Part shown: positions 1 through 55,586 of the stretch, one piece after another
Layout of the letters: each line of letters begins with the position of its first letter
How positions within the stretch are numbered: position 1 is the first letter of the stretch
Source: Candidatus Hebobacterum abditum
Lineage (GTDB): Bacteria > Armatimonadota > Hebobacteria > Hebobacterales > Hebobacteraceae
Direction of reading: 5' to 3'
Length of the DNA stretch: 55,586 nt
Assembly: GCA_029821875.1 (NCBI GenBank)
Contig: JALGXW010000032.1
Location: 1-55,586, forward strand
Position numbers and translations under genes: made by a program
Notes under the pieces: generated by a model
The model's database searches: none
The model's input: the letters and a program-made list of their open reading frames with translations, nothing else
What the model was told of the DNA's origin: nothing

Positions 1-1
1 C

Positions 2-295
2 GCCCAGATCGTGAACTCCCACCACGAACGCTGGGACGGCCTGGGCTACCCCCAGGGCCTGCGGCACAAAGCTATCCCCCTGGGAGCCAGAGTGCTGGCT
101 CTAGCCAACGCCTATGTGGGTATGACCCACTCCAACCACTCCCCCCTCACCCCACCCCAAGCTATCTCCCGCCTCCAACAAGCCGCTACCGCTCGCTTCG
201 ACCCACAACTGGTGGAGGCGCTGGAGAAGCTCCTGCACAAGTCGGGAGAACTCACAGCAGATCGGGCTGGCGTTCCAGAGCTGGCGCCTCACTGA
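2..295 (+). CDS. HD-GYP domain protein, C-terminal fragment
   Basis: The reading frame is open from base 2, so the gene starts before the window; about 97 residues remain. They begin with the end of an HD-GYP domain: HHERWDGLGYP is the second histidine pair plus the GYP signature, followed by IPLGARVLALANAYVGMT and RFDPQLVEAL, the usual closing helices. The family cleaves cyclic di-GMP or related dinucleotides through a di- or tri-metal centre. The upstream HD motif and any sensor or receiver domain lie outside the window, so its input signal cannot be judged. A GTG at base 11 could be mistaken for a start but lies inside the conserved domain. Confidence 0.85.
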   Translation, partial: AQIVNSHHERWDGLGYPQGLRHKAIPLGARVLALANAYVGMTHSNHSPLTPPQAISRLQQAATARFDPQLVEALEKLLHKSGELTADRAGVPELAPH

Positions 296-445
296 CCGAC
301 CAGTCCAGACGGACCTCGTAGTACGACCCCACTCGCGACGCAGGTGCCTCACGCCTGCCGACGAACAGGTTCAGCTATTGGCGGCCCGCTGGCGGGCCCC
401 GCAGCGCACGTGCTAGAGAAGCGCGCCCTTGCGGAGGCATATCCT

Positions 446-1372
446 ATGCCGAACGTGTTGGTTGTCGGGAGCATCAACATGGATCTCATCGTGCGGTGTG
501 AACGCCTCCCCACCGAAGGCGAAACTGCCCACGGGGATGATCTAGTGACGGCTGCGGGCGGGAAGGGAGCCAACCAAGCAGTGGCCTCCAGCCGGCTAGG
601 AGCGCAGACGCACATGGTTGGCAGGCTGGGGGAGGATGAGTTCGGCACTCGACTCCGCGCCGGACTGGAGGAGAACAACGTCAACACCCAGGCTGTCCTC
701 ACTGATCCCGATGCGTCAACAGGCGTCGCCCTGATCCTGCTCGAGGCGAGCGGCCAGAACCGCATCGTCATCATGAGTGGGGCAAACGCGCGCGTCGGTA
801 CGCAAGATGTGGCGACAGCGAAGGAACAGCTGCCCGAGGTCGATGTCGTGCTGCTTCAACTGGAGATACCGATCTCCACGGTGGCTCAGGTCGCCGCCGC
901 GGCGCGAGAGGCGCAAGTCCGTTCGGTTCTGGACGCAGGTGCGGCGACTCGCGAAGCGATCGACGCCGGTCTCCCCGCACTGATGGACGTCATCTCGCCC
1001 AACGAAACCGAGGCGCAGGCCCTGACAGGCGTCGAGGTGACCGGCCTCGCGAGCGCGGCCGAAGCGGCCCGCCGCCTTCGAGAGATGGGCGCGCGCGATG
1101 TTGTGGTAAAGCTCGGGTCAGAGGGAGCCTACTGGAGCGGAGAGGCCGGTGAAGACCACGTTCCAGCTTTCGCGATCGACCCCGTCGACACGACCGCGGC
1201 CGGCGACGCCTTCACCGCTTGCCTGGCCATCGACATTGCCTCTGGAGAAGAGATGCTCGCCGCCCTGCGCCGAGCCAATGGAGCCGGCGCACTCGCCTGC
1301 CTAAAACTCGGCGCGCAGCCATCCATGCCGACCCGCGGGGAATTGGAGTCTTTCCTCGCCGGCCACACGTAG
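446..1372 (+). CDS. rbsK: Ribokinase, PfkB-family sugar kinase
   Basis: The 308-residue protein matches ribokinase length. It has the N-terminal sheet VLVVGSINMDL, the substrate loop GGKGANQ at residues 38-44 and the C-terminal anion hole and catalytic aspartate in DTTAAGDAF. It phosphorylates ribose at O5 in the cytoplasm; related PfkB kinases act on other sugars or nucleosides, but the GSINMDL start and GGKGAN loop fit RbsK best. I chose ATG 446 because GCGGAGG lies just upstream and the protein then starts directly at the first strand; the longer frame from 344 adds 34 residues with no family character. No ribose transporter or rbsD is adjacent. Confidence 0.88.
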   Translation: MPNVLVVGSINMDLIVRCERLPTEGETAHGDDLVTAAGGKGANQAVASSRLGAQTHMVGRLGEDEFGTRLRAGLEENNVNTQAVLTDPDASTGVALILLEASGQNRIVIMSGANARVGTQDVATAKEQLPEVDVVLLQLEIPISTVAQVAAAAREAQVRSVLDAGAATREAIDAGLPALMDVISPNETEAQALTGVEVTGLASAAEAARRLREMGARDVVVKLGSEGAYWSGEAGEDHVPAFAIDPVDTTAAGDAFTACLAIDIASGEEMLAALRRANGAGALACLKLGAQPSMPTRGELESFLAGHT

Positions 1373-1502
1373 TCCGCGTCACGGCCGGACTCGGTGATTG
1401 CTGCTTCGGCACGAACGCCCGGGCTCGAGACCATGCCAGCAGCCTCGAGCCCTGTTTCCTTCGATCTATTCGCCGTGTGCTCGTCGCTTCGTCGCCACCG
1501 CA

Positions 1503-2843
1503 TCACAGAACGGGCAGGTATTGGCCGAGTTCGAATTCTGTCACCTGCGCGCGGTAGTTCTGCCACTCGATCTTCTTGTTCTCGATGAACTTCTCGAACA
1601 CGTGGTCGCCGAGCGTCTTTCTAAGTAGTTCGCTCTTCTCGGCCTCTTCGATGGCCTCCGACAGATCGCCCGGAAGAGCTGCGATGCCGAGCTCGTCGCG
1701 CTCCTCGGGAGTCATCTCATAGACGTTGCGCTCCACAGGCGGTGGGCACTCGTAGCCCTTCTCGATGCCCTCTAGGCCGGCGGCTAACATGACAGCGAAG
1801 GCCAAGTAGGGACTGCAGGCGGGGTCCGGAGCGCGGTACTCGACACGTGTTGCGTTCTCCTTGCCGGGCTTGTAGACCGGCACTCGTATCAAGTCGGACC
1901 GATTCCGTCGGGCCCACGACAGGTAGATCGGTGCCTCATAGCCTGGCACCAACCTCTTGTAGCTGTTGACCCACTGGTTCGTGACGGCCGTGATCTCACG
2001 GCCGTGCGTGAGCAGACCAGCGATGTACTGCCTCGCGGTGCCAGACAGATGGTCCTCCGTCTCCGGCGAGAAGAAAGCATTCCTGTCCTCGCGGAAAAGC
2101 GACTGGTGCGTGTGCATGCCACTGCCGTTCTCCCCGAAGAGCGGTTTGGGCATGAAGGTCGCGTACCGGCCGTGCTTGAGGGCAATCTCCTTGACTACCA
2201 GCCGATAGGTCATCGCGTTGTCAGCCATCGTGAGGGCGTCGGTGTAGCGGAGGTCGATTTCGTGCTGGCTGGGTGCTACCTCGTGATGGCTATACTCGAC
2301 CCCGATGCCCATCTCCTCCAGCGTGAGCACGGTCTCCCGCCGCAAGTCGCTGGCGATGTCGAGTGGCGTCAGGTCGAAGTAGCCCCCGTGGTCGAGCACC
2401 TGCGGCGCGCCGTTGGATTCCTTGAAGTAGAAGTACTCGAGCTCAGGTCCCACGTAGTACGTGAACCCCATATCCGCGGCCCGCTGCACCGCCCGCTTGA
2501 GCACGTACCGCGGATCGCCGACGTAAGGACTGCCGTCTGGCTGCAGAACGTCGCAGAACATCCGCGCCACGGCCCCGCCTTCCGTCGGTCGCCACGGCAG
2601 GATGGCGAATGTGCTCGGATCGGGCATTGCCACCATGTCGCTCTCGTCGATCCGCGCGAACCCCTGGATCGAGGATCCGTCGAACCCTTGTCCCTCGACC
2701 AGAGAGAGCTCCAGCTCCTCGACCGTGATCGCGAAGCTCTTCAGAAAGCCGAGGATATCTGTGAACCACAGCCGGATGAACTTGACGTCATGCTCCTTCG
2801 CCTTGTTCATCACGTATTGGACTTGCTCCGGCCGACTTCCCAT
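1503..2843 (-). CDS. glnA: Glutamine synthetase, type I
   Basis: The 446-residue enzyme makes glutamine from glutamate, ammonia and ATP. Visible motifs are the latch-region FDGSSI (about residues 54-59), metal-binding PELEYF (133-138), HHEVAPSQHE (186-195), the ATP-site KPLFGENGSGMHTH (233-246) and the C-terminal YLPVL. Length and the NVYEMTPEE stretch in place of the adenylylation loop suggest the GSI-alpha form, controlled by feedback or transcription, not by adenylylation. ATG 2843 is preceded by GAGGAGG with ideal spacing; the longer frame to 3041 runs into the upstream gene. It is the last gene of a minus-strand cluster and lies 88 bases after a GlnR-like regulator. Confidence 0.95.
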   Translation of the reverse strand: MGSRPEQVQYVMNKAKEHDVKFIRLWFTDILGFLKSFAITVEELELSLVEGQGFDGSSIQGFARIDESDMVAMPDPSTFAILPWRPTEGGAVARMFCDVLQPDGSPYVGDPRYVLKRAVQRAADMGFTYYVGPELEYFYFKESNGAPQVLDHGGYFDLTPLDIASDLRRETVLTLEEMGIGVEYSHHEVAPSQHEIDLRYTDALTMADNAMTYRLVVKEIALKHGRYATFMPKPLFGENGSGMHTHQSLFREDRNAFFSPETEDHLSGTARQYIAGLLTHGREITAVTNQWVNSYKRLVPGYEAPIYLSWARRNRSDLIRVPVYKPGKENATRVEYRAPDPACSPYLAFAVMLAAGLEGIEKGYECPPPVERNVYEMTPEERDELGIAALPGDLSEAIEEAEKSELLRKTLGDHVFEKFIENKKIEWQNYRAQVTEFELGQYLPVL

Positions 2844-2900
2844 TGTATTGTCCTCCTCGAGGGTCAGGAACGGCTCCCAATTAGGATAGTACCTCGCGAA

Positions 2901-2920
2901 TGTTTCGGGGGTGTTTCGGG
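2901..2920 (-). promoter_or_regulatory. Direct repeat resembling GlnR half-sites upstream of glnA
   Basis: On the minus strand, reading toward glnA, CCCGAAACA occurs twice with exactly 11 bp between starts (plus strand: TGTTTCGGG at 2901-2909 and 2912-2920). GAAAC is one of the two half-boxes of actinobacterial GlnR sites, which are 5-mers separated by 6 bases, giving the same 11-bp period. The repeat sits in the short gap between the GlnR-like gene and glnA, about 60 bases before the glnA start, a suitable place for an activator or repressor site. Whether the protein binds here is inference. Confidence 0.5.
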
Positions 2921-2931
2921 AAGGGAAAAAG

Positions 2932-3633
2932 TCAGCCGTCCTCGGCCGGCGGAGGGACAAGGCGATACCCGACGCCCCGGACGGTCTCGATGAGATCGCC
3001 CGCGGACTCGGTTTTCGCCCGAATGCGTCTGATATGGACATCGACGGTTCGGGTCCCGCCGAAGTAGTCGGAGCCCCACACGTGATCCAGGAGATCGGCT
3101 CGGGGGAAGACGCGGCCGGGGTGCTGCATGAGAAACAGAAGAAGCTGATACTCCTTCAGCGTGAGTTCGACCGGGGAGCGGTGGACGAAGACCTCGTATG
3201 TCGCCGGGCTCAGGGCTATCGGGCCCACTCGGATGACACCCGGATCCGCCGCCGATTCCACTCTCCAGCGCGCCAGCCTGAGACGAGCCGCCAGCTCGCC
3301 TAGGCGGTACGGAGCGAGGATCAGGTCGTCGAATCCCAGAGACATGTCGAGGCGCGGCCCCTCCTGCTCGAGGACAAGAGCGATGATTGGGCCCCGGCGG
3401 AGGTTCCGATGCCGCTGTACGGCGATACACGCCTGCTCTGCATGCACCCCCAACGCTCTGAAATCCACGACCGTCGCGACCGGCCGCTCCTGGCCGGCGT
3501 CGAGTTTCGCTGTCGGCCAGGCCACCAACTTCGGGCTGTAGTGCAGGCGCGCCACGTCCGACACGAAGGCATCGGTCGGGTGACCATCGATTCCGACGAC
3601 TACTACTAGTGGCCCGCGACCCACCTCAGGCAT
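2932..3633 (-). CDS. GlnR-like orphan OmpR-family response regulator
   Basis: The 233-residue protein has an atypical receiver (about residues 8-125) and a C-terminal winged-helix domain. The DNA-binding part carries HPGRVFPRADLLDHVWG and SDYFGGTRTVDVHIRRIRAK, very close to what I recall of actinobacterial GlnR. The receiver is degenerate: the acidic pair after strand 1 is lost (VVVGID), the conserved Lys near the end is replaced in LILAPYR, although Asp57 in VVDFRA remains. That pattern is typical of phosphorylation-independent orphan regulators such as GlnR. Its position next to glnA supports nitrogen control. ATG 3633 is preferred, with a weak upstream GGAG; a TTG at 3684 directly after the pfkA stop is possible. 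No histidine kinase is nearby. Confidence 0.75.
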   Translation of the reverse strand: MPEVGRGPLVVVVGIDGHPTDAFVSDVARLHYSPKLVAWPTAKLDAGQERPVATVVDFRALGVHAEQACIAVQRHRNLRRGPIIALVLEQEGPRLDMSLGFDDLILAPYRLGELAARLRLARWRVESAADPGVIRVGPIALSPATYEVFVHRSPVELTLKEYQLLLFLMQHPGRVFPRADLLDHVWGSDYFGGTRTVDVHIRRIRAKTESAGDLIETVRGVGYRLVPPPAEDG

Positions 3634-3684
3634 GTCGCACCCGCTGCTCCTCTGGCCGCCGCCCCGCCCCGGCGCCGATGCCAA

Positions 3685-4653
3685 CTAGGCCGCCAGCGCC
3701 ATCGCAAGTTCGTACAGCCGCTCGTCGAGCGGCTTCTTCTTGCCCCAAGTATCGGTCAGTGGCGTCAGCACGATCTCGCCGTTCACCCGACCGACCATCT
3801 GGCCCGCTTTCCCGGCGAGGAGCGCATTCACGGCGGCAGCGCCGAGTTCGCTTGCCAGGATGCGGTCGCGGGCGGTCGGCCGGCCTCCGCGCTGTGTGTG
3901 GCCGAGGATGGTGGCTCTACACTCGACACCACCGAACTGGCGGACCCTCCGGGCTATCTCCAGCGCGCCTCCCTCTTCATCCCCCTCCGCGACCACGATA
4001 ATGCTGCTCACCTTCCCCTGTCCGATTCCAGCCAAGATGGTGCGGTGTATCTCTTCTACACCGGTATCGTGTTCCGGGACCAAGATCATCTCTGCGCCGC
4101 CAGCCGCCCCGACGCTGAGCGCAATGAAACCCGCGTCTCTCCCCATGACCTCCACGAAGAACAACCGCTCGTGGCTTGTGGCCGTGTCTCTGATCTTGTC
4201 GATGGCGTCCAGGGCCGTGTTGACCGCTGTGTCGTAGCCTATCGTCTCATCGGTACCGTAGATGTCGTTGTCGATGGTGCCGGGGACGCCGATGATCGGT
4301 ATGCCGTGCTCACCCCAGAGGCACTGCGCTCCGCGCAACGTGCCGTCGCCGCCGATCGCGACGAGCCCCTCAACGCCGGCCTCCTTGACCAGACGAGCGC
4401 TACAGGCCCGCTGGTCTCGCTCGCAGAAGTCCTTGCTCCTCGCAGTCTTGAGTATGGTGCCACCCAACTGGATTATGTTCGATACCGAGGCGTGATTCAT
4501 GGCCTCGAACTCGCCACAGAGCATGCCCGCATACCCCCGCCGGATGCCCACAACTCGCATGTCTGCGCCCAAGGCTGTCCTCACGACTGCCCGAAGGCAG
4601 GCGTTCATTCCGGGAGCGTCGCCGCCGCTTGTGAAGACCCCAATGGTGTTCAT
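3685..4653 (-). CDS. pfkA: ATP-dependent 6-phosphofructokinase
   Basis: The 322-residue enzyme phosphorylates fructose 6-phosphate in glycolysis. It has FTSGGDAPGMN at residues 7-17, GGDGT at 101-105 and PGTIDND at 124-130 with the catalytic Asp, then MGRDAGFIAL. Glycines in GGDG and PGTID mark the ATP-using form; pyrophosphate-dependent relatives carry Asp and Lys there. It begins 12 bases after the upstream zinc-ribbon gene and ends 51 bases before the GlnR-like gene, so these are probably co-transcribed. Length matches bacterial PfkA (about 320). Confidence 0.95.
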   Translation of the reverse strand: MNTIGVFTSGGDAPGMNACLRAVVRTALGADMRVVGIRRGYAGMLCGEFEAMNHASVSNIIQLGGTILKTARSKDFCERDQRACSARLVKEAGVEGLVAIGGDGTLRGAQCLWGEHGIPIIGVPGTIDNDIYGTDETIGYDTAVNTALDAIDKIRDTATSHERLFFVEVMGRDAGFIALSVGAAGGAEMILVPEHDTGVEEIHRTILAGIGQGKVSSIIVVAEGDEEGGALEIARRVRQFGGVECRATILGHTQRGGRPTARDRILASELGAAAVNALLAGKAGQMVGRVNGEIVLTPLTDTWGKKKPLDERLYELAMALAA

Positions 4654-4665
4654 TGCGCAATTGCC

Positions 4666-5403
4666 TCAGTGCGTAGCCAGGATGTATATCGCCAGGCCGA
4701 AAGGGCCAAGGCAGAGCACGAAGGGAGCCCAGAAGATGCCTGCCTGCCTCCGGGATTCCGCGTCGTTGTAGCACCATCCTGCAGAGACGAGGCTCACGCC
4801 AAACCAGGCGTAGCCGCTCCATGCCCCCTGCAGCACTGCTGCGAGCGCAAGGAAGAGCGCAACCATTCCTACGGCCGCCAATACGAGAAAGAGCTGTCTT
4901 GAGCGGTACCAGACCGGCCCGGCCCATGTTAACGCTTCGATAGGGCTGTCGACCGACCTGGGCGGGCCCCCAACCGCGCGAACGACTTGCTCCTCTGCTC
5001 GCGCCCTTTCCTCTCGAGCGTGCTCCATCGCCCCGGGCGGCGCATACGTGTCTGTGGCTGCTTCGCTGGCCTGCTGGGCCGCGGCCACCGAACCTACGAG
5101 GTCGCCCTTGGCCCGAAGCAGGCCCGCGAGCATGCTCAGCGCTGGAACTGCGTTCGGGTCCTCATCGAGCACCGAACGAACGAGCCGCTCCGCCTCCTCC
5201 AGCCGTCCCCGCTGCTGGGCGAGATGTGCCCGTCGCAACAACAACGCAGCCTCGGGTTCAAGTCCCGAAGCCGGGACGGGCCGGGAGGCCTCCTCGGGAA
5301 CCTCCGGTTCCGCCTGCTCAACCTCGACACCACACGACCAGCAGAACCGGTCCTCCTCCTGCAAGAAGGCCCGGCACGCGGCACAACGACGTATGCCGCT
5401 CAT
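4666..5403 (-). CDS. Zinc-ribbon, TPR-like membrane protein of unknown role
   Basis: I do not recognise a named family. The 245-residue protein starts with a double-CxxC zinc ribbon (CAAC and CWSC within the first 25 residues), followed by an acidic proline-rich linker. Next comes a helical TPR-like stretch at about 50-115 (ARAHLAQQRGRLEEAERL-type periodicity, DEDPNAVPALSMLAGLL), then two or three hydrophobic segments in the last 80 residues (LFLVLAAVGMVALFLALA and FVLCLGPFGLAIYILA). This suggests a membrane-anchored scaffold with a cytosolic zinc ribbon. ATG 5403 lacks a clear Shine-Dalgarno sequence. It heads the cluster with pfkA, the GlnR-like gene and glnA. Confidence 0.6.
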   Translation of the reverse strand: MSGIRRCAACRAFLQEEDRFCWSCGVEVEQAEPEVPEEASRPVPASGLEPEAALLLRRAHLAQQRGRLEEAERLVRSVLDEDPNAVPALSMLAGLLRAKGDLVGSVAAAQQASEAATDTYAPPGAMEHAREERARAEEQVVRAVGGPPRSVDSPIEALTWAGPVWYRSRQLFLVLAAVGMVALFLALAAVLQGAWSGYAWFGVSLVSAGWCYNDAESRRQAGIFWAPFVLCLGPFGLAIYILATH

Positions 5404-5600
5404 ACCCGTGGGAGGCCAGGGCGGACGGCGCGGGCCCGTCGCGCGCTCTGCTCTGCTGCTCTCAATCCCTCTGGGTGCATCCCGATCCGCTCTTCGACAG
5501 AGAAGCAGGCCTTCACCCGTACTACTGTCCTCATTGATGTCTTATGCACTGTGCGGGGGCTTTCCTGCCTTCGATACTGCCCCTGCCAAAGGAGCTGATC

Positions 5601-7016
5601 GTGCCCCGCCGAACTCCGGAGTTCATGGCAGCCCAACGCGCGCAGCACAGGCGAACGATCCTCAGCACCGATCCAACTCCGGCCCTACGGCGCGCCCGGG
5701 CCTGGCTCGCGACAGTGCTCCTTGGATGTGTCTGCCTGTCCGGGCAGGTGAGGGAGGCCCCCGCCGCGGTCCTCGACCCGAGGGCGATACGATCGGAGAC
5801 CCTCGGCAATGGCCTCCGCCTCGTAGTGGCTTCGGACCCAGGCGCCACGGTGATCGCAATCGAGGTCGTAGTCAAAGCGGGAGGGGCCGACGACCCACCG
5901 GGGCAGTCTGGGACAGCGCATCTGCTCGAGCATGTGCTGTGGGCCTGCCGGGGCGACGAAGCGGACGATCCGCGGCTGCGGGTCGAGCAGGTGGGCGGCA
6001 TCGTGGACGCAGGAACGCTCAGGGATTACACGCGCTTCTACGTCACGGTGCCCGGAGGCTTCTTGGGGCTTGGCGTCCAAGCTTTGGCCGACATAGTGCT
6101 CGGGCGGAGGTTCGGCGAGGCCCTGGTCGAGCGCCAGCGTCAGATCGTTCTGCATGAGTCAGCCGGGCGGGCCGAGGATCCCCGGTCACTGCTCAACGCG
6201 CTGGCGTTCGCGGAACTCTACGGGACGGAACATCCGTACGCAGCACCGATCAACGGCACCGAAGCAGACGTATACACGATCGGTCCAGCACGATTGGCGC
6301 TGTTCCACGAGTCCTGGTACGTCCCCAACAACATGTCCGTGGTTGTATGTGGCGATGTCTCATTCGATGAGGCGCGGGAAGCGATCGCCCGCGCCTTCGG
6401 AGATCTGCTACCGGCTGCCGTCCCGCCTCGCGCGTGGGCGATCCCTTCGCGGCCGGCGCTGCCGCGGGAGCGGGTGGTCGAGATGCCCGTCGAGAGGGCA
6501 TACGTGATGGCGGCCTTTGTTGGGCCCGACGTCTCGGAGCATGCGCAAGTGTCTGCGAGCGATCTGCTGGCCACCCTACTCACGCATGGTCCCCTGAGCC
6601 GCCTGGGAGACCGACTGAAGGAGGCCAGCGACACCGCGCTGGACGTGGGAGTGGACTTTCTGACTCAGAGGGATCGCGCCTTGTTTGGGGTCTGGGCCAT
6701 CTGTTCACCGGAGCGGATCGAGGATGTCAAGCACACGATCCGGGCCGAGATGCAGCGTCTCGCGCAGGAGCCTGTGCCGGCGGCCGAGCTCGCCTCGGCA
6801 AAGCGCCTTCTTGCCGCGGGCTACGTCTTCGCGAACGAAACGCCCTCCGATAGGGCCACGACTCTCGGTTTCTACGAAGCCATCGATACCTACAGGATCG
6901 CCTCCTACTATCTCTCATGGGTCACCTACGCGAGGACTGATGCGGTGATGGGTGTTGCTCGCTGGTACTCGGCAGAGCCAGTGTGGATCATCCTCCGTCC
7001 GGAGGAGGCCAGGTGA
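5601..7016 (+). CDS. Secreted M16 metallopeptidase, catalytic subunit
   Basis: A 471-residue M16 (pitrilysin/processing-peptidase-like) protein. The zinc motif HLLEH is at residues 107-111 and the third ligand Glu186 lies about 75 residues later (QIVLHE), so this copy looks active. A basic stretch followed by AWLATVLLGCVCL (about 34-46) and an alanine-rich cleavage region indicates export. The second M16 domain is shorter and lacks the R...Y pair expected in the partner half. GTG 5601 follows AAAGGAG; upstream in-frame residues look non-coding. Its stop overlaps the start of the next gene by GTGA, so the two are translationally coupled and probably form a heterodimer that degrades peptides outside the cytoplasm. 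Confidence 0.85.
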   Translation: MPRRTPEFMAAQRAQHRRTILSTDPTPALRRARAWLATVLLGCVCLSGQVREAPAAVLDPRAIRSETLGNGLRLVVASDPGATVIAIEVVVKAGGADDPPGQSGTAHLLEHVLWACRGDEADDPRLRVEQVGGIVDAGTLRDYTRFYVTVPGGFLGLGVQALADIVLGRRFGEALVERQRQIVLHESAGRAEDPRSLLNALAFAELYGTEHPYAAPINGTEADVYTIGPARLALFHESWYVPNNMSVVVCGDVSFDEAREAIARAFGDLLPAAVPPRAWAIPSRPALPRERVVEMPVERAYVMAAFVGPDVSEHAQVSASDLLATLLTHGPLSRLGDRLKEASDTALDVGVDFLTQRDRALFGVWAICSPERIEDVKHTIRAEMQRLAQEPVPAAELASAKRLLAAGYVFANETPSDRATTLGFYEAIDTYRIASYYLSWVTYARTDAVMGVARWYSAEPVWIILRPEEAR

Positions 7017-8305
7017 GAAGCTGGCCGATCGTCTTGATGGCTTTGCTTGTCTGCCTGCCGGTCGCGGCCTCCGCCGGCGCCCCCAAGCGCCACACGCTCC
7101 CGAACGGCCTTCGAGTGATCGTCAGGCCCAATTGGTCCACCGACGTGGTGGCGATTGAGCTCCTTCTCGACGTCTCGGCCCAGGATGAGCCGCGGGGACA
7201 GGAGGGAGTGCGCCACCTCGTGCAGCGGCTGCTGCTTCGTGGGACGACGTCTGAGACCGGCCAGGCTATGGGCCGCCGACTGGCAGCGGTAGGCGGTGTT
7301 GTCAATACGACTGTGGGCCTGGATTACGTCGAGATCTACGCTCTCGTGCCGGCCGACGGTTTCGAGGTCGCGCTCGATCTCATCGCGAACGCCGTCCGCC
7401 GCCCCGCGTTCGCTGTGGAGGAGGTCGAAAGGCAGAAGTCAGTCGCCCTCGAGATGGCGGACGCGGCGCGCGCCGAGCCCTTCCAGGAGACGTACCTCGC
7501 CTTGCGGAAGCGCCTGTATCGCGATCACCCCTATGGCAATCTCACTCTCGGCGCGCCCGATTCGGTGGCGAGTATCTCCCGCGCGGACATCTCAACCTTC
7601 CACAGCAATCACTACGGGCCCAACCGGGCAGTTCTGGCGGTGTGCGGCGGCGTCGGACAGGTCCGCACAATGCGTGCCGCCCGCCGCGCCTTCGAAGACT
7701 GGGCGCCGGCCCACCCTCCTCAGCCCTCCTCTCTGTCTGCACCCGAGTTGAGCGTGTCGGAGGTGACGGCCCGGGAGCGATCTGTCGCGCGCTCACATGT
7801 GATCATCGGCTTCCTCGCTCCTGCGGTCGACGATCCCGGCTACTACGCCATTCAGGTGATCGATACCGTCCTGGGAGGCGGCGCCACCGCGAGGCTTCCT
7901 CGCAAGCTACGTGAGGAGTTGGGCCTTGTCTACACGGTCTCTTCCTTCTACCCCACCCTCGCCGGTGACAGCCACTTCGGCGTCTACGCGGTCACGGGAC
8001 CCGGACATCTCCGGGACGTCAAATCCGCCATCCTCAGCGCGCTCAGCGACCTGACCCGGGAACCGGTCTCCGAAGAGGAGCTGGCGCGGGCGAAGACCTA
8101 CCTGCTGGGGAGCTACGATCTGAGCCATCAGCGAATGAAGGAGCAAGCGTATTCGCTTGCTTGGTATGAGATCCTTGGCGTCGGGGTGGAGTTCGAGCAG
8201 TCCTATCGCGAGGCGATTGGCGCTGTCACGGCTCAGGAGGTGCTGGCGACGGCTCGGTCCCTCTTCCATCGCTTTGTACTGGCTGTCACTGTGCCGGAGG
8301 CGTGA
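7013..8305 (+). CDS. Secreted M16 peptidase-like protein, non-catalytic partner
   Basis: A 430-residue M16-family protein with a clean signal peptide (PIVLMALLVCLPVAASA). The inverted zinc motif is destroyed: HLLEH of the upstream protein is HLVQR here (residues 68-72), so it cannot bind zinc normally. It keeps the complementary feature of M16 pairs, an Arg/Tyr-containing strand in LREELGLVYTVSSFY, which in heterodimeric enzymes completes the active site of the other chain. GTG 7013 overlaps the previous stop and follows GGAGGAGG. This active/inactive two-gene arrangement is known for bacterial and mitochondrial M16B peptidases; substrate unknown. Confidence 0.85.
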   Translation: MRSWPIVLMALLVCLPVAASAGAPKRHTLPNGLRVIVRPNWSTDVVAIELLLDVSAQDEPRGQEGVRHLVQRLLLRGTTSETGQAMGRRLAAVGGVVNTTVGLDYVEIYALVPADGFEVALDLIANAVRRPAFAVEEVERQKSVALEMADAARAEPFQETYLALRKRLYRDHPYGNLTLGAPDSVASISRADISTFHSNHYGPNRAVLAVCGGVGQVRTMRAARRAFEDWAPAHPPQPSSLSAPELSVSEVTARERSVARSHVIIGFLAPAVDDPGYYAIQVIDTVLGGGATARLPRKLREELGLVYTVSSFYPTLAGDSHFGVYAVTGPGHLRDVKSAILSALSDLTREPVSEEELARAKTYLLGSYDLSHQRMKEQAYSLAWYEILGVGVEFEQSYREAIGAVTAQEVLATARSLFHRFVLAVTVPEA

Positions 8306-8444
8306 TGTTGGCCGGCTGGGACACTGACTTGTCGCGACCGGAGAAGGTTATCCCGCCCTGACGACGAAGTGAGCTAACGGTTGCGGCGCGTCCCCTTCAG
8401 CAGGCTGCGGCGCCACCTCGTGGTCCGAGAAAGGAGCAGCTTCC

Positions 8445-8876
8445 TTGCGTTCGCCCAATGGCAGCAGAGAATTCGCCCTGGATGAGTCCTTCGACCCCAT
8501 CAAGCGCTTCAGCGCCCGGAAGATGACCCGCAAAGAGAAGGTCATGAAGAAGGAGATCGATACCTACCATGTCAGCGAGGTAGACGATACCGCGGTCATC
8601 TACTTCGGCGAGACAGCGCTGCCCATCCTGACCAGCCTGGAATTGCCGGACGCCGAGTGTGACGGGCTGATGTTCAAGCAGCGTGTTGTGCGGACCCAGA
8701 AGGGGCAGTGCTTGCTCCTGGTGCGATGGAAGCCAGACCGCTACATGCGTCGCACCGCGCCGCCCTCGTCGCAGAAGTGGTTCGTCGAGAAACGGCTGTT
8801 CCCGCCGGACACAGACAGGTTCTTCCACCGGCTCGAGAAGACCATCGCGGAGACGGAAGAGGAGGACGCCGCCTAA
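8445..8876 (+). CDS. Hypothetical protein, 143 residues
   Basis: I do not recognise this protein. It is soluble and charged, with no signal peptide or membrane segment. The first 35 residues are basic (RKMTRKEKVMKKE), the middle (about 40-95) alternates hydrophobic residues in a way that suggests a beta-rich fold, and the C-terminus is an acidic helix ending in TEEEDAA. Start TTG 8445 follows AAGGAG with 8 bases of spacing, which supports a real gene. It lies between the M16 pair and the yceD promoter, 139 bases after the peptidase gene, and may be a separate unit or the end of that operon. Confidence 0.6.
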   Translation: MRSPNGSREFALDESFDPIKRFSARKMTRKEKVMKKEIDTYHVSEVDDTAVIYFGETALPILTSLELPDAECDGLMFKQRVVRTQKGQCLLLVRWKPDRYMRRTAPPSSQKWFVEKRLFPPDTDRFFHRLEKTIAETEEEDAA

Positions 8877-8947
8877 CGCGCGGCGCCTGACGCCCCTCAG
8901 CGGTGGCGTATGAGGACCGCCAGGAGGCCGAAGGGAGATCTCTGATG

Positions 8948-8972
8948 CCAGTCGGCAGGGCCCGCCGACTGG
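8948..8972. terminator. Possible terminator hairpin before yceD
   Basis: CCAGTCGGC and GCCGACTGG form a perfect 9-bp stem around a 7-base loop. It lies between the hypothetical gene and the yceD promoter, where an operon end is expected, but no T-run follows, so intrinsic termination is uncertain. Confidence 0.4.
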
Positions 8973-9001
8973 CTCGACGCGATATGGGGTCCCGGCGTGG
9001 C

Positions 9002-9029
9002 TTGACAAGCTCCTCCGTGCGTGTATGAT
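9002..9029 (+). promoter_or_regulatory. Sigma-70-type promoter for yceD-rpmF-fab cluster
   Basis: TTGACA at 9002-9007 and TATGAT at 9024-9029 are separated by 16 bases. The predicted start, near 9036, gives a leader of about 20 bases to the TTG start of yceD. It is the strongest promoter seen for the ribosomal/fatty-acid operon. Confidence 0.75.
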
Positions 9030-9054
9030 CTAGAATTGCGGCGCGGGTACGAGA

Positions 9055-9588
9055 TTGAAAATAGACCTAGCCGACATCGCAGGGACGCCAGGCACGCGCG
9101 GCCGCTACTCCATCTCGGAACACGTGGCCCCAACCGAGGAGCTTTTCTGCACTGGCCCGGTTGTTGGGGAGCTGGAGGTGGAGAACTCCGGATCGCTCCT
9201 GCTCGTCCGAGGGAAGTTGCGCGGGGTGGTCCGTCTCAGGTGTGTTCGCTGCCTGGGCTCCCTTGAGTGTCCGCTCGATGTCGTAGTCGAGGAGGAATTC
9301 GCAACTCAGGACACGGAAGTGGGTGTGGTAACCATGGACCGGGATGAGCCCGAGACCTCGGCCATGACGGAGTACGTGCTGGACGTCTCGGAGCTCGTGC
9401 GTCAACAGCTTCTGGTGAACACACCCATGGCGCCTGCGTGCCAAGAGGGATGCCGCGGCATCTGTGCCAGCTGCGGTCAGAATCTGAACGACGGAAGCTG
9501 CGAATGCGCGGGCGAGCAGATCGACACCCGCTGGGCAGGGCTGGCCGATCTCCTCCCGCGCGATACTGGGGAGAAGAAGCAGGAGTAG
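9055..9588 (+). CDS. yceD: YceD/DUF177 family protein, 23S rRNA accumulation
   Basis: The 177-residue protein belongs to the DUF177/YceD family, whose E. coli member is needed for 23S rRNA accumulation. Diagnostic features are CVRCLGSLECPL near residue 65 and the C-terminal cysteine cluster CQEGCRGICASCGQNLN, probably a metal site. The gene order yceD-rpmF-plsX-fab is conserved in many bacteria and confirms the call. TTG 9055 lies about 20 bases after the predicted transcription start; the Shine-Dalgarno sequence is poor. Confidence 0.85.
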   Translation: MKIDLADIAGTPGTRGRYSISEHVAPTEELFCTGPVVGELEVENSGSLLLVRGKLRGVVRLRCVRCLGSLECPLDVVVEEEFATQDTEVGVVTMDRDEPETSAMTEYVLDVSELVRQQLLVNTPMAPACQEGCRGICASCGQNLNDGSCECAGEQIDTRWAGLADLLPRDTGEKKQE

Positions 9589-9624
9589 GCGGGCCCGAGT
9601 GCCCGCCGAATCGGAGGCGTTGAC

Positions 9625-9828
9625 GTGGCGCTGCCAAAGAGAAGACATTCGCACAGCCGGAAGAACAAGCGACGTGCAAACTGGAGAGTGAGGCCGCCCA
9701 ATCTGGTTCACTGCGCGGACTGCCGCGCGCTCCGGCTGCCCCACCGTGCCTGTCCCGCCTGCGGCAACTACGCGGGTGTGAACGTCGTCACCATCAAAGC
9801 GCGCGTGCACCGCGGCCGGAGCCAATGA
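9625..9828 (+). CDS. rpmF: 50S ribosomal protein L32
   Basis: The 67-residue L32 begins ALPKRRHSHSRKNKRR, the family hallmark, and has the zinc pair CADC and CPAC at about residues 30-46, so it is the zinc-binding version. The tail is basic. GTG 9625 follows TCGGAGG. It is 36 bases after yceD and 34 before plsX. Confidence 0.97.
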   Translation: MALPKRRHSHSRKNKRRANWRVRPPNLVHCADCRALRLPHRACPACGNYAGVNVVTIKARVHRGRSQ

Positions 9829-9862
9829 GCGGCGCACGGCCGCCAACGAGGGATCGCCTGTC

Positions 9863-10915
9863 TTGAAGCCCGTCGCACTGGATGCCATGGGAGGCGACCA
9901 CGCGCCTGCAGCAACAGTCGCAGGCGCTGTCCGCGCAGCGGCTCGGCTGAGGCTGCCGGTAGTGCTGGTCGGTGACAAGGCCATGATCGAGGCCGAGCTA
10001 GGCAACCATCCTCAGGTACCCGAAGGCCTGACCGTCGTGCCCGCCGGCAGCACGATCGACATGGAGGAATCCCCCGGTCCAGCCCTGCTTCACAAGCGCG
10101 ACGCATCCGTCATCGTTGCGACCAACCTGGTGAGAGAGGGCCAGGCCTGTGCCGTGGTGTCGGCGGGAAACTCGGGCGCGGCCATGGGCGCGGCGAAGCT
10201 GAGACTCGGCCTGCTTCCCGGCGTCGAGCGTCCAGCCATTGCGACGCTGATGCCGAACCGCGGGCGCGGCGTGATATTGCTCGACGTCGGAGCCACTGTC
10301 GACCCTCAGCCGGAGCATCTCCGCGACTTCGCGCTCGTAGGGTCAGTCTACGCGCACTGCCTTCTCGACCTGGAGCGCCCTCGGGTTGGCCTGCTCAACA
10401 TCGGCACGGAGGATTCCAAGGGGAACGCTCTTGTCAAGGCAACTCACCGACTCCTTCAACACGCACCGGTCAACTTCGTTGGACACGTGGAGGGCCAGCA
10501 GATAGCGCTCGGCAACGTCGACGTTGTCGTCTGCGATGGCTTCGTGGGGAACGCCATCCTGAAGTCAACCGAAGGTTACGCCGAGCTGTTCTGGTGGATG
10601 TTCAGGGAGGCCGTGAATCGAGGCCTCCACACCCGCATCGCGGCCTGGCTCATCCGACGTCCCCTCCGCGGTATGGCGGACCGGCTCGACTACGCGAGCC
10701 ATGGCGGCGCCATGTTGGTGGGCGTCAACGGCATCTGCGTCATAGGTCACGGCCGTTCCTCGCCCGAGGCCATCGCCAGCGCGATCCGAGCCGCTGGAGA
10801 TCTCGCAGCCGCGGAAGTCATCGGTCAACTCGTCCGCGCCTGCCAGCAGAACAGCGCTGCCCGGATGTCGGCTGCTGTCGCGGGGAAGCAGGACAACGTT
10901 GAGGGCGGCGGGTGA
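9863..10915 (+). CDS. plsX: Phosphate acyltransferase PlsX
   Basis: The 350-residue enzyme makes acyl-phosphate from acyl-ACP for phospholipid synthesis at the membrane surface. Recognisable motifs: VALDAMGGDHAP at the N-terminus, SAGNSGAAMGAA near residue 95, LLNIGTEDSKGN and the C-terminal GGAMLVGVNGICVIGHG. TTG 9863 is the only start placing the first strand correctly; its Shine-Dalgarno sequence is weak (GAGGGA). The stop overlaps the fabH start by one base (TGATG), indicating coupling. Confidence 0.95.
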   Translation: MKPVALDAMGGDHAPAATVAGAVRAAARLRLPVVLVGDKAMIEAELGNHPQVPEGLTVVPAGSTIDMEESPGPALLHKRDASVIVATNLVREGQACAVVSAGNSGAAMGAAKLRLGLLPGVERPAIATLMPNRGRGVILLDVGATVDPQPEHLRDFALVGSVYAHCLLDLERPRVGLLNIGTEDSKGNALVKATHRLLQHAPVNFVGHVEGQQIALGNVDVVVCDGFVGNAILKSTEGYAELFWWMFREAVNRGLHTRIAAWLIRRPLRGMADRLDYASHGGAMLVGVNGICVIGHGRSSPEAIASAIRAAGDLAAAEVIGQLVRACQQNSAARMSAAVAGKQDNVEGGG

Positions 10916-11838
10916 TGCCTGATCTGCGGCCGGCCGGAATACTGGCGACAGGATCGTATACGCCGACCCGAGTGTTGACCAACTTCGACCTGGAGAAGAT
11001 GGTCGATACGTCCGACGAGTGGATTCGCACTCGCACCGGCATCGTCGAGCGTCGCATTGCCGACGAGGAGACTGTAACCTCTGACCTCGCCTTCCTGGCC
11101 GCAGAGGCGGCCCTAGCCGACGCAGGCATGGCCGCCTCCGATCTGGACGCCATCATGGTGGCAACCGTGACGCCCGATATGTTTTTTCCGTGCACGGCGT
11201 CCCTCCTTCAGCACCGTCTCGGCGCGAGCGTCGCGGCTTTTGACATCCTTGTGGGCTGTACCGGCTTCGTCTATGCCCTTGCCGTCGCGCGGGAGATGAT
11301 CAGCTCGCACGCCTACAACCACATCCTCGTTGTCGGCGCAGAGACTCTGTCGAAGATCACAGACTGGGAGGACCGCAGCACTTGTGTGCTGTTTGGCGAT
11401 GCCGCTGGCGCGGCCATCGTGGGACCCGTCCCGGAAGGCCGCGGTATCCTCGGCTACTCCCTTGGCAACGACGGCAGCAATGCCGACGCCCTCAAGATAC
11501 CCGCCGGCGGGTCCGGCCTTCCCGCGAGCCATGAGACGGTCGACCAGCGGCTTCACTATCTCGCCATGAACGGTCCTGAGGTCTTTAAGTTCGCGGTGCG
11601 CGCCATGATCGATTCCTCCGAGGAGGCCGTTCGGAAGGCCGGCGTTCAGATGACCGATATCTCACTGGTGATTCCTCACCAGGCCAATCTGCGCATAGTC
11701 GATGCCGCCGCCAAGCGGTTCCACCTCCCTTCAGATCGCTTCGTCCGCAACGGCGACCGCTATGGCAACACCTCCGCCGCGACCATATCCAGCTTCGGCG
11801 CCGGGCTGAGCTGGGGGAGCCTAGTCCTCCGGTGGTGA
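10915..11838 (+). CDS. fabH: Beta-ketoacyl-ACP synthase III with internal C-terminal deletion
   Basis: FabH condenses acetyl-CoA with malonyl-ACP to start fatty-acid synthesis. The 307-residue product keeps the whole triad: Cys115 in VGCTGFVYA, His255 in IPHQANLR and Asn285 in YGNTSAA. After SAATI it goes straight to SSFGAGLSWG. Family members have about 22-24 more residues here, a helix and strand of the type ALDEA...GRI..GDLVLL, between these motifs. The reading frame is intact across the junction (near 11790), so this is an in-frame loss of about 66-72 bases. It could be real divergence or an assembly collapse. The start is ATG 10915. Confidence 0.9.
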   Translation: MPDLRPAGILATGSYTPTRVLTNFDLEKMVDTSDEWIRTRTGIVERRIADEETVTSDLAFLAAEAALADAGMAASDLDAIMVATVTPDMFFPCTASLLQHRLGASVAAFDILVGCTGFVYALAVAREMISSHAYNHILVVGAETLSKITDWEDRSTCVLFGDAAGAAIVGPVPEGRGILGYSLGNDGSNADALKIPAGGSGLPASHETVDQRLHYLAMNGPEVFKFAVRAMIDSSEEAVRKAGVQMTDISLVIPHQANLRIVDAAAKRFHLPSDRFVRNGDRYGNTSAATISSFGAGLSWGSLVLRW

Positions 11839-12779
11839 ACCAAGGCAGCAGCAAGAAGGCGTTTGTCTTCCCGGGCCAGGCTTCTCAGCGTGCGGGGATG
11901 GCGGCCGAACTCCTCGAACATGACGAATCCGCCCGGGAGTTGTTTCAGCGGGCGGGCGAAGTCCTGGGGCTCGACCTCGCCGGCGTCTGCACTAAAGGAG
12001 ACGACGCGCTTTTGACGCGCACTGACATAGCCCAACCGGCATTGCTGACGACGTGCATCGCCTGGTTCGCCGTTCTGCAGCAACGAGGCCTCGAGGCGGC
12101 CGTGGCGGCCGGGCACAGCCTGGGCGAGTTCACCGCCTGGGTGGCCGCTGGCGCGCTGGAGTTCGAAGCGGCGCTGAGACTCGTTCGGCGGCGGGGTGAG
12201 CTGATGGAGGAAGCGGCCGAACGCAACCCAGGCGGAATGGTGGCCGTGATGGGTCTTCGGGACCGCGATGTCATCGATCTCTGCGAGAAGGCGCGCCGCG
12301 CCGGGACCGTTGTCCCGGCCAACTTCAACTCCCCGGGGCAGGTAGTGGTCTCGGGCGAGCCGCCAGCTCTCGAGGAGGTAGCAGATTCGGCCAAGGCCGC
12401 CGGGGGCAAGACAGTCCGTCTGCGAGTTTCGGGGGCCTTCCATTCGCCGCTGATGGACGACGCGGCGCATGAATTCGGCCGACTCGTGGCAGAGGCCCCT
12501 ATCCGGGACCCTCGGATACCAGTCGTCGCCAATGCAACGGGAGAGCCGGTCAGGGACGCCGACTCCGTCCGCGAGGCAATGGGTCAGCAGATGACGAGTC
12601 CTGTCTTGTGGACCACGTGCGTCGGCCATATGATTGCGGATGGAATCAGTGTGTTCCTAGAGGTCGGCCCTGGCAAGGTGCTGACGGGTCTCATACGGCG
12701 CACGTCGTCGGATGCAGCGGCCATAGCAGTGGGCACACTGGCGCAACTTGACTTTGTGATGCAGGAGGTAGAGTCGTGA
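11832..12779 (+). CDS. fabD: Malonyl-CoA:ACP transacylase
   Basis: The 315-residue FabD loads malonyl groups on ACP. FVFPGQASQ at the N-terminus, the nucleophile in GHSLGEF (Ser96) and the catalytic His in GAFHSPLM (about residue 206) are all present, as is the closing EVGPGKVLTGL. Two adjacent GTG codons (11832 and 11835) lie within the last codons of fabH; 11832 is better spaced from GGGGGAG. Ends with an overlap into fabG. Confidence 0.95.
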   Translation: MVNQGSSKKAFVFPGQASQRAGMAAELLEHDESARELFQRAGEVLGLDLAGVCTKGDDALLTRTDIAQPALLTTCIAWFAVLQQRGLEAAVAAGHSLGEFTAWVAAGALEFEAALRLVRRRGELMEEAAERNPGGMVAVMGLRDRDVIDLCEKARRAGTVVPANFNSPGQVVVSGEPPALEEVADSAKAAGGKTVRLRVSGAFHSPLMDDAAHEFGRLVAEAPIRDPRIPVVANATGEPVRDADSVREAMGQQMTSPVLWTTCVGHMIADGISVFLEVGPGKVLTGLIRRTSSDAAAIAVGTLAQLDFVMQEVES

Positions 12780-13537
12780 CGGGCAGCGATGGCGAGCGGC
12801 CCGCAGGCGCCATCTCGTTGGTGACCGGTGCGCGGCGGGGCATCGGCCGAGTGATCGCGCTTCGGCTGGCGAGCTCGGGCCCCGTGGCACTCAATGACAT
12901 AGAACAGGGGAGGGAGGAACTCGAAGGCGTTGCGGAGGAGGTGCGCAGGGCCGGCGGACAGGCCCTCGTGGTGCCGGGCGATGTGACCGATGGTGAGCAG
13001 GTGAACGCGGCCGTGAAGCGCGTCGCGTCGGAGCTCGGGCGCCTCGACGTGCTCGTCAACAACGCTGGGATCACTCGAGACGGGCTTCTGGTCCGAATGA
13101 CAGACGAGCAGTGGCGCGCTGTGGTCGAAGTGAACCTGACGGGAGCCTTCCTCTGCAGCCGAGCGGCCGCCAAGGTCATGCTCCGCCAGCGGTCGGGCCG
13201 CATCATCAACATGGCCTCCGTCGTGGGCGTTATGGGCAACGCCGGGCAGGCCAATTACTCCGCCTCCAAAGCCGGGCTGATCGGCCTCACCAAGTCGATG
13301 GCTCGGGAGCTGGCGCCGCGTGGGATAACGGTCAACGCCATTGCGCCAGGCTACATCATCTCTCCCATGACGGACGAGCTCGGAGAGGAGGCCGGGGAGA
13401 AGTTGGCGGCCCTCATTCCCCTGGGGCGATTGGGTACCGCTGAGGACGTTGCGGAGGCGGTGGCCTTTCTTGCCTCGCCGACCGCTGCGTATATCACGGG
13501 TCAGGTGCTGCAGGTTGACGGCGGGATGCATATGTGA
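12776..13537 (+). CDS. fabG: 3-oxoacyl-ACP reductase
   Basis: A 253-residue short-chain dehydrogenase reducing 3-oxoacyl-ACP with NADPH. It has the cofactor motif TGARRGIG (17-24), NNAGITRDGLL, the catalytic Ser in NMASVVG and YSASK, and the C-terminal GQVLQVDGGMHM typical of FabG. GTG 12776 overlaps the fabD stop and follows GCAGGAGG. The operon position confirms FabG over other reductases of the family. Confidence 0.95.
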   Translation: MTGSDGERPAGAISLVTGARRGIGRVIALRLASSGPVALNDIEQGREELEGVAEEVRRAGGQALVVPGDVTDGEQVNAAVKRVASELGRLDVLVNNAGITRDGLLVRMTDEQWRAVVEVNLTGAFLCSRAAAKVMLRQRSGRIINMASVVGVMGNAGQANYSASKAGLIGLTKSMARELAPRGITVNAIAPGYIISPMTDELGEEAGEKLAALIPLGRLGTAEDVAEAVAFLASPTAAYITGQVLQVDGGMHM

Positions 13538-13634
13538 TATGCCTCTACCCCGATGAGAGGACTAAGGGACGGCAGAGGAGAAACTGCAGTCTTCGACTAC
13601 AGCGCACGTTACACTCCCAGGGAGGTCGCTACGC

Positions 13635-13883
13635 ATGGACGAAGCCATCTTCGAAGAAGTCCGGACGCTGGTTGCTGAACAGTTGGGGGTCGACAAGTCG
13701 GTCGTGACCGCTAGCGCGTCCTTCGAGGATGACCTGAGGGCCGATTCGCTCACTCTGGTGGAGCTGCTGATGGCTCTCGAGGAACGATTCGGGCTACCTG
13801 ACATTCCAGAAGAGGAAGCGGACAAGATCAAGACCGTCGGCGACGTTGTGAACTACGTGGAAACCAAGAAGGCCAGCAGTTGA
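13635..13883 (+). CDS. acpP: Acyl carrier protein
   Basis: The 82-residue acidic protein contains ADSLTLVEL with Ser38 as phosphopantetheine attachment site, followed by the expected helix III region ([20 protein letters not shown]). ATG 13635 follows GGGAGG. A 97-base gap separates it from fabG, enough for an internal signal, though I see no clear promoter. Its site within the fab cluster marks it as the fatty-acid ACP. Confidence 0.95.
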
Positions 13884-13959
13884 CGCAAGCGGCGCTCTCG
13901 CGGACTTGCTGCTGGCAACTGCAGGTCGGGGCGCGAGAACGCCGCGCACAGGAGAGTCC

Positions 13960-15198
13960 ATGGAGCGGCGCGTGGTCGTTACCGGCATGGGCGCGATCAC
14001 TCCCCTTGGGATCGGTGTCGAGCCCACCTGGGAAGGAATGCGCTCCGGCCGGTCCGGCATAGGGAAGATCACCCTCTTCGATGCATCGGACTTCTCCTCT
14101 CAGATCGCGGGGGAAGTCCGTGACTTCGATCCTGCCGTGTGGATGGAGCCGGGGGACGTACGGCACACGGACCGGTTTGCCCAGTTTGCCATCGGCGCGA
14201 GCGCGATGGCCGTGGACGATGCGGGTCTCGACTTCGAGAGGGTGGATCCGACCCGGGCGGGTGTCCTCATTGGCTCCGGTATCGGCGGCACCTGGACGTG
14301 GGAGACACAGCACCGCAACCTCCTGGAGAAGGGCCCGCGGCGCATCAGCCCCTTCTTCATCCCTATGCTCATCACAGACATGGCGTCGGGTCGAGTGGCG
14401 ATGCGCTACGGCGCGAAAGGCCCAAACAGTGCGGTCACGACAGCCTGTGCAACAAGCGCCCACGCTATCGGCGACGCCGCCGAGATCATCCGCCGCGGTG
14501 ACGCCGAGATCATGATCGCCGGCGGCGCGGAGGCCGCCGTGTCGCCACTCTCGCTGGGCGGGTTCTGCGCAATGCGCGCCCTGTCCAAACGCAACGACGA
14601 GCCCGCGCGGGCGAGCCGACCCTTCGATCGAGACCGCGACGGCTTCGTCATGGCGGAGGGCGCCGGCATAGTGATTCTCGAACAACTCGAACATGCGAAG
14701 CAGCGGAACGCCCGCATCTATGGCGAAGTCGTGGGCTACGGCATGAGCGCCGACGCCTATCACGTCACACAGCCGCAGCCCGATGGGGAGGGCATGGCGC
14801 TATCCATAGAGGCCGCGCTCAGAGACGCCGAGCTGTCGCCAGATGAGGTGAACTACATCAACGCGCACGGCACCGCGACTCCCGTCGGGGATCCGGCCGA
14901 GACGCGTGCCATCAAGCGCGTCTTCGGAGATCATGCCCGCACGATTTCGATCAGCTCGACCAAGTCCGTTACCGGACATCCGCTCGGCGCTGCCGGGGCC
15001 GTTGAGGCGATCGCCTGCCTGTGCGCCATGCGGGACGCGGTCGCGCCGCCGACGATCAACCTCGACAACCCAGACCCGGAGTGCGACTTGGACTATGTCC
15101 CGAATGAGGCGCGCGAGGTCGACGCTCGGGTCACCATGACGAATTCCTTCGGCTTCGGTGGCCACAACGCGACTCTCGTCCTGAGGAGCATCGGCTGA
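13960..15198 (+). CDS. fabF: Beta-ketoacyl-ACP synthase II
   Basis: The 412-residue elongation condensing enzyme has the KAS II triad: Cys163 in TTACATSAH, His in NAHGTATPVGD (about residue 303) and His in KSVTGHPLGAAG (about 339). The C-terminal NSFGFGGHNATLVL is also characteristic. ATG 13960 follows AGGAGA; an earlier in-frame start at 13906 would add 18 residues without family similarity. Together with fabH, fabD, fabG and acpP this gives the condensation steps; fabZ and fabI are not in the window. Confidence 0.96.
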   Translation: MERRVVVTGMGAITPLGIGVEPTWEGMRSGRSGIGKITLFDASDFSSQIAGEVRDFDPAVWMEPGDVRHTDRFAQFAIGASAMAVDDAGLDFERVDPTRAGVLIGSGIGGTWTWETQHRNLLEKGPRRISPFFIPMLITDMASGRVAMRYGAKGPNSAVTTACATSAHAIGDAAEIIRRGDAEIMIAGGAEAAVSPLSLGGFCAMRALSKRNDEPARASRPFDRDRDGFVMAEGAGIVILEQLEHAKQRNARIYGEVVGYGMSADAYHVTQPQPDGEGMALSIEAALRDAELSPDEVNYINAHGTATPVGDPAETRAIKRVFGDHARTISISSTKSVTGHPLGAAGAVEAIACLCAMRDAVAPPTINLDNPDPECDLDYVPNEAREVDARVTMTNSFGFGGHNATLVLRSIG

Positions 15199-15246
15199 GC
15201 CGCCTCGCCGACCCCATCGATCAGAGAGAAGGCTGGAGTCTACGAG

Positions 15247-15906
15247 ATGTCGATCCGTGCGGCCGTTCTCGATGTGGACGGGACGGTCGCAACCTGTCCC
15301 TATGACTTCGACGCCATGCGCGCAGCTGTTGCGGAGATCGCCGCCCGCTGGAAGCTCGACACGCGGTCCTTCGGTGTACCGGGAGTAATCGAGCAGATAG
15401 GCCGGGCAGCCCAGCTCTTGGCTCGCGAGGCACCGGCCTTCAGAGCAGAGGCCGAGGCCGCCGTGGCCGACATCGAAATCGCGGCTGCGCGCAATGCCAC
15501 GCTGCTGCCGGGGGCCGCTGAGGCCCTTGCCGAGCTCAAGGGAAGCGGGGTCATGTTGGGCCTCATCACGAGGAACTGCCGAGCGGCCGCGGAGATCGTG
15601 CTGCAGGCCGTTGAGGGATACGATGTTCTTCTGACCCGCGACGATGTGCCTGCAGCCAAGCCCGACCCTGACCATGTCTTGCGGACGCTCGCCGAACTGC
15701 GGCGAAGCCCACGGGAGGCCGTTGTGGCCGGGGACCACGACTATGACATGCAGTCGGGACGCGCGGCTGGAGTGAGGATCTGCGTGGGTGTGCGCACCGG
15801 CAGCAGGTCGGATGAGCTCCTGCGTGAAGCGGGCGCCGACGCGGTGATCAACTGCGTGGCCGAACTGCCTGGATGGCTTCGAGCCCGAGGAGAATTGCAG
15901 CAATGA
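15247..15906 (+). CDS. HAD-superfamily phosphatase, PGP/Gph-like
   Basis: The 219-residue protein has all four HAD motifs: DVDGT (residues 9-13) with the nucleophile Asp, ITRN, the Lys of AKPDPDH and the acidic GDHDYDM. A helical cap lies between motifs I and II. It resembles phosphoglycolate phosphatase-type hydrolases; the substrate is not evident. ATG 15247 is the natural start. The stop overlaps the ATG of spoIID (ATGA), so translation is probably coupled, which may mean a phosphatase role in the same cell-wall recycling unit. Confidence 0.8.
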   Translation: MSIRAAVLDVDGTVATCPYDFDAMRAAVAEIAARWKLDTRSFGVPGVIEQIGRAAQLLAREAPAFRAEAEAAVADIEIAAARNATLLPGAAEALAELKGSGVMLGLITRNCRAAAEIVLQAVEGYDVLLTRDDVPAAKPDPDHVLRTLAELRRSPREAVVAGDHDYDMQSGRAAGVRICVGVRTGSRSDELLREAGADAVINCVAELPGWLRARGELQQ

Positions 15907-17189
15907 CGGCCTCGCCGTTCGCCGTGGCCGCCCTCACATGCATCCATCTGAGTTCTGTCGGCGCGCTGCCGAGAGAGGTGCACATCGACGCGGTGAGTCC
16001 CTATCTCGACGGCCGCCGAGAAGTGCGCATACTCATCTCGGACAGGGCATCGAGAGTGAGTGTTCGTCCTCGAGCGGCCGTCTATGTTGAGGACGGCCAG
16101 AGTGGGACAAGACTGAGCGTCGTCCAGAGAGGTGTGCTCCTCTCTGTCGCGCGCCGTGGGACAAAGGTGCACATCTCGGGCCCAGGCGTACGGGCAACGC
16201 GCGAGCGCATTCGAATCTCGCCGGTAGAGGGAGATCGCGGGGTGACTGTGTCCACCGCGGGTGGATGGGGGCGCCGCGGCGTCTATCCAGGCTCACTCCT
16301 GCTGACGGCGACCGAGCGCGGCCTGCGAGTGGTCGAGAATGTTGATCTGGAGACATATGTCGCGGGAGTCATAGCGTCGGAAATGCCCTCGCACTTCCCT
16401 ATTGAGGCGGCGAAAGCACAGGCCATTGCCGCCCGGACCTACGCCCTTCAGCACCTGGGCGGTCATGCCGGGGCCGAGGCTGACCTCTGCGGCCGGGTCC
16501 ACTGCCAGGCCTACGGCGGCATGCCAGCGTCGGACTCTCGGGCGAGCACGGCGGCGAGATCGACTGCGGGCGAAGTGCTTCTCTGGGACAGTGTTCTCGT
16601 GGATGCGATGTACCACTCCGCGTGTGGCGGGACGACCGCGACGGCCTGGGAGGTGCGGCAGGGCAAGCTCCTCCCGTACCTGAGGGCGAGCCAGGACTCG
16701 AGCCACGCCAGCCCTGCGTCGGCCTACTGCGGCCAGGACCACGACGTGCACTGGACGAAGCGCTACTCGCTTGCAGAGGCGGATCGTCTCGTGCGGCGCA
16801 ATCTGGAACTGCTCCTCGGCCGGCCTGGCCTCAAGCCAGGCCGCCTGCGAACGCTGGAGGCGGCCATCGGCCCTGCAGGCGATCGCGTTCAATGGCTGAA
16901 GGTGCAGACTGACGTGGGAGCGTACGAAGTCCGAGGAGATGCCATTCGCTGGCTGTTCGGGGATGGGCGTCCCGGCCCGCGGGGCCTTCGAAGCACGGCC
17001 TTTGACATGCGCGTGGAGACAACCGCTGCGGGACAGCCCACGTCATTCTCTTTCTCTGGACGCGGACACGGACACGGCATCGGGCTCTGCCAATGGGGCG
17101 CGCGGGGCCGCGCCCTCTCAGGGCAGAGCAGCTACGAGATTCTCGCCGCGTACTACCCCGGAGCACGCGTGATCGATCTGAGTCGGTAG
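15903..17189 (+). CDS. SpoIID/LytB-type lytic transglycosylase, secreted
   Basis: The 428-residue protein has an N-terminal signal peptide (ASPFAVAALTCIHLSSVGA). The SpoIID core starts near residue 145: LETYVAGVIASEMP contains the catalytic Glu, followed by EAAKAQAIAARTYAL, HSACGGTTATAWEV and the closing GHGHGIGLCQWGARG. Known family members cleave denuded glycan strands and leave 1,6-anhydro-MurNAc ends. In non-sporulating lineages such proteins work in septal or general wall turnover. ATG 15903 overlaps the HAD stop. The next gene, five bases on, is AnmK, which consumes the product of such cleavage. Confidence 0.88.
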   Translation: MTASPFAVAALTCIHLSSVGALPREVHIDAVSPYLDGRREVRILISDRASRVSVRPRAAVYVEDGQSGTRLSVVQRGVLLSVARRGTKVHISGPGVRATRERIRISPVEGDRGVTVSTAGGWGRRGVYPGSLLLTATERGLRVVENVDLETYVAGVIASEMPSHFPIEAAKAQAIAARTYALQHLGGHAGAEADLCGRVHCQAYGGMPASDSRASTAARSTAGEVLLWDSVLVDAMYHSACGGTTATAWEVRQGKLLPYLRASQDSSHASPASAYCGQDHDVHWTKRYSLAEADRLVRRNLELLLGRPGLKPGRLRTLEAAIGPAGDRVQWLKVQTDVGAYEVRGDAIRWLFGDGRPGPRGLRSTAFDMRVETTAAGQPTSFSFSGRGHGHGIGLCQWGARGRALSGQSSYEILAAYYPGARVIDLSR

Positions 17190-17194
17190 GCATT

Positions 17195-18391
17195 GTGGAT
17201 TTCCTTGGACGCTACGCGAGCAAGCAACAGCGAACCGTCGTCGGGCTCATGTCCGGCACCTCGGCGGACGGCATCGACGCCGCGCTGGCGCGAGTCTCCG
17301 GTTCCGGGCAGGACCTCGAGGCCTCTCTCGTTGCCTTCCGAACGACGCCCTATGAGGCAGCAGTGAGGAAGGAGATCCTATCGCTTCTCGAACCGGGATC
17401 GCTCGCAGTCGATGTCTGCCGAATGAACTTCGAGATCGGCCGCCTCTTCGCAGAGGCCGCCCTCGACCTGGCACATCGGTGCGGCCTTCGGCCGGAGAAC
17501 GTGGACCTGATTGCCTCTCACGGCCAGACGGTATGCCATCTTCCGCCGACCGGGCCCCTGGACGACCTCTCAAGCGGGGCCACACTCCAGATCGGCGAGC
17601 CGGCCGTCATTGCCGACCTCACGGGTGTGCCCGTAGTCGCCGACTTCCGCCCGCAGGACATGGCGGCCGGGGGGCAGGGGGCGCCCCTCGTGGCCTACGC
17701 GGACTACGCGCTCTTCCGTCATCCCGAGAAGACTCGGGCCGTCCAGAACATCGGAGGAATCGCGAATGTGACACTGATTCCGGCCGGCGGCAGCACTGAG
17801 GAGGTCGTCGCCTTCGATACGGGGCCTGGGAACATGGTCATCGACGCTCTGGTGACGGCCATGACGCGAGGGAAGAAGACCTTCGATGAGGACGGCGCAC
17901 TGAGCGCCCTTGGGCGCGTGGATGACAGGCTGCTTTCCTGGCTCATGAGCCATGAGTATCTGTCTCGCCCCCCGCCGAAATCAACGGGCAGGGAGGAGTT
18001 CGGGGCAGAGTTCGTGGGGGAGTTGCTCGCGAAGGCGCAGGCCGAGGATGTATCGGCCGAAGACCTTCTCACTACGGCGGCCGCCTATACGGCCGCCTCC
18101 ATCGCCTGCAGCTACAAGGACTTCCTTCTCCTCGAGCACAAGATCGACGAGGTGATCCTCGGCGGGGGCGGGAGCTATAACGCGACACTTCGTCGAATGA
18201 TAGAGGAACGCTTGCCGGGCATGCCTATCTTTCTTCACGAGGACTTCGGCATCCCCGGGGGCGCAAAGGAAGCCCTCGCATTTGCCATCCTGGGCAACGA
18301 AACGATGCTTGGCCGACCCGCGAACGTCCCCGGCGCCACCGGTGCAAGACGCGCAGTGGTACTGGGCAAGATCGTCCCTCCAACTCCCTGA
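17195..18391 (+). CDS. anmK: Anhydro-N-acetylmuramic acid kinase
   Basis: The 398-residue protein matches AnmK, which opens and phosphorylates 1,6-anhydro-MurNAc to MurNAc 6-phosphate in the cytoplasm. Motifs: GLMSGTSADGIDAAL, IASHGQTVCH, GGQGAPLVAYADY, NIGGIANVT, DTGPGN and GGGGSYN. GTG 17195, five bases after spoIID, gives a start just ahead of the first strand; its Shine-Dalgarno sequence is weak. The linked MurQ etherase is not in this window. Confidence 0.93.
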   Translation: MDFLGRYASKQQRTVVGLMSGTSADGIDAALARVSGSGQDLEASLVAFRTTPYEAAVRKEILSLLEPGSLAVDVCRMNFEIGRLFAEAALDLAHRCGLRPENVDLIASHGQTVCHLPPTGPLDDLSSGATLQIGEPAVIADLTGVPVVADFRPQDMAAGGQGAPLVAYADYALFRHPEKTRAVQNIGGIANVTLIPAGGSTEEVVAFDTGPGNMVIDALVTAMTRGKKTFDEDGALSALGRVDDRLLSWLMSHEYLSRPPPKSTGREEFGAEFVGELLAKAQAEDVSAEDLLTTAAAYTAASIACSYKDFLLLEHKIDEVILGGGGSYNATLRRMIEERLPGMPIFLHEDFGIPGGAKEALAFAILGNETMLGRPANVPGATGARRAVVLGKIVPPTP

Positions 18392-18414
18392 ACATGACAG
18401 ACGAGGTGTAAGGG

Positions 18415-19677
18415 ATGAAACGTACGAAGGCAGTTGTCATCATCGGCGACGGCTTGGCCGACCGCCCCGTTCCAGGCTTGGACGGACGGACTCCGCTCGA
18501 GGCCGCGGACACACCGAACTTGGACAGCGTGGCTTCGGCGGGTGAGTGTGGGCAGATGGACCCTATCGGCCCTGGCGTCCGCCCTGGAAGCGATACGTCG
18601 CACCTGGCCATCCTCGGCTACGACCCGTTCAAGGCGTACACCGGGCGCGGCCCATTCGAGGCCCTGGGTATCGGCATGGCCGTGGAGCGGGGCGATATCT
18701 GCTTCCGGTGCAACTTCGCAACCCTGGAGGGGAAACTCAAGCTGAGCGAAGATGGCGGCTTCTCGGGGGCAAGAGTCGTCGATCGCCGCGCCCAGCGGAT
18801 TTCGGAAGGCACGCGGGAACTGGCCCAGGCCGTGGATGGCCTGGCCGTTGAGGACGTGACGTGCTATGTGAAGGAGTCGGTGGAACACCGCGCCGCCCTT
18901 GTTCTGCGCGGTCCAGGCCTAGGGCCTCGGGCCAGCGACGTGGATCCGCATGAGGAGAATCAGCCGCCGCATGCGGCGGTAGGCGATGACGAGGGGTCCC
19001 AAAAGACCGCGCGCGTACTCAACGAGTTCACGCTGCGGTCGTGGGAAGCACTCAGGGAACATCCGATCAACAAGCGGCGCCAAGAGGATGGAAAGCTGCC
19101 GGCCAACATCGTGCTGCCTCGCGGCGGGGGAATTGCACCGGATTTGGAGCCGTTTGCCCATCGCTATGGCATGAAGGGCGCCGCGGTCGTGGAGACGGGG
19201 CTCATCGCCGGGATAGCCCGCTATCTTCAGATGACCGTCCCCGAAGTGCCGGGGGCAACGGGCGGGGCGGACACGGACGAGATCGCGCTGGCCCGGGCAG
19301 TCCTGCGGATGCTCGAAGAGCACGATTTCATTCTCTGCAACATCAAGACCCCTGACCTCGGCGGCCACGACAGCAGACCCGAATCCAAGGTGGAGGCCGC
19401 CCAGAAGGTCGATAGGCTGGTGGGGTTCGTCCGCGAAAACTGCCGAAGCGCGATCCATATTGCCATAACGGCCGATCACTGCACGCCCATCAGCTACGGC
19501 GACCACACGGGAGACACCGTCCCTGTGGCTATCAGCGGCCCCAATGTGAGGCCTGATTCAGTGCAGAGCTTTGGCGAGCGCGCCGTCACGGCGGGAGGGC
19601 TCGCCCGCATTCGCGGCTCAGATATGATGTCGATACTGACCAACCTGATGGGCGTTCAGGAGAAGTTCGGGGCCTAA
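18415..19677 (+). CDS. apgM: Cofactor-independent phosphoglycerate mutase, archaeal type
   Basis: A 420-residue ApgM of the alkaline-phosphatase superfamily, interconverting 3- and 2-phosphoglycerate. It has the metal site [10 protein letters not shown], the nucleophile Ser in [23 protein letters not shown] and the metal-binding [23 protein letters not shown] 18415 follows a GA-rich stretch (GAGGTGTAAGGG). It lies 23 bases after anmK, so probably in the same operon. Confidence 0.92.
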
Positions 19678-19724
19678 GAACGCCACGCCGCCAAGAGGCA
19701 TAGAGTGGGGGAGGGCTCAGCTTC

Positions 19725-21125
19725 TTGGGTCTCGCACTGGCATTAGTCGGCATCTTCGCGGTCATGGCGGTGTTGATGTACCTCAACCGCCTGCCCGCGA
19801 TAGCGGCTCTGCCCATCATGGCCATCGCGATCGCGCTGGCTGCTCGTGTTCCCTGGAGAGATCTGGCTGCAATCATCAGCGACGGCGCCTTCCTCCTGCA
19901 TAAGGCCTATGCCACCGCGATACTCGGGGCCGTGCTCGCGGAGATAGTGGCCAAGACCGGCGTCGCCGAGACCATGGTCAAGAAGACGGCGGAGCTGGGC
20001 GGCGACCGCCCCGTCGTTCTGGCGCTACTCATGACCGCTGTGGTAGCCATCCTGTTCACGACCCTCGGCGGACTCGGCGCCGTCATCATGGTGGCGACGA
20101 TTGTCTTCCCTGTCTTGCTTGCGCTCGGGGTACCCCAACTCGCCGTCGGTTGCCTGTTTCTGCTGGGCATGAGCTTGGGCGGCATCTTCAACTTGACGAA
20201 CTGGCAGCTCTACAAGGAGACGCTAGGCCTATCGACGAGCACCATTCTGAGCTTTGCAGCTCCCCTCGCGGCACTGATGGCCATAGCGACCCTTGCCTTC
20301 GCTTTCGTTACGCTCCGTCCGTCCCGGCTTCGCCGGTATTGGTCGGCATCAGAGCCGGAGAAGCCTATCAGCTTCGCCCCGTGGTACTCGCTGCTGACAC
20401 CGATTGTGCCACTCCTGCCGGTGCTCGCCTTTGGCGTGTACAACCTCCTCGCTGAGCCAGCCGCGCCGCATAAGCTCCCTATGGTCGCCACGACCTGGTA
20501 CTTGCCGATAAGGCCAGACACACTCCTGATTCCTGCGCTGACTTTCGGTGTGATAGACCTCGAGCCTCAACCGTTCGAGTTTCCCATCGTCACTGCCATG
20601 GCGATCGGAATAGCGTACGGTCTTCTGGCCTCGCCTCGCCCGCGACAGGGCCGAATCCAGCTTCTCACTCGAAGTGCAATCGATGGCATCGGCGCGGTGG
20701 CGCCGGCCGTGGCCCTGATGCTCGGCATTGGAATACTAGTCGAGGCCGTCACCCACCCCTCCGTGCTGAAGCAGGTTGAGCCCCTCCTCGAGGCGATCCT
20801 GCCGAGCACTCGCATCGGATATGTCGTCGTCTTCACGGTTCTAGCGCCGCTGGCCCTCTATCGAGGTCCGCTCAATGTATGGGGAATGGGATTCGGGCTC
20901 GCCAAGATGATGGCGGCCGTTCCCGGGCTCGGCCCAGCTTCCGTGATGGCCGCATTGCTGTCTGTGGGCCAGTTGCAAGGGGTATCGGACCCGACCAATA
21001 CACACAACGTATGGATATCCAATTACGTCGGCGTGGACGTGCAACAGATCCTCCGGACGACACTGCCGTACGTATGGGTGGCCGCAGCCGCTGGGCTGGT
21101 CATCGCTGCCCTCATGTTCATGTGA
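19725..21125 (+). CDS. Ion-transporter-superfamily permease (GntP/citrate-like)
   Basis: The 466-residue protein is very hydrophobic, with roughly eleven to thirteen membrane helices and small loops. Glycine-rich re-entrant-like stretches (TTLGGLGAVIMVAT and GMSLGGIFNLTNW) occur in the first half and QGVSDPTNTHNVW in the second, which suggests two inverted halves as in CitMHS, GntP or ArsB-like carriers. The substrate cannot be read from sequence. TTG 19725 follows GGGGGAGGG at about 12 bases. It is the last gene after HAD-spoIID-anmK-apgM and could move an organic acid or sugar acid linked to that operon. Confidence 0.6.
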   Translation: MGLALALVGIFAVMAVLMYLNRLPAIAALPIMAIAIALAARVPWRDLAAIISDGAFLLHKAYATAILGAVLAEIVAKTGVAETMVKKTAELGGDRPVVLALLMTAVVAILFTTLGGLGAVIMVATIVFPVLLALGVPQLAVGCLFLLGMSLGGIFNLTNWQLYKETLGLSTSTILSFAAPLAALMAIATLAFAFVTLRPSRLRRYWSASEPEKPISFAPWYSLLTPIVPLLPVLAFGVYNLLAEPAAPHKLPMVATTWYLPIRPDTLLIPALTFGVIDLEPQPFEFPIVTAMAIGIAYGLLASPRPRQGRIQLLTRSAIDGIGAVAPAVALMLGIGILVEAVTHPSVLKQVEPLLEAILPSTRIGYVVVFTVLAPLALYRGPLNVWGMGFGLAKMMAAVPGLGPASVMAALLSVGQLQGVSDPTNTHNVWISNYVGVDVQQILRTTLPYVWVAAAAGLVIAALMFM

Positions 21126-21256
21126 GCGGGACGCCCCGCGACCACGTCCCTCATCCCGTCTGCCCGTGCGAACGCCGACAATTGCTGTGGTGTCGGCGGT
21201 GTGATTAGCTGCAGTTGTGAGGCCCGAGCGCCCTTTACACATCGTCTTGCGATTCC

Positions 21257-21285
21257 TTGCCCCTCCCAATCCGCTGTGCTATAAT
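21257..21285 (+). promoter_or_regulatory. Extended -10 promoter for the beta-propeller gene
   Basis: TTGCCC at 21257-21262 and TATAAT at 21280-21285 are 17 bases apart, and the -10 is extended (TGC directly before it). The predicted leader to the ATG at 21355 is about 60 bases. Confidence 0.75.
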
Positions 21286-21354
21286 CCGCGGCGTCGCACT
21301 CTCTCAGGGCGGAGGTGAGGAACCGTAGTCCTATCCGCCTTCCAGGAGGCCGTA

Positions 21355-22827
21355 ATGCAGAGGAACACGCTTCTCGTCCTTGTGGCGCCGGCTGCGCTTC
21401 TCATGCTACTCTCGGCACTGGGGCAGGAGGCGAAGGCAGCTCCGGACATCGTTCCCCCATTATCCACACAGTGGGCGTTCTCGTTGGGGGAGGACGAGTC
21501 GAATCTGAAGCGCCCCCTGATACAGGACGGACGCGTGTACGTGACCCATCAGGGAGTGCTGCGCTGCCTGGACAATATCACCGGCGCGGAGCAGTGGAAC
21601 TTCTCCCCCGAGAACGCGGCCGTGACGACGTCAGCCGTCAGCTGGCGCGACATCATAGTAGTGGGTGCCGCGAACGCAACTGTCTACGCGCTGGACGCCG
21701 CGACCGGCGATCCCGTCTGGGAACGCATCTGCGCTGGCTCGGTTTCGTCCAGCCCCGCCCTGCTGGACGACATCCTCCTGGTCGGTGCGGGCAACATGGT
21801 CTACGCTCTATCCCCCGAGTCGGGTGACGCAACTTGGATCTGCTCCCTTACCTCGCCTGCAGAATTTGGCCCGGTCTGCGACCGCGGCATGGCTTACTTC
21901 CTCTGCCAGGACGACACCATCCAGTGCGTAGACGCGACCCAGGGCCGCTACCGCTGGACGTCAAGAGTAGTGACCGGCCCTCGGACTTTCCCTCCGACGG
22001 TCGCCCGGCAGAGGGTCGTCGTGGCGAGCGGGCACAGGGTTCACGGCGTCGCCCGGACCGGTGTTGTGGCATGGACGGCCGACATGCCGGCCGGAGTTGG
22101 CGCGGCGCCTGTGCTGGTCGATGACATCCTGTACGTTCCCTGTGTTGACGGACGGATCTACACGCTGTACGCGCGCTCGGGGGCCCCCCGTCACCACGTG
22201 ACATACCAGGTCGATCACCCTCTGACCTCATCCCCCGCCGTCACCGACGGCATTGTGGCAGTGGGCACCGGCGACGGTCTCTTCTACGTGTTCGATGCCG
22301 GCTCAGGCCAGGTGAGTTGGATCTACCGCTGTAGGGAACCCGATCAGCTTCCGAACGAAGGGGCTCGGCACGGCATCTATGCTCCCATCGTGGCCTCCGA
22401 GGGTTCACTCTACTGCCTGACCGGCGGCGGCAACCTGTATCGCTTCACGGCCTCCGCACACGACGGAGGCGGACCGGTGTTTGGGGACTTCGAACCGGAG
22501 CCGGGCTCGGCGAAGCCGTCCGGCCAGTACACTGTTCCCACGTGTTCCATTACCGACGACGGCAGTGGTGTGGACCCCGCCTCCGTTGTCGCCTGGCTGA
22601 ATGGCAGCCCGGCGCTCGTGGCGTTCGACATCGCCACCGGCGTGGCGACGCTCCCCGGCGCGGTGCTGGCGGACGGCTCACACGTGGTCAAGGTAACGGC
22701 GAGGGACTTTCGGGGGAACGAGGGCTCGGCCGAGTGGAGCTTCCTGGCCGACGCGAGTGTCCTCCCGGCGCCGGAGCGGGGCGCGGCCGGCCAGACCCGG
22801 ATGCAGCGCCGTCCGATGGGGCGCTAG
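21355..22827 (+). CDS. Secreted PQQ-like beta-propeller protein with Ig-like tail
   Basis: The 490-residue protein has a signal peptide (LLVLVAPAALLMLLSALG). Residues about 40-380 hold repeated blades with the pattern ...VYALDAATGDPVW..., as in PQQ/BamB-type propellers, with no residues I can assign to cofactor binding. Residues about 395-470 (DDGSGVDPASVVAWLNG to VKVTARDFRGN) look like a bacterial Ig-like domain. Probably an extracytoplasmic binding or scaffold protein. ATG 21355 follows CCAGGAGG. Own promoter upstream; dprA follows after 51 bases. Confidence 0.75.
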   Translation: MQRNTLLVLVAPAALLMLLSALGQEAKAAPDIVPPLSTQWAFSLGEDESNLKRPLIQDGRVYVTHQGVLRCLDNITGAEQWNFSPENAAVTTSAVSWRDIIVVGAANATVYALDAATGDPVWERICAGSVSSSPALLDDILLVGAGNMVYALSPESGDATWICSLTSPAEFGPVCDRGMAYFLCQDDTIQCVDATQGRYRWTSRVVTGPRTFPPTVARQRVVVASGHRVHGVARTGVVAWTADMPAGVGAAPVLVDDILYVPCVDGRIYTLYARSGAPRHHVTYQVDHPLTSSPAVTDGIVAVGTGDGLFYVFDAGSGQVSWIYRCREPDQLPNEGARHGIYAPIVASEGSLYCLTGGGNLYRFTASAHDGGGPVFGDFEPEPGSAKPSGQYTVPTCSITDDGSGVDPASVVAWLNGSPALVAFDIATGVATLPGAVLADGSHVVKVTARDFRGNEGSAEWSFLADASVLPAPERGAAGQTRMQRRPMGR

Positions 22828-22878
22828 TCTCGTGTCGGCGTGCGGCGGAGCGCTCTGGCACATGTGCGGGAGCCAGGC

Positions 22879-23976
22879 GTGACTGAGCGCGAGGCATGGC
22901 TGGCGTTGAGTGCGGCCGACCTGCCGCCGCGGAAGTCTCTTGAACTGCTCGAGAAGTACGGTTCCTCCCAAGCCGTCATCTCCGCTGGCAGCAAGTCTCT
23001 CGTCACGACCGGCGTGGTATCTCCCACCGAAGCGTCGCGTCTTACGAAGGCGGCGGAGCGCGACTATGGGCCGGAGCTGGAGCAGCTAGAGAAGCTCGAC
23101 GCTCGGCTGGTCACCGTTCGCGATCCAGACTATCCTGCTAACCTGCGCCAGATCCACGACCCGCCGATTGTGCTGTTCGTTCGCGGCTCTCTTCTGCCAG
23201 ACGATCAGCGCTGTGTCGCCATTGTCGGCACCAGGCGCGTCACCCCCTACGGCCGCCTTGCTTCGGAGACGCTTGCTCGAGACCTGGCGGCCCGCGGCAT
23301 CACCGTGGTCAGTGGACTGGCGGTTGGCGCCGACGCGGCCGCACACCGCGGTGCCCTGTCGGCCGGCGGCCGCACGATAGGCGTCCTCGCGTGCGGTATC
23401 GATGTTCCCTACCCGCGCGACACGATGGAGCTGCGCGAGCAGGCGGTTGAGCACGGTGCGGTGCTCTCGGAGGTGGCGCTCGGCACTCCGGCGCGACGAC
23501 ACCGTTTCCACGGTCGCAACCGGCTCATCAGCGGCCTGGCGCTGGGTGTCATAGTGAGTGAAGCCCCCGAGCGCAGCGGGGCTCTCATCACGGCGAATAT
23601 CGCCGCAGAGCAAGGTCGACAGGTGTTTGCGGTGCCGGGCAGCATCAACAGCGAGTTCAGTCGCGGCACCCATGCGCTGCTGCGAGATGGTGCTCATATC
23701 GCCACATCCGTGGAAGATATACTAGAGATCCTGGACCTGCCGCAGACGGCGACACCGGCAGCGCCTTTGAGGGCACAGGAGACCGGGCCCGAGCGGGTCC
23801 TGACAACAGACGAGACTACCATCCTTGAGGCGCTGTCGCTGCAGCAGAGACACGTCGATGAGATCATACAGGGCTGTCGGTTGTCCGCCTCGCGCGCAAG
23901 CGCTGGCCTACTGATGTTGGAGTTGAAGGGATTAGTGCGGCGACTGCCGGGGAACATGTTCATGCGTGTGAGCTGA
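22879..23976 (+). CDS. dprA: DNA-processing protein A
   Basis: The 365-residue protein loads RecA on incoming single strands in transformation. The Rossmann-like core is clear: VAIVGTRRVTPYGRLAS, GITVVSGLAVGADAAAHRGAL, GVLACGIDVPYP and later HGRNRLISGL and SGALITA. An N-terminal helix-hairpin-like region and a C-terminal winged-helix (about 300-360) complete the family layout. GTG 22879 is preferred over GTG 22840 because GGGAG lies six bases upstream. Followed by topA, a widespread pairing. Confidence 0.92.
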   Translation: MTEREAWLALSAADLPPRKSLELLEKYGSSQAVISAGSKSLVTTGVVSPTEASRLTKAAERDYGPELEQLEKLDARLVTVRDPDYPANLRQIHDPPIVLFVRGSLLPDDQRCVAIVGTRRVTPYGRLASETLARDLAARGITVVSGLAVGADAAAHRGALSAGGRTIGVLACGIDVPYPRDTMELREQAVEHGAVLSEVALGTPARRHRFHGRNRLISGLALGVIVSEAPERSGALITANIAAEQGRQVFAVPGSINSEFSRGTHALLRDGAHIATSVEDILEILDLPQTATPAAPLRAQETGPERVLTTDETTILEALSLQQRHVDEIIQGCRLSASRASAGLLMLELKGLVRRLPGNMFMRVS

Positions 23977-24018
23977 GCCTGACCGAAGACGGGGCACTGT
24001 CGATCTCGCATACTCCCA

Positions 24019-26160
24019 ATGGGCAAGTCACTCATCATAGTTGAATCACCGGCAAAGACCCGCACGATCGGGCGCTTTGTCGGCAGCAAATACCGGCTGG
24101 AAGCTTCGATGGGCCACGTTCGCGATCTGCCCAAGAGCGTCCTCGGCGTGGACGTCGAGCACGACTTCAAGCCCAAGTATTTGAACCTGAGGGCCCGCGC
24201 GCCGGTGCTCAAGAAGCTGCGGAACGCTGTCGCGAAGGCAGACGGCGTCTATCTGGCTACGGACCCGGATCGCGAAGGCGAGGCGATCGCCTGGCATCTC
24301 GTCCAAGCGCTCAAGATCAAGGACCCGAAGCGCATAGAGTTCAATGAGATCACCCGCGGGGCGGTCACGCGCGCGCTGGCGCATCCCCGCGACATCGATC
24401 CCCAGCGTGTAGACGCACAGCAGGCGAGGCGCATACTGGACAGGCTCGTGGGGTACAGCCTGAGCCCGTTGCTTCAGCGGAAGATGCGCAAGTGGGGCCT
24501 AAGCGCGGGCAGAGTCCAGTCGGTGGCCGTGCGGCTGATATGTGAGCGCGAGCGAGAGATAGAAGCGTTCACACCCGAGGAATACTGGGACGTTACGGCC
24601 CGCGTAACGCCGGGCTCGCCCGACGACGCGTTTCAGGTGAAGCTCGTCGAGAGGGAAGGCGAGAAGCTCAAGGTCCGCGATCAGGCGGAGGCCGAACAGG
24701 TCGCCCGCGAGATCTGGGAGGCGCCGGTTCGAGTTGATCGCGTCAAGGAGTCGAAGCAGGCCCGTCGTCCGCCTCCACCGTTCATCACGAGCACGCTCCA
24801 GCAAGACGCGGCCAATCGGCTTGGCTTCTCCGCCCGCCAAACGATGCGGCTCGCACAGCAGCTCTACGAGGGAGTGGAGTTGGGGGACGAAGGATCGCTC
24901 GGACTCATCACTTACATGCGAACCGACTCCCCGCGGGTTGCTTCGGAGGCGCAGAATACCGCGCGCGCGCTGATAGCCGAGCACTTCGGGGAGGAGTATG
25001 TGCCCGCACGCCCGCGGCGCTACGCCTCGCGCCGGGGCGCGCAAGAGGCGCATGAAGCGATCCGCCCCACCTACCCCGAGCGCCGGCCCGAGGACATCGC
25101 TCAGTTCCTCGACGACAGGCAGCGACGGCTGTACGAGCTAATCTGGTCGCGGTTCGTGGCGAGCCAAATGGCCGATCTGGAGCTATCGATCAAAGCCGTC
25201 GATGTGTCGGCCGGTCCCTACGTCCTGCGCGGACGCGGCGTTAGAATCGTCTTTGCGGGGTTCTCCCGCGTGTACTCCACGCGCGACGCGGAGGTCTCCG
25301 TCCCGCAGCTCGAAGAAGGAATGTGGCTCGACCTCGTGAGTCTCGAGGCCGTGCAGCGCTTCACCGAACCGCCCCCGCGCTATACCGAGGCGGGCCTCGT
25401 GCGTGCGCTCGAATCGAAGGGCATCGGCCGCCCCAGCACCTATGCGCCGATCATCGGCACCATCCAAGACCGCGGGTACGTCTACCTCGAGGAGAAGCGC
25501 TTCCGTCCCACTGACCTCGGTCTTGCCGTTACCGACCAACTCGTGTCGCATTTCCCCGACGTTATCAATGCCGAGTTCACGGCCGAGATGGAGGCCGCAC
25601 TCGACCAGATAGAGGAAGGCAAGGCCGATTGGGTCGAGACGCTCCGCAAGTTCTACTCGCCATTCTCCCAGTCAGTTGAGCAGGCGGAGGAGAAGATGGG
25701 AGAGGTGAGCGTCAAGCCTCGTGAGACCGACGAAGTCTGCGAAGAGTGCGGCCGTTCGATGCTCCTTCGCGTGGGTCGGCACGGCCCGTTCCTGGCTTGC
25801 TCCGGATATCCCGAGTGCAAGCACACGCGGCCGGCTCCCGGCGGGAAGGAGGAGGAGCGCGCCAAGAAGCCGCCCCCGGAGCCGACGGATGAGGTGTGCG
25901 AGAAGTGCGGCAGCCAGATGGTGATCCGCACCGGCCGGCGCGGACGCTTCCTTGCATGCTCCGGCTTCCCGAAGTGCAGGAACACGCGCTCCCTTCCCGA
26001 GGACGAGGCCGCGGCGAAGGAGGCGGCCGCGAACGAAACCTGCGACGTGTGCGGCCAACCCATGGCCGTCCGCCGAGGTCGTTACGGGCCCTTCCTGGGC
26101 TGCACCGGCTATCCGGATTGCCGTGGCATCAAACGCCTGCCGGAGCCTGTTAGCAACTAG
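24019..26160 (+). CDS. topA: DNA topoisomerase I
   Basis: The 713-residue type IA topoisomerase relaxes negative supercoils. It has VESPAKTRTI, the TOPRIM acidic motif DPDREGE, SAGRVQSVAVRLI and the active-site Tyr299 in LITYMRTDS. The C-terminus has three Cys4 zinc ribbons (CEECG...CSGYPEC, CEKCG...CSGFPKC, CDVCG...CTGYPDC), the usual number. The ATG at 24019 has no recognisable Shine-Dalgarno sequence, but the protein begins exactly where the family does. Confidence 0.97.
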   Translation: MGKSLIIVESPAKTRTIGRFVGSKYRLEASMGHVRDLPKSVLGVDVEHDFKPKYLNLRARAPVLKKLRNAVAKADGVYLATDPDREGEAIAWHLVQALKIKDPKRIEFNEITRGAVTRALAHPRDIDPQRVDAQQARRILDRLVGYSLSPLLQRKMRKWGLSAGRVQSVAVRLICEREREIEAFTPEEYWDVTARVTPGSPDDAFQVKLVEREGEKLKVRDQAEAEQVAREIWEAPVRVDRVKESKQARRPPPPFITSTLQQDAANRLGFSARQTMRLAQQLYEGVELGDEGSLGLITYMRTDSPRVASEAQNTARALIAEHFGEEYVPARPRRYASRRGAQEAHEAIRPTYPERRPEDIAQFLDDRQRRLYELIWSRFVASQMADLELSIKAVDVSAGPYVLRGRGVRIVFAGFSRVYSTRDAEVSVPQLEEGMWLDLVSLEAVQRFTEPPPRYTEAGLVRALESKGIGRPSTYAPIIGTIQDRGYVYLEEKRFRPTDLGLAVTDQLVSHFPDVINAEFTAEMEAALDQIEEGKADWVETLRKFYSPFSQSVEQAEEKMGEVSVKPRETDEVCEECGRSMLLRVGRHGPFLACSGYPECKHTRPAPGGKEEERAKKPPPEPTDEVCEKCGSQMVIRTGRRGRFLACSGFPKCRNTRSLPEDEAAAKEAAANETCDVCGQPMAVRRGRYGPFLGCTGYPDCRGIKRLPEPVSN

Positions 26161-26279
26161 GCAGTGCTCGATTCTGGCGGGTCGCATTCCCCATCGGGCG
26201 CGACGTACCGGTCGGCGCGTGCTGTTCTACCGGCCGCGCACGGCCACTGCATCACACGGCCGGCTACGCCCATCCTCGC

Positions 26280-26309
26280 TTGACACCCTCGAATGGCCGG
26301 TGTTATTAT
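26280..26309 (+). promoter_or_regulatory. Promoter of the asd-lysC-dapA operon
   Basis: TTGACA at 26280-26285 and TATTAT at 26304-26309, 18 bases apart, lie 27 bases before the asd ATG. The leader would be about 20 bases, too short for a lysine riboswitch. Confidence 0.65.
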
Positions 26310-26336
26310 CGCCGGTACCGTGGAGCGCCAACGAAG

Positions 26337-27461
26337 ATGACATCATCGCAGCCAGAGTATCGAGTTGCCGTGGTGGGGGCTCGGGCCGTCGGACGGGAGA
26401 TGATCCGGGTTCTCCGCCAGCGAAGATTCCCGGCGGCCAGTCTTCGTGTCTTCGCTACGCGCGAGCGCGACATAAGCGTCGACGGCGAGACCTACCACGT
26501 AGACGTCATCAGCGAAGATGCCTTCGACGACATCGATGTCGCCTTCTTCGCCGGGGGCGACAAGCGCGAGGGGCACTTCGGACCCGTTGCGGCCGGACGT
26601 GGGACGGTCGTTATCGACAATGCCGATGCCTTCCGGCTCGACCCGGACGTGCCTCTGGTGGTCCCAGAAGTCAACCCAGATGCTCTGCGGGAGCACCGAA
26701 ACCTCATCGCCAACCCGAACTGCTCTACGATCCAGTTCGTAGTTGCTCTCAAGCCCCTTCACGATGCAGCCCGCCTCAAGCGGGCCGTCGTCGCGACATA
26801 TCAGTCGGTCTCGGGCAGCGGCACCTCTCCGGCGGGCAGCGATCCTGTTGACGCGCTGCGACAGGAGATGGTGATCCTGTGCGAGCGTCTCTGCCAGGCG
26901 GCTGACAGCGGACTACCCGAGGAACGCTTGCACCTGATCATCCGCTCGGCGCAGGAGTGCACGGGCGAGCTGTGCACAGATCCGACGCTCTTCCCCCATC
27001 CTATCGCCGGCAACGTGATCCCTCACATCGCCAGCTTCCGCGAGGACGGCTACTCGAAGGAAGAGATGAAGCTCACCAGGGAGACCCAGAAGATCCTAGC
27101 GGAGCCAGAGCTCAAGATCACATCCACCACCGTGCGTGTCCCCGTGTTCAACTGCCACGCCGAAGCAGTCAACCTCGAGTTCGAGCGGCCGCTGTCCCCT
27201 GAGCGCGCCCGTGAGATCCTTGCCGCTTCTCCAGGCCTCGTTGTTCTCGACGATCCGGAGGCCGCCCGATACCCGACGCCACTCGAGTGCTCCGGCACCG
27301 ACGAAGTCTTCGTTGGGCGAATTCGGCGCGATGATACGGTCCCACATGGGCTGAACCTGTGGGTAGTAGCCGACAACCTGCGGAAGGGGGCGGCGCTCAA
27401 CGCGATCCAGATCGCTGAGAAGATGATGGAGATGGGATTGCTGTCACCGAAAGCCAAGTGA
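26337..27461 (+). CDS. asd: Aspartate-semialdehyde dehydrogenase
   Basis: The 374-residue enzyme reduces aspartyl phosphate to the semialdehyde for lysine, methionine and threonine. The nucleophile is Cys129 in NPNCST; QSVSGSGTSPAG and the substrate-binding RVPVFNCHAEAVNLEF are present, and NLWVVADNLRKGAA closes the C-terminal NADPH domain. ATG 26337 gives the usual short lead to the first strand; a start at 26280 would sit on the promoter. Next gene lysC begins 13 bases later. Confidence 0.93.
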   Translation: MTSSQPEYRVAVVGARAVGREMIRVLRQRRFPAASLRVFATRERDISVDGETYHVDVISEDAFDDIDVAFFAGGDKREGHFGPVAAGRGTVVIDNADAFRLDPDVPLVVPEVNPDALREHRNLIANPNCSTIQFVVALKPLHDAARLKRAVVATYQSVSGSGTSPAGSDPVDALRQEMVILCERLCQAADSGLPEERLHLIIRSAQECTGELCTDPTLFPHPIAGNVIPHIASFREDGYSKEEMKLTRETQKILAEPELKITSTTVRVPVFNCHAEAVNLEFERPLSPERAREILAASPGLVVLDDPEAARYPTPLECSGTDEVFVGRIRRDDTVPHGLNLWVVADNLRKGAALNAIQIAEKMMEMGLLSPKAK

Positions 27462-27473
27462 GGTCCGCGCGCA

Positions 27474-28724
27474 ATGAGGGTCGTAGTTCAGAAATTCGGC
27501 GGCACGTGTGTCGAGTCTGAAGCGAACCAGCTCATCGCGGCAGAGCGCATTATGGAGGCCCGCGACCGGGGGCTTTACCCGGTCGTCGTCGTGTCCGCAA
27601 TGGGCAGGCAGGGGCAGCCGTACTCGACCGCTGAGTTGGTGAGCACCGTTCGACGTATCCATCCAGACATCGATCCCCGCGAGCTCGACTTGCTCATGTC
27701 GTGCGGCGAGATCATCTCCACCGTCGCGATGGCTCATCTCCTGAGCACGAAGGGCTACGAGACCATCGCCCTAAGCGGCGGACAGGCCGGCCTTATCACT
27801 GACGGCTTCTTTGGCCACGCTCGCATCGTGCGAATCGAGCCGAGGCCGCTTCTCTCTGCGCTCCAGGAAGGGCGCATGGTCTTCGTCGCCGGCTTCCAGG
27901 GCAACACGGAGGATCATCAGATAACGACGTTGGGCGCTGGCGGGAGCGACTACACGGCCGTTGCGCTGACGCGTGTGATCCAGGACACTCCCCGCCTCCC
28001 GTTCGGGGACGACCTGGACGTGGAGCCTCTCCAGATGTACAAAGACGTGGATGGAATCATGACGGCGAATCCGACGAGCCTGGAGGAGGGACATAGTCCG
28101 CAGACATTGCCGCAGCTGACATACGACGAGTGTGTATCCATGTCGCGCCTCGGCGCGGAGGTGCTTCAGCAGCAGGCCGCGGAGATGGCGCGGAAGTACG
28201 GGATCCCGCTCGCCGTCCGCAACTTCCTCGCCGCCGACGGCCCCGGGACCGAGGTAGGTGTTGCCGGCGGCAGCAAGGACGGGCGTGCAACGGCCATCGT
28301 GGATCAGCCCAAGCTGCTGGTGTTCGATGTCGAATGCGACAGCCTCCGGCTCCCACTGCAGATAGCCGAGCGCCTGGAGCGGGCGCGCTTGACCTTCTTC
28401 CAGGTATCCTCTGGGGAAGCTGCCTCGAGGTTCGCCGTAAGGCCGCTGAAGTATCGCGACGTGGAGGCCACCGTCGGCGACACACTGGCCACGCACGGCA
28501 CGGTTGCGGAGATCAACGCGAGCGACTTCGCCCTCGTTTCCGTCGTCGGCGAGACGCTGCGCGAACGGCTCGACTCCTGGCGCCAGCAGGCGGAGCGTGT
28601 CCTCGCCGACAACAGCCTAACAGTTCACGGCAGCGCCGAAGGCGAGATCAGCTTGTCCTTCCTGGTGCCTGAGGAAGAGCGCAAGAAGGCCGTGAGTTGT
28701 CTTCATCAGGCACTCGTTCTGTAG
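27474..28724 (+). CDS. lysC: Aspartate kinase
   Basis: The 416-residue kinase commits aspartate to the lysine/threonine family. KFGGT is at residues 7-11, followed by MSCGEIIS, TLGAGGSDYTAVAL and YKDVDGIMTANP, then a C-terminal regulatory half (about 275-410) with ACT-like strands (VVGETLRERLD). It probably senses an end product, but its identity cannot be read. ATG 27474 after a modest AGG. Confidence 0.93.
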   Translation: MRVVVQKFGGTCVESEANQLIAAERIMEARDRGLYPVVVVSAMGRQGQPYSTAELVSTVRRIHPDIDPRELDLLMSCGEIISTVAMAHLLSTKGYETIALSGGQAGLITDGFFGHARIVRIEPRPLLSALQEGRMVFVAGFQGNTEDHQITTLGAGGSDYTAVALTRVIQDTPRLPFGDDLDVEPLQMYKDVDGIMTANPTSLEEGHSPQTLPQLTYDECVSMSRLGAEVLQQQAAEMARKYGIPLAVRNFLAADGPGTEVGVAGGSKDGRATAIVDQPKLLVFDVECDSLRLPLQIAERLERARLTFFQVSSGEAASRFAVRPLKYRDVEATVGDTLATHGTVAEINASDFALVSVVGETLRERLDSWRQQAERVLADNSLTVHGSAEGEISLSFLVPEEERKKAVSCLHQALVL

Positions 28725-28749
28725 ACTGGCACAACTAAGGAGATAGCGC

Positions 28750-29631
28750 GTGGCCCTGGAGGTCGAAGGCGTCTTTGCACCCAATGTCACCCCATTCTCT
28801 GCGCACTCAGTGGATGAGGCAGGCCTGCGCCGAGTACTCGACTACCTGATTGACAGCAAGATCAGCGGGCTGGTGCCCTGTGGTACCACCGGCGAGTCTG
28901 CCACCCTCAGCCACGAAGAACACAGACGCGTGGTCGAACTCACGATACAGCACACCTCGGGCCGCGTGCCAGTCATCGCCGGGGCTGGCTCCAACAGCAC
29001 CCACGAGGCCACCGAACTGGTGAAGCACGCGGAAGGCGCCGGGGCCGACGGCGTGCTTGTCATCTGTCCCTACTACAACCGGCCGACGCAGGCGGGGCTC
29101 ATCAGGCATTTCACGGCCGTGGCAGAGGCCACCTCCCTTCCGCTCATCATGTACAACATCCCCAAACGCACGGGTGTGAACATGGACGCGGATACGGCCG
29201 TCCAGCTTTCCCGAATTCCCAACATCGTCGCCACGAAGGAGGCCAGCGGCGATCTGCTGCAGGTAGCCGACATCATACGTGAGGCCGATCCAGAGTTCGC
29301 AGTGCTGAGCGGCGACGGTAATCTGACGTTCTCGATCTGCTGCCTTGGCGGGGTCGGAGGGATCCTCGCCGATGCGCACGTTCTGCCGGGCGAGTGGCTT
29401 CGGATGGTGAGTCTAGTCGCGGAGGGCAAGGTCGCCGAGGCGAGGGAGATCCACTACAGTCTCCTGCCGGTGGCCCGCGCCCTGTTCCTTGAGACGAATC
29501 CGGCTCCCGCGAAGGCCGCTCTCGAGATGATGGGCATCTGCTCGAGTGAGGTACGGCTGCCACTGCTGCCGGCGACAGACTCCTGCCGCGGAGCCCTACG
29601 AGAGGAGCTCAATAAGGTTGGCGTCGTCTAA
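28750..29631 (+). CDS. dapA: 4-hydroxy-tetrahydrodipicolinate synthase
   Basis: The 293-residue aldolase condenses pyruvate with aspartate semialdehyde. It shows GTTGES, the active-site Tyr135 in YNIPKRTG, Schiff-base Lys163 in VATKEASGD and the GVGGILADA turn. GTG 28750 follows AAGGAGA. Third gene of asd-lysC-dapA; dapB or dapL is not in the window. Its last 14 bases overlap the start of the uracil-DNA glycosylase gene. Confidence 0.95.
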   Translation: MALEVEGVFAPNVTPFSAHSVDEAGLRRVLDYLIDSKISGLVPCGTTGESATLSHEEHRRVVELTIQHTSGRVPVIAGAGSNSTHEATELVKHAEGAGADGVLVICPYYNRPTQAGLIRHFTAVAEATSLPLIMYNIPKRTGVNMDADTAVQLSRIPNIVATKEASGDLLQVADIIREADPEFAVLSGDGNLTFSICCLGGVGGILADAHVLPGEWLRMVSLVAEGKVAEAREIHYSLLPVARALFLETNPAPAKAALEMMGICSSEVRLPLLPATDSCRGALREELNKVGVV

Positions 29632-30226
29632 CGGGAAGCAGGCGCTGGAACAGGTTCACACAGACGTCCACTCGTGCCGCCTCTGCCCTCTCTGCCGAAG
29701 TCGCACCAAGGCAGTCCCGGGCGAGGGCGCCGTCGATGCTCGGATTATGTTCGTGGGCGAGGCGCCGGGGTCTGATGAGGATCGCCAGGGGCGTCCTTTT
29801 GTGGGCGCTGCAGGCCGAGTGTTGACCGACCAGCTCAAGAAGGTGGGCATCGACCGGCGCCAGGTGTTCATCACCAATGTCGTCAAGTGCCGGCCGGAGG
29901 GAAACCGCGATCCGGAGGCGGCGGAGATCGAGGCCTGCCGCGACCACCTTCTCACACAGATAGCCATCATCAACCCGAAGGTCATCTGCACGCTGGGACG
30001 ATTCGCGGCGAGGACGCTCATCGACAACGGCATCTCGATCAGCCGTGAGCACGGCAAAGCGCGACGCATCAGCGGCATCCTCTACCTGCCCATCTACCAT
30101 CCGGCGGCGGCGCTGCATCAGGCACGACTCATCGACTCGCTGGAGAGCGACTTCCGCAAACTGAGATCAGTCCTGGAGGAAGAGCTGGGGACTGCCACCT
30201 CTCCTCAAGCCGCGAGCGATGCCTGA
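29618..30226 (+). CDS. Type-4 (iron-sulfur) uracil-DNA glycosylase
   Basis: The 202-residue protein matches family 4 UDG, which removes uracil from DNA. It has CRLCPLCRSRT near residues 20-30, FVGEAPGSDEDRQGRPFVGAAG, VVKCRPEGNRDP followed by a Cys in EIEACR (iron-sulfur ligands), and YHPAAALHQ, where His replaces the role of the classical motif. TTG 29618 sits inside the end of dapA, about 10 bases after AGAGGAG, and gives the normal family length. The longer upstream frame reads through dapA in another frame and is unlikely. Confidence 0.9.
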   Translation: MASSNGKQALEQVHTDVHSCRLCPLCRSRTKAVPGEGAVDARIMFVGEAPGSDEDRQGRPFVGAAGRVLTDQLKKVGIDRRQVFITNVVKCRPEGNRDPEAAEIEACRDHLLTQIAIINPKVICTLGRFAARTLIDNGISISREHGKARRISGILYLPIYHPAAALHQARLIDSLESDFRKLRSVLEEELGTATSPQAASDA

Positions 30227-31007
30227 TCGGGCAGCTTTGAACCTGGCGACGCTTGGCCCGCTTACACTCGAGCAGAAGCTCTACGCGGCCGTGACGGCCG
30301 GGTTTGGGGCCGTCGGACTCAGGGCGAGCGATCTGGAGGAGCCTGAAGAGCGGGGCCGGGAGGAGCTTCGCCTGAGCGAGTTGGGGGTGGCCGAGCTGGA
30401 GGGTGTCGAGGGCTGGATGGGTCCGAGCCGTACCGCTCGCAGCCTCGCCATCGTCCGAGCAGAACACGTCTTCGCCATCGCGGCCGATGTCGGCGCCGCC
30501 GTTGTCATTGCCTGGCCCTCTGAAGACCCTGTGGGGCCCTTGGCGGCAGCCACCCACTTCGCCGATCTGTGCCGCGCGGCCGAGCCGTTCGGGATTCGGG
30601 TCGGACTGGAGTTCCTTGGCCATTCTTCTACGGTGAAGGACCTCTCCTCCGCGTGGCGCATCGTAGAGATGGCGGAGATGGCCAACGGCGGGGTCGTGAT
30701 CGACACCTTTCACTTCCACCGCGGGGGCTCCAGTCCGGGAATGGTAGACCCGATCCCGGCCGACAGGATATTCCTGGTGCAGGTGAGCGACGCACCCGAC
30801 CTGCCCCTGCGCGAGCTCGAAGACAAGCACCGGCTGTACCCAGGCACGGGTGCTCTTGCCCTGGAGCAGATCATGGCAGCCGTGCGGGCGAAAGGCTACC
30901 TTGGCCACTACTCGCTCGAGCTGCACAATGAGGAGTACTGGGGAGAGGACCCAGTAGTTGTCGCTGCTGAAGGCCTCCGGTCCATGCGGCGACTGGATAT
31001 CATATGA
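30219..31007 (+). CDS. Xylose-isomerase-like TIM-barrel (sugar phosphate isomerase/epimerase family)
   Basis: The 262-residue protein is an AP-endonuclease-2/xylose-isomerase-like barrel. Candidate metal residues are the Glu in GLEFLGHS, Asp/His in VIDTFHFHRGG, His in the QVSDAPD...DKHRLYPGTG stretch and Glu in SLELHNEEYWG, a pattern of inosose- and hydroxypyruvate-isomerase relatives. The substrate is unknown. ATG 30219 overlaps the UDG stop. An alternative DNA-repair role because of its neighbour UDG is unlikely, as the sequence fits the sugar branch. Confidence 0.8.
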   Translation: MPDRAALNLATLGPLTLEQKLYAAVTAGFGAVGLRASDLEEPEERGREELRLSELGVAELEGVEGWMGPSRTARSLAIVRAEHVFAIAADVGAAVVIAWPSEDPVGPLAAATHFADLCRAAEPFGIRVGLEFLGHSSTVKDLSSAWRIVEMAEMANGGVVIDTFHFHRGGSSPGMVDPIPADRIFLVQVSDAPDLPLRELEDKHRLYPGTGALALEQIMAAVRAKGYLGHYSLELHNEEYWGEDPVVVAAEGLRSMRRLDII

Positions 31008-31021
31008 GGAGGATCGACACG

Positions 31022-31678
31022 ATGAAGAAGCAAGTGCTCGCGGAGCTGAAACCCATCTGTGACAAGATACGAACGCAGTTCGATGCAAAGGACTCGGCCA
31101 GGGAGAAGGCGCTCACCAGATCGCGAGAGGTGATACGCAACAGCGCGAACGCAATCCGCGCCGTGCACCGGGCCGAGTATGAAGAGGCGAAATCCCTGAT
31201 GGCAGCGAGCGCGCAGCTCCTTGCCGAGGTCGACGAGGCGCTGAATGGGCATCCTGGCATCTACCACGCTGGCTTCGTGCACGACGCCCAGAAGGAGCAC
31301 GCCGAGGCCCACCAGACCTATGCTCTCATCCGTGGGGAGCCGCTCCCTGATCCCGACGACCTCGGAGTGGGCTATCCAGCATACCTGAACGCGCTCGGCG
31401 AAGCCGTCGGCGAGCTGCGACGATATGCCCTGGACCGCGTGCGCCACAACGAGAGCGGGTGGGGAGAAGGCGTGCTGGCGTCCATGGACGAGATCTACTA
31501 CGCGATGGTCTCCTTCGATTACCCGACCGCGATATCGGGCGGCCTCAAGCGCACGGCCGATGTCACTCGTTCCCTGATCGAGCGCACCCGCGGCGATATC
31601 ACGAATGCCACCCGCCAGCAACGCCTCGAATCCGCTCTCGCGGAGCTGGAAGCGCGGTTGAAGGTCGTGCCACAGTAG
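31022..31678 (+). CDS. Translin-family protein
   Basis: The 218-residue all-helical protein fits the translin/TRAX family. Signatures are LTRSREVIRNSANAIRAVHR (residues 31-50), QKEHAEA (90-96), GVGYPAYLNALGEAVGELRR (115-134) and ASMDEIYYAM...YPTAISGGLKRTADVTRSLIERTRGD. TRAX-type catalytic acids appear conserved as Glu92/Glu95 (ExxE) and Asp156, so RNase activity is plausible. ATG 31022 is eight bases after GAGGAGG; ATG 31004, overlapping the previous stop, would add six residues. Eukaryotic translin-TRAX is the C3PO RNase; archaeal homologues are known and bacterial ones are fewer. Confidence 0.82.
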   Translation: MKKQVLAELKPICDKIRTQFDAKDSAREKALTRSREVIRNSANAIRAVHRAEYEEAKSLMAASAQLLAEVDEALNGHPGIYHAGFVHDAQKEHAEAHQTYALIRGEPLPDPDDLGVGYPAYLNALGEAVGELRRYALDRVRHNESGWGEGVLASMDEIYYAMVSFDYPTAISGGLKRTADVTRSLIERTRGDITNATRQQRLESALAELEARLKVVPQ

Positions 31679-31726
31679 ACGACCGAGATCAAGGGCACTC
31701 CCCTCAAAGAGGACTGAGAGGCGCTG

Positions 31727-31864
31727 ATGGCGGCGCCAGAGAGTGGCCGCGAACAGTGCCACGAACCGGTATACTCTCGCATGGCGGCTGAGTTAGCTCT
31801 GGCAGGGCAGCGGCGGGCGGCGAGGAAGTGGGCGGAGAAGCGAGGCGGGGGGACAGACATCTAG
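31727..31864 (+). CDS. Possible small basic protein, 45 residues
   Basis: A short open frame starting at ATG 31727 after a GA-rich stretch (AAGAGGACTGAGAGG). The product is basic, alanine-rich and predicted helical in its second half (RMAAELALAGQRRAARKWAEKRG). It lies in the 209-base gap after the translin gene and ends 23 bases before the next start. No family recognised; it may be random. Confidence 0.3.
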   Translation: MAAPESGREQCHEPVYSRMAAELALAGQRRAARKWAEKRGGGTDI

Positions 31865-31887
31865 CCGGCCGAGGGGGAGGATCTCAG

Positions 31888-32427
31888 ATGAAGCTCAGTC
31901 CGACGGTTGCTCTTGTAGTGTGCGTGGTCGCGTTGCTCGGCAGCGCCGGGCATACGGCTGAGGAGCCATCCCCGGAAGCGTCCATGTCGGTATTCAGTGA
32001 GAGCGGCATGGAAGGGTTGCGGGAGGTTAGGGTAGTCGTCGCGGAGATCGACGACCGTCTCGAACATAGACTCAATATGTCCGATCAGAAAGTGATGTGC
32101 TGCGTTGAACGCTACCTTCGCGAGATTCCCGGATTGACAGTGTCCGACTCCTCCTCAGCGTATGTCTACGTCGCAATCACTGGATTTGCACACGATGGAC
32201 CTACTGGCCACGTGAGGCTGGATCTCGTGCAACGGGCGTATGTTCACAGGTCCCATCCTGGTAGTGGGGAGAAGGTCCTCGTAGTCCCCGCGGCGACGTG
32301 GAGCGGAGGAAGGGTATTCACCCAACCGGGGATGGTTGGTAATACGATGATGATGGTGGCACTTAGGACGACGCTCGACGAGTTCCAGAACGAGTACCTG
32401 AAGGCCAACCCGGACGTGAAGGCGTAG
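31888..32427 (+). CDS. Hypothetical secreted protein, 179 residues
   Basis: I do not recognise the family. An N-terminal signal peptide (LSPTVALVVCVVALLGSAGHTA) is clear. The mature part is a small alpha/beta domain: EVRVVVAEIDDRL, an amphipathic helix (DQKVMCCVERYLREIPGL), then strands (AYVYVAITGFAHDG, HVRLDLVQRAYV, EKVLVVPAATWS). The pattern recalls small periplasmic lipoprotein-like domains, but two cysteines in MCCV are not a lipobox. ATG 31888 follows GGGGGAGG. Ten bases ahead of the next membrane-protein gene, so likely a functional pair. Confidence 0.65.
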   Translation: MKLSPTVALVVCVVALLGSAGHTAEEPSPEASMSVFSESGMEGLREVRVVVAEIDDRLEHRLNMSDQKVMCCVERYLREIPGLTVSDSSSAYVYVAITGFAHDGPTGHVRLDLVQRAYVHRSHPGSGEKVLVVPAATWSGGRVFTQPGMVGNTMMMVALRTTLDEFQNEYLKANPDVKA

Positions 32428-32436
32428 AGGGAAGCG

Positions 32437-33273
32437 ATGAAACGAGTTCTCCGACGTGTGGGTGGGTTCCTGCGCTGGCTGGGTGTGGTGACCGTCATTG
32501 CGATCGCCGGGTTTGCCCTAGCAGTCGCGGCTGTTACGTTCCTGGTCATCGTGTGGCCGGAGGTGACTCAGAACGCCGGGGACGCTATGGTCTATGTCAG
32601 CCTGGCTGGTGTCGTTGTTGCGCTACTAGTAGGCGCGGGGATAGTCTACTTCGCTTATGTCCAGCGCGTTCAGCAGAAGTTCATGCTGGAGCTGGCGGTA
32701 GTGCCAGTCATGTCAGCATACGTGGCACCCACTGATACACGTGGGGGCCAATGGGTGCAAGACCTGCAGGTACAGAACGTTGGGAATGGGCCGGCGATGG
32801 ACCTGGACGCGACACTATATGGGCGCATCGGCGAGGAATACCGATCCAGGCACGTCGTCCTCCCAACGCGCAGGCACATCGAGAAGGGCGGCGCGGAAGT
32901 CATCTACGACACGGGCGTGGAGAAGCAGGAACATAATCCGCTACGAGGGGTCCTCGACGTGTGGATACTGCACTACGCGGACCTGAACGGGAACCACTGG
33001 CACTCGTGGTGCAACTGGGACCCTGAAGAGGACAGACATGTGCCGACGGGAACCTTCGTCTTCCGCTCGAGACTCGATACGCCGTCTTGGATAGGCCAGC
33101 ACTGTGAGCGCTGCGTCGACCTGGGATGGGAAACCAGGGGCGGCCTCCGCGAGCATCTCGACGTCCCCGCCCATATTGTTGATATGGAGCGGTTCAGGCG
33201 TAGGGTCATGGAACTCGAGGAGGACCTTGAGCGTGGGGCCGCAGACGCCACGGAGGAGGCGAGGGATGAGTGA
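32437..33273 (+). CDS. Hypothetical two-helix membrane protein, 278 residues
   Basis: Two hydrophobic helices near the N-terminus (about residues 15-40, VVTVIAIAGFALAVAAVTFLVIV, and 52-75, VSLAGVVVALLVGAGIVYFAYV) anchor a soluble domain. That domain (about 85-235) has alternating strands and a tryptophan/cysteine-rich section, HYADLNGNHWHSWCNWDPEED, and ends with a charged coiled-coil-like helix. The layout (membrane hairpin plus beta-sandwich) recalls small sensor proteins of unknown role, but no family is recognised. ATG 32437 follows AGGGAAG. Overlaps the next small gene by GTGA. Confidence 0.65.
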   Translation: MKRVLRRVGGFLRWLGVVTVIAIAGFALAVAAVTFLVIVWPEVTQNAGDAMVYVSLAGVVVALLVGAGIVYFAYVQRVQQKFMLELAVVPVMSAYVAPTDTRGGQWVQDLQVQNVGNGPAMDLDATLYGRIGEEYRSRHVVLPTRRHIEKGGAEVIYDTGVEKQEHNPLRGVLDVWILHYADLNGNHWHSWCNWDPEEDRHVPTGTFVFRSRLDTPSWIGQHCERCVDLGWETRGGLREHLDVPAHIVDMERFRRRVMELEEDLERGAADATEEARDE

Positions 33274-33521
33274 GCAGGGGCAGGCCGGGACCCAATGAGA
33301 CACTGGCGCCGGTACTCGAAGGTGCTGTTCGCGATCCTGGCGGCGGCCGTCCTGCGGTGAAGGGGGAGCGGCCGACATGGCAAGTCGCCCTGATCGGAAT
33401 GCTCGTCGGGCTAGCGATCGCCGTCGAGCTGGCTAATCGGTGGATCACGGTCGCCCTCTGCATCGCCGTCGGCGGGGTGATCGGGGCCGTGATCGGATCG
33501 ATCCGGAGCAGGAGGCGCTGA
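33270..33521 (+). CDS. Small membrane protein, 83 residues
   Basis: Starts at GTG 33270, overlapping the stop of the previous gene, or possibly at GTG 33357, which gives a 54-residue product. The last 50 residues hold two hydrophobic helices (WQVALIGMLVGLAIAVEL and ITVALCIAVGGVIGAVIGSI) and end SIRSRRR, a positive-inside tail. The first 30 residues are proline- and glycine-rich and may not be translated. Probably belongs with the two upstream genes. Function unknown. Confidence 0.45.
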   Translation: MSRGRPGPNETLAPVLEGAVRDPGGGRPAVKGERPTWQVALIGMLVGLAIAVELANRWITVALCIAVGGVIGAVIGSIRSRRR

Positions 33522-33551
33522 TTGCAGTTCCAAGAATCCCTGTGCTATAAT
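33522..33551 (+). promoter_or_regulatory. Extended -10 promoter for trpS, near-leaderless
   Basis: TTGCAG at 33522-33527 and TATAAT at 33546-33551, 18 bases apart, with TGC directly before the -10. Only ten bases separate the -10 from the trpS ATG, so the predicted mRNA starts about four bases before the start codon. Confidence 0.75.
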
Positions 33552-33561
33552 CCCGAGCACC

Positions 33562-34551
33562 ATGTCCCAACAGAAGAAGAAAGTCATATTCAGCGCCATG
33601 CAGGTCACCGGGAGACTCCATCTCGGCAACCTGGAGGGCGCTCTCCGCAACTGGGTGCGACTGCAGGACGACTACGAGCTCTATGCGGGCATAGTGGATC
33701 TGCACTCCCTCACGACCTCCTACGAGGACACGGGGGAGATCCTTGAGAATGTCCGTCAAGCGGCCGTCGACTACCTGGCGGCGGGGCTGGACCCGGAGCA
33801 GACAGCTATCGTCGTCCAGTCATGGGTGCCGGCCCATTGTGAGCTGCACGCGCTCCTCTCCATGATAACGCCAGTCGGCTGGCTGGAGCGGGTCCCAACC
33901 TACAAGGAGAAGCGAGAGCAGCTTCACATCGCTTCTCCCTCATACGGCTTGCTCGGCTATCCGGTGTTGATGGCCGCCGACATCCTGGTGTATCGGGGCG
34001 AGGTTGTGCCCGTGGGACGCGATCAGGAACCCCATCTCGAACTGACGCGGGAGATAGCGCGTCGCTTCAACCACCTCTACGGGCAGACATTCCCAGAGCC
34101 GCAGTCACTTCTCACTGAGTTTGCCGTGCTGCCTGGCCTGGATGGCCGTAAGATGAGCAAGTCCTACGGCAACTGCATCTACCTCTCAGACAGCCCGGAC
34201 GAGGTGCGGGAGAAGGTCCGCACCATGTTCACCGACCCGAAGAAGATCAGGAAGGCCGACCCCGGTCACCCCGACGAATGCCCAGTGTACGCCTATCACG
34301 TCGCCTATGCGCCCGAGAGCGCGGAAGAGACAAAGCGCGCCTGCGAGGCCGGAGAACTGGGCTGCGTGGCCCATAAGAAGGATCTCGGCGACATCCTGAC
34401 AGAGGCGCTCACACCTCTCTGGGAGCGGCGCGAGGCGCTGATCGCCGATCCTGGCTACGTAGATGGGGTCCTGCAAAAAGGCGCGCAGCGAGCTTGTGAG
34501 AAGACCGACGAAACCATGGAACTCGTCTGGCGGGCAATGAAGCTTCGGTAG
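33562..34551 (+). CDS. trpS: Tryptophanyl-tRNA synthetase
   Basis: The 329-residue class I synthetase has the HIGH-like GRLHLGNLEG close to the N-terminus and KMSKSYGN near residue 197; VPVGRDQEPHLELTREIARRFN is typical of bacterial TrpRS. ATG 33562 is fixed by the family start (KVIFSAMQVTGRLHLGN). There is no Shine-Dalgarno sequence, and the promoter lies only ten bases upstream, so translation is probably leaderless. Confidence 0.96.
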   Translation: MSQQKKKVIFSAMQVTGRLHLGNLEGALRNWVRLQDDYELYAGIVDLHSLTTSYEDTGEILENVRQAAVDYLAAGLDPEQTAIVVQSWVPAHCELHALLSMITPVGWLERVPTYKEKREQLHIASPSYGLLGYPVLMAADILVYRGEVVPVGRDQEPHLELTREIARRFNHLYGQTFPEPQSLLTEFAVLPGLDGRKMSKSYGNCIYLSDSPDEVREKVRTMFTDPKKIRKADPGHPDECPVYAYHVAYAPESAEETKRACEAGELGCVAHKKDLGDILTEALTPLWERREALIADPGYVDGVLQKGAQRACEKTDETMELVWRAMKLR

Positions 34552-34756
34552 CACTACCAGCGGGCCTCCGGGAACCGGGGCGGGAAGTCGCCTGCTTGCG
34601 AACATATCAGTAGGACCAACCCGAAATAGCGCTGGTTCAGCGCTTGCTGGACAGTCGGCCCCGGATGAGGCATACTTAGCCGGGACAAGTAGCATCCATA
34701 TGGAAGTGCCACCACTCTAGGACCACACACCACCAATCGCGGCTTCGGAGGCGGTA

Positions 34757-35602
34757 ATGTTCACACCTGAGTTCCTGAGGCGCGAGGCGGTCAGCCATCC
34801 CGCCGCCCCGCCGGATCGTGCATTCACGGGACACCCCGTGAAGCTCCCCGCCTTCGAAGGCCCCCTCGACCTCTTGCTCTATCTCATCGAACGGGATGAG
34901 ATCAATGTCTTCGACATCCCCATCGAGCATATCACGAACGAGTACCTCAAGTACCTCTCTGAACTCGAGTCCCTGAATCTGGAGGTCGCAGGCGAGTTCC
35001 TTGTGATGGCCGCGCGGCTGCTCGAGATCAAATCCCGTATGCTGCTGCCCGAGGACGATCACCCCGAGGAGGAGGAAGACGAGGCGGGGGACCCCCGCGC
35101 CGAGCTCGTGGCCCGACTGCTCGAGTACCGTCGCTACAAGGAAGTGGCCGAGGAGCTGCGCGCGCGGGCTGAGATCCAGCGCTTCGTGTTCTCTCGCGGC
35201 GGACTGCTGGAGAACGACAACGGGAACGGGCACGAGCGCCCGCATCTGGAGCTGAGCGAAGTCTCCGCCTTCGACTTGTGGGCCGCGTTCCAGAACGTGC
35301 TGAGCCGAGTAAAGGACGCGCCGCGGGCCGACGTTGTACGGCCGCGGTTCACGGTGGCACAGAAGATGGCGAGCATCGCCTCTCGCGTCCGCTGGGCCAA
35401 GGCAGGGGTCGGGTTCGAGGACCTCTTCGACGAGGCGACCACCCGGCTCGAGCTCGTCGTGACCTTCCTCGCCCTGCTGGAGCTGATGCGCCTGCGCCGC
35501 GTAAGGGTGGCGCAGGAGAGTCTGTTTGGTGAGATTCGCGTCTATCCATTCGCGGACCGGTCGTTGCCAGCCGCCGACGAGCGCGAGAGAGTCTCGAACT
35601 AG
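34757..35602 (+). CDS. scpA: Segregation and condensation protein A
   Basis: The 281-residue kleisin bridges SMC heads in chromosome condensation. FEGPLDLLLYLIERDEINVFDIPI near residue 34 is the family hallmark, followed by NLEVAGEFLVMAARLLEIKSRMLLP; the C-terminal winged helix includes VTFLALLELMRLRRVRVAQ. ATG 34757 follows CGGAGG. The first 30 residues are not conserved. The 205-base gap upstream shows no clear feature. SMC itself is not in the window. Confidence 0.93.
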   Translation: MFTPEFLRREAVSHPAAPPDRAFTGHPVKLPAFEGPLDLLLYLIERDEINVFDIPIEHITNEYLKYLSELESLNLEVAGEFLVMAARLLEIKSRMLLPEDDHPEEEEDEAGDPRAELVARLLEYRRYKEVAEELRARAEIQRFVFSRGGLLENDNGNGHERPHLELSEVSAFDLWAAFQNVLSRVKDAPRADVVRPRFTVAQKMASIASRVRWAKAGVGFEDLFDEATTRLELVVTFLALLELMRLRRVRVAQESLFGEIRVYPFADRSLPAADERERVSN

Positions 35603-35603
35603 A

Positions 35604-36338
35604 ATGACGAACGAATCCTCGCAGGGGAGCCCCGGCCCCGAGACGATGGGAAGTGCACCCGAGGCGACATCCGACGACGTCGGCCAGCGGCTCGCCGCCC
35701 TCGAGGCAATACTCTTCATGGCCGCGGAGCCGATCACCGCCGCAGAGCTTGCTGAGATACTTGAGATCGGCCGGGCCGATCTCGACCAACTCGTGGCGCG
35801 CCTCGGCGGGCAATACCGCGGCCGCGGCATCCAGATAACGCGCGTGGCCGGCGGATACCAGACCTGCACCCGTCCAGAGTACGGCCCCTACGTAGCGAGG
35901 CTGCACAAGCCGGAGCGCTTCCGCCTGTCACGGGCAGCACTGGAAACGCTCGCAATAGTGGCCTACAGACAGCCCATCACGCGGCCCGAGATAGAGGCGA
36001 TCCGGGGCGTCAACTCGGACTCACCGATCGATACTCTGGGGCAGTATGAGCTGATATGTGAAGCGGGAAGGAGGGACAGCCCGGGCCGGCCCGTGCTATA
36101 CCGCACTACTGACAACTTCCTCGGACAGTTCGGGCTGAACTCCGTCGAAGATCTCCCGAGCATCGAGTCTCTCCCCGCGGACGACCAGGTTGTACGCACC
36201 GAAGTCGGCGGCGCCGATGATACCTCCAGGCAGGCGGCGGGAGTCGAGGTAGGAGAGCAGCCACCGCAACAGACGGGCATAACCACGCGGGAGGGCCCCA
36301 ACGGGGGGACAGACGGACCCCAGGAGCCGTCCCCGTGA
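35604..36338 (+). CDS. scpB: Segregation and condensation protein B
   Basis: The 244-residue partner of ScpA has two winged helices: RLAALEAILFMAAEPITAAELAEIL at the N-terminus and LSRAALETLAIVAYRQPITRPEIEAIRGVNSD in the middle, followed by GRPVLYRTTDNFLGQFGL. A 55-residue low-complexity tail follows, longer than usual. ATG 35604 is one base after the scpA stop. Its own stop overlaps the next start. Confidence 0.93.
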   Translation: MTNESSQGSPGPETMGSAPEATSDDVGQRLAALEAILFMAAEPITAAELAEILEIGRADLDQLVARLGGQYRGRGIQITRVAGGYQTCTRPEYGPYVARLHKPERFRLSRAALETLAIVAYRQPITRPEIEAIRGVNSDSPIDTLGQYELICEAGRRDSPGRPVLYRTTDNFLGQFGLNSVEDLPSIESLPADDQVVRTEVGGADDTSRQAAGVEVGEQPPQQTGITTREGPNGGTDGPQEPSP

Positions 36339-37546
36339 TGGCATCGACCGCAAGTTGGCGGTGGCTGGGGATCGGGGCTCTTCTTCTGCTTCTGCCGCTT
36401 CCTTCGGCCGCCGCCTCCCCCCCGAAGATCCGGGCGAGTGCCGCGGCTCTGATCGACGCCGAAACGGGAGTCGTTCTCTTCGAGAAGTCGATGCATGAAC
36501 GGCGCCCCATGGCCAGCACCACCAAAGTGATGACTGCTCTTCTGGTGCTGGAATCCTCTGACTTACCCGAGACAGTCAAGGTCGGCCGGGTGGTGAACAC
36601 GGTAAGTGGCTCATCGCTGTATCTGAAGCCCGGCGATGTCGTTCGCACCGACGACCTGCTGACGGCACTTCTCGTGCAGTCCGCCAACGACGCCGCCGTC
36701 GTCCTCGCGGAGGAGATCAGCGGCAGTGTGGCGGCCTTCGCCGACCGTATGAATGAGCGGGCGCAGCAACTAGGAGTCTCCGACACGCACTTCCTGAACC
36801 CCCATGGCCTCCACCACTCGGGCCATTATTCGTCCGCCTACGACCTAGCGGTCATTACACGGGAGGCGTTCAACCACACGCGGTTCGGCGAACTCGTGGC
36901 CAGCAAGAGGGTGAAGGTCGCCGTACCCAGCGCTCCCGGCGGGCGGCGCCTGTTAGTGAACCACAACAAGCTTCTGTGGAAGGCAGACTACGCTGACGGC
37001 GTCAAGACCGGGTATGTCCGTCAGTCGGGCCACTGCCTGATCGCGTCGGGCACACAGGACGAACGGCGTCTAATCGTTGTGCTCCTCAACACAGGCGACA
37101 TGTACGGGGAAGCGAAGGCGCTCCTCGACTATGGCTTCCGGAACTTCAGGCGCCAGGTCTACGTGCATCCCGGTGACGCAGTCGGCCGGGCGGAGGTTCG
37201 CGGGGGGCAAGAGCCCCAAGTTCCGGTAGTCTGTCAGAAGACCCTATCCAGTATCTCCGGTCCAGGGATGGAAGATGACGTCCGCCTCGAGGTGACGGTG
37301 GCACCGCTGGAGGCGCCAGTGGCTGCAGGGACACCGGCCGGCGAGGCCCGTCTTGTCTCAGACGGCCGGGTTCTGGCATCTTCCCTGCTCCTGTCCTCCG
37401 AGCCTGTACCCCGGTCGCGCCTCCGTGTCTCCGGCCTCTGGCTCCTCAGAGCCGTGGTCATAGTCGGCCTTCTTCTGCTGCTCACCAGAGCCTATGGAAA
37501 GGCTGTCAAAGCTAATCGCCGCCGCGGGAGTCACCTCGCGGCGTAA
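36338..37546 (+). CDS. D-alanyl-D-alanine carboxypeptidase, S11 family
   Basis: A 402-residue penicillin-binding protein trimming the terminal D-Ala of peptidoglycan stems outside the membrane. It has a signal peptide (LGIGALLLLLPLPSAAA), the SxxK motif STTK at residues 60-63, SAND near 115 and KTGYV near 220. A C-terminal helix (LRAVVIVGLLLLLTRAYG) gives a membrane anchor as in DacA-type enzymes. ATG 36338 overlaps the scpB stop; GTG 36335 directly ahead is an alternative. AGGAG is 11 bases upstream. Confidence 0.9.
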   Translation: MASTASWRWLGIGALLLLLPLPSAAASPPKIRASAAALIDAETGVVLFEKSMHERRPMASTTKVMTALLVLESSDLPETVKVGRVVNTVSGSSLYLKPGDVVRTDDLLTALLVQSANDAAVVLAEEISGSVAAFADRMNERAQQLGVSDTHFLNPHGLHHSGHYSSAYDLAVITREAFNHTRFGELVASKRVKVAVPSAPGGRRLLVNHNKLLWKADYADGVKTGYVRQSGHCLIASGTQDERRLIVVLLNTGDMYGEAKALLDYGFRNFRRQVYVHPGDAVGRAEVRGGQEPQVPVVCQKTLSSISGPGMEDDVRLEVTVAPLEAPVAAGTPAGEARLVSDGRVLASSLLLSSEPVPRSRLRVSGLWLLRAVVIVGLLLLLTRAYGKAVKANRRRGSHLAA

Positions 37547-38264
37547 GGCGTCGGAGCTGATACGCTCTGGCCGCGTCACTGTCGACGGCCAACTCGTGCT
37601 CGAACCGGGCACCGAGGTGGACCCCAGTAGCGCCACGATCGAAGTGGACGGCACGCCGCTGGAGGCCCAGTCGAAACACTACGTGATCCTTAACAAGCCG
37701 CGGGGGCCTCTGTCGGCCGTTAGAGATGACCGGGGTCGAAGAACCGTTCTCGACCTGCTGCCTGAAATCGACGCGCGGCTCTATCCTGCCGGGCGCCTAG
37801 ATGCCAACACCGAGGGCGTGCTTCTGCTCACCAACGACGGCGACCTCACATACAGACTCACCCACCCTCGGTACGAGATCGAGAAGGTCTACGAGGCAGA
37901 GGTGAAGGGCCGGCCTTCGCGCGCCGCCTTGGGAGAAGTCGAGCGTGGGATGATCCTGGAGGAGGGCCCAACTGGGCCAGCCAAGGTTCGCCTCTTGCGA
38001 GCCGAGGCGGGCACGGCCCTCCTGGAAGTCACGGTTCACGCCGGCAGGAAGCGCATGGTGCGCCGTATGCTTGCTGCCGTCGGGCATCCAGTGCTCGCGC
38101 TCCGCCGCACCCGGATCGGCCCCCTGGCGCTGGGCAGCCTCGGCCCCGGGGAATGGCGACACCTCACCGACGAGGAGGTCACAGCCCTGAAGGCTGCCAC
38201 GGAAGCCAGCGATCCCGCCCGACGGCGGGCGGGACCAGAAGAGCCCGATCGACAGCAGAAGTGA
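37494..38264 (+). CDS. rRNA pseudouridine synthase, RsuA/RluB family
   Basis: The 256-residue enzyme has an N-terminal S4 RNA-binding domain (RLSKLIAAAGVTSRRKASELIRSGRVTVDG) and the catalytic domain with NKPRG and Asp103 in GRLDANTEGVLLLTNDG. RluB, RsuA and RluE cannot be separated by eye; the S4-containing form next to scpAB is usually RluB. ATG 37494 lies 53 bases inside the carboxypeptidase gene, a long overlap, but the S4 domain starts at residue 3, so it is needed. Confidence 0.92.
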   Translation: MERLSKLIAAAGVTSRRKASELIRSGRVTVDGQLVLEPGTEVDPSSATIEVDGTPLEAQSKHYVILNKPRGPLSAVRDDRGRRTVLDLLPEIDARLYPAGRLDANTEGVLLLTNDGDLTYRLTHPRYEIEKVYEAEVKGRPSRAALGEVERGMILEEGPTGPAKVRLLRAEAGTALLEVTVHAGRKRMVRRMLAAVGHPVLALRRTRIGPLALGSLGPGEWRHLTDEEVTALKAATEASDPARRRAGPEEPDRQQK

Positions 38265-38273
38265 GGGCGGCCG

Positions 38274-38465
38274 CTACACGGCTCGCGTTGCCTTGCCAGC
38301 CTTGAGGCATTTGGCGCAGACCTGCATGCGCGTAGACTTGCCCCTCCGCACCGCCGTGACACGCTGCAGGTTCGGAAGCCAGCGTCGCTTAGTGCGAACA
38401 TGTGAGTGGCTTACGTTGTATCCGACTCGTGGCCCCTTGCCACATATATCACAGCGTCTGGCCAT
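38274..38465 (-). CDS. rpmB: 50S ribosomal protein L28
   Basis: The 63-residue protein starts [21 protein letters not shown] and ends with CAKCLKAGK, so it is the zinc-binding (CxxC, CxxC) form of L28. Two consecutive ATG codons exist (38468 and 38465); the second is seven bases after AGGAG and gives the usual start. Transcribed alone, convergent with rsuA and divergent from the CBS protein. Confidence 0.96.
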
Positions 38466-38502
38466 CATGAAGCTCCTGAGCTAGTGTGCGACTCGAAGCA
38501 AT

Positions 38503-38532
38503 ATGATACCATAGGAAGTGTTCTGACCGCAA
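38503..38532 (-). promoter_or_regulatory. Promoter of rpmB
   Basis: On the minus strand TTGCGG (38532-38527) and TATCAT (38508-38503) are 18 bases apart and lie about 38 bases ahead of the rpmB start. Confidence 0.6.
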
Positions 38533-38586
38533 GCAGGCCGCAAAGCACCCAGCACTGCTTAGGCCGAGCATGACAGTTGTGCCAGT

Positions 38587-39768
38587 ATGACCGTACGCGA
38601 CCTCAGCGACGCAATCAGACCTGCTCCACCCCTGCAACGGGGTGATACCGCCGCGAAGGCCGTTCGCCTCATGCGAGCCAAAGGCGTCCCGGCGCTCCCA
38701 GTGGCGGACGGCACGGCCATAGTCGGCGTGGTTTCCGAGCGCGACATTCTCCAGCTCGTGTCAGGCACTCCGGACGTCCGCCAGGCTCTCCAGGCACTCC
38801 CCGTCGCGCAGCTCATGCGCCCAGCAGCCGTCGTCGGCACGGACCATCAGCCGCTTGTCGACCTCGCCGGGGCGGTAAAGGCGAGTCCCACAGATGCCGT
38901 GCCAGTGGTTGACGCTGGCAGACGGTATCTCGGAATGCTGTTGACCAGAGACATCCTCGCAGCGCTGGCCGAGGAACCGATCGTGCCGCCGGTGGCGGGG
39001 CTCGCGACGCCTGGGGGCGTGTATCTGAGTACAGGCGCTTTGCGTGCCGGTGCGAACGATCTCGGACTTGCCACCACCGGCGCTGCCCTCATGCTGCTCG
39101 ACCTCATCGCGACCGGTGTCGTGTTCGGAGTTTCGCGACTGGCCCTCGTCCTCCTCCACCTTCCCGAGGATCTCGTGGGGGTTGATCATACGGGGGCTGC
39201 GAGCGTCGCTCTCGCAGCCGTCCAGTTTGGGCTTCATGTGTTGATCTTTCTTGCCCTGCTGCGCATCTCCCCACTCACCGGAACTCATGGGGCGGAACAC
39301 ATGGTTGTGCGCGCCATTGAGGAAGGAGAGGATCTGGACCTGCAGAAAGTCAGGCAAATGCCGCGAGTCCACCCGCGGTGCGGGACTAACTTGCTTGCAT
39401 TGCTGATCCTGTTGGTCATCGCACAGCAGTCCCTTTTGTCCTTGGGCAGCGTGGACTATGCGACCGGAATGTTGGCCCTGTTCCTGCTCGTGGTGATCGT
39501 GCTGCTGACATGGCGGCGACTCGGCGCAGGTCTCCAGCGATGGGTCACGACGAAGGTGCCGTCCGACCGGCAACTTGGCGCTGCCGTCAAGGTGGGACAA
39601 GACTTACTGGCGAAGATTCGAGCACGGCCGAGCGCCCGGGTCAGCGCGCCGTTGCGTCTGTGGCACTCTGGATTCATTCAGGTGCTGCTTGGCTTCTTCG
39701 CTCTTGCCCTGGCAGCCGAGTATGCCCCTGTGGTGCTCGGCGAGCTGTGGCGTGTTCTGGCGCACTAG
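38587..39768 (+). CDS. CBS-domain pair fused to a DUF1385-like membrane domain
   Basis: The 393-residue protein begins with two CBS domains (about residues 8-60 and 72-130; VPALPVADGTAIVGVVSERDIL and AVPVVDAGRRYLGMLLTRDIL). The rest carries DUF1385-like motifs: GTHGAEHMVVRAIEEGE and MPRVHPRCGTNLLALLIL, with about four membrane helices. CBS pairs usually bind adenine nucleotides, so this looks like a nucleotide-gated version of an unknown membrane protein. No Shine-Dalgarno sequence is seen before ATG 38587. argS starts 16 bases after its stop. Confidence 0.75.
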   Translation: MTVRDLSDAIRPAPPLQRGDTAAKAVRLMRAKGVPALPVADGTAIVGVVSERDILQLVSGTPDVRQALQALPVAQLMRPAAVVGTDHQPLVDLAGAVKASPTDAVPVVDAGRRYLGMLLTRDILAALAEEPIVPPVAGLATPGGVYLSTGALRAGANDLGLATTGAALMLLDLIATGVVFGVSRLALVLLHLPEDLVGVDHTGAASVALAAVQFGLHVLIFLALLRISPLTGTHGAEHMVVRAIEEGEDLDLQKVRQMPRVHPRCGTNLLALLILLVIAQQSLLSLGSVDYATGMLALFLLVVIVLLTWRRLGAGLQRWVTTKVPSDRQLGAAVKVGQDLLAKIRARPSARVSAPLRLWHSGFIQVLLGFFALALAAEYAPVVLGELWRVLAH

Positions 39769-39784
39769 GATCTTAGGACCAGAT

Positions 39785-41458
39785 ATGGCGAGAGAACTGA
39801 TAATCGAGGTGTTGTCCGAGGCGCTCTCACGTGCGAAGGAGGCGGGCGATCTGCCGGAGCATGTGGACCCGCCGATCGAACTCCAGACCCCACGCGATCC
39901 CAGGCACGGCGACATCGCGACGAGCTTGGCCCTCGTGCTGGCGAGCGAAGCGGGTGGCGCGGGGCGGCAGATCGGCGAGAAGCTCGTGTCCCACCTCGAC
40001 CTTCCGCAGGGCGTCATCGAGAAGATCGAAGTGGCAGGGCCCGGCTTCATCAACTTCACGTTCTCCCCCGAGTATCTCCGCGGGATAGTGCGCGAGATCG
40101 CGGCCGGGCCCGCGGAATATGGGCGAACGAACGAGGGGGAGGGCAAGACCCTTTTGCTCGAGTTCGTGAGCGCCAACCCAACAGGTCCGGTTGCCGTCGT
40201 CCAGGGGCGAGCGGGCCCCCTGGGTGACGCGCTGGCCAAGCTCCTTGAGCGTACCGGGTGGAAGGTCTCCCGCGAGTACTACGTCAACGATGCGACGAAC
40301 AGCACCCAGGTGCGACGCTTCGCAGAGACACTTGAGGCGCGGTATCTCCAACAGCTCGGCAGGGGCGCCTCGGTTCCCGAGGACGGTTACCAGGGGGACT
40401 ACGTTGTAGAGATGGCCGAGGACCTGGTGAAGGCCGAAGGCGATCGCTATCTCGACACGCCCGAGGAGGAGCGCCTCTCGGCCTTCCACGACTATTCGCT
40501 GAAGAAGATCGTCGACGGGCACCAGCGCGACATGACCGCGTTCGGCGTCGAGTTCGACAACTGGTTCTTCGAGAGTTCCCTCCATGCCAGTGGGGAAGTA
40601 GAAGCGGCCATAGAGGTGCTGAAGGAGAGAGGTTACACCTACGAGAAGGACGGCGCGGTCTGGCTCAAGGCCACCGATCTCGGCGACGAGCAGGATCAGG
40701 TGCTCGTCCGCAACGACGGCCGCCCCAGCTACTTGGCCGGAGACATCGCCTACCACAGGAACAAGTTCGAGAGGGGCTTCGATCGCCTCATCGATATTTG
40801 GGGTCCTGACCACCACGGCCACGTTAGACGCATGAAGGCTGGGGTGCAAGCACTGGGCTATGATCCCTCCCGTTTCGAGATCCTCCTCCACCAGATAGTG
40901 CGTTTGTTCCGCGGCTCCGAGATGGTACGCATGTCGAAGCGGGCCGGGGACATCGTGCAGCTGTCGAGCCTGCTCGAAGACGTCGGCGCAGACGCGGCCC
41001 GGTTCTTCTTCCTCATGCAATCCATGGAGAGCCACCTCGACTTCGATCTGGAACTCGCCAAGAAGCAGGCGAACGAGAATCCCGTCTACTACGTGCAGTA
41101 CGCTCACGCCCGCATATCGAGCATCCTCCGCGAGGCCCAGGAACGGGGTGCCGCGGTTCCGAGCATCGACTCAGTCGATTTCTCCCGCCTGGAGCATCCG
41201 GACGAGCTCTCGTTGATCCGGAAGCTGGCCGAGTTTCCGGACGAGGTAGCTGAAGCGGCCTCCCGGCATGAGCCCCATCGTATGACGCGGTACTCGCGTG
41301 AGCTGGCGGCGGCGTTCCATCTGTTCTACACGAACTGCCGCGTGCTGGGCGATGACGGCGACCTGACTGCGGCCCGCCTGACACTGGTCGGCGCCACACA
41401 AGCGGTGCTGCGATCGGTCCTGGACATCATCGGCGTGTCTGCGCCGGAGACGATGTAG
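39785..41458 (+). CDS. argS: Arginyl-tRNA synthetase
   Basis: The 557-residue class I enzyme has FVSANPTGPVAVVQGRAGPLGDAL at the ATP site, where the classical HIGH-type HVGH is replaced by AVVQ, and the KMSKS-like VRMSKRAGD. GPDHHGHVRRMKAG and the C-terminal DALR anticodon domain (VQYAHARISSILR) confirm ArgRS. ATG 39785 gives the standard N-terminal Add-1 domain; earlier in-frame codons lie in the CBS gene. Confidence 0.94.
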   Translation: MARELIIEVLSEALSRAKEAGDLPEHVDPPIELQTPRDPRHGDIATSLALVLASEAGGAGRQIGEKLVSHLDLPQGVIEKIEVAGPGFINFTFSPEYLRGIVREIAAGPAEYGRTNEGEGKTLLLEFVSANPTGPVAVVQGRAGPLGDALAKLLERTGWKVSREYYVNDATNSTQVRRFAETLEARYLQQLGRGASVPEDGYQGDYVVEMAEDLVKAEGDRYLDTPEEERLSAFHDYSLKKIVDGHQRDMTAFGVEFDNWFFESSLHASGEVEAAIEVLKERGYTYEKDGAVWLKATDLGDEQDQVLVRNDGRPSYLAGDIAYHRNKFERGFDRLIDIWGPDHHGHVRRMKAGVQALGYDPSRFEILLHQIVRLFRGSEMVRMSKRAGDIVQLSSLLEDVGADAARFFFLMQSMESHLDFDLELAKKQANENPVYYVQYAHARISSILREAQERGAAVPSIDSVDFSRLEHPDELSLIRKLAEFPDEVAEAASRHEPHRMTRYSRELAAAFHLFYTNCRVLGDDGDLTAARLTLVGATQAVLRSVLDIIGVSAPETM

Positions 41459-41573
41459 CTCTGCCGTCCGCTGCGCGCCGCGGCGGCGCGAATCTGTCCG
41501 CCAGCACGCGCTGAGTCCCGACAGGCTCTGCTCCTTTCCCGTCGAATCCCTTCACCTCGAAGCCAACCACAGC

Positions 41574-44288
41574 GTGCCCGACGGCCCACAGCACAACATG
41601 CGCAAGACATCGCAGCGCCCGCAAACCGACTCCGCCCAGCCGCGCTCCGGGGGGAACGCCCTCCCAGGCACACAGCTTGGCTCCCTCCTCCACGACGCCT
41701 GGCCCACCCGGCTCCCCAAACGCCCCATGGCCGGCCTTCCTCCGGCCGTGTTTTACGCCCTCCGAGGCGTGCCGCGTAAGTCTCCCCTCGCAAGCGCCGC
41801 CACCCGTCTTGACCGGGCCCTTCCCGGCTGGCCCGAGAGCGCTGCCCGGATCCTGACCCAATCGTCCGATGGACCTCTTGGCGACGAGGCTGAGCGTCTC
41901 GCCACCTTGCTTGCGCACCGTCCCCTTCGAGACCCGGGGCCCCTCCTCCGCGCTGCTGCCGTGGCCGCGCCACAGCGGCGCCTGTGGCTGCTCACCGCTC
42001 TCAGCGGCACCGATGCCGTCGGCGTCCGCGATTTCTGGCTCGCCGACCTCCGCAAGCGTGTGCGAGACGCCTCCGAGACGTGCGACACCGCGCTCTGGTT
42101 CGCCTTCCTGCACGCCTCTCTGAGCGACTGGCTGGCATACGCGGACTTCAGAGATTGCCTCGCGGAGGCCCGAGTCCTCACGGCCGCCGCCCCGGACGGC
42201 GACTACCGCTCTGCCCTGACCCGTCTGGGGCTCGGCGCCCACCCTCGCTTCGCTAAATGGTACCGCCAGGTTGTCTACGACATCGCCCACCAGCCCGATG
42301 TCTCCCTGAGCTTCCGTACCGCCGGCTGGGTGCGCGACTTCCCTGGCGAGGAGTATCTATGGGACGCGGTCTCGGGATTGACGACGAGGCCAGATATGTG
42401 GTGGCCGCTCCACGTGCTTCGCTGGTGCTCTGGGGCCGACGCTGGCGATGGCCGGGTCGTATCTCGTCTGGCGACGGTCCCCCCGGCTGTGCTCTGCCTG
42501 GTCTCGCTGCTTCGAGGAGATCTCTGCCCGGCGGTCGCACAGGCCATGGGCGAGGAGAACCACGAGTCCGCGGTCAAGTGGCTGAAGACCACTCCGGCGC
42601 GCCTTCCGCTGGACCTGCGCCTTGTCGAGTCACGGATTCGGCCATGGGCCGAGCGAGCAGGACAGTCGATGGCCGTTGCCGCAGGGGCGCTCTGCTCTGT
42701 CGATCCGCCCGACGACTACAACGGCCCGGAGGAACCTGTGCTGCGTCGCAGGGAGTTCGCGCGCGGCCATCTGCTGCCAGAGTTCGACCGAGTCGTAGAC
42801 AACCTCCTGTACGTCCACGCGCTGCGGCGGGAGCACTTCGACGCTATCTGCCGGCAGGCGCTTCGAGGTTCCCCTGCCGCCATCAGGGCGCTGTCTCTGT
42901 GTCCGGACAAGGCCGCCGAAGGCGCGCCGATTCTCTTCCGGCTCTCCCGGGAAGGGGGTGCGGCCTCGCGCCGGGTCGCCCAGGAATCACTTGAGATACT
43001 GAGGGCGCGCGCGAAAGTGGAGGACCTGTCCGACTACGAGAAACGCCTCGACCTCGCGTCGGCGTGGGCAGACGCAGGCCTCGACGGCCGTCCCGGACGC
43101 GTCTGGTGGGATGTGAAGGGCTATCGCATCAAGGTATCAGTCGCAGCGGGGAAGGTCTCCCTGGAGGCCTTCTCCGAACGTCGTCGCCTGAACACCGTCC
43201 CACGGGCTGTTCGGGAGGACCCGCAGTATGCGGAGATCAAGGAGACGCGCTCGCACCTCGCGAAGATGTATCGCTACTTCCGCAGGCGGTTTGAGGTTGC
43301 CATGGTGGAGGGCGTCTGCTACCGCTCGGAACAGCTCGAGACCTTGCTCGCCAACCCGGTCGTGCGATCCCTCGTATCCCGGCTGATCCTACTCGTCGAC
43401 GGCCGACCATTCCTGTGGACGACCGGTGATCCCATGGCAGAGGCGCCGAGCCCGGAGGGGCTCCCCGACGGGGAGGAGATACAGATCGCTCACCCCCTGG
43501 AGCTGGCTGGAAGCGGCGCTCTGGCTCACTGGCAGGACCACGTCATCCAATCTCGCATCGCCCAGCCCTTCAAGCAGGTATTCCGGGAGTGTTATGTCCT
43601 TGCAGAACGCGAACGGGATGAGCAGAGCTGCGCGCGCTTTGCCGGACATCCCTTGGTAGCACGGCAGGCGTTCGCGCTGCTTCGATCGCGGGGCTATTCG
43701 CCGGGCCGAGGACAGGCAGTCAAGGAGTGGCCCGAGTTCGCTCTGGTGGCTTACATTCGATGGGCGCAGGATGACGAACGCGCTGGCCGGCTCCTCGCCG
43801 CACCCGAGGCGAGTGGGACTGTGACGAGTGGACCGGTATGGTTCACCATCAACGGCCCAGACCCGGTGCGCCTGGGGAGTGTCAGCCCTGTGGTTGTCAG
43901 CGAGACGCTGCGGGACGCCGACCTGCTCGCGTCCCGGGCCGCCGCTGGGGAGCTGGGATACACCTCAGAGCAGACGCTCCAGCTGCGAGCGACCCTCGTC
44001 CGCCACCTCGCGCGCACACTGGGCCTCACCACCATCTATGTCGCCGAGGACAGTCGGCATGCGCTCGTGGAGGGAAGTCGCGCCATGTACAGGGTGCACC
44101 TCGCGAGCGGCTCGGCGTTCCTCGAAGAGAGCCGCCGACACCTCGATACGGGCCCCGTCACCAGCGAGGCCTTCCGCGATCTGGTCGCAGAGAGCATGGA
44201 TACAATCACGGCACGCATAGTCGGTCTGATCGGCGCTCTTGCGAACGACCACCAGATCACTGATCCCGATTTCCTGTCTCAGCTCTGA
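41574..44288 (+). CDS. Large DUF4132-type protein, unknown function
   Basis: A 904-residue protein without signal peptide. The N-terminal 450 residues are helical with repeat-like hydrophobic spacing (possibly HEAT-like). Residues about 510-720 carry the DUF4132-like core (ETRSHLAKMYRYFRRRFEVAM, IAHPLELAGSGALAHWQ, IAQPFKQVFRECYVL). The C-terminal part (FTINGPDPVRLGSVSPVVVSETLRDADLLAS) matches the tail domain often found with it. Related MolR/YehF proteins have no clear enzymatic role. GTG 41574 or ATG 41598 may start it; neither has a Shine-Dalgarno sequence, and the first 60 residues are low-complexity, so the start is uncertain. Confidence 0.65.
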   Translation: MPDGPQHNMRKTSQRPQTDSAQPRSGGNALPGTQLGSLLHDAWPTRLPKRPMAGLPPAVFYALRGVPRKSPLASAATRLDRALPGWPESAARILTQSSDGPLGDEAERLATLLAHRPLRDPGPLLRAAAVAAPQRRLWLLTALSGTDAVGVRDFWLADLRKRVRDASETCDTALWFAFLHASLSDWLAYADFRDCLAEARVLTAAAPDGDYRSALTRLGLGAHPRFAKWYRQVVYDIAHQPDVSLSFRTAGWVRDFPGEEYLWDAVSGLTTRPDMWWPLHVLRWCSGADAGDGRVVSRLATVPPAVLCLVSLLRGDLCPAVAQAMGEENHESAVKWLKTTPARLPLDLRLVESRIRPWAERAGQSMAVAAGALCSVDPPDDYNGPEEPVLRRREFARGHLLPEFDRVVDNLLYVHALRREHFDAICRQALRGSPAAIRALSLCPDKAAEGAPILFRLSREGGAASRRVAQESLEILRARAKVEDLSDYEKRLDLASAWADAGLDGRPGRVWWDVKGYRIKVSVAAGKVSLEAFSERRRLNTVPRAVREDPQYAEIKETRSHLAKMYRYFRRRFEVAMVEGVCYRSEQLETLLANPVVRSLVSRLILLVDGRPFLWTTGDPMAEAPSPEGLPDGEEIQIAHPLELAGSGALAHWQDHVIQSRIAQPFKQVFRECYVLAERERDEQSCARFAGHPLVARQAFALLRSRGYSPGRGQAVKEWPEFALVAYIRWAQDDERAGRLLAAPEASGTVTSGPVWFTINGPDPVRLGSVSPVVVSETLRDADLLASRAAAGELGYTSEQTLQLRATLVRHLARTLGLTTIYVAEDSRHALVEGSRAMYRVHLASGSAFLEESRRHLDTGPVTSEAFRDLVAESMDTITARIVGLIGALANDHQITDPDFLSQL

Positions 44289-44349
44289 GAGCTAGATGTC
44301 GGCCGAGCCACGCGCCCCTCGGCGACGACATGGACGAGGCGGCGCCTGC

Positions 44350-44379
44350 TTAGAGCTCGGCCTCTTCTTGTGATATAAT
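44350..44379 (+). promoter_or_regulatory. Extended -10 promoter for pyrF, near-leaderless
   Basis: TATAAT at 44374-44379 is preceded by TGA (extended -10). A weak -35 TTAGAG lies 18 bases upstream. Only nine bases follow before the pyrF ATG, so the mRNA should start two or three bases ahead of the start codon. Confidence 0.7.
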
Positions 44380-44388
44380 CGGCTGGCC

Positions 44389-45120
44389 ATGAGGGATCCC
44401 AAGGAGCGCCTCATCATCGCGCTGGACTACCCCGATCTGCCGGCCGCGCTGGAGATGGCGCGCCTGGTCGGATCCGAGGTCGGGATGCTCAAAGTCGGCC
44501 TGGAGCTGTTCAACTCGGCTGGGCCGAAGGCGGTGCTTGCAGTGCGCGAGCTCGGCGCGCGCGTGTTCTACGATTCGAAGTTCTCCGACATTCCGAACAC
44601 GGTGGCAGGTGCGGCCGCAGCAGTCGCCCGCCTGGGCGTCTCTATGTTCAACGTGCATGCACTCGGGGGCAGCACGATGATGGCGGCGGCGCGAACGGCC
44701 GCGACCGAGGCCGCGTCGGCGGCGGGACTGCCCGCCCCTATCGTGATCGGCGTGACGGTCGTCACGAGCCTGAGCGACGACGAAGTCAGAGACGAGCTGG
44801 GAATACCCGGTGACGCCCGTGAGACAGCCATCCGCCTGGCCGTACTGGCAAAGGAGGCCGGCCTCGACGGAGTCGTCGCCGCTGTGTCTGAGGTCCCGGA
44901 GATAAGGCGAGTCTGTGGAAAGGAGTTCTTGGTGGTCACGCCGGGCATCCGCCCGGCGTGGGCCCGGGTGGACGACCAGAGCCGCTTCGCGACGCCGAAA
45001 CAGGCGATCGAGGCCGGCAGTGACTACCTGGTCGTCGGTCGGCCTGTCACCCGGGCTGAAGACCCCCTTGAGGCGGTCACAGCCATAGTGCGTGAGATGG
45101 CGAGTGCCTGCACAACGTAG
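44389..45120 (+). CDS. pyrF: Orotidine 5'-phosphate decarboxylase
   Basis: The 243-residue barrel makes UMP from OMP. DSKFSDIPNT holds the catalytic Asp62, Lys64 and Asp67; VTPGIRP and VVGRPVTRAEDP bind phosphate. ATG 44389 starts directly at the family N-terminus. No Shine-Dalgarno sequence is present, in line with a near-leaderless mRNA. The gene stands apart from other pyr genes. Confidence 0.95.
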   Translation: MRDPKERLIIALDYPDLPAALEMARLVGSEVGMLKVGLELFNSAGPKAVLAVRELGARVFYDSKFSDIPNTVAGAAAAVARLGVSMFNVHALGGSTMMAAARTAATEAASAAGLPAPIVIGVTVVTSLSDDEVRDELGIPGDARETAIRLAVLAKEAGLDGVVAAVSEVPEIRRVCGKEFLVVTPGIRPAWARVDDQSRFATPKQAIEAGSDYLVVGRPVTRAEDPLEAVTAIVREMASACTT

Positions 45121-45164
45121 GGTCTTCGACGCAAGACCGAGTAGGGACTGCCAGGAACCCAGCC

Positions 45165-45533
45165 ATGGACAACGAACTCGATCTGCTGCTTGGGACCGCC
45201 ATCGACAGCCTTGTGAAGCTGGACATTCTGCTCCTGTTCCACGCTCGTCCGGGCAGCGTGTCGAGGCCGGAGGAGGTGGCGCGGCAGGTGGGACATCCCG
45301 AGACCGAGGTGTCCCAGACACTCGATCAGCTCTCTGAGGCCGGACTTGTCGAACGTTTTGTCTTGGGCAGCGGCCGACATGCAGTATACGGGCCATCTGA
45401 CGAGGATCGCGTTCGTGGGATCATCGCGGCGATCAAGGAGCGCTACGACCGCGATCCGAGTACCCGAGCTGGCCTGGTCCGCGACATACTTCGCGTACCC
45501 TCAGAAGAGCCGCGTCCGATCGACACATCTTAG
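45165..45533 (+). CDS. Winged-helix DNA-binding protein, MarR/ArsR-like
   Basis: The 122-residue protein has a winged-helix core at about residues 18-75: LDILLLFHARPGSVSRPEEVARQV, then the recognition helix ETEVSQTLDQLSEAGLVERF and wing residues GRHAVYGPS. The C-terminal helix is charged. There are no metal-binding cysteines. ATG 45165 follows CCAGGA. It is 33 bases ahead of the glycosidase-like gene and may regulate it. Confidence 0.7.
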   Translation: MDNELDLLLGTAIDSLVKLDILLLFHARPGSVSRPEEVARQVGHPETEVSQTLDQLSEAGLVERFVLGSGRHAVYGPSDEDRVRGIIAAIKERYDRDPSTRAGLVRDILRVPSEEPRPIDTS

Positions 45534-45566
45534 GCCGCCGAACGCGGCCCCTGGCAGGGGTCCCAG

Positions 45567-47879
45567 GTGAGCGGAGACACACACGCGTCCGGATTCGGCG
45601 AGGCCGCCCGGGAAGCGGGCGCCGCCTACTCCGAGCAAGGCGATCGCGTTCTGATCGCCAACCCTTTCCTCCAGATGGCCCTCTCTCGTGAGGATGGCAC
45701 GCTCATCTCTCTGGTGCAGGGCGAGAGGGACACTGAACTGATCGATGCCGAGGAAGCGCAGGCCGAGGGTCCTCTCTGGCGGCTCGCGGTGAGGAACAGG
45801 CGCGGGCAGGCCGACGACGCTACGAGCAAAGACTGCGCCAGATTCACCTACAGCTTCGGCCGTCACCGGCATGAGGGATGGCTTCGCCTGTGGCTTCAGT
45901 GGCGTGGCATCATCGAGACTGCCGACGTCGACGACTCATCTCTCACAGTCCAGATCAGTTTCCCCGACGATGCTCCGATGGTGCTGTTCGATCACGAGAT
46001 CCAGCTCCCCGCGGGCTACTCCCCTGCGGGGCTGGATCTCCCGTGTCTGTGCGCTGTCGGATGTCGTGACCCGCTCATGGATGACGGCGTCTTTCTGCCT
46101 CTGTCGGGCGGCATCTACCTGCCGAACCCCCGTGCGAGAGGTGGCGATCCTCGGCTCTGGGAGGTCGAGTATCCTGGGCCGGCTTCCATGCAGCTCCTTG
46201 GCTACTGCTGTGGCGAGCGGACGGCCCTGTGGGTGGCCCCTCGAGATTCGGCGGGCATCAGGAAGCTCCTGACGGTCTCCGGCATGCCATCGTCGGGCCG
46301 GCTTCGGCTCGCGGTAACTCAGTTCCCCGCCCTGCGGCCGGACGGCGAGTGGTCATCCGGCTATCCGGTTGCCGTCGGCATTGCCGATGGGGACTGGTTC
46401 GAGGCGGCCCTCGACTACCGTGCCTGGGCGGCGCGGCAGCCCTGGACGTCTCGCGGTAGGGGAGGGGAGCGGAGAACGCCGCCGCTCACGAGTGCCTACG
46501 GCCTGTGGGCCTCCTACTGGGGCGGTGCACGGCGCGTCGCGGGGACCGCCCGCGAGTTGCAGAGGCTTGTCAACGTGCCTGTGAAGCTGGACTGGCGTTG
46601 CTGGCACGCCTGCGCCCGTGAAGGCGCGTACCCCGACTACCTCCCGCCTCGAGACGGCGATGAGGCGTTCACTACCGCCGAGAGAGAACTCAGCGAGTCC
46701 GGCGTCCTCGACCAGCTGAGCCTGAGCGCGCTTTTCGTGAGCCGGGAATCAGCGCTCTGGCGGGAAGAGGGCGCCGAGACACACGCCGTGCAGCCGGGCC
46801 AGGACACGCACGCTGACGGCCACAGACCAGCGGCTTCCGCGCTCGAAACCATGTGCCCGGGGACGAGATACTGGCGAGACAAGCTCGCGGCCATCGTCGG
46901 AGGACTTGTGAAGCGCGGCGCGGATGGGGTCCTCCTCGAGGACTTGGACACCTCCCCGCTGGCATGCGAGGAACCCAGCCACGAGCACGGGCCTGCCGCT
47001 CGAGGCCAATGGGCCGAGAGCATCCGCTCACTGCTGGCAGCCGTGCGAGCTGCCGTTGGCAGGGGAGGCCAGATCGCAGCCGACGGCCTGACTGAGTATC
47101 ATCTCGACTTGGTGGACGCTGTTTTCACGAGACACGCCTCGGCTGAGCGACAGGGCATCGTGCCGAATGGACTCGGCCACAGATGGATTCCGATCCCACT
47201 CTATGCTGCTGTCTACCACGACTACACGACGATGGCCGGGCCGGGCGTGTCTCTCGTGAGCCATAGGCCCCACGACCCGATGTGGCCGGCCGCGATGATC
47301 TCCGAGATGCGCGCGCCGCCGCGCGTCATGGGCCGCGACTACGAGGCCCAGTTCTGTCTGGAGGTGGCGCGATCACTCGTCTGGGGCTATCAGCCCATCC
47401 TAGAAGGCTTCGCGCCAGAGCAGTCCCGGGACGAAGCGAATCGGCGCAAGTTGGCGTTTCTCGCAGCGGCTCTGCGCGCCCAAGCATGGGGAATCGGCGC
47501 GCTTCTTCCTCAGTCCCAGTTCCTTGGGCCACTCAACATCGAGTGCCCAACGCTGGAGGAGGACCTGCTCAGCGACCCGCCGGGCGCGTCTCCCACCGAC
47601 CGTCGGACCAGGCGGCAGTTGCTGCCGAGCGTCCACGGCTCGGCCTGGCGTGTGCCTGGAGGCGGTCTGTCCGCAGTATTGGTCAACATAGGAGCCACTG
47701 AAGTTGACTTCACGGCGCGCCTGCGCTCCAGCCGCCTGGCCCTCCAGCTTCCTCTCCGACTGATGGGGCGCACATTCTCGGAGGACGGCGACGTCCCCGC
47801 GGCGAGCCTCCGCGCGTCGGGCAGTGAGATCGGCGGCCGTCTCCCCTCGCGCTCGATAGTACTCGTCTCGATCCGTTGA
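45567..47879 (+). CDS. DUF6259-like glycosidase candidate
   Basis: A 770-residue soluble protein lacking a signal peptide. Residues about 25-290 look like a beta-sandwich (ANPFLQMALSREDGTLISLVQ, as in many glycoside hydrolase N-domains). Residues about 310-690 suggest a TIM barrel with acidic strand ends, e.g. VPVKLDWRCWHAC and GADGVLLEDLDTSP. A short C-terminal beta domain ends LPSRSIVLVSIR. This layout recalls alpha-galactosidase-like and DUF6259 proteins, but the catalytic pair is unproven. GTG 45567, with GGGG upstream. The neighbours suggest carbohydrate use. Confidence 0.55.
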   Translation: MSGDTHASGFGEAAREAGAAYSEQGDRVLIANPFLQMALSREDGTLISLVQGERDTELIDAEEAQAEGPLWRLAVRNRRGQADDATSKDCARFTYSFGRHRHEGWLRLWLQWRGIIETADVDDSSLTVQISFPDDAPMVLFDHEIQLPAGYSPAGLDLPCLCAVGCRDPLMDDGVFLPLSGGIYLPNPRARGGDPRLWEVEYPGPASMQLLGYCCGERTALWVAPRDSAGIRKLLTVSGMPSSGRLRLAVTQFPALRPDGEWSSGYPVAVGIADGDWFEAALDYRAWAARQPWTSRGRGGERRTPPLTSAYGLWASYWGGARRVAGTARELQRLVNVPVKLDWRCWHACAREGAYPDYLPPRDGDEAFTTAERELSESGVLDQLSLSALFVSRESALWREEGAETHAVQPGQDTHADGHRPAASALETMCPGTRYWRDKLAAIVGGLVKRGADGVLLEDLDTSPLACEEPSHEHGPAARGQWAESIRSLLAAVRAAVGRGGQIAADGLTEYHLDLVDAVFTRHASAERQGIVPNGLGHRWIPIPLYAAVYHDYTTMAGPGVSLVSHRPHDPMWPAAMISEMRAPPRVMGRDYEAQFCLEVARSLVWGYQPILEGFAPEQSRDEANRRKLAFLAAALRAQAWGIGALLPQSQFLGPLNIECPTLEEDLLSDPPGASPTDRRTRRQLLPSVHGSAWRVPGGGLSAVLVNIGATEVDFTARLRSSRLALQLPLRLMGRTFSEDGDVPAASLRASGSEIGGRLPSRSIVLVSIR

Positions 47880-47922
47880 GCGCCCTCTGCCGCACCTCGC
47901 CGACACTGCCGGCGAACCGCTT

Positions 47923-47951
47923 TTGCCACACTGCGGCATGTCGTCTATAAT
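47923..47951 (+). promoter_or_regulatory. Promoter of the uronate-isomerase-like gene
   Basis: TTGCCA at 47923-47928 and TATAAT at 47946-47951 are 17 bases apart. Leader about 30 bases, with CGGAGGA as ribosome site. Confidence 0.75.
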
Positions 47952-47988
47952 CTGTGGCCTTCCCCACTAACTCGGAGGACAGACAGTC

Positions 47989-49239
47989 ATGCCGATCCTG
48001 GATACGGGATGTCTCAGGTCAACAGTCGAGAAGGTCATCCGCGAGACTGAAGTGACCGACGTTCACACACACCTCTACCCGCCCTCCTTCGGCGATCTGC
48101 TGCTCTGGGGTGTGGATGACCTCATCACCTACCATTACCTCGTTGCCGAGACGTTCCGGTGGATAGAAACACCCTACGAGGCGTACTGGGACCTGACCAC
48201 CCAGGAGCGGGCCGACCTGATCTGGCGGACGCTCTTCAACGAGAACTCACCGATCGCTGAATCGTGCCGGGGCATACTGACTGTGCTGCAGAAGCTGGGG
48301 CTGGACGTAGCCGCCAGAGATCTACCAGCCTACAGAGACTACTTCGCGAAGCTAGCGCCGGCGGACTACGTGGACACGGTCTTCCGGCTGGGCGGCGTCA
48401 AGGATGTCGTGATGACGAACGACCCGTTCGACGAGACAGAGCGGAAGGTCTGGCTGGAGTCGTACCGCCCCGACCCGCGCTTCAAGGCCGCGCTGAGGCT
48501 TGACCCCTTGCTGAACGGCTGGGACGAGAACAGGCAGCAGCTCGCCTCCTGGGGCTATTCTGTTGAGGCGACCATGTCTCCAGCGTGCCTGAAGGAAGTG
48601 CGCCGCTTCCTCAGGGAGTGGGTCGAGCGGATGGAGGCGGTCTACCTCGCCGTGTCTCTGCCCCCGACCTTCATGATGCCCGAAGAATCTGCCAGAGGAG
48701 TTCTCGTCCGTGAATGCGTCCTGCCGGTCTGTGCGGAACTGGATCGCCCCTTCGCCATGATGATAGGTGTGAAGAAACTCGTGAATCCTCGCCTTGGGCT
48801 GGCCGGAGATGCGGTCGGAAAGGGAGCCATCGAGGCCGTCGAGCATCTGTGCTCCGAGTACCCGCGCAACAAGTTTCTCGTGACCATGCTCTCGCGCGAG
48901 AACCAGCACGAGCTGTGCGTGGCCGCGCGGAAGTTCAGGAACCTGATGATCTTCGGATGCTGGTGGTTCCTCAACAATCCCAGCCTGGTCGAGGAGATCA
49001 CGCGCATGCGGCTCGAGCTGCTCGGCCTGAGCTTCCTCCCGCAGCACTCGGACGCGCGCGTGCTCGATCAGCTCATCTACAAGTGGGAGCACTCCCGGAG
49101 AGTGATAGGCGAGGTACTGTGCGAGGAGTATGCGGACCTGCTATCGGCCGGGTGGCGGCTGGAGGAAGACGAGATACGAAGGGACGTTGGGAAGCTGTTG
49201 GGAGGTAACTTCCGAGACTTCCTCGAACGGCAGCTGTGA
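47989..49239 (+). CDS. Uronate isomerase (UxaC)-like amidohydrolase-fold protein
   Basis: The 416-residue protein starts like UxaC: TDVHTHLYPPSFGDLLLWGVDDLITYHYL at about residues 23-51 with the HxH metal motif, followed by FRLGGVKDVVMTNDPFD. Near the C-terminus LPQHSDARVLDQLIYKWEHSR matches the closing part of uronate isomerases. It is shorter than classical UxaC (about 470). The substrate may be a uronate or another sugar acid. ATG 47989 follows CGGAGGA. Confidence 0.72.
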   Translation: MPILDTGCLRSTVEKVIRETEVTDVHTHLYPPSFGDLLLWGVDDLITYHYLVAETFRWIETPYEAYWDLTTQERADLIWRTLFNENSPIAESCRGILTVLQKLGLDVAARDLPAYRDYFAKLAPADYVDTVFRLGGVKDVVMTNDPFDETERKVWLESYRPDPRFKAALRLDPLLNGWDENRQQLASWGYSVEATMSPACLKEVRRFLREWVERMEAVYLAVSLPPTFMMPEESARGVLVRECVLPVCAELDRPFAMMIGVKKLVNPRLGLAGDAVGKGAIEAVEHLCSEYPRNKFLVTMLSRENQHELCVAARKFRNLMIFGCWWFLNNPSLVEEITRMRLELLGLSFLPQHSDARVLDQLIYKWEHSRRVIGEVLCEEYADLLSAGWRLEEDEIRRDVGKLLGGNFRDFLERQL

Positions 49240-49251
49240 CCGGATAGACCG

Positions 49252-49279
49252 CCCCGGTTCGAGCGCGGCCGCTCCGGGG
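49252..49279. terminator. Hairpin between convergent genes
   Basis: An imperfect GC-rich hairpin: CCCCG with CGGGG outside and GAGCG with CGCTC inside. It lies between the isomerase-like gene and the convergent anti-sigma gene. No T-run on either side; possibly bidirectional termination. Confidence 0.35.
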
Positions 49280-49295
49280 TATGAAAGCTGCCGAC

Positions 49296-49730
49296 CTACC
49301 TTTCCTCTCGCTCCTGCACGGGCGGCGCGGGCATTCCTGAGATAGCTGGCGCCACCGCAGGAACTGCCGGTCGTGGTTCCGGCACGGGCGGGCCCAGAGG
49401 CCTCGTGAAGAAGTGCCAGACCGCCCCCATCATCGCAAGCAGGAAGAGCGCCAGGATGACAAGGGGCTTGAGATAGGACTTCACTGGCTTCTGCCAGCCG
49501 GTCACGTGCCAGTAGCCGAATGCTCGCAGCACCCGTCGGTCGAAGTCGTGGCTGACCTCGATCTGACTGGAGACGGCCCGCAGTCGACCGGCGATCCCGC
49601 CGAGGGCCGTCAACTCGGCCTGGCAGTGAGGGCACGTCTTGAGGTGCGCCTCCAGTCGTGCAGCTCGTCTAGCCGGCAGTTCGCCATCGAGATAGGACGA
49701 CAGTTGCTCTTCGTACAGCGTGCAAGTCAC
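49296..49730 (-). CDS. Zinc-finger anti-sigma factor (membrane-anchored)
   Basis: The 144-residue protein has the zinc anti-sigma motif HLKTCPHC (His29, Cys33, Cys36) plus Cys3 after a helix, then a basic linker. One membrane helix (PLVILALFLLAMMGAVWHFF, about 87-106) and a proline-rich external tail follow. Such proteins hold an ECF sigma factor at the membrane. GTG 49730 overlaps the sigma stop (GTGA), so the two are made in fixed ratio. Confidence 0.85.
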   Translation of the reverse strand: MTCTLYEEQLSSYLDGELPARRAARLEAHLKTCPHCQAELTALGGIAGRLRAVSSQIEVSHDFDRRVLRAFGYWHVTGWQKPVKSYLKPLVILALFLLAMMGAVWHFFTRPLGPPVPEPRPAVPAVAPAISGMPAPPVQEREER

Positions 49731-50320
49731 GATTGCTCCTCTCCAGTCTCGGAGAGTTTACTCCATATCTTCCTGAAGGCCGTGCGCGCCTTGCTCAGGC
49801 GCGACCTCACTGTCCCCAGCGGCAGCCTCAATGCCTCCGCAATCTCGGAGTAACTCAACCCTTCCTGATCTCTCAGCAGCAGTATGGCTCGCAGCTCGGG
49901 AGCCATGGCGGCCAGCACTTGCCGCGTGAGCAGCGCCTCTGTGACCTGCCGGGACGGGCTGTCGCTCGCCCTCGGCTCCCTCACCGCGTCCAGCCCGACC
50001 GTAGCTCTCCTTCGTCGCCTGCTACCCAGGCACAGGTTTGTCACTATCCTGTACAGCCAAGTCGAGAACGACGCCTGCCCCCGAAACCGGGGTATGGCCT
50101 GGAAGACCCGTACGAAGGCCTCCTGCGCCACGTCCTCAGCGTCCTCCCTATTGCCCAGCATCTGATAGGCGAGGGTCACCGCCGGCCGTCGGTAGCGCGA
50201 GAGCAATGCCTGGAATGCGCCAGGCACGCGCTCTGCGCAGGCGGCGACCAGAGTCGCATCATCCGCCGTCGCCAGGCGCCCGTCCACGGACAAGCCGCCG
50301 GGCCGGACGACTTCCTCCAT
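49727..50320 (-). CDS. ECF-family RNA polymerase sigma factor
   Basis: The 197-residue protein has the region 2 stretch NREDAEDVAQEAFVRVFQAIPRFRGQASFSTWLYRIVTNL (two segments, residues about 55-95) and the region 4 helix-turn-helix ILLLRDQEGLSYSEIAEALRLPLGTVRSRLSKAR. ATG 50320 follows GGGAGG; the longer frame to 50914 is not plausible. A sigma-E-like promoter sits upstream, which suggests autoregulation. Confidence 0.93.
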   Translation of the reverse strand: MEEVVRPGGLSVDGRLATADDATLVAACAERVPGAFQALLSRYRRPAVTLAYQMLGNREDAEDVAQEAFVRVFQAIPRFRGQASFSTWLYRIVTNLCLGSRRRRRATVGLDAVREPRASDSPSRQVTEALLTRQVLAAMAPELRAILLLRDQEGLSYSEIAEALRLPLGTVRSRLSKARTAFRKIWSKLSETGEEQS

Positions 50321-50335
50321 CTCGCCCTCCCAGCT

Positions 50336-50364
50336 ATTAGATGACGAAGCGGCCAAAAAAGTTC
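50336..50364 (-). promoter_or_regulatory. Candidate ECF-type promoter of the sigma operon
   Basis: On the minus strand GAACTT (50364-50359) is followed after 17 bases by TCTAAT (50341-50336). This matches the E. coli sigma-E pattern (GAACTT, 16-17 bases, TCTRA). It ends 15 bases ahead of the sigma start. Confidence 0.5.
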
Positions 50365-50536
50365 TCCCGCCAGGCGTTTTCTCACACATTTTACCACGGG
50401 GTAGGCGCGAGCGCCATCCCTGGAGAATTGGGGGTAGGTGGATGTCCGAGGCGCCGTGAGACGCCGTGCCGGCGCTTCTGGAAAGGCTCCACACAGCCTG
50501 AGTTGCGATCCACCAGGGACGTCGGGTAGCAGCCGA

Positions 50537-51211
50537 GTGAAGCTCTCCGTCATAATCCCCGTCTACAATGAGCGCGACACGATCGCGGAGACGATCCGTC
50601 GCGTCCGCGCCTCGCCTGTTGACAAGGAGATCGTCGTCGTGGACGATGCGAGCACCGACGGGACCCCATCTGTCCTCGAATCCCTTGCGGGGCCGGATCT
50701 CAAGCTCATCAGCCAGCCTGCCAACCAGGGAAAGGGCGCGGCCATTCGTCGCGCTCTCGAGGACACAACGGGCGACGTCATCCTGATCCAGGACGCCGAT
50801 CTGGAATACGACCCGGCCGACTATCCGAGGCTGATCGCCCCGATCGCCTCTGGCGAGGCCGATGTTGTGTACGGAACGCGCGCGCCGGAGTTCCGCGGCA
50901 TGCACCTGCCCCATCGCATCTTCAACTGGATTGCGGCGCGGCTCGCCAACCTACTTTACCGTGCCGGCATAACAGACGAGGCAACGTGCTACAAGGTGTT
51001 CCGCGCGGAGGTGATCAAGTCGATCCCGCTCAGGTGTCAGCGCTTCGAGTTCTGCCCGGAAGTGACCGCCAAGGTGCGGAGGCGCGGCCTCCACATCCAC
51101 GAGGTCCCGGTCTCCTACCAGGCGCGCTCAGTAGGGGCAGGAAAGAAGATCCGCTGGTGGGACGGCGTGGAGGCGCTCTGGACACTCGTGAAGTACCGCT
51201 TCACCGACTGA
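50537..51211 (+). CDS. Family 2 glycosyltransferase, dolichol-phosphate-mannose-synthase-like
   Basis: The 224-residue cytosolic enzyme has SVIIPVYNERDTI at the N-terminus, DDASTDGT for nucleotide binding and DADLEYDP as the metal motif; the end is VSYQARSVGAGKKIRWWDGV. No membrane segment. It transfers a sugar from an NDP-sugar, likely to a polyprenyl phosphate or to a wall polymer. GTG 50537 is the first start ahead of the core; the Shine-Dalgarno sequence is weak. It is divergent from the sigma operon. Confidence 0.85.
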   Translation: MKLSVIIPVYNERDTIAETIRRVRASPVDKEIVVVDDASTDGTPSVLESLAGPDLKLISQPANQGKGAAIRRALEDTTGDVILIQDADLEYDPADYPRLIAPIASGEADVVYGTRAPEFRGMHLPHRIFNWIAARLANLLYRAGITDEATCYKVFRAEVIKSIPLRCQRFEFCPEVTAKVRRRGLHIHEVPVSYQARSVGAGKKIRWWDGVEALWTLVKYRFTD

Positions 51212-51245
51212 GCTTCGCGCACAGGCCGCCTCGCGCCCGAGAGCG

Positions 51246-51272
51246 CTGCCCGGGACTGACTCGTCCGGGCAG
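51246..51272. terminator. Hairpin between convergent genes
   Basis: CTGCCCGGGAC and GTCCGGGCAG form a strong stem with one bulged base around a 6-base loop. It lies between the glycosyltransferase and the convergent iron-sulfur gene. There is no T-run. Confidence 0.4.
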
Positions 51273-51284
51273 TAGGCGTCAGCG

Positions 51285-52229
51285 CTAGGACTCCCAATCA
51301 TCGATGAGCCGACGCAGCCGTTCTGGCAGGTGCTCTGACCTCCCGCCAACCGGGCAGGCTCTCACGCAGTCGCCCCGGACTGGCGAGTCCGGCCTGTCCT
51401 CCCTCCGTCGCCTGCAGAGGGTGGGATCGGTCTTCGCAGGTGTGTCGATGAAGATCGCATGCCGATCGATGGTGGCGACGGAACGGTAGTCCCGCACGGA
51501 TGCGTCATCGCGCATCGTGATGCACTCCATGATGCAGGCCCTCTGGCAGAGCCCGCACCTGCGGCATATCGGCTCGGTGACGAGCGGATCCGGATCGAGT
51601 TCGGCGTCCGTGACGATCGAGTTGAACCTCTGTCGGGGACCGAACTGCCGTGTGAGGACAAGGTTGCCGTATCCGAACTCGCCCAGCCCGGCCCGGGTCG
51701 CCGCGTGGCGGTGCGAGAAGGGCCCAAAGGTGTATCTGAACGGCGAGAACTTATTGGCGCCCCGACTGGCCGGCCCCTCCCAAATCTCCGCATCTGTCAT
51801 GCCCTCGACGTGAGGATGGAGGCCGGTTGTCGGGAAGATCATGGCTTCATGCCCGAGGCTCATCAGGTGCTGGCCGATGATCTGGGCGATGAACTCGAGC
51901 ATGTAGTCTTGGACGAGATGTCCGACCTCCCCGTACAGCGCCTCGAAGTAGGGGTACCGAACGTGCTCTGGGATCATCTCTAGTTCGCGCGTGGCCAGCA
52001 CCGCGGGAGCATCGATCACGGGATTCATGACCGGCTGCCCTATCGAGATGATAGCCCTGGCCTCCGGGAGGAAGTCTCTCGGGTGGTGGCCGCCGGGCGC
52101 AGCGTCATGCAGCGGGGGCAGCGGATCGAAGCGCTCGACTGGCGCGACACCGACCAAGACCGCGCCATGGCGCATCGCCAGGTCCTTCACAGAAGCTGTC
52201 AGCTCGCCGCTCCCACCGTCCTTGTTCAT
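51285..52229 (-). CDS. QueG-like iron-sulfur protein
   Basis: The 314-residue protein resembles epoxyqueuosine reductase/reductive-dehalogenase-type proteins. AGLGEFGYGNLVLTRQFGPRQRFNSIVTDAEL is the cobalamin-domain-like part, followed by the ferredoxin motif CRRCGLCQRAC and a second cluster with CVRACPVGG. The C-terminal HEAT domain of true QueG is missing, so tRNA modification is not assured. ATG 52229 follows GGAGAGAG. Divergent from an aldo/keto reductase gene across 207 bases. Confidence 0.75.
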   Translation of the reverse strand: MNKDGGSGELTASVKDLAMRHGAVLVGVAPVERFDPLPPLHDAAPGGHHPRDFLPEARAIISIGQPVMNPVIDAPAVLATRELEMIPEHVRYPYFEALYGEVGHLVQDYMLEFIAQIIGQHLMSLGHEAMIFPTTGLHPHVEGMTDAEIWEGPASRGANKFSPFRYTFGPFSHRHAATRAGLGEFGYGNLVLTRQFGPRQRFNSIVTDAELDPDPLVTEPICRRCGLCQRACIMECITMRDDASVRDYRSVATIDRHAIFIDTPAKTDPTLCRRRREDRPDSPVRGDCVRACPVGGRSEHLPERLRRLIDDWES

Positions 52230-52436
52230 CTCGCTCTCTCCACGTCCCGGAATGCAATCGCTGCAACGAAGCAGTTCGTGCCATCTGCGCGGCACCCTTT
52301 CGCCGCGGCAGGGATGGCCGAGGGGCCAAGCGAACTCAGCCACTACCACTAGCGTGACATGGACGGCCGCAGAGAAACAGGAAGCGGCCGCGGAGAGCGG
52401 GAAACAAGCCCTGAAGGCCAGCAAAGGAATCTCAGG

Positions 52437-53408
52437 ATGAGCGCTGCATTGCCCGGAATGCGTATCGAACCGTCCCGCATCTGCCTCGGCAGCGCAGGGA
52501 TCGGCACCCACATCAGCAAAGACGACAGCTTCGCGGTCATGGATGCGTTCTTCGAGGCCGGCGGGAATTTCATCGACACCGCCCACATCTACGCGGCCTG
52601 GGTGGAGGGCGGCTGGGGTGCGAGCGAGCGGACCATCGGCGAGTGGATTCGGTCCCGAGGCAACCGCGACCGGGTGGTGGTCGGCACGAAGGGCGCACAC
52701 TCTCCGTGGGGGTCGGAAGACAAGAGCGGCCGTTGCTCTCGTGAGGACCTGGAGCAGCACCTGAACGAGAGCCTGGAGCGCCTTGCCACGGATTACGTTG
52801 ACCTCTACTGGCTCCACCTCGATGAGCCGTCGAGGCCCGTGGGAGAGATCATCGAGTCGCTTGCAGATCTCCAGCACAGCGGCCGCATCCTCAGCTACGG
52901 CGCCTCGAACTGGATGACGGACCGCATTGAAGCGGCCAATGCGTACGCCAAGGAGAAGGGCCTTCCGCCGTTCGTCGCGAGCCAGCCCTGGTTCTCCTTG
53001 GGCGCAGCGGCCGGCGGGCCCTCATCGGATGATCCGACCGCAGACTCGGCCGACCCACTCCGCCAGTGGCACATCAAGACCCGATTGCCGATGATTCCGT
53101 ACGCATCTCAAGCGAACGGCTACTTCGGAGCGGGGAATGTGGCGTGGGCGAAGAGCGGCTTCGCGGGGTCGCCGGAACGAGCGGAGAGCTTCGATTCTCC
53201 GGCCAACAGGCAGCGACTCCTCCGCGCCATTGACTTGGCCGGGCGGAAGAATCTGACCGCGAACCAGATCGCCCTGGCCTACCTGCTCAGTCAGCCGTTC
53301 GCCGTCTACCCCATCATTGGAACTGGCAATCCGGACCACGCTCGCGAAGCGCTGTCCGCAGCCTCTCTGCTGCTGACGGAGGAGGAGTGCAGCTACCTCT
53401 TCACCTAG
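52437..53408 (+). CDS. Aldo/keto reductase
   Basis: The 323-residue TIM-barrel oxidoreductase has the AKR tetrad: Asp and Tyr in FIDTAHIY, Lys in VVGTKG and His in WLHLDEP. NADPH-binding residues are likely in the C-terminal PIIGTGNPDHAREAL. ATG 52437 follows AAAGGA; the longer frame adds 26 residues of divergent promoter DNA. The substrate is unknown. Confidence 0.9.
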   Translation: MSAALPGMRIEPSRICLGSAGIGTHISKDDSFAVMDAFFEAGGNFIDTAHIYAAWVEGGWGASERTIGEWIRSRGNRDRVVVGTKGAHSPWGSEDKSGRCSREDLEQHLNESLERLATDYVDLYWLHLDEPSRPVGEIIESLADLQHSGRILSYGASNWMTDRIEAANAYAKEKGLPPFVASQPWFSLGAAAGGPSSDDPTADSADPLRQWHIKTRLPMIPYASQANGYFGAGNVAWAKSGFAGSPERAESFDSPANRQRLLRAIDLAGRKNLTANQIALAYLLSQPFAVYPIIGTGNPDHAREALSAASLLLTEEECSYLFT

Positions 53409-53441
53409 TCTGCTAGGAGCGTTCGAGTCGCCCACAGGCGC

Positions 53442-53471
53442 TTGACGTTGTGGCCGCCGCTCTGCTATAAT
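53442..53471 (+). promoter_or_regulatory. Extended -10 promoter of ilvD leader
   Basis: TTGACG at 53442-53447 and TATAAT at 53466-53471, 18 bases apart, with TGC before the -10. Transcription should start near 53478, the beginning of the T-box leader. Confidence 0.8.
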
Positions 53472-53477
53472 CGCGCG

Positions 53478-53753
53478 AAACCTGCGCAGGAAAGGCGTAG
53501 AAGGGGAGCAGTACGCGGCACCCGAGGCCACCAGAGAGTCGGCCATGGGCTGGAAGCCGGCACCCGCGGGACCGCCGAATCTCGCCCCAGAGCTGCCCGT
53601 CCGAACACATCCAGTAGGTCGGAGCCGGGAGTCGCCCGTTACAGCGGATCGAGAGGGACGCGGCCGTGGGCTGCATGCCTACATGGCACGTCCAATTTGG
53701 GTGGTACCGCGAGAGCACGTTGCCTCTCGTCCCAAGGGGACGAGAGGCTTTCT
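53478..53753 (+). promoter_or_regulatory. T-box leader for ilvD, probable leucine (CUC) specifier
   Basis: The conserved T-box TTGGGTGGTACCGCG is at 53697-53711, directly before a terminator. The first half folds as a stem I: AGTA (5' side of the specifier loop) near 53514, an AGAGAG bulge region at about 53532 and GCTGGAAG in the distal loop. Opposite AGTA is GAATCTCG (53577-53584). The codon CTC (53581-53583), flanked by a purine, fits leucine; ATC (Ile) one frame earlier is less well placed. Uncharged tRNA would stabilise the antiterminator and raise ilvD expression. Confidence 0.88.
53722..53753 (+). terminator. T-box regulated intrinsic terminator
   Basis: GCCTCTCGTCCC and GGGACGAGAGGC form a perfect 12-bp stem around a three-base loop, followed by TTTCT. 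The 5' arm overlaps the antiterminator, as expected of a T-box switch. Confidence 0.9.
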
Positions 53754-53790
53754 AGTAACTCGCCTGTTCGCCGGCGCGGAGCGCGGGGAG

Positions 53791-53904
53791 GCAGCTCCTC
53801 AGAGCCGTCGCCGTTTCTCAGTCTCTCTCGCCAGTGCGGTCGTATCCGCAGCTCCTCAGAGCCGTCGCCGTTTCTCAGTCTCTCTCGCCAGTGCGGTCGT
53901 ATCC
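53791..53904 (+). repeat. Perfect 57-bp tandem duplication in the ilvD leader
   Basis: The unit starting GCAGCTCCTCAGAGCC and ending GGTCGTATCC occurs twice without mismatch (53791-53847 and 53848-53904), after the T-box terminator and directly before the ilvD ribosome site. Each copy has a TCTCTCT run that can pair with AGAGAGG at 53907-53913. No function is known. Confidence 0.95.
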
Positions 53905-53920
53905 GTAGAGAGGAACGAAG

Positions 53921-55586
53921 ATGCGGAGTGATGCGATCAAGAAAGGCCCAGAGCGAGCGCCCCATCGGGGGCTGCTCTATGGCTCGGGGCTACACCGAAG
54001 CACTTTCGACCGGCCGTTCATAGGCGTGGTTACGAGCTGGACCGATATCATCCCGGGTCACTCGGGGATGCGCGACCTGGAGCGCCACATTGAGCGCGGC
54101 GTCTTCGCTGCCGGTGGCGTCGCCTTCTTCTTCGGCGTGCCAGGGATTTGCGACGGACTGGCGATGGGCCACCGTGGCATGCATTACTCGCTTCCCTCAC
54201 GTGAGTTGATCGCAGACTCGGTGGAGTCGATGCTCGAGGCACATCAGTTCGATGGCGTCGTGCTCCTCACCAATTGCGACAAGATCACGCCCGGGATGTT
54301 GATGGCAGCCGCTCGAGTGAACGTCCCCGCCATCGTGGTCACGGCTGGGCCGATGCTGGCGGGCCAGTGCGCATGCCTCTCGGACGAGTTGCTCGCCGTC
54401 GCACAGCGCCTGAAGGAGGACGGCAAGCCAGACGCAGTAGTAGAGGCCGCGCAGCGGCTCGCCAGAGGTCACGCTGTGTATGGCGATGGTTACTATGGTG
54501 CCGCCTGGCACAAAGCCGGCTTGCTGACCGACGAGCAACTCGACCTTCTGGAGCAGGCGGCGTGCCCTGGCACCGGCTCGTGCCAAGGGCTCTACACGGC
54601 GAATACGATGGCGTGCCTGACAGAGGCCCTGGGCATGTCTCTGCCAGGCTGCGGCACAGCGCTGGCGGTGTCGGCGGAGAAGCGTCGTATTGCCTACGCC
54701 AGCGGAGAGCGCATTCTGGACCTGGTCAAGGAAGACGTGCAGCCGAGGCAGGTCATGACTCACGAGGCCTTTCGCAACGCCATTCGCGTCGACAACGCTC
54801 TCGGCGGCTCCAGCAACACAGTGCTGCATCTGCCGGCCATCGCGCACGAGGCTGCCGTGGATTTCCCGATCGACTGGTTTGACGAGATATCTCGCCAGAC
54901 GCCACACATCACAGATATCCTGCCCGGACCGACAGCGCAACATGCAATGGAGGATCTGGACCGGGCCGGCGGTGTCTCGGCAGTCATGCACGTTCTGGCC
55001 GAGGCGATCGAGGACTCGCCCACAGTCGCCGGCGTGTCGGCTCGGCGACTCGCGGCCGATGCGAAGGTCCTTGACTCCAGCGTAGTACGGCCGCTGGAGA
55101 ACGCTTACCACGAGGAAGGCGGTATCGCGATTCTGAGGGGCAACTTGGCTTCTGAGGGATCGGTGGTGAAGTCGTCCGCCGTTGCCCCGAGCATGAGGAA
55201 GTTCACCGGGCAAGCGCGGGTGTTCACACGGGAGGAAGATGCGACAGAGGCGATCGTGGGTGGGAAGATACAGTCTGGGGACGTCGTGGTGATCCAATAC
55301 GAAGGCCCTCGCGGGGGGCCTGGGATGCGAGAGATGCTGTACCCAACTTCGCAGATATACGCTGCAGGCCTGAATGAATCGGTCGCCCTGATAACGGACG
55401 GCCGCTTCTCGGGGGCAACGATAGGACTATCGGTCGGGCACGTTGATCCGGAGGCAGCCGTCGGCGGCACGATTGGCTTGGTCCAGGAGGGCGACGAGAT
55501 TCTCATTGACGTGGATCAACGGAAGATAGAACTGCTCGTGCCGGATGAGCAGATCGAGAAGCGGCGAAAGAGCTGGGAGCCGCTGC
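53921..55586 (+). CDS. ilvD: Dihydroxy-acid dehydratase (runs off the window)
   Basis: 555 residues are visible, close to full length (about 555-565); the end shows the family's closing RRKSWEP region. IlvD dehydrates dihydroxy acids in branched-chain amino acid synthesis. Motifs: PFIGVVTSW, GICDGLAMGHRGMHYSLPSR, the iron-sulfur Cys119 in TNCDKITPGM, Cys221 in CPGTGSCQG, and DGRFSGAT near the C-terminus. ATG 53921 follows AGAGAGG. A leucine-type T-box upstream favours ilvD over sugar-acid dehydratases of the same family. Confidence 0.92.
   Translation, partial: MRSDAIKKGPERAPHRGLLYGSGLHRSTFDRPFIGVVTSWTDIIPGHSGMRDLERHIERGVFAAGGVAFFFGVPGICDGLAMGHRGMHYSLPSRELIADSVESMLEAHQFDGVVLLTNCDKITPGMLMAAARVNVPAIVVTAGPMLAGQCACLSDELLAVAQRLKEDGKPDAVVEAAQRLARGHAVYGDGYYGAAWHKAGLLTDEQLDLLEQAACPGTGSCQGLYTANTMACLTEALGMSLPGCGTALAVSAEKRRIAYASGERILDLVKEDVQPRQVMTHEAFRNAIRVDNALGGSSNTVLHLPAIAHEAAVDFPIDWFDEISRQTPHITDILPGPTAQHAMEDLDRAGGVSAVMHVLAEAIEDSPTVAGVSARRLAADAKVLDSSVVRPLENAYHEEGGIAILRGNLASEGSVVKSSAVAPSMRKFTGQARVFTREEDATEAIVGGKIQSGDVVVIQYEGPRGGPGMREMLYPTSQIYAAGLNESVALITDGRFSGATIGLSVGHVDPEAAVGGTIGLVQEGDEILIDVDQRKIELLVPDEQIEKRRKSWEPL

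Follow-up and report, generated by a model that had tools for sequence, protein, structure and literature searches.

The gene at positions 31022-31678 of the forward strand, here called trax, encodes what sequence profiles and a predicted fold identify as a TRAX-type member of the translin superfamily. Its open reading frame is intact (218 amino acids, stop at 31678) and lies in the window, by which we mean the whole stretch of 55,586 nucleotides that was analysed. Homology, fold and the conservation of four acidic positions were established for trax. Our preferred explanation, to which we assign a probability of about 0.62, is that bacterial TRAX is a homo-oligomeric, C3PO-like ribonuclease acting in RNA turnover, perhaps that of tRNA. 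According to this model the protein, a single-copy member of the superfamily that seems to be inherited mostly vertically, probably forms a closed homo-oligomer like archaeal C3PO; short RNA would be cut inside the oligomer, with metal ions held by E92, E95, E127 and E131. The likeliest role would be the turnover of RNA fragments, perhaps fragments from tRNA maturation, and the position of trax behind dapA and udg in this lineage would mean expression with lysine-biosynthesis genes and would be no mark of a function in repair.

Family membership and distribution

A preliminary description of this DNA had called the product a translin-family protein, and had proposed Pfam family PF01997 and an alignment with TRAX and archaeal homologs as checks. 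The first gave a weak match only (18.5 bits, E 0.0022), below the gathering cut-off of 25.9, which is a curators' threshold and not a biological feature; among the relatives, 16 of 24 match PF01997 at E<=0.01, the best at 3.2e-7. The second bore the assignment out: a phmmer search of PDB sequences found AfTRAX (2.8e-20) and NEQ131 (6.6e-8), and E92 and E95 fall at active-site positions. A profile of 24 Armatimonadota sequences reached AfTRAX (2.8e-37), NEQ131 (8e-16), human TRAX (2e-5) and fly TRAX (0.004), and in this same search no translin chain was matched.

The AF2 model of the protein (mean pLDDT 92, pTM 0.85) consists of helices only and has the all-alpha translin fold. C3PO structures are its top Foldseek matches, AfC3PO coming first (target-normalised TM 0.90-0.92 for the best chains), followed by NeC3PO (TM about 0.9), the human and fly TRAX chains and, last, the translin chains. 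The profile matches to AfTRAX and human TRAX, together with a fold ranking led by C3PO and TRAX, are the reason for calling the protein TRAX-type; it was kept in the superfamily despite the sub-threshold PF01997 score because homology was shown by the other sequence and fold tests.

Among sequence families the best match is to the NCBIfam PRK14562 models (NF011160 and others), which score up to 251 bits over the full length of the protein, below the cut-off of every model (291 for the best one). The name given to these models (NF011156-NF011161), 'haloacid dehalogenase superfamily protein', is inappropriate for trax and seems to be a misnomer. In some loci a HAD-type hydrolase does neighbor trax. 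The host genome holds one trax homolog; neither the homolog search nor PF01997 detected a separate translin partner in it.

How widespread is the gene? The host belongs to the Armatimonadota. The gene is near-universal in this phylum (254 of 291 genomes, and 181 of 194, or 93%, of good genomes, defined by completeness of 90% or more and contamination no higher than 5%) and common in our samples of Chloroflexota (the phylum of locus L037; 112 of 201) and Actinomycetota (the phylum of L034; 84 of 198). Such retention in good Armatimonadota genomes, and the frequency of trax in two further phyla, make it likely that the gene matters to the cell. A tree of 176 sequences shows strong clustering by phylum (9 changes, versus 76 in shuffles), the pattern that mostly vertical descent of trax would be expected to give. 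Because the tree is a quick one with a very long archaeal branch, nothing was concluded on its root. Prokaryotic translins were reported earlier (Gupta et al. 2012, as cited in PMC5424206); the family is already known in bacteria, and the distribution of trax is very broad and its annotation poor. The preliminary description held that bacterial translins are little studied, and no functional study of one was found in the literature searched. Through a bacterial TRAX one could learn what role C3PO-type RNases play where RNA interference is absent.

The active site

The catalytic residues of human TRAX are E126, E129, D193 and E197 (PMC9753400), and in mice the E126A change abolishes TRAX RNase activity (PMC8504676). 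In trax the codons of E92 and E95 (31295-31306, forward strand) align with AfTRAX QELVEA and are taken as human E126/E129; those of E127 and E131 (31400-31414, forward strand) have the Asp and the Glu of FADAVGELRR as their AfTRAX counterparts and are taken as human D193/E197, the human numbering being reached indirectly, via the AfTRAX alignment. The distances of three and four residues between the acidic positions of human TRAX are matched by E92/E95 and E127/E131. Of the AfTRAX sequences in the PDB, 3zc1 carries the Asp that aligns with E127, and the RNA complex, 3zc0, has Ala in its place.

The residues first listed as TRAX-like and retained were Glu92, Glu95 and Asp156. Glu92 and Glu95 stand, but the catalytic column is that of E127 and not of Asp156, and the fourth active-site residue, E131, had been missed. 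D156 was rejected as a catalytic residue: it lies within ASMDEIYY, the two archaeal proteins have Glu at this position, and Asp is found there in 151 of 175 bacterial sequences, the others having mostly Glu or Gly.

E92, E95 and E131 are invariant in all 175 bacterial sequences. Position 127 is also always acidic, being Glu in 170 sequences and Asp in five; Glu for Asp thus appears to be common to the bacterial sequences sampled, and this change could alter or weaken catalysis. Does the protein then cut RNA at all? The presence of Glu in place of the usual catalytic Asp in nearly all of these sequences would speak for an inactive nucleic-acid binder that, like translin, holds RNA or single-stranded DNA without cutting it. 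We consider such a binder improbable, however, since the three other active-site glutamates do not vary, position 127 keeps its acidic character throughout, and both profile and fold lie nearer to TRAX than to translin. That trax encodes an RNase is plausible on the predicted structure and the alignment, and the earlier suggestion that it may be an active one gains support from the fold and from four carboxylates, one of them Glu for Asp. Through this conserved replacement the catalytic mechanism could also be tested cleanly.

The gene run and its neighbors

A codon-usage gene caller placed trax in a run of genes on the forward strand. The run opens with asd (aspartate-semialdehyde dehydrogenase, 26337-27461; PF02774 and PF01118), followed at short gaps by lysC (aspartate kinase, 27474-28724; TIGR00657, 228 bits, cut-off 209) and dapA (4-hydroxy-tetrahydrodipicolinate synthase, 28750-29631; TIGR00674, 319 bits, above cut-off). 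Then come udg (type-4 uracil-DNA glycosylase of 202 amino acids, 29618-30226; TIGR00758, 197.3 bits versus a cut-off of 125.3; PDB 4zbx, E=3e-52), a gene for a xylose-isomerase-like TIM barrel protein of the sugar isomerase/epimerase type (30219-31007; PF01261, Pfam 82 bits) and trax. In the preliminary description trax was the last gene of a chain of overlapping genes that started in dapA and included the type-4 UDG. It is indeed the last of a compact chain, and dapA overlaps udg by 14 nt and udg overlaps the TIM barrel gene by 8 nt; the real start, however, lies earlier, with asd and lysC, the TIM barrel gene between udg and trax had been left unnamed, and trax follows that gene after a 14-nt gap, without overlap.

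Direct reading of the sequence places an AGGAGG ribosome-binding site at 31007-31012 (forward strand), nine bases before the ATG at 31022. Translation of trax is therefore taken to start at 31022 and not at a second in-frame ATG upstream, at 31004; the start residue is identical in a relative of the same genus (L296). A promoter-like site, TTGACA-18-TATTAT, lies upstream of asd (26280-26309, forward strand; a consensus match only, 11/12). It is the sole such site in 26100-33600, where shuffled sequences gave 1.3 at a looser threshold. By pattern evidence, there are no terminator-like sites on the forward strand between the genes of the run, apart from a weak match inside udg. Downstream of trax the same run continues with small genes and then trpS (33562) and scpA (34757). 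The interval 31888-33521, between trax and trpS, contains two or three small genes, none of which matched a family; it looks like a lineage-specific insertion because trax and trpS are close neighbors in L112-L114.

We surveyed the neighborhoods of 175 non-redundant trax loci from three phyla, and no neighbor was conserved across the family. A gene for the CCA-adding enzyme lies directly downstream of trax on the same strand in 10 of the 175 loci (L093, L097, L098, L121, L122, L123, L124, L132, L175 and L176), all in Armatimonadota and from four families, and overlaps it by some 20-45 nt in seven of the ten. TRAX-SepRS operons have been published for archaea (PMC5424206, PMC8762117), and C3PO removes pre-tRNA fragments in Neurospora (PMC3834833). 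With the CCA pairing, these reports make RNA turnover, possibly of tRNA, our best guess at the function. The gene pair and the archaeal operons would also fit a dedicated nuclease of tRNA maturation or tRNA fragments, partnering the CCA-adding enzyme across the whole family, which is a narrower form of our preferred explanation. On the tree, however, three changes or fewer account for the CCA pairing, so that it is clade-limited like the udg link and only somewhat wider, and the window contains no tRNA gene. The window also lacks a CCA-adding enzyme beside trax. SepRS was dropped as a partner, since none was found in the host genome.

Another apparent tie to tRNA was set aside. In 29 of 77 Actinomycetota loci a tRNA-Ala(CGC) gene lies within 300 nt downstream of trax, but in three genomes that lack trax and have the same upstream gene this tRNA also follows that gene. 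It therefore belongs to an older neighborhood and is not evidence for trax; being non-specific, the adjacency counts against a dedicated tRNA nuclease, which we hold to be doubtful. The arrangement small membrane protein, trax, tRNA-Ala(CGC) is conserved among Actinomycetota loci (L187, L190, L193, L195-L200, L227 and others). It also seems unlikely to us that trax encodes a core RNase, common to Armatimonadota, Chloroflexota and some of the Actinomycetota, that would use an all-Glu TRAX site for tRNA maturation or tRNA-fragment clearance alongside the CCA-adding enzyme; such an enzyme would have escaped notice through its sub-threshold Pfam score and its haloacid dehalogenase label in NCBIfam.

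Other neighbors are of local occurrence. A ThiD2-ThiE fusion lies just upstream of trax in 29 loci (within L042-L108 and L210-L213) and a membrane pyrophosphatase-like gene, named from sequence and not scanned, just downstream in 22, both mostly in Chloroflexota. The fusion and the H+-pyrophosphatase were discarded as clues to function, being kept in Chloroflexota only and making no evident functional sense. In some Armatimonadota (L130, L134, L138, L149 and L150) a RadC-family gene is directly upstream of trax, and in three of these five loci it abuts or overlaps it.

There remains the idea, raised in the preliminary description, of a link with DNA repair. In one form of it the trax protein and type-4 UDG would be partners in base-excision repair, the former processing, for instance, nucleic acid that arises once uracil has been removed. 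The two genes do share one compact run in the window, in L112-L115 and in L296, all of the same order, but the proposed survey of neighborhoods turned out against the link: only four of the 175 loci (L112-L115) have udg beside trax, and all four belong to the window's order. In L112-L114 the gene order extends to trpS and scpA, and L112 is collinear from topA to scpA; with the whole stretch collinear in relatives, udg is no closer a partner of trax than is dapA. In three further genomes the two come apart. A genome of the same family (G195; a single contig of 3.15 Mb, estimated 81% complete) keeps the run asd-lysC-dapA-udg-TIM intact and in order, and trax was not found anywhere in it. Two genomes of the same class (G192 and G193) have the asd-lysC-dapA-udg cluster with a relative of the TIM barrel gene (L297, L298) and carry trax elsewhere; in G192 trax is at 2.94 Mb and udg at 4.47 Mb, 1.5 Mb apart. 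These arrangements indicate that the older unit is asd-lysC-dapA-udg-TIM, and that trax stands with it only in the window's lineage.

Nor does the TIM barrel protein supply a repair partner. Its best PDB matches are IolI and the 5hmq protein; in NCBIfam it matches QuiC and hydroxypyruvate isomerase, both below cut-off, and otherwise only the general PF01261 family applies. No match to endonuclease IV appeared in the Pfam, NCBIfam or PDB searches. An AP endonuclease was accordingly rejected as unsupported and, since the protein is closest to the IolI/QuiC type, the idea of a UDG and AP-endonuclease pair was removed. The comparative data thus contradict the repair link and largely refute it, and we regard joint action of the trax protein and UDG as very improbable indeed. 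A type-4 UDG gene within the lysine operon asd-lysC-dapA, overlapping dapA and with the TIM barrel gene downstream, occurs in the window, L295, L297 and L298, and this arrangement is found in at least two families of the window's class.

Comparison with known systems

Human TRAX in C3PO (PDB 3pja, 3qb5) is like the trax product in fold and in the i/i+3 and i/i+4 spacing of its acidic residues; it forms a hetero-octamer with translin, whereas the genome carrying trax yielded no second homolog. AfTRAX/AfC3PO of Archaeoglobus fulgidus (PDB 3zc0, 3zc1) is about 33% identical along its full length and has the same fold (TM 0.90-0.92) and the Glu/Glu/(acid)/Glu pattern of the active site. The trax gene differs in being bacterial, in its place in a lysine operon and in having Glu (E127) for the catalytic Asp. 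NEQ131/NeC3PO of Nanoarchaeum equitans (PDB 5jr9, 5jrc, 5jre) is similar in fold (TM about 0.9) and in its E/E/acid/E pattern, but is only about 20% identical and has Asp at the third acidic position. For NeC3PO, according to the summary given in PMC9051087, Trax alone degrades RNA by oligomerising.
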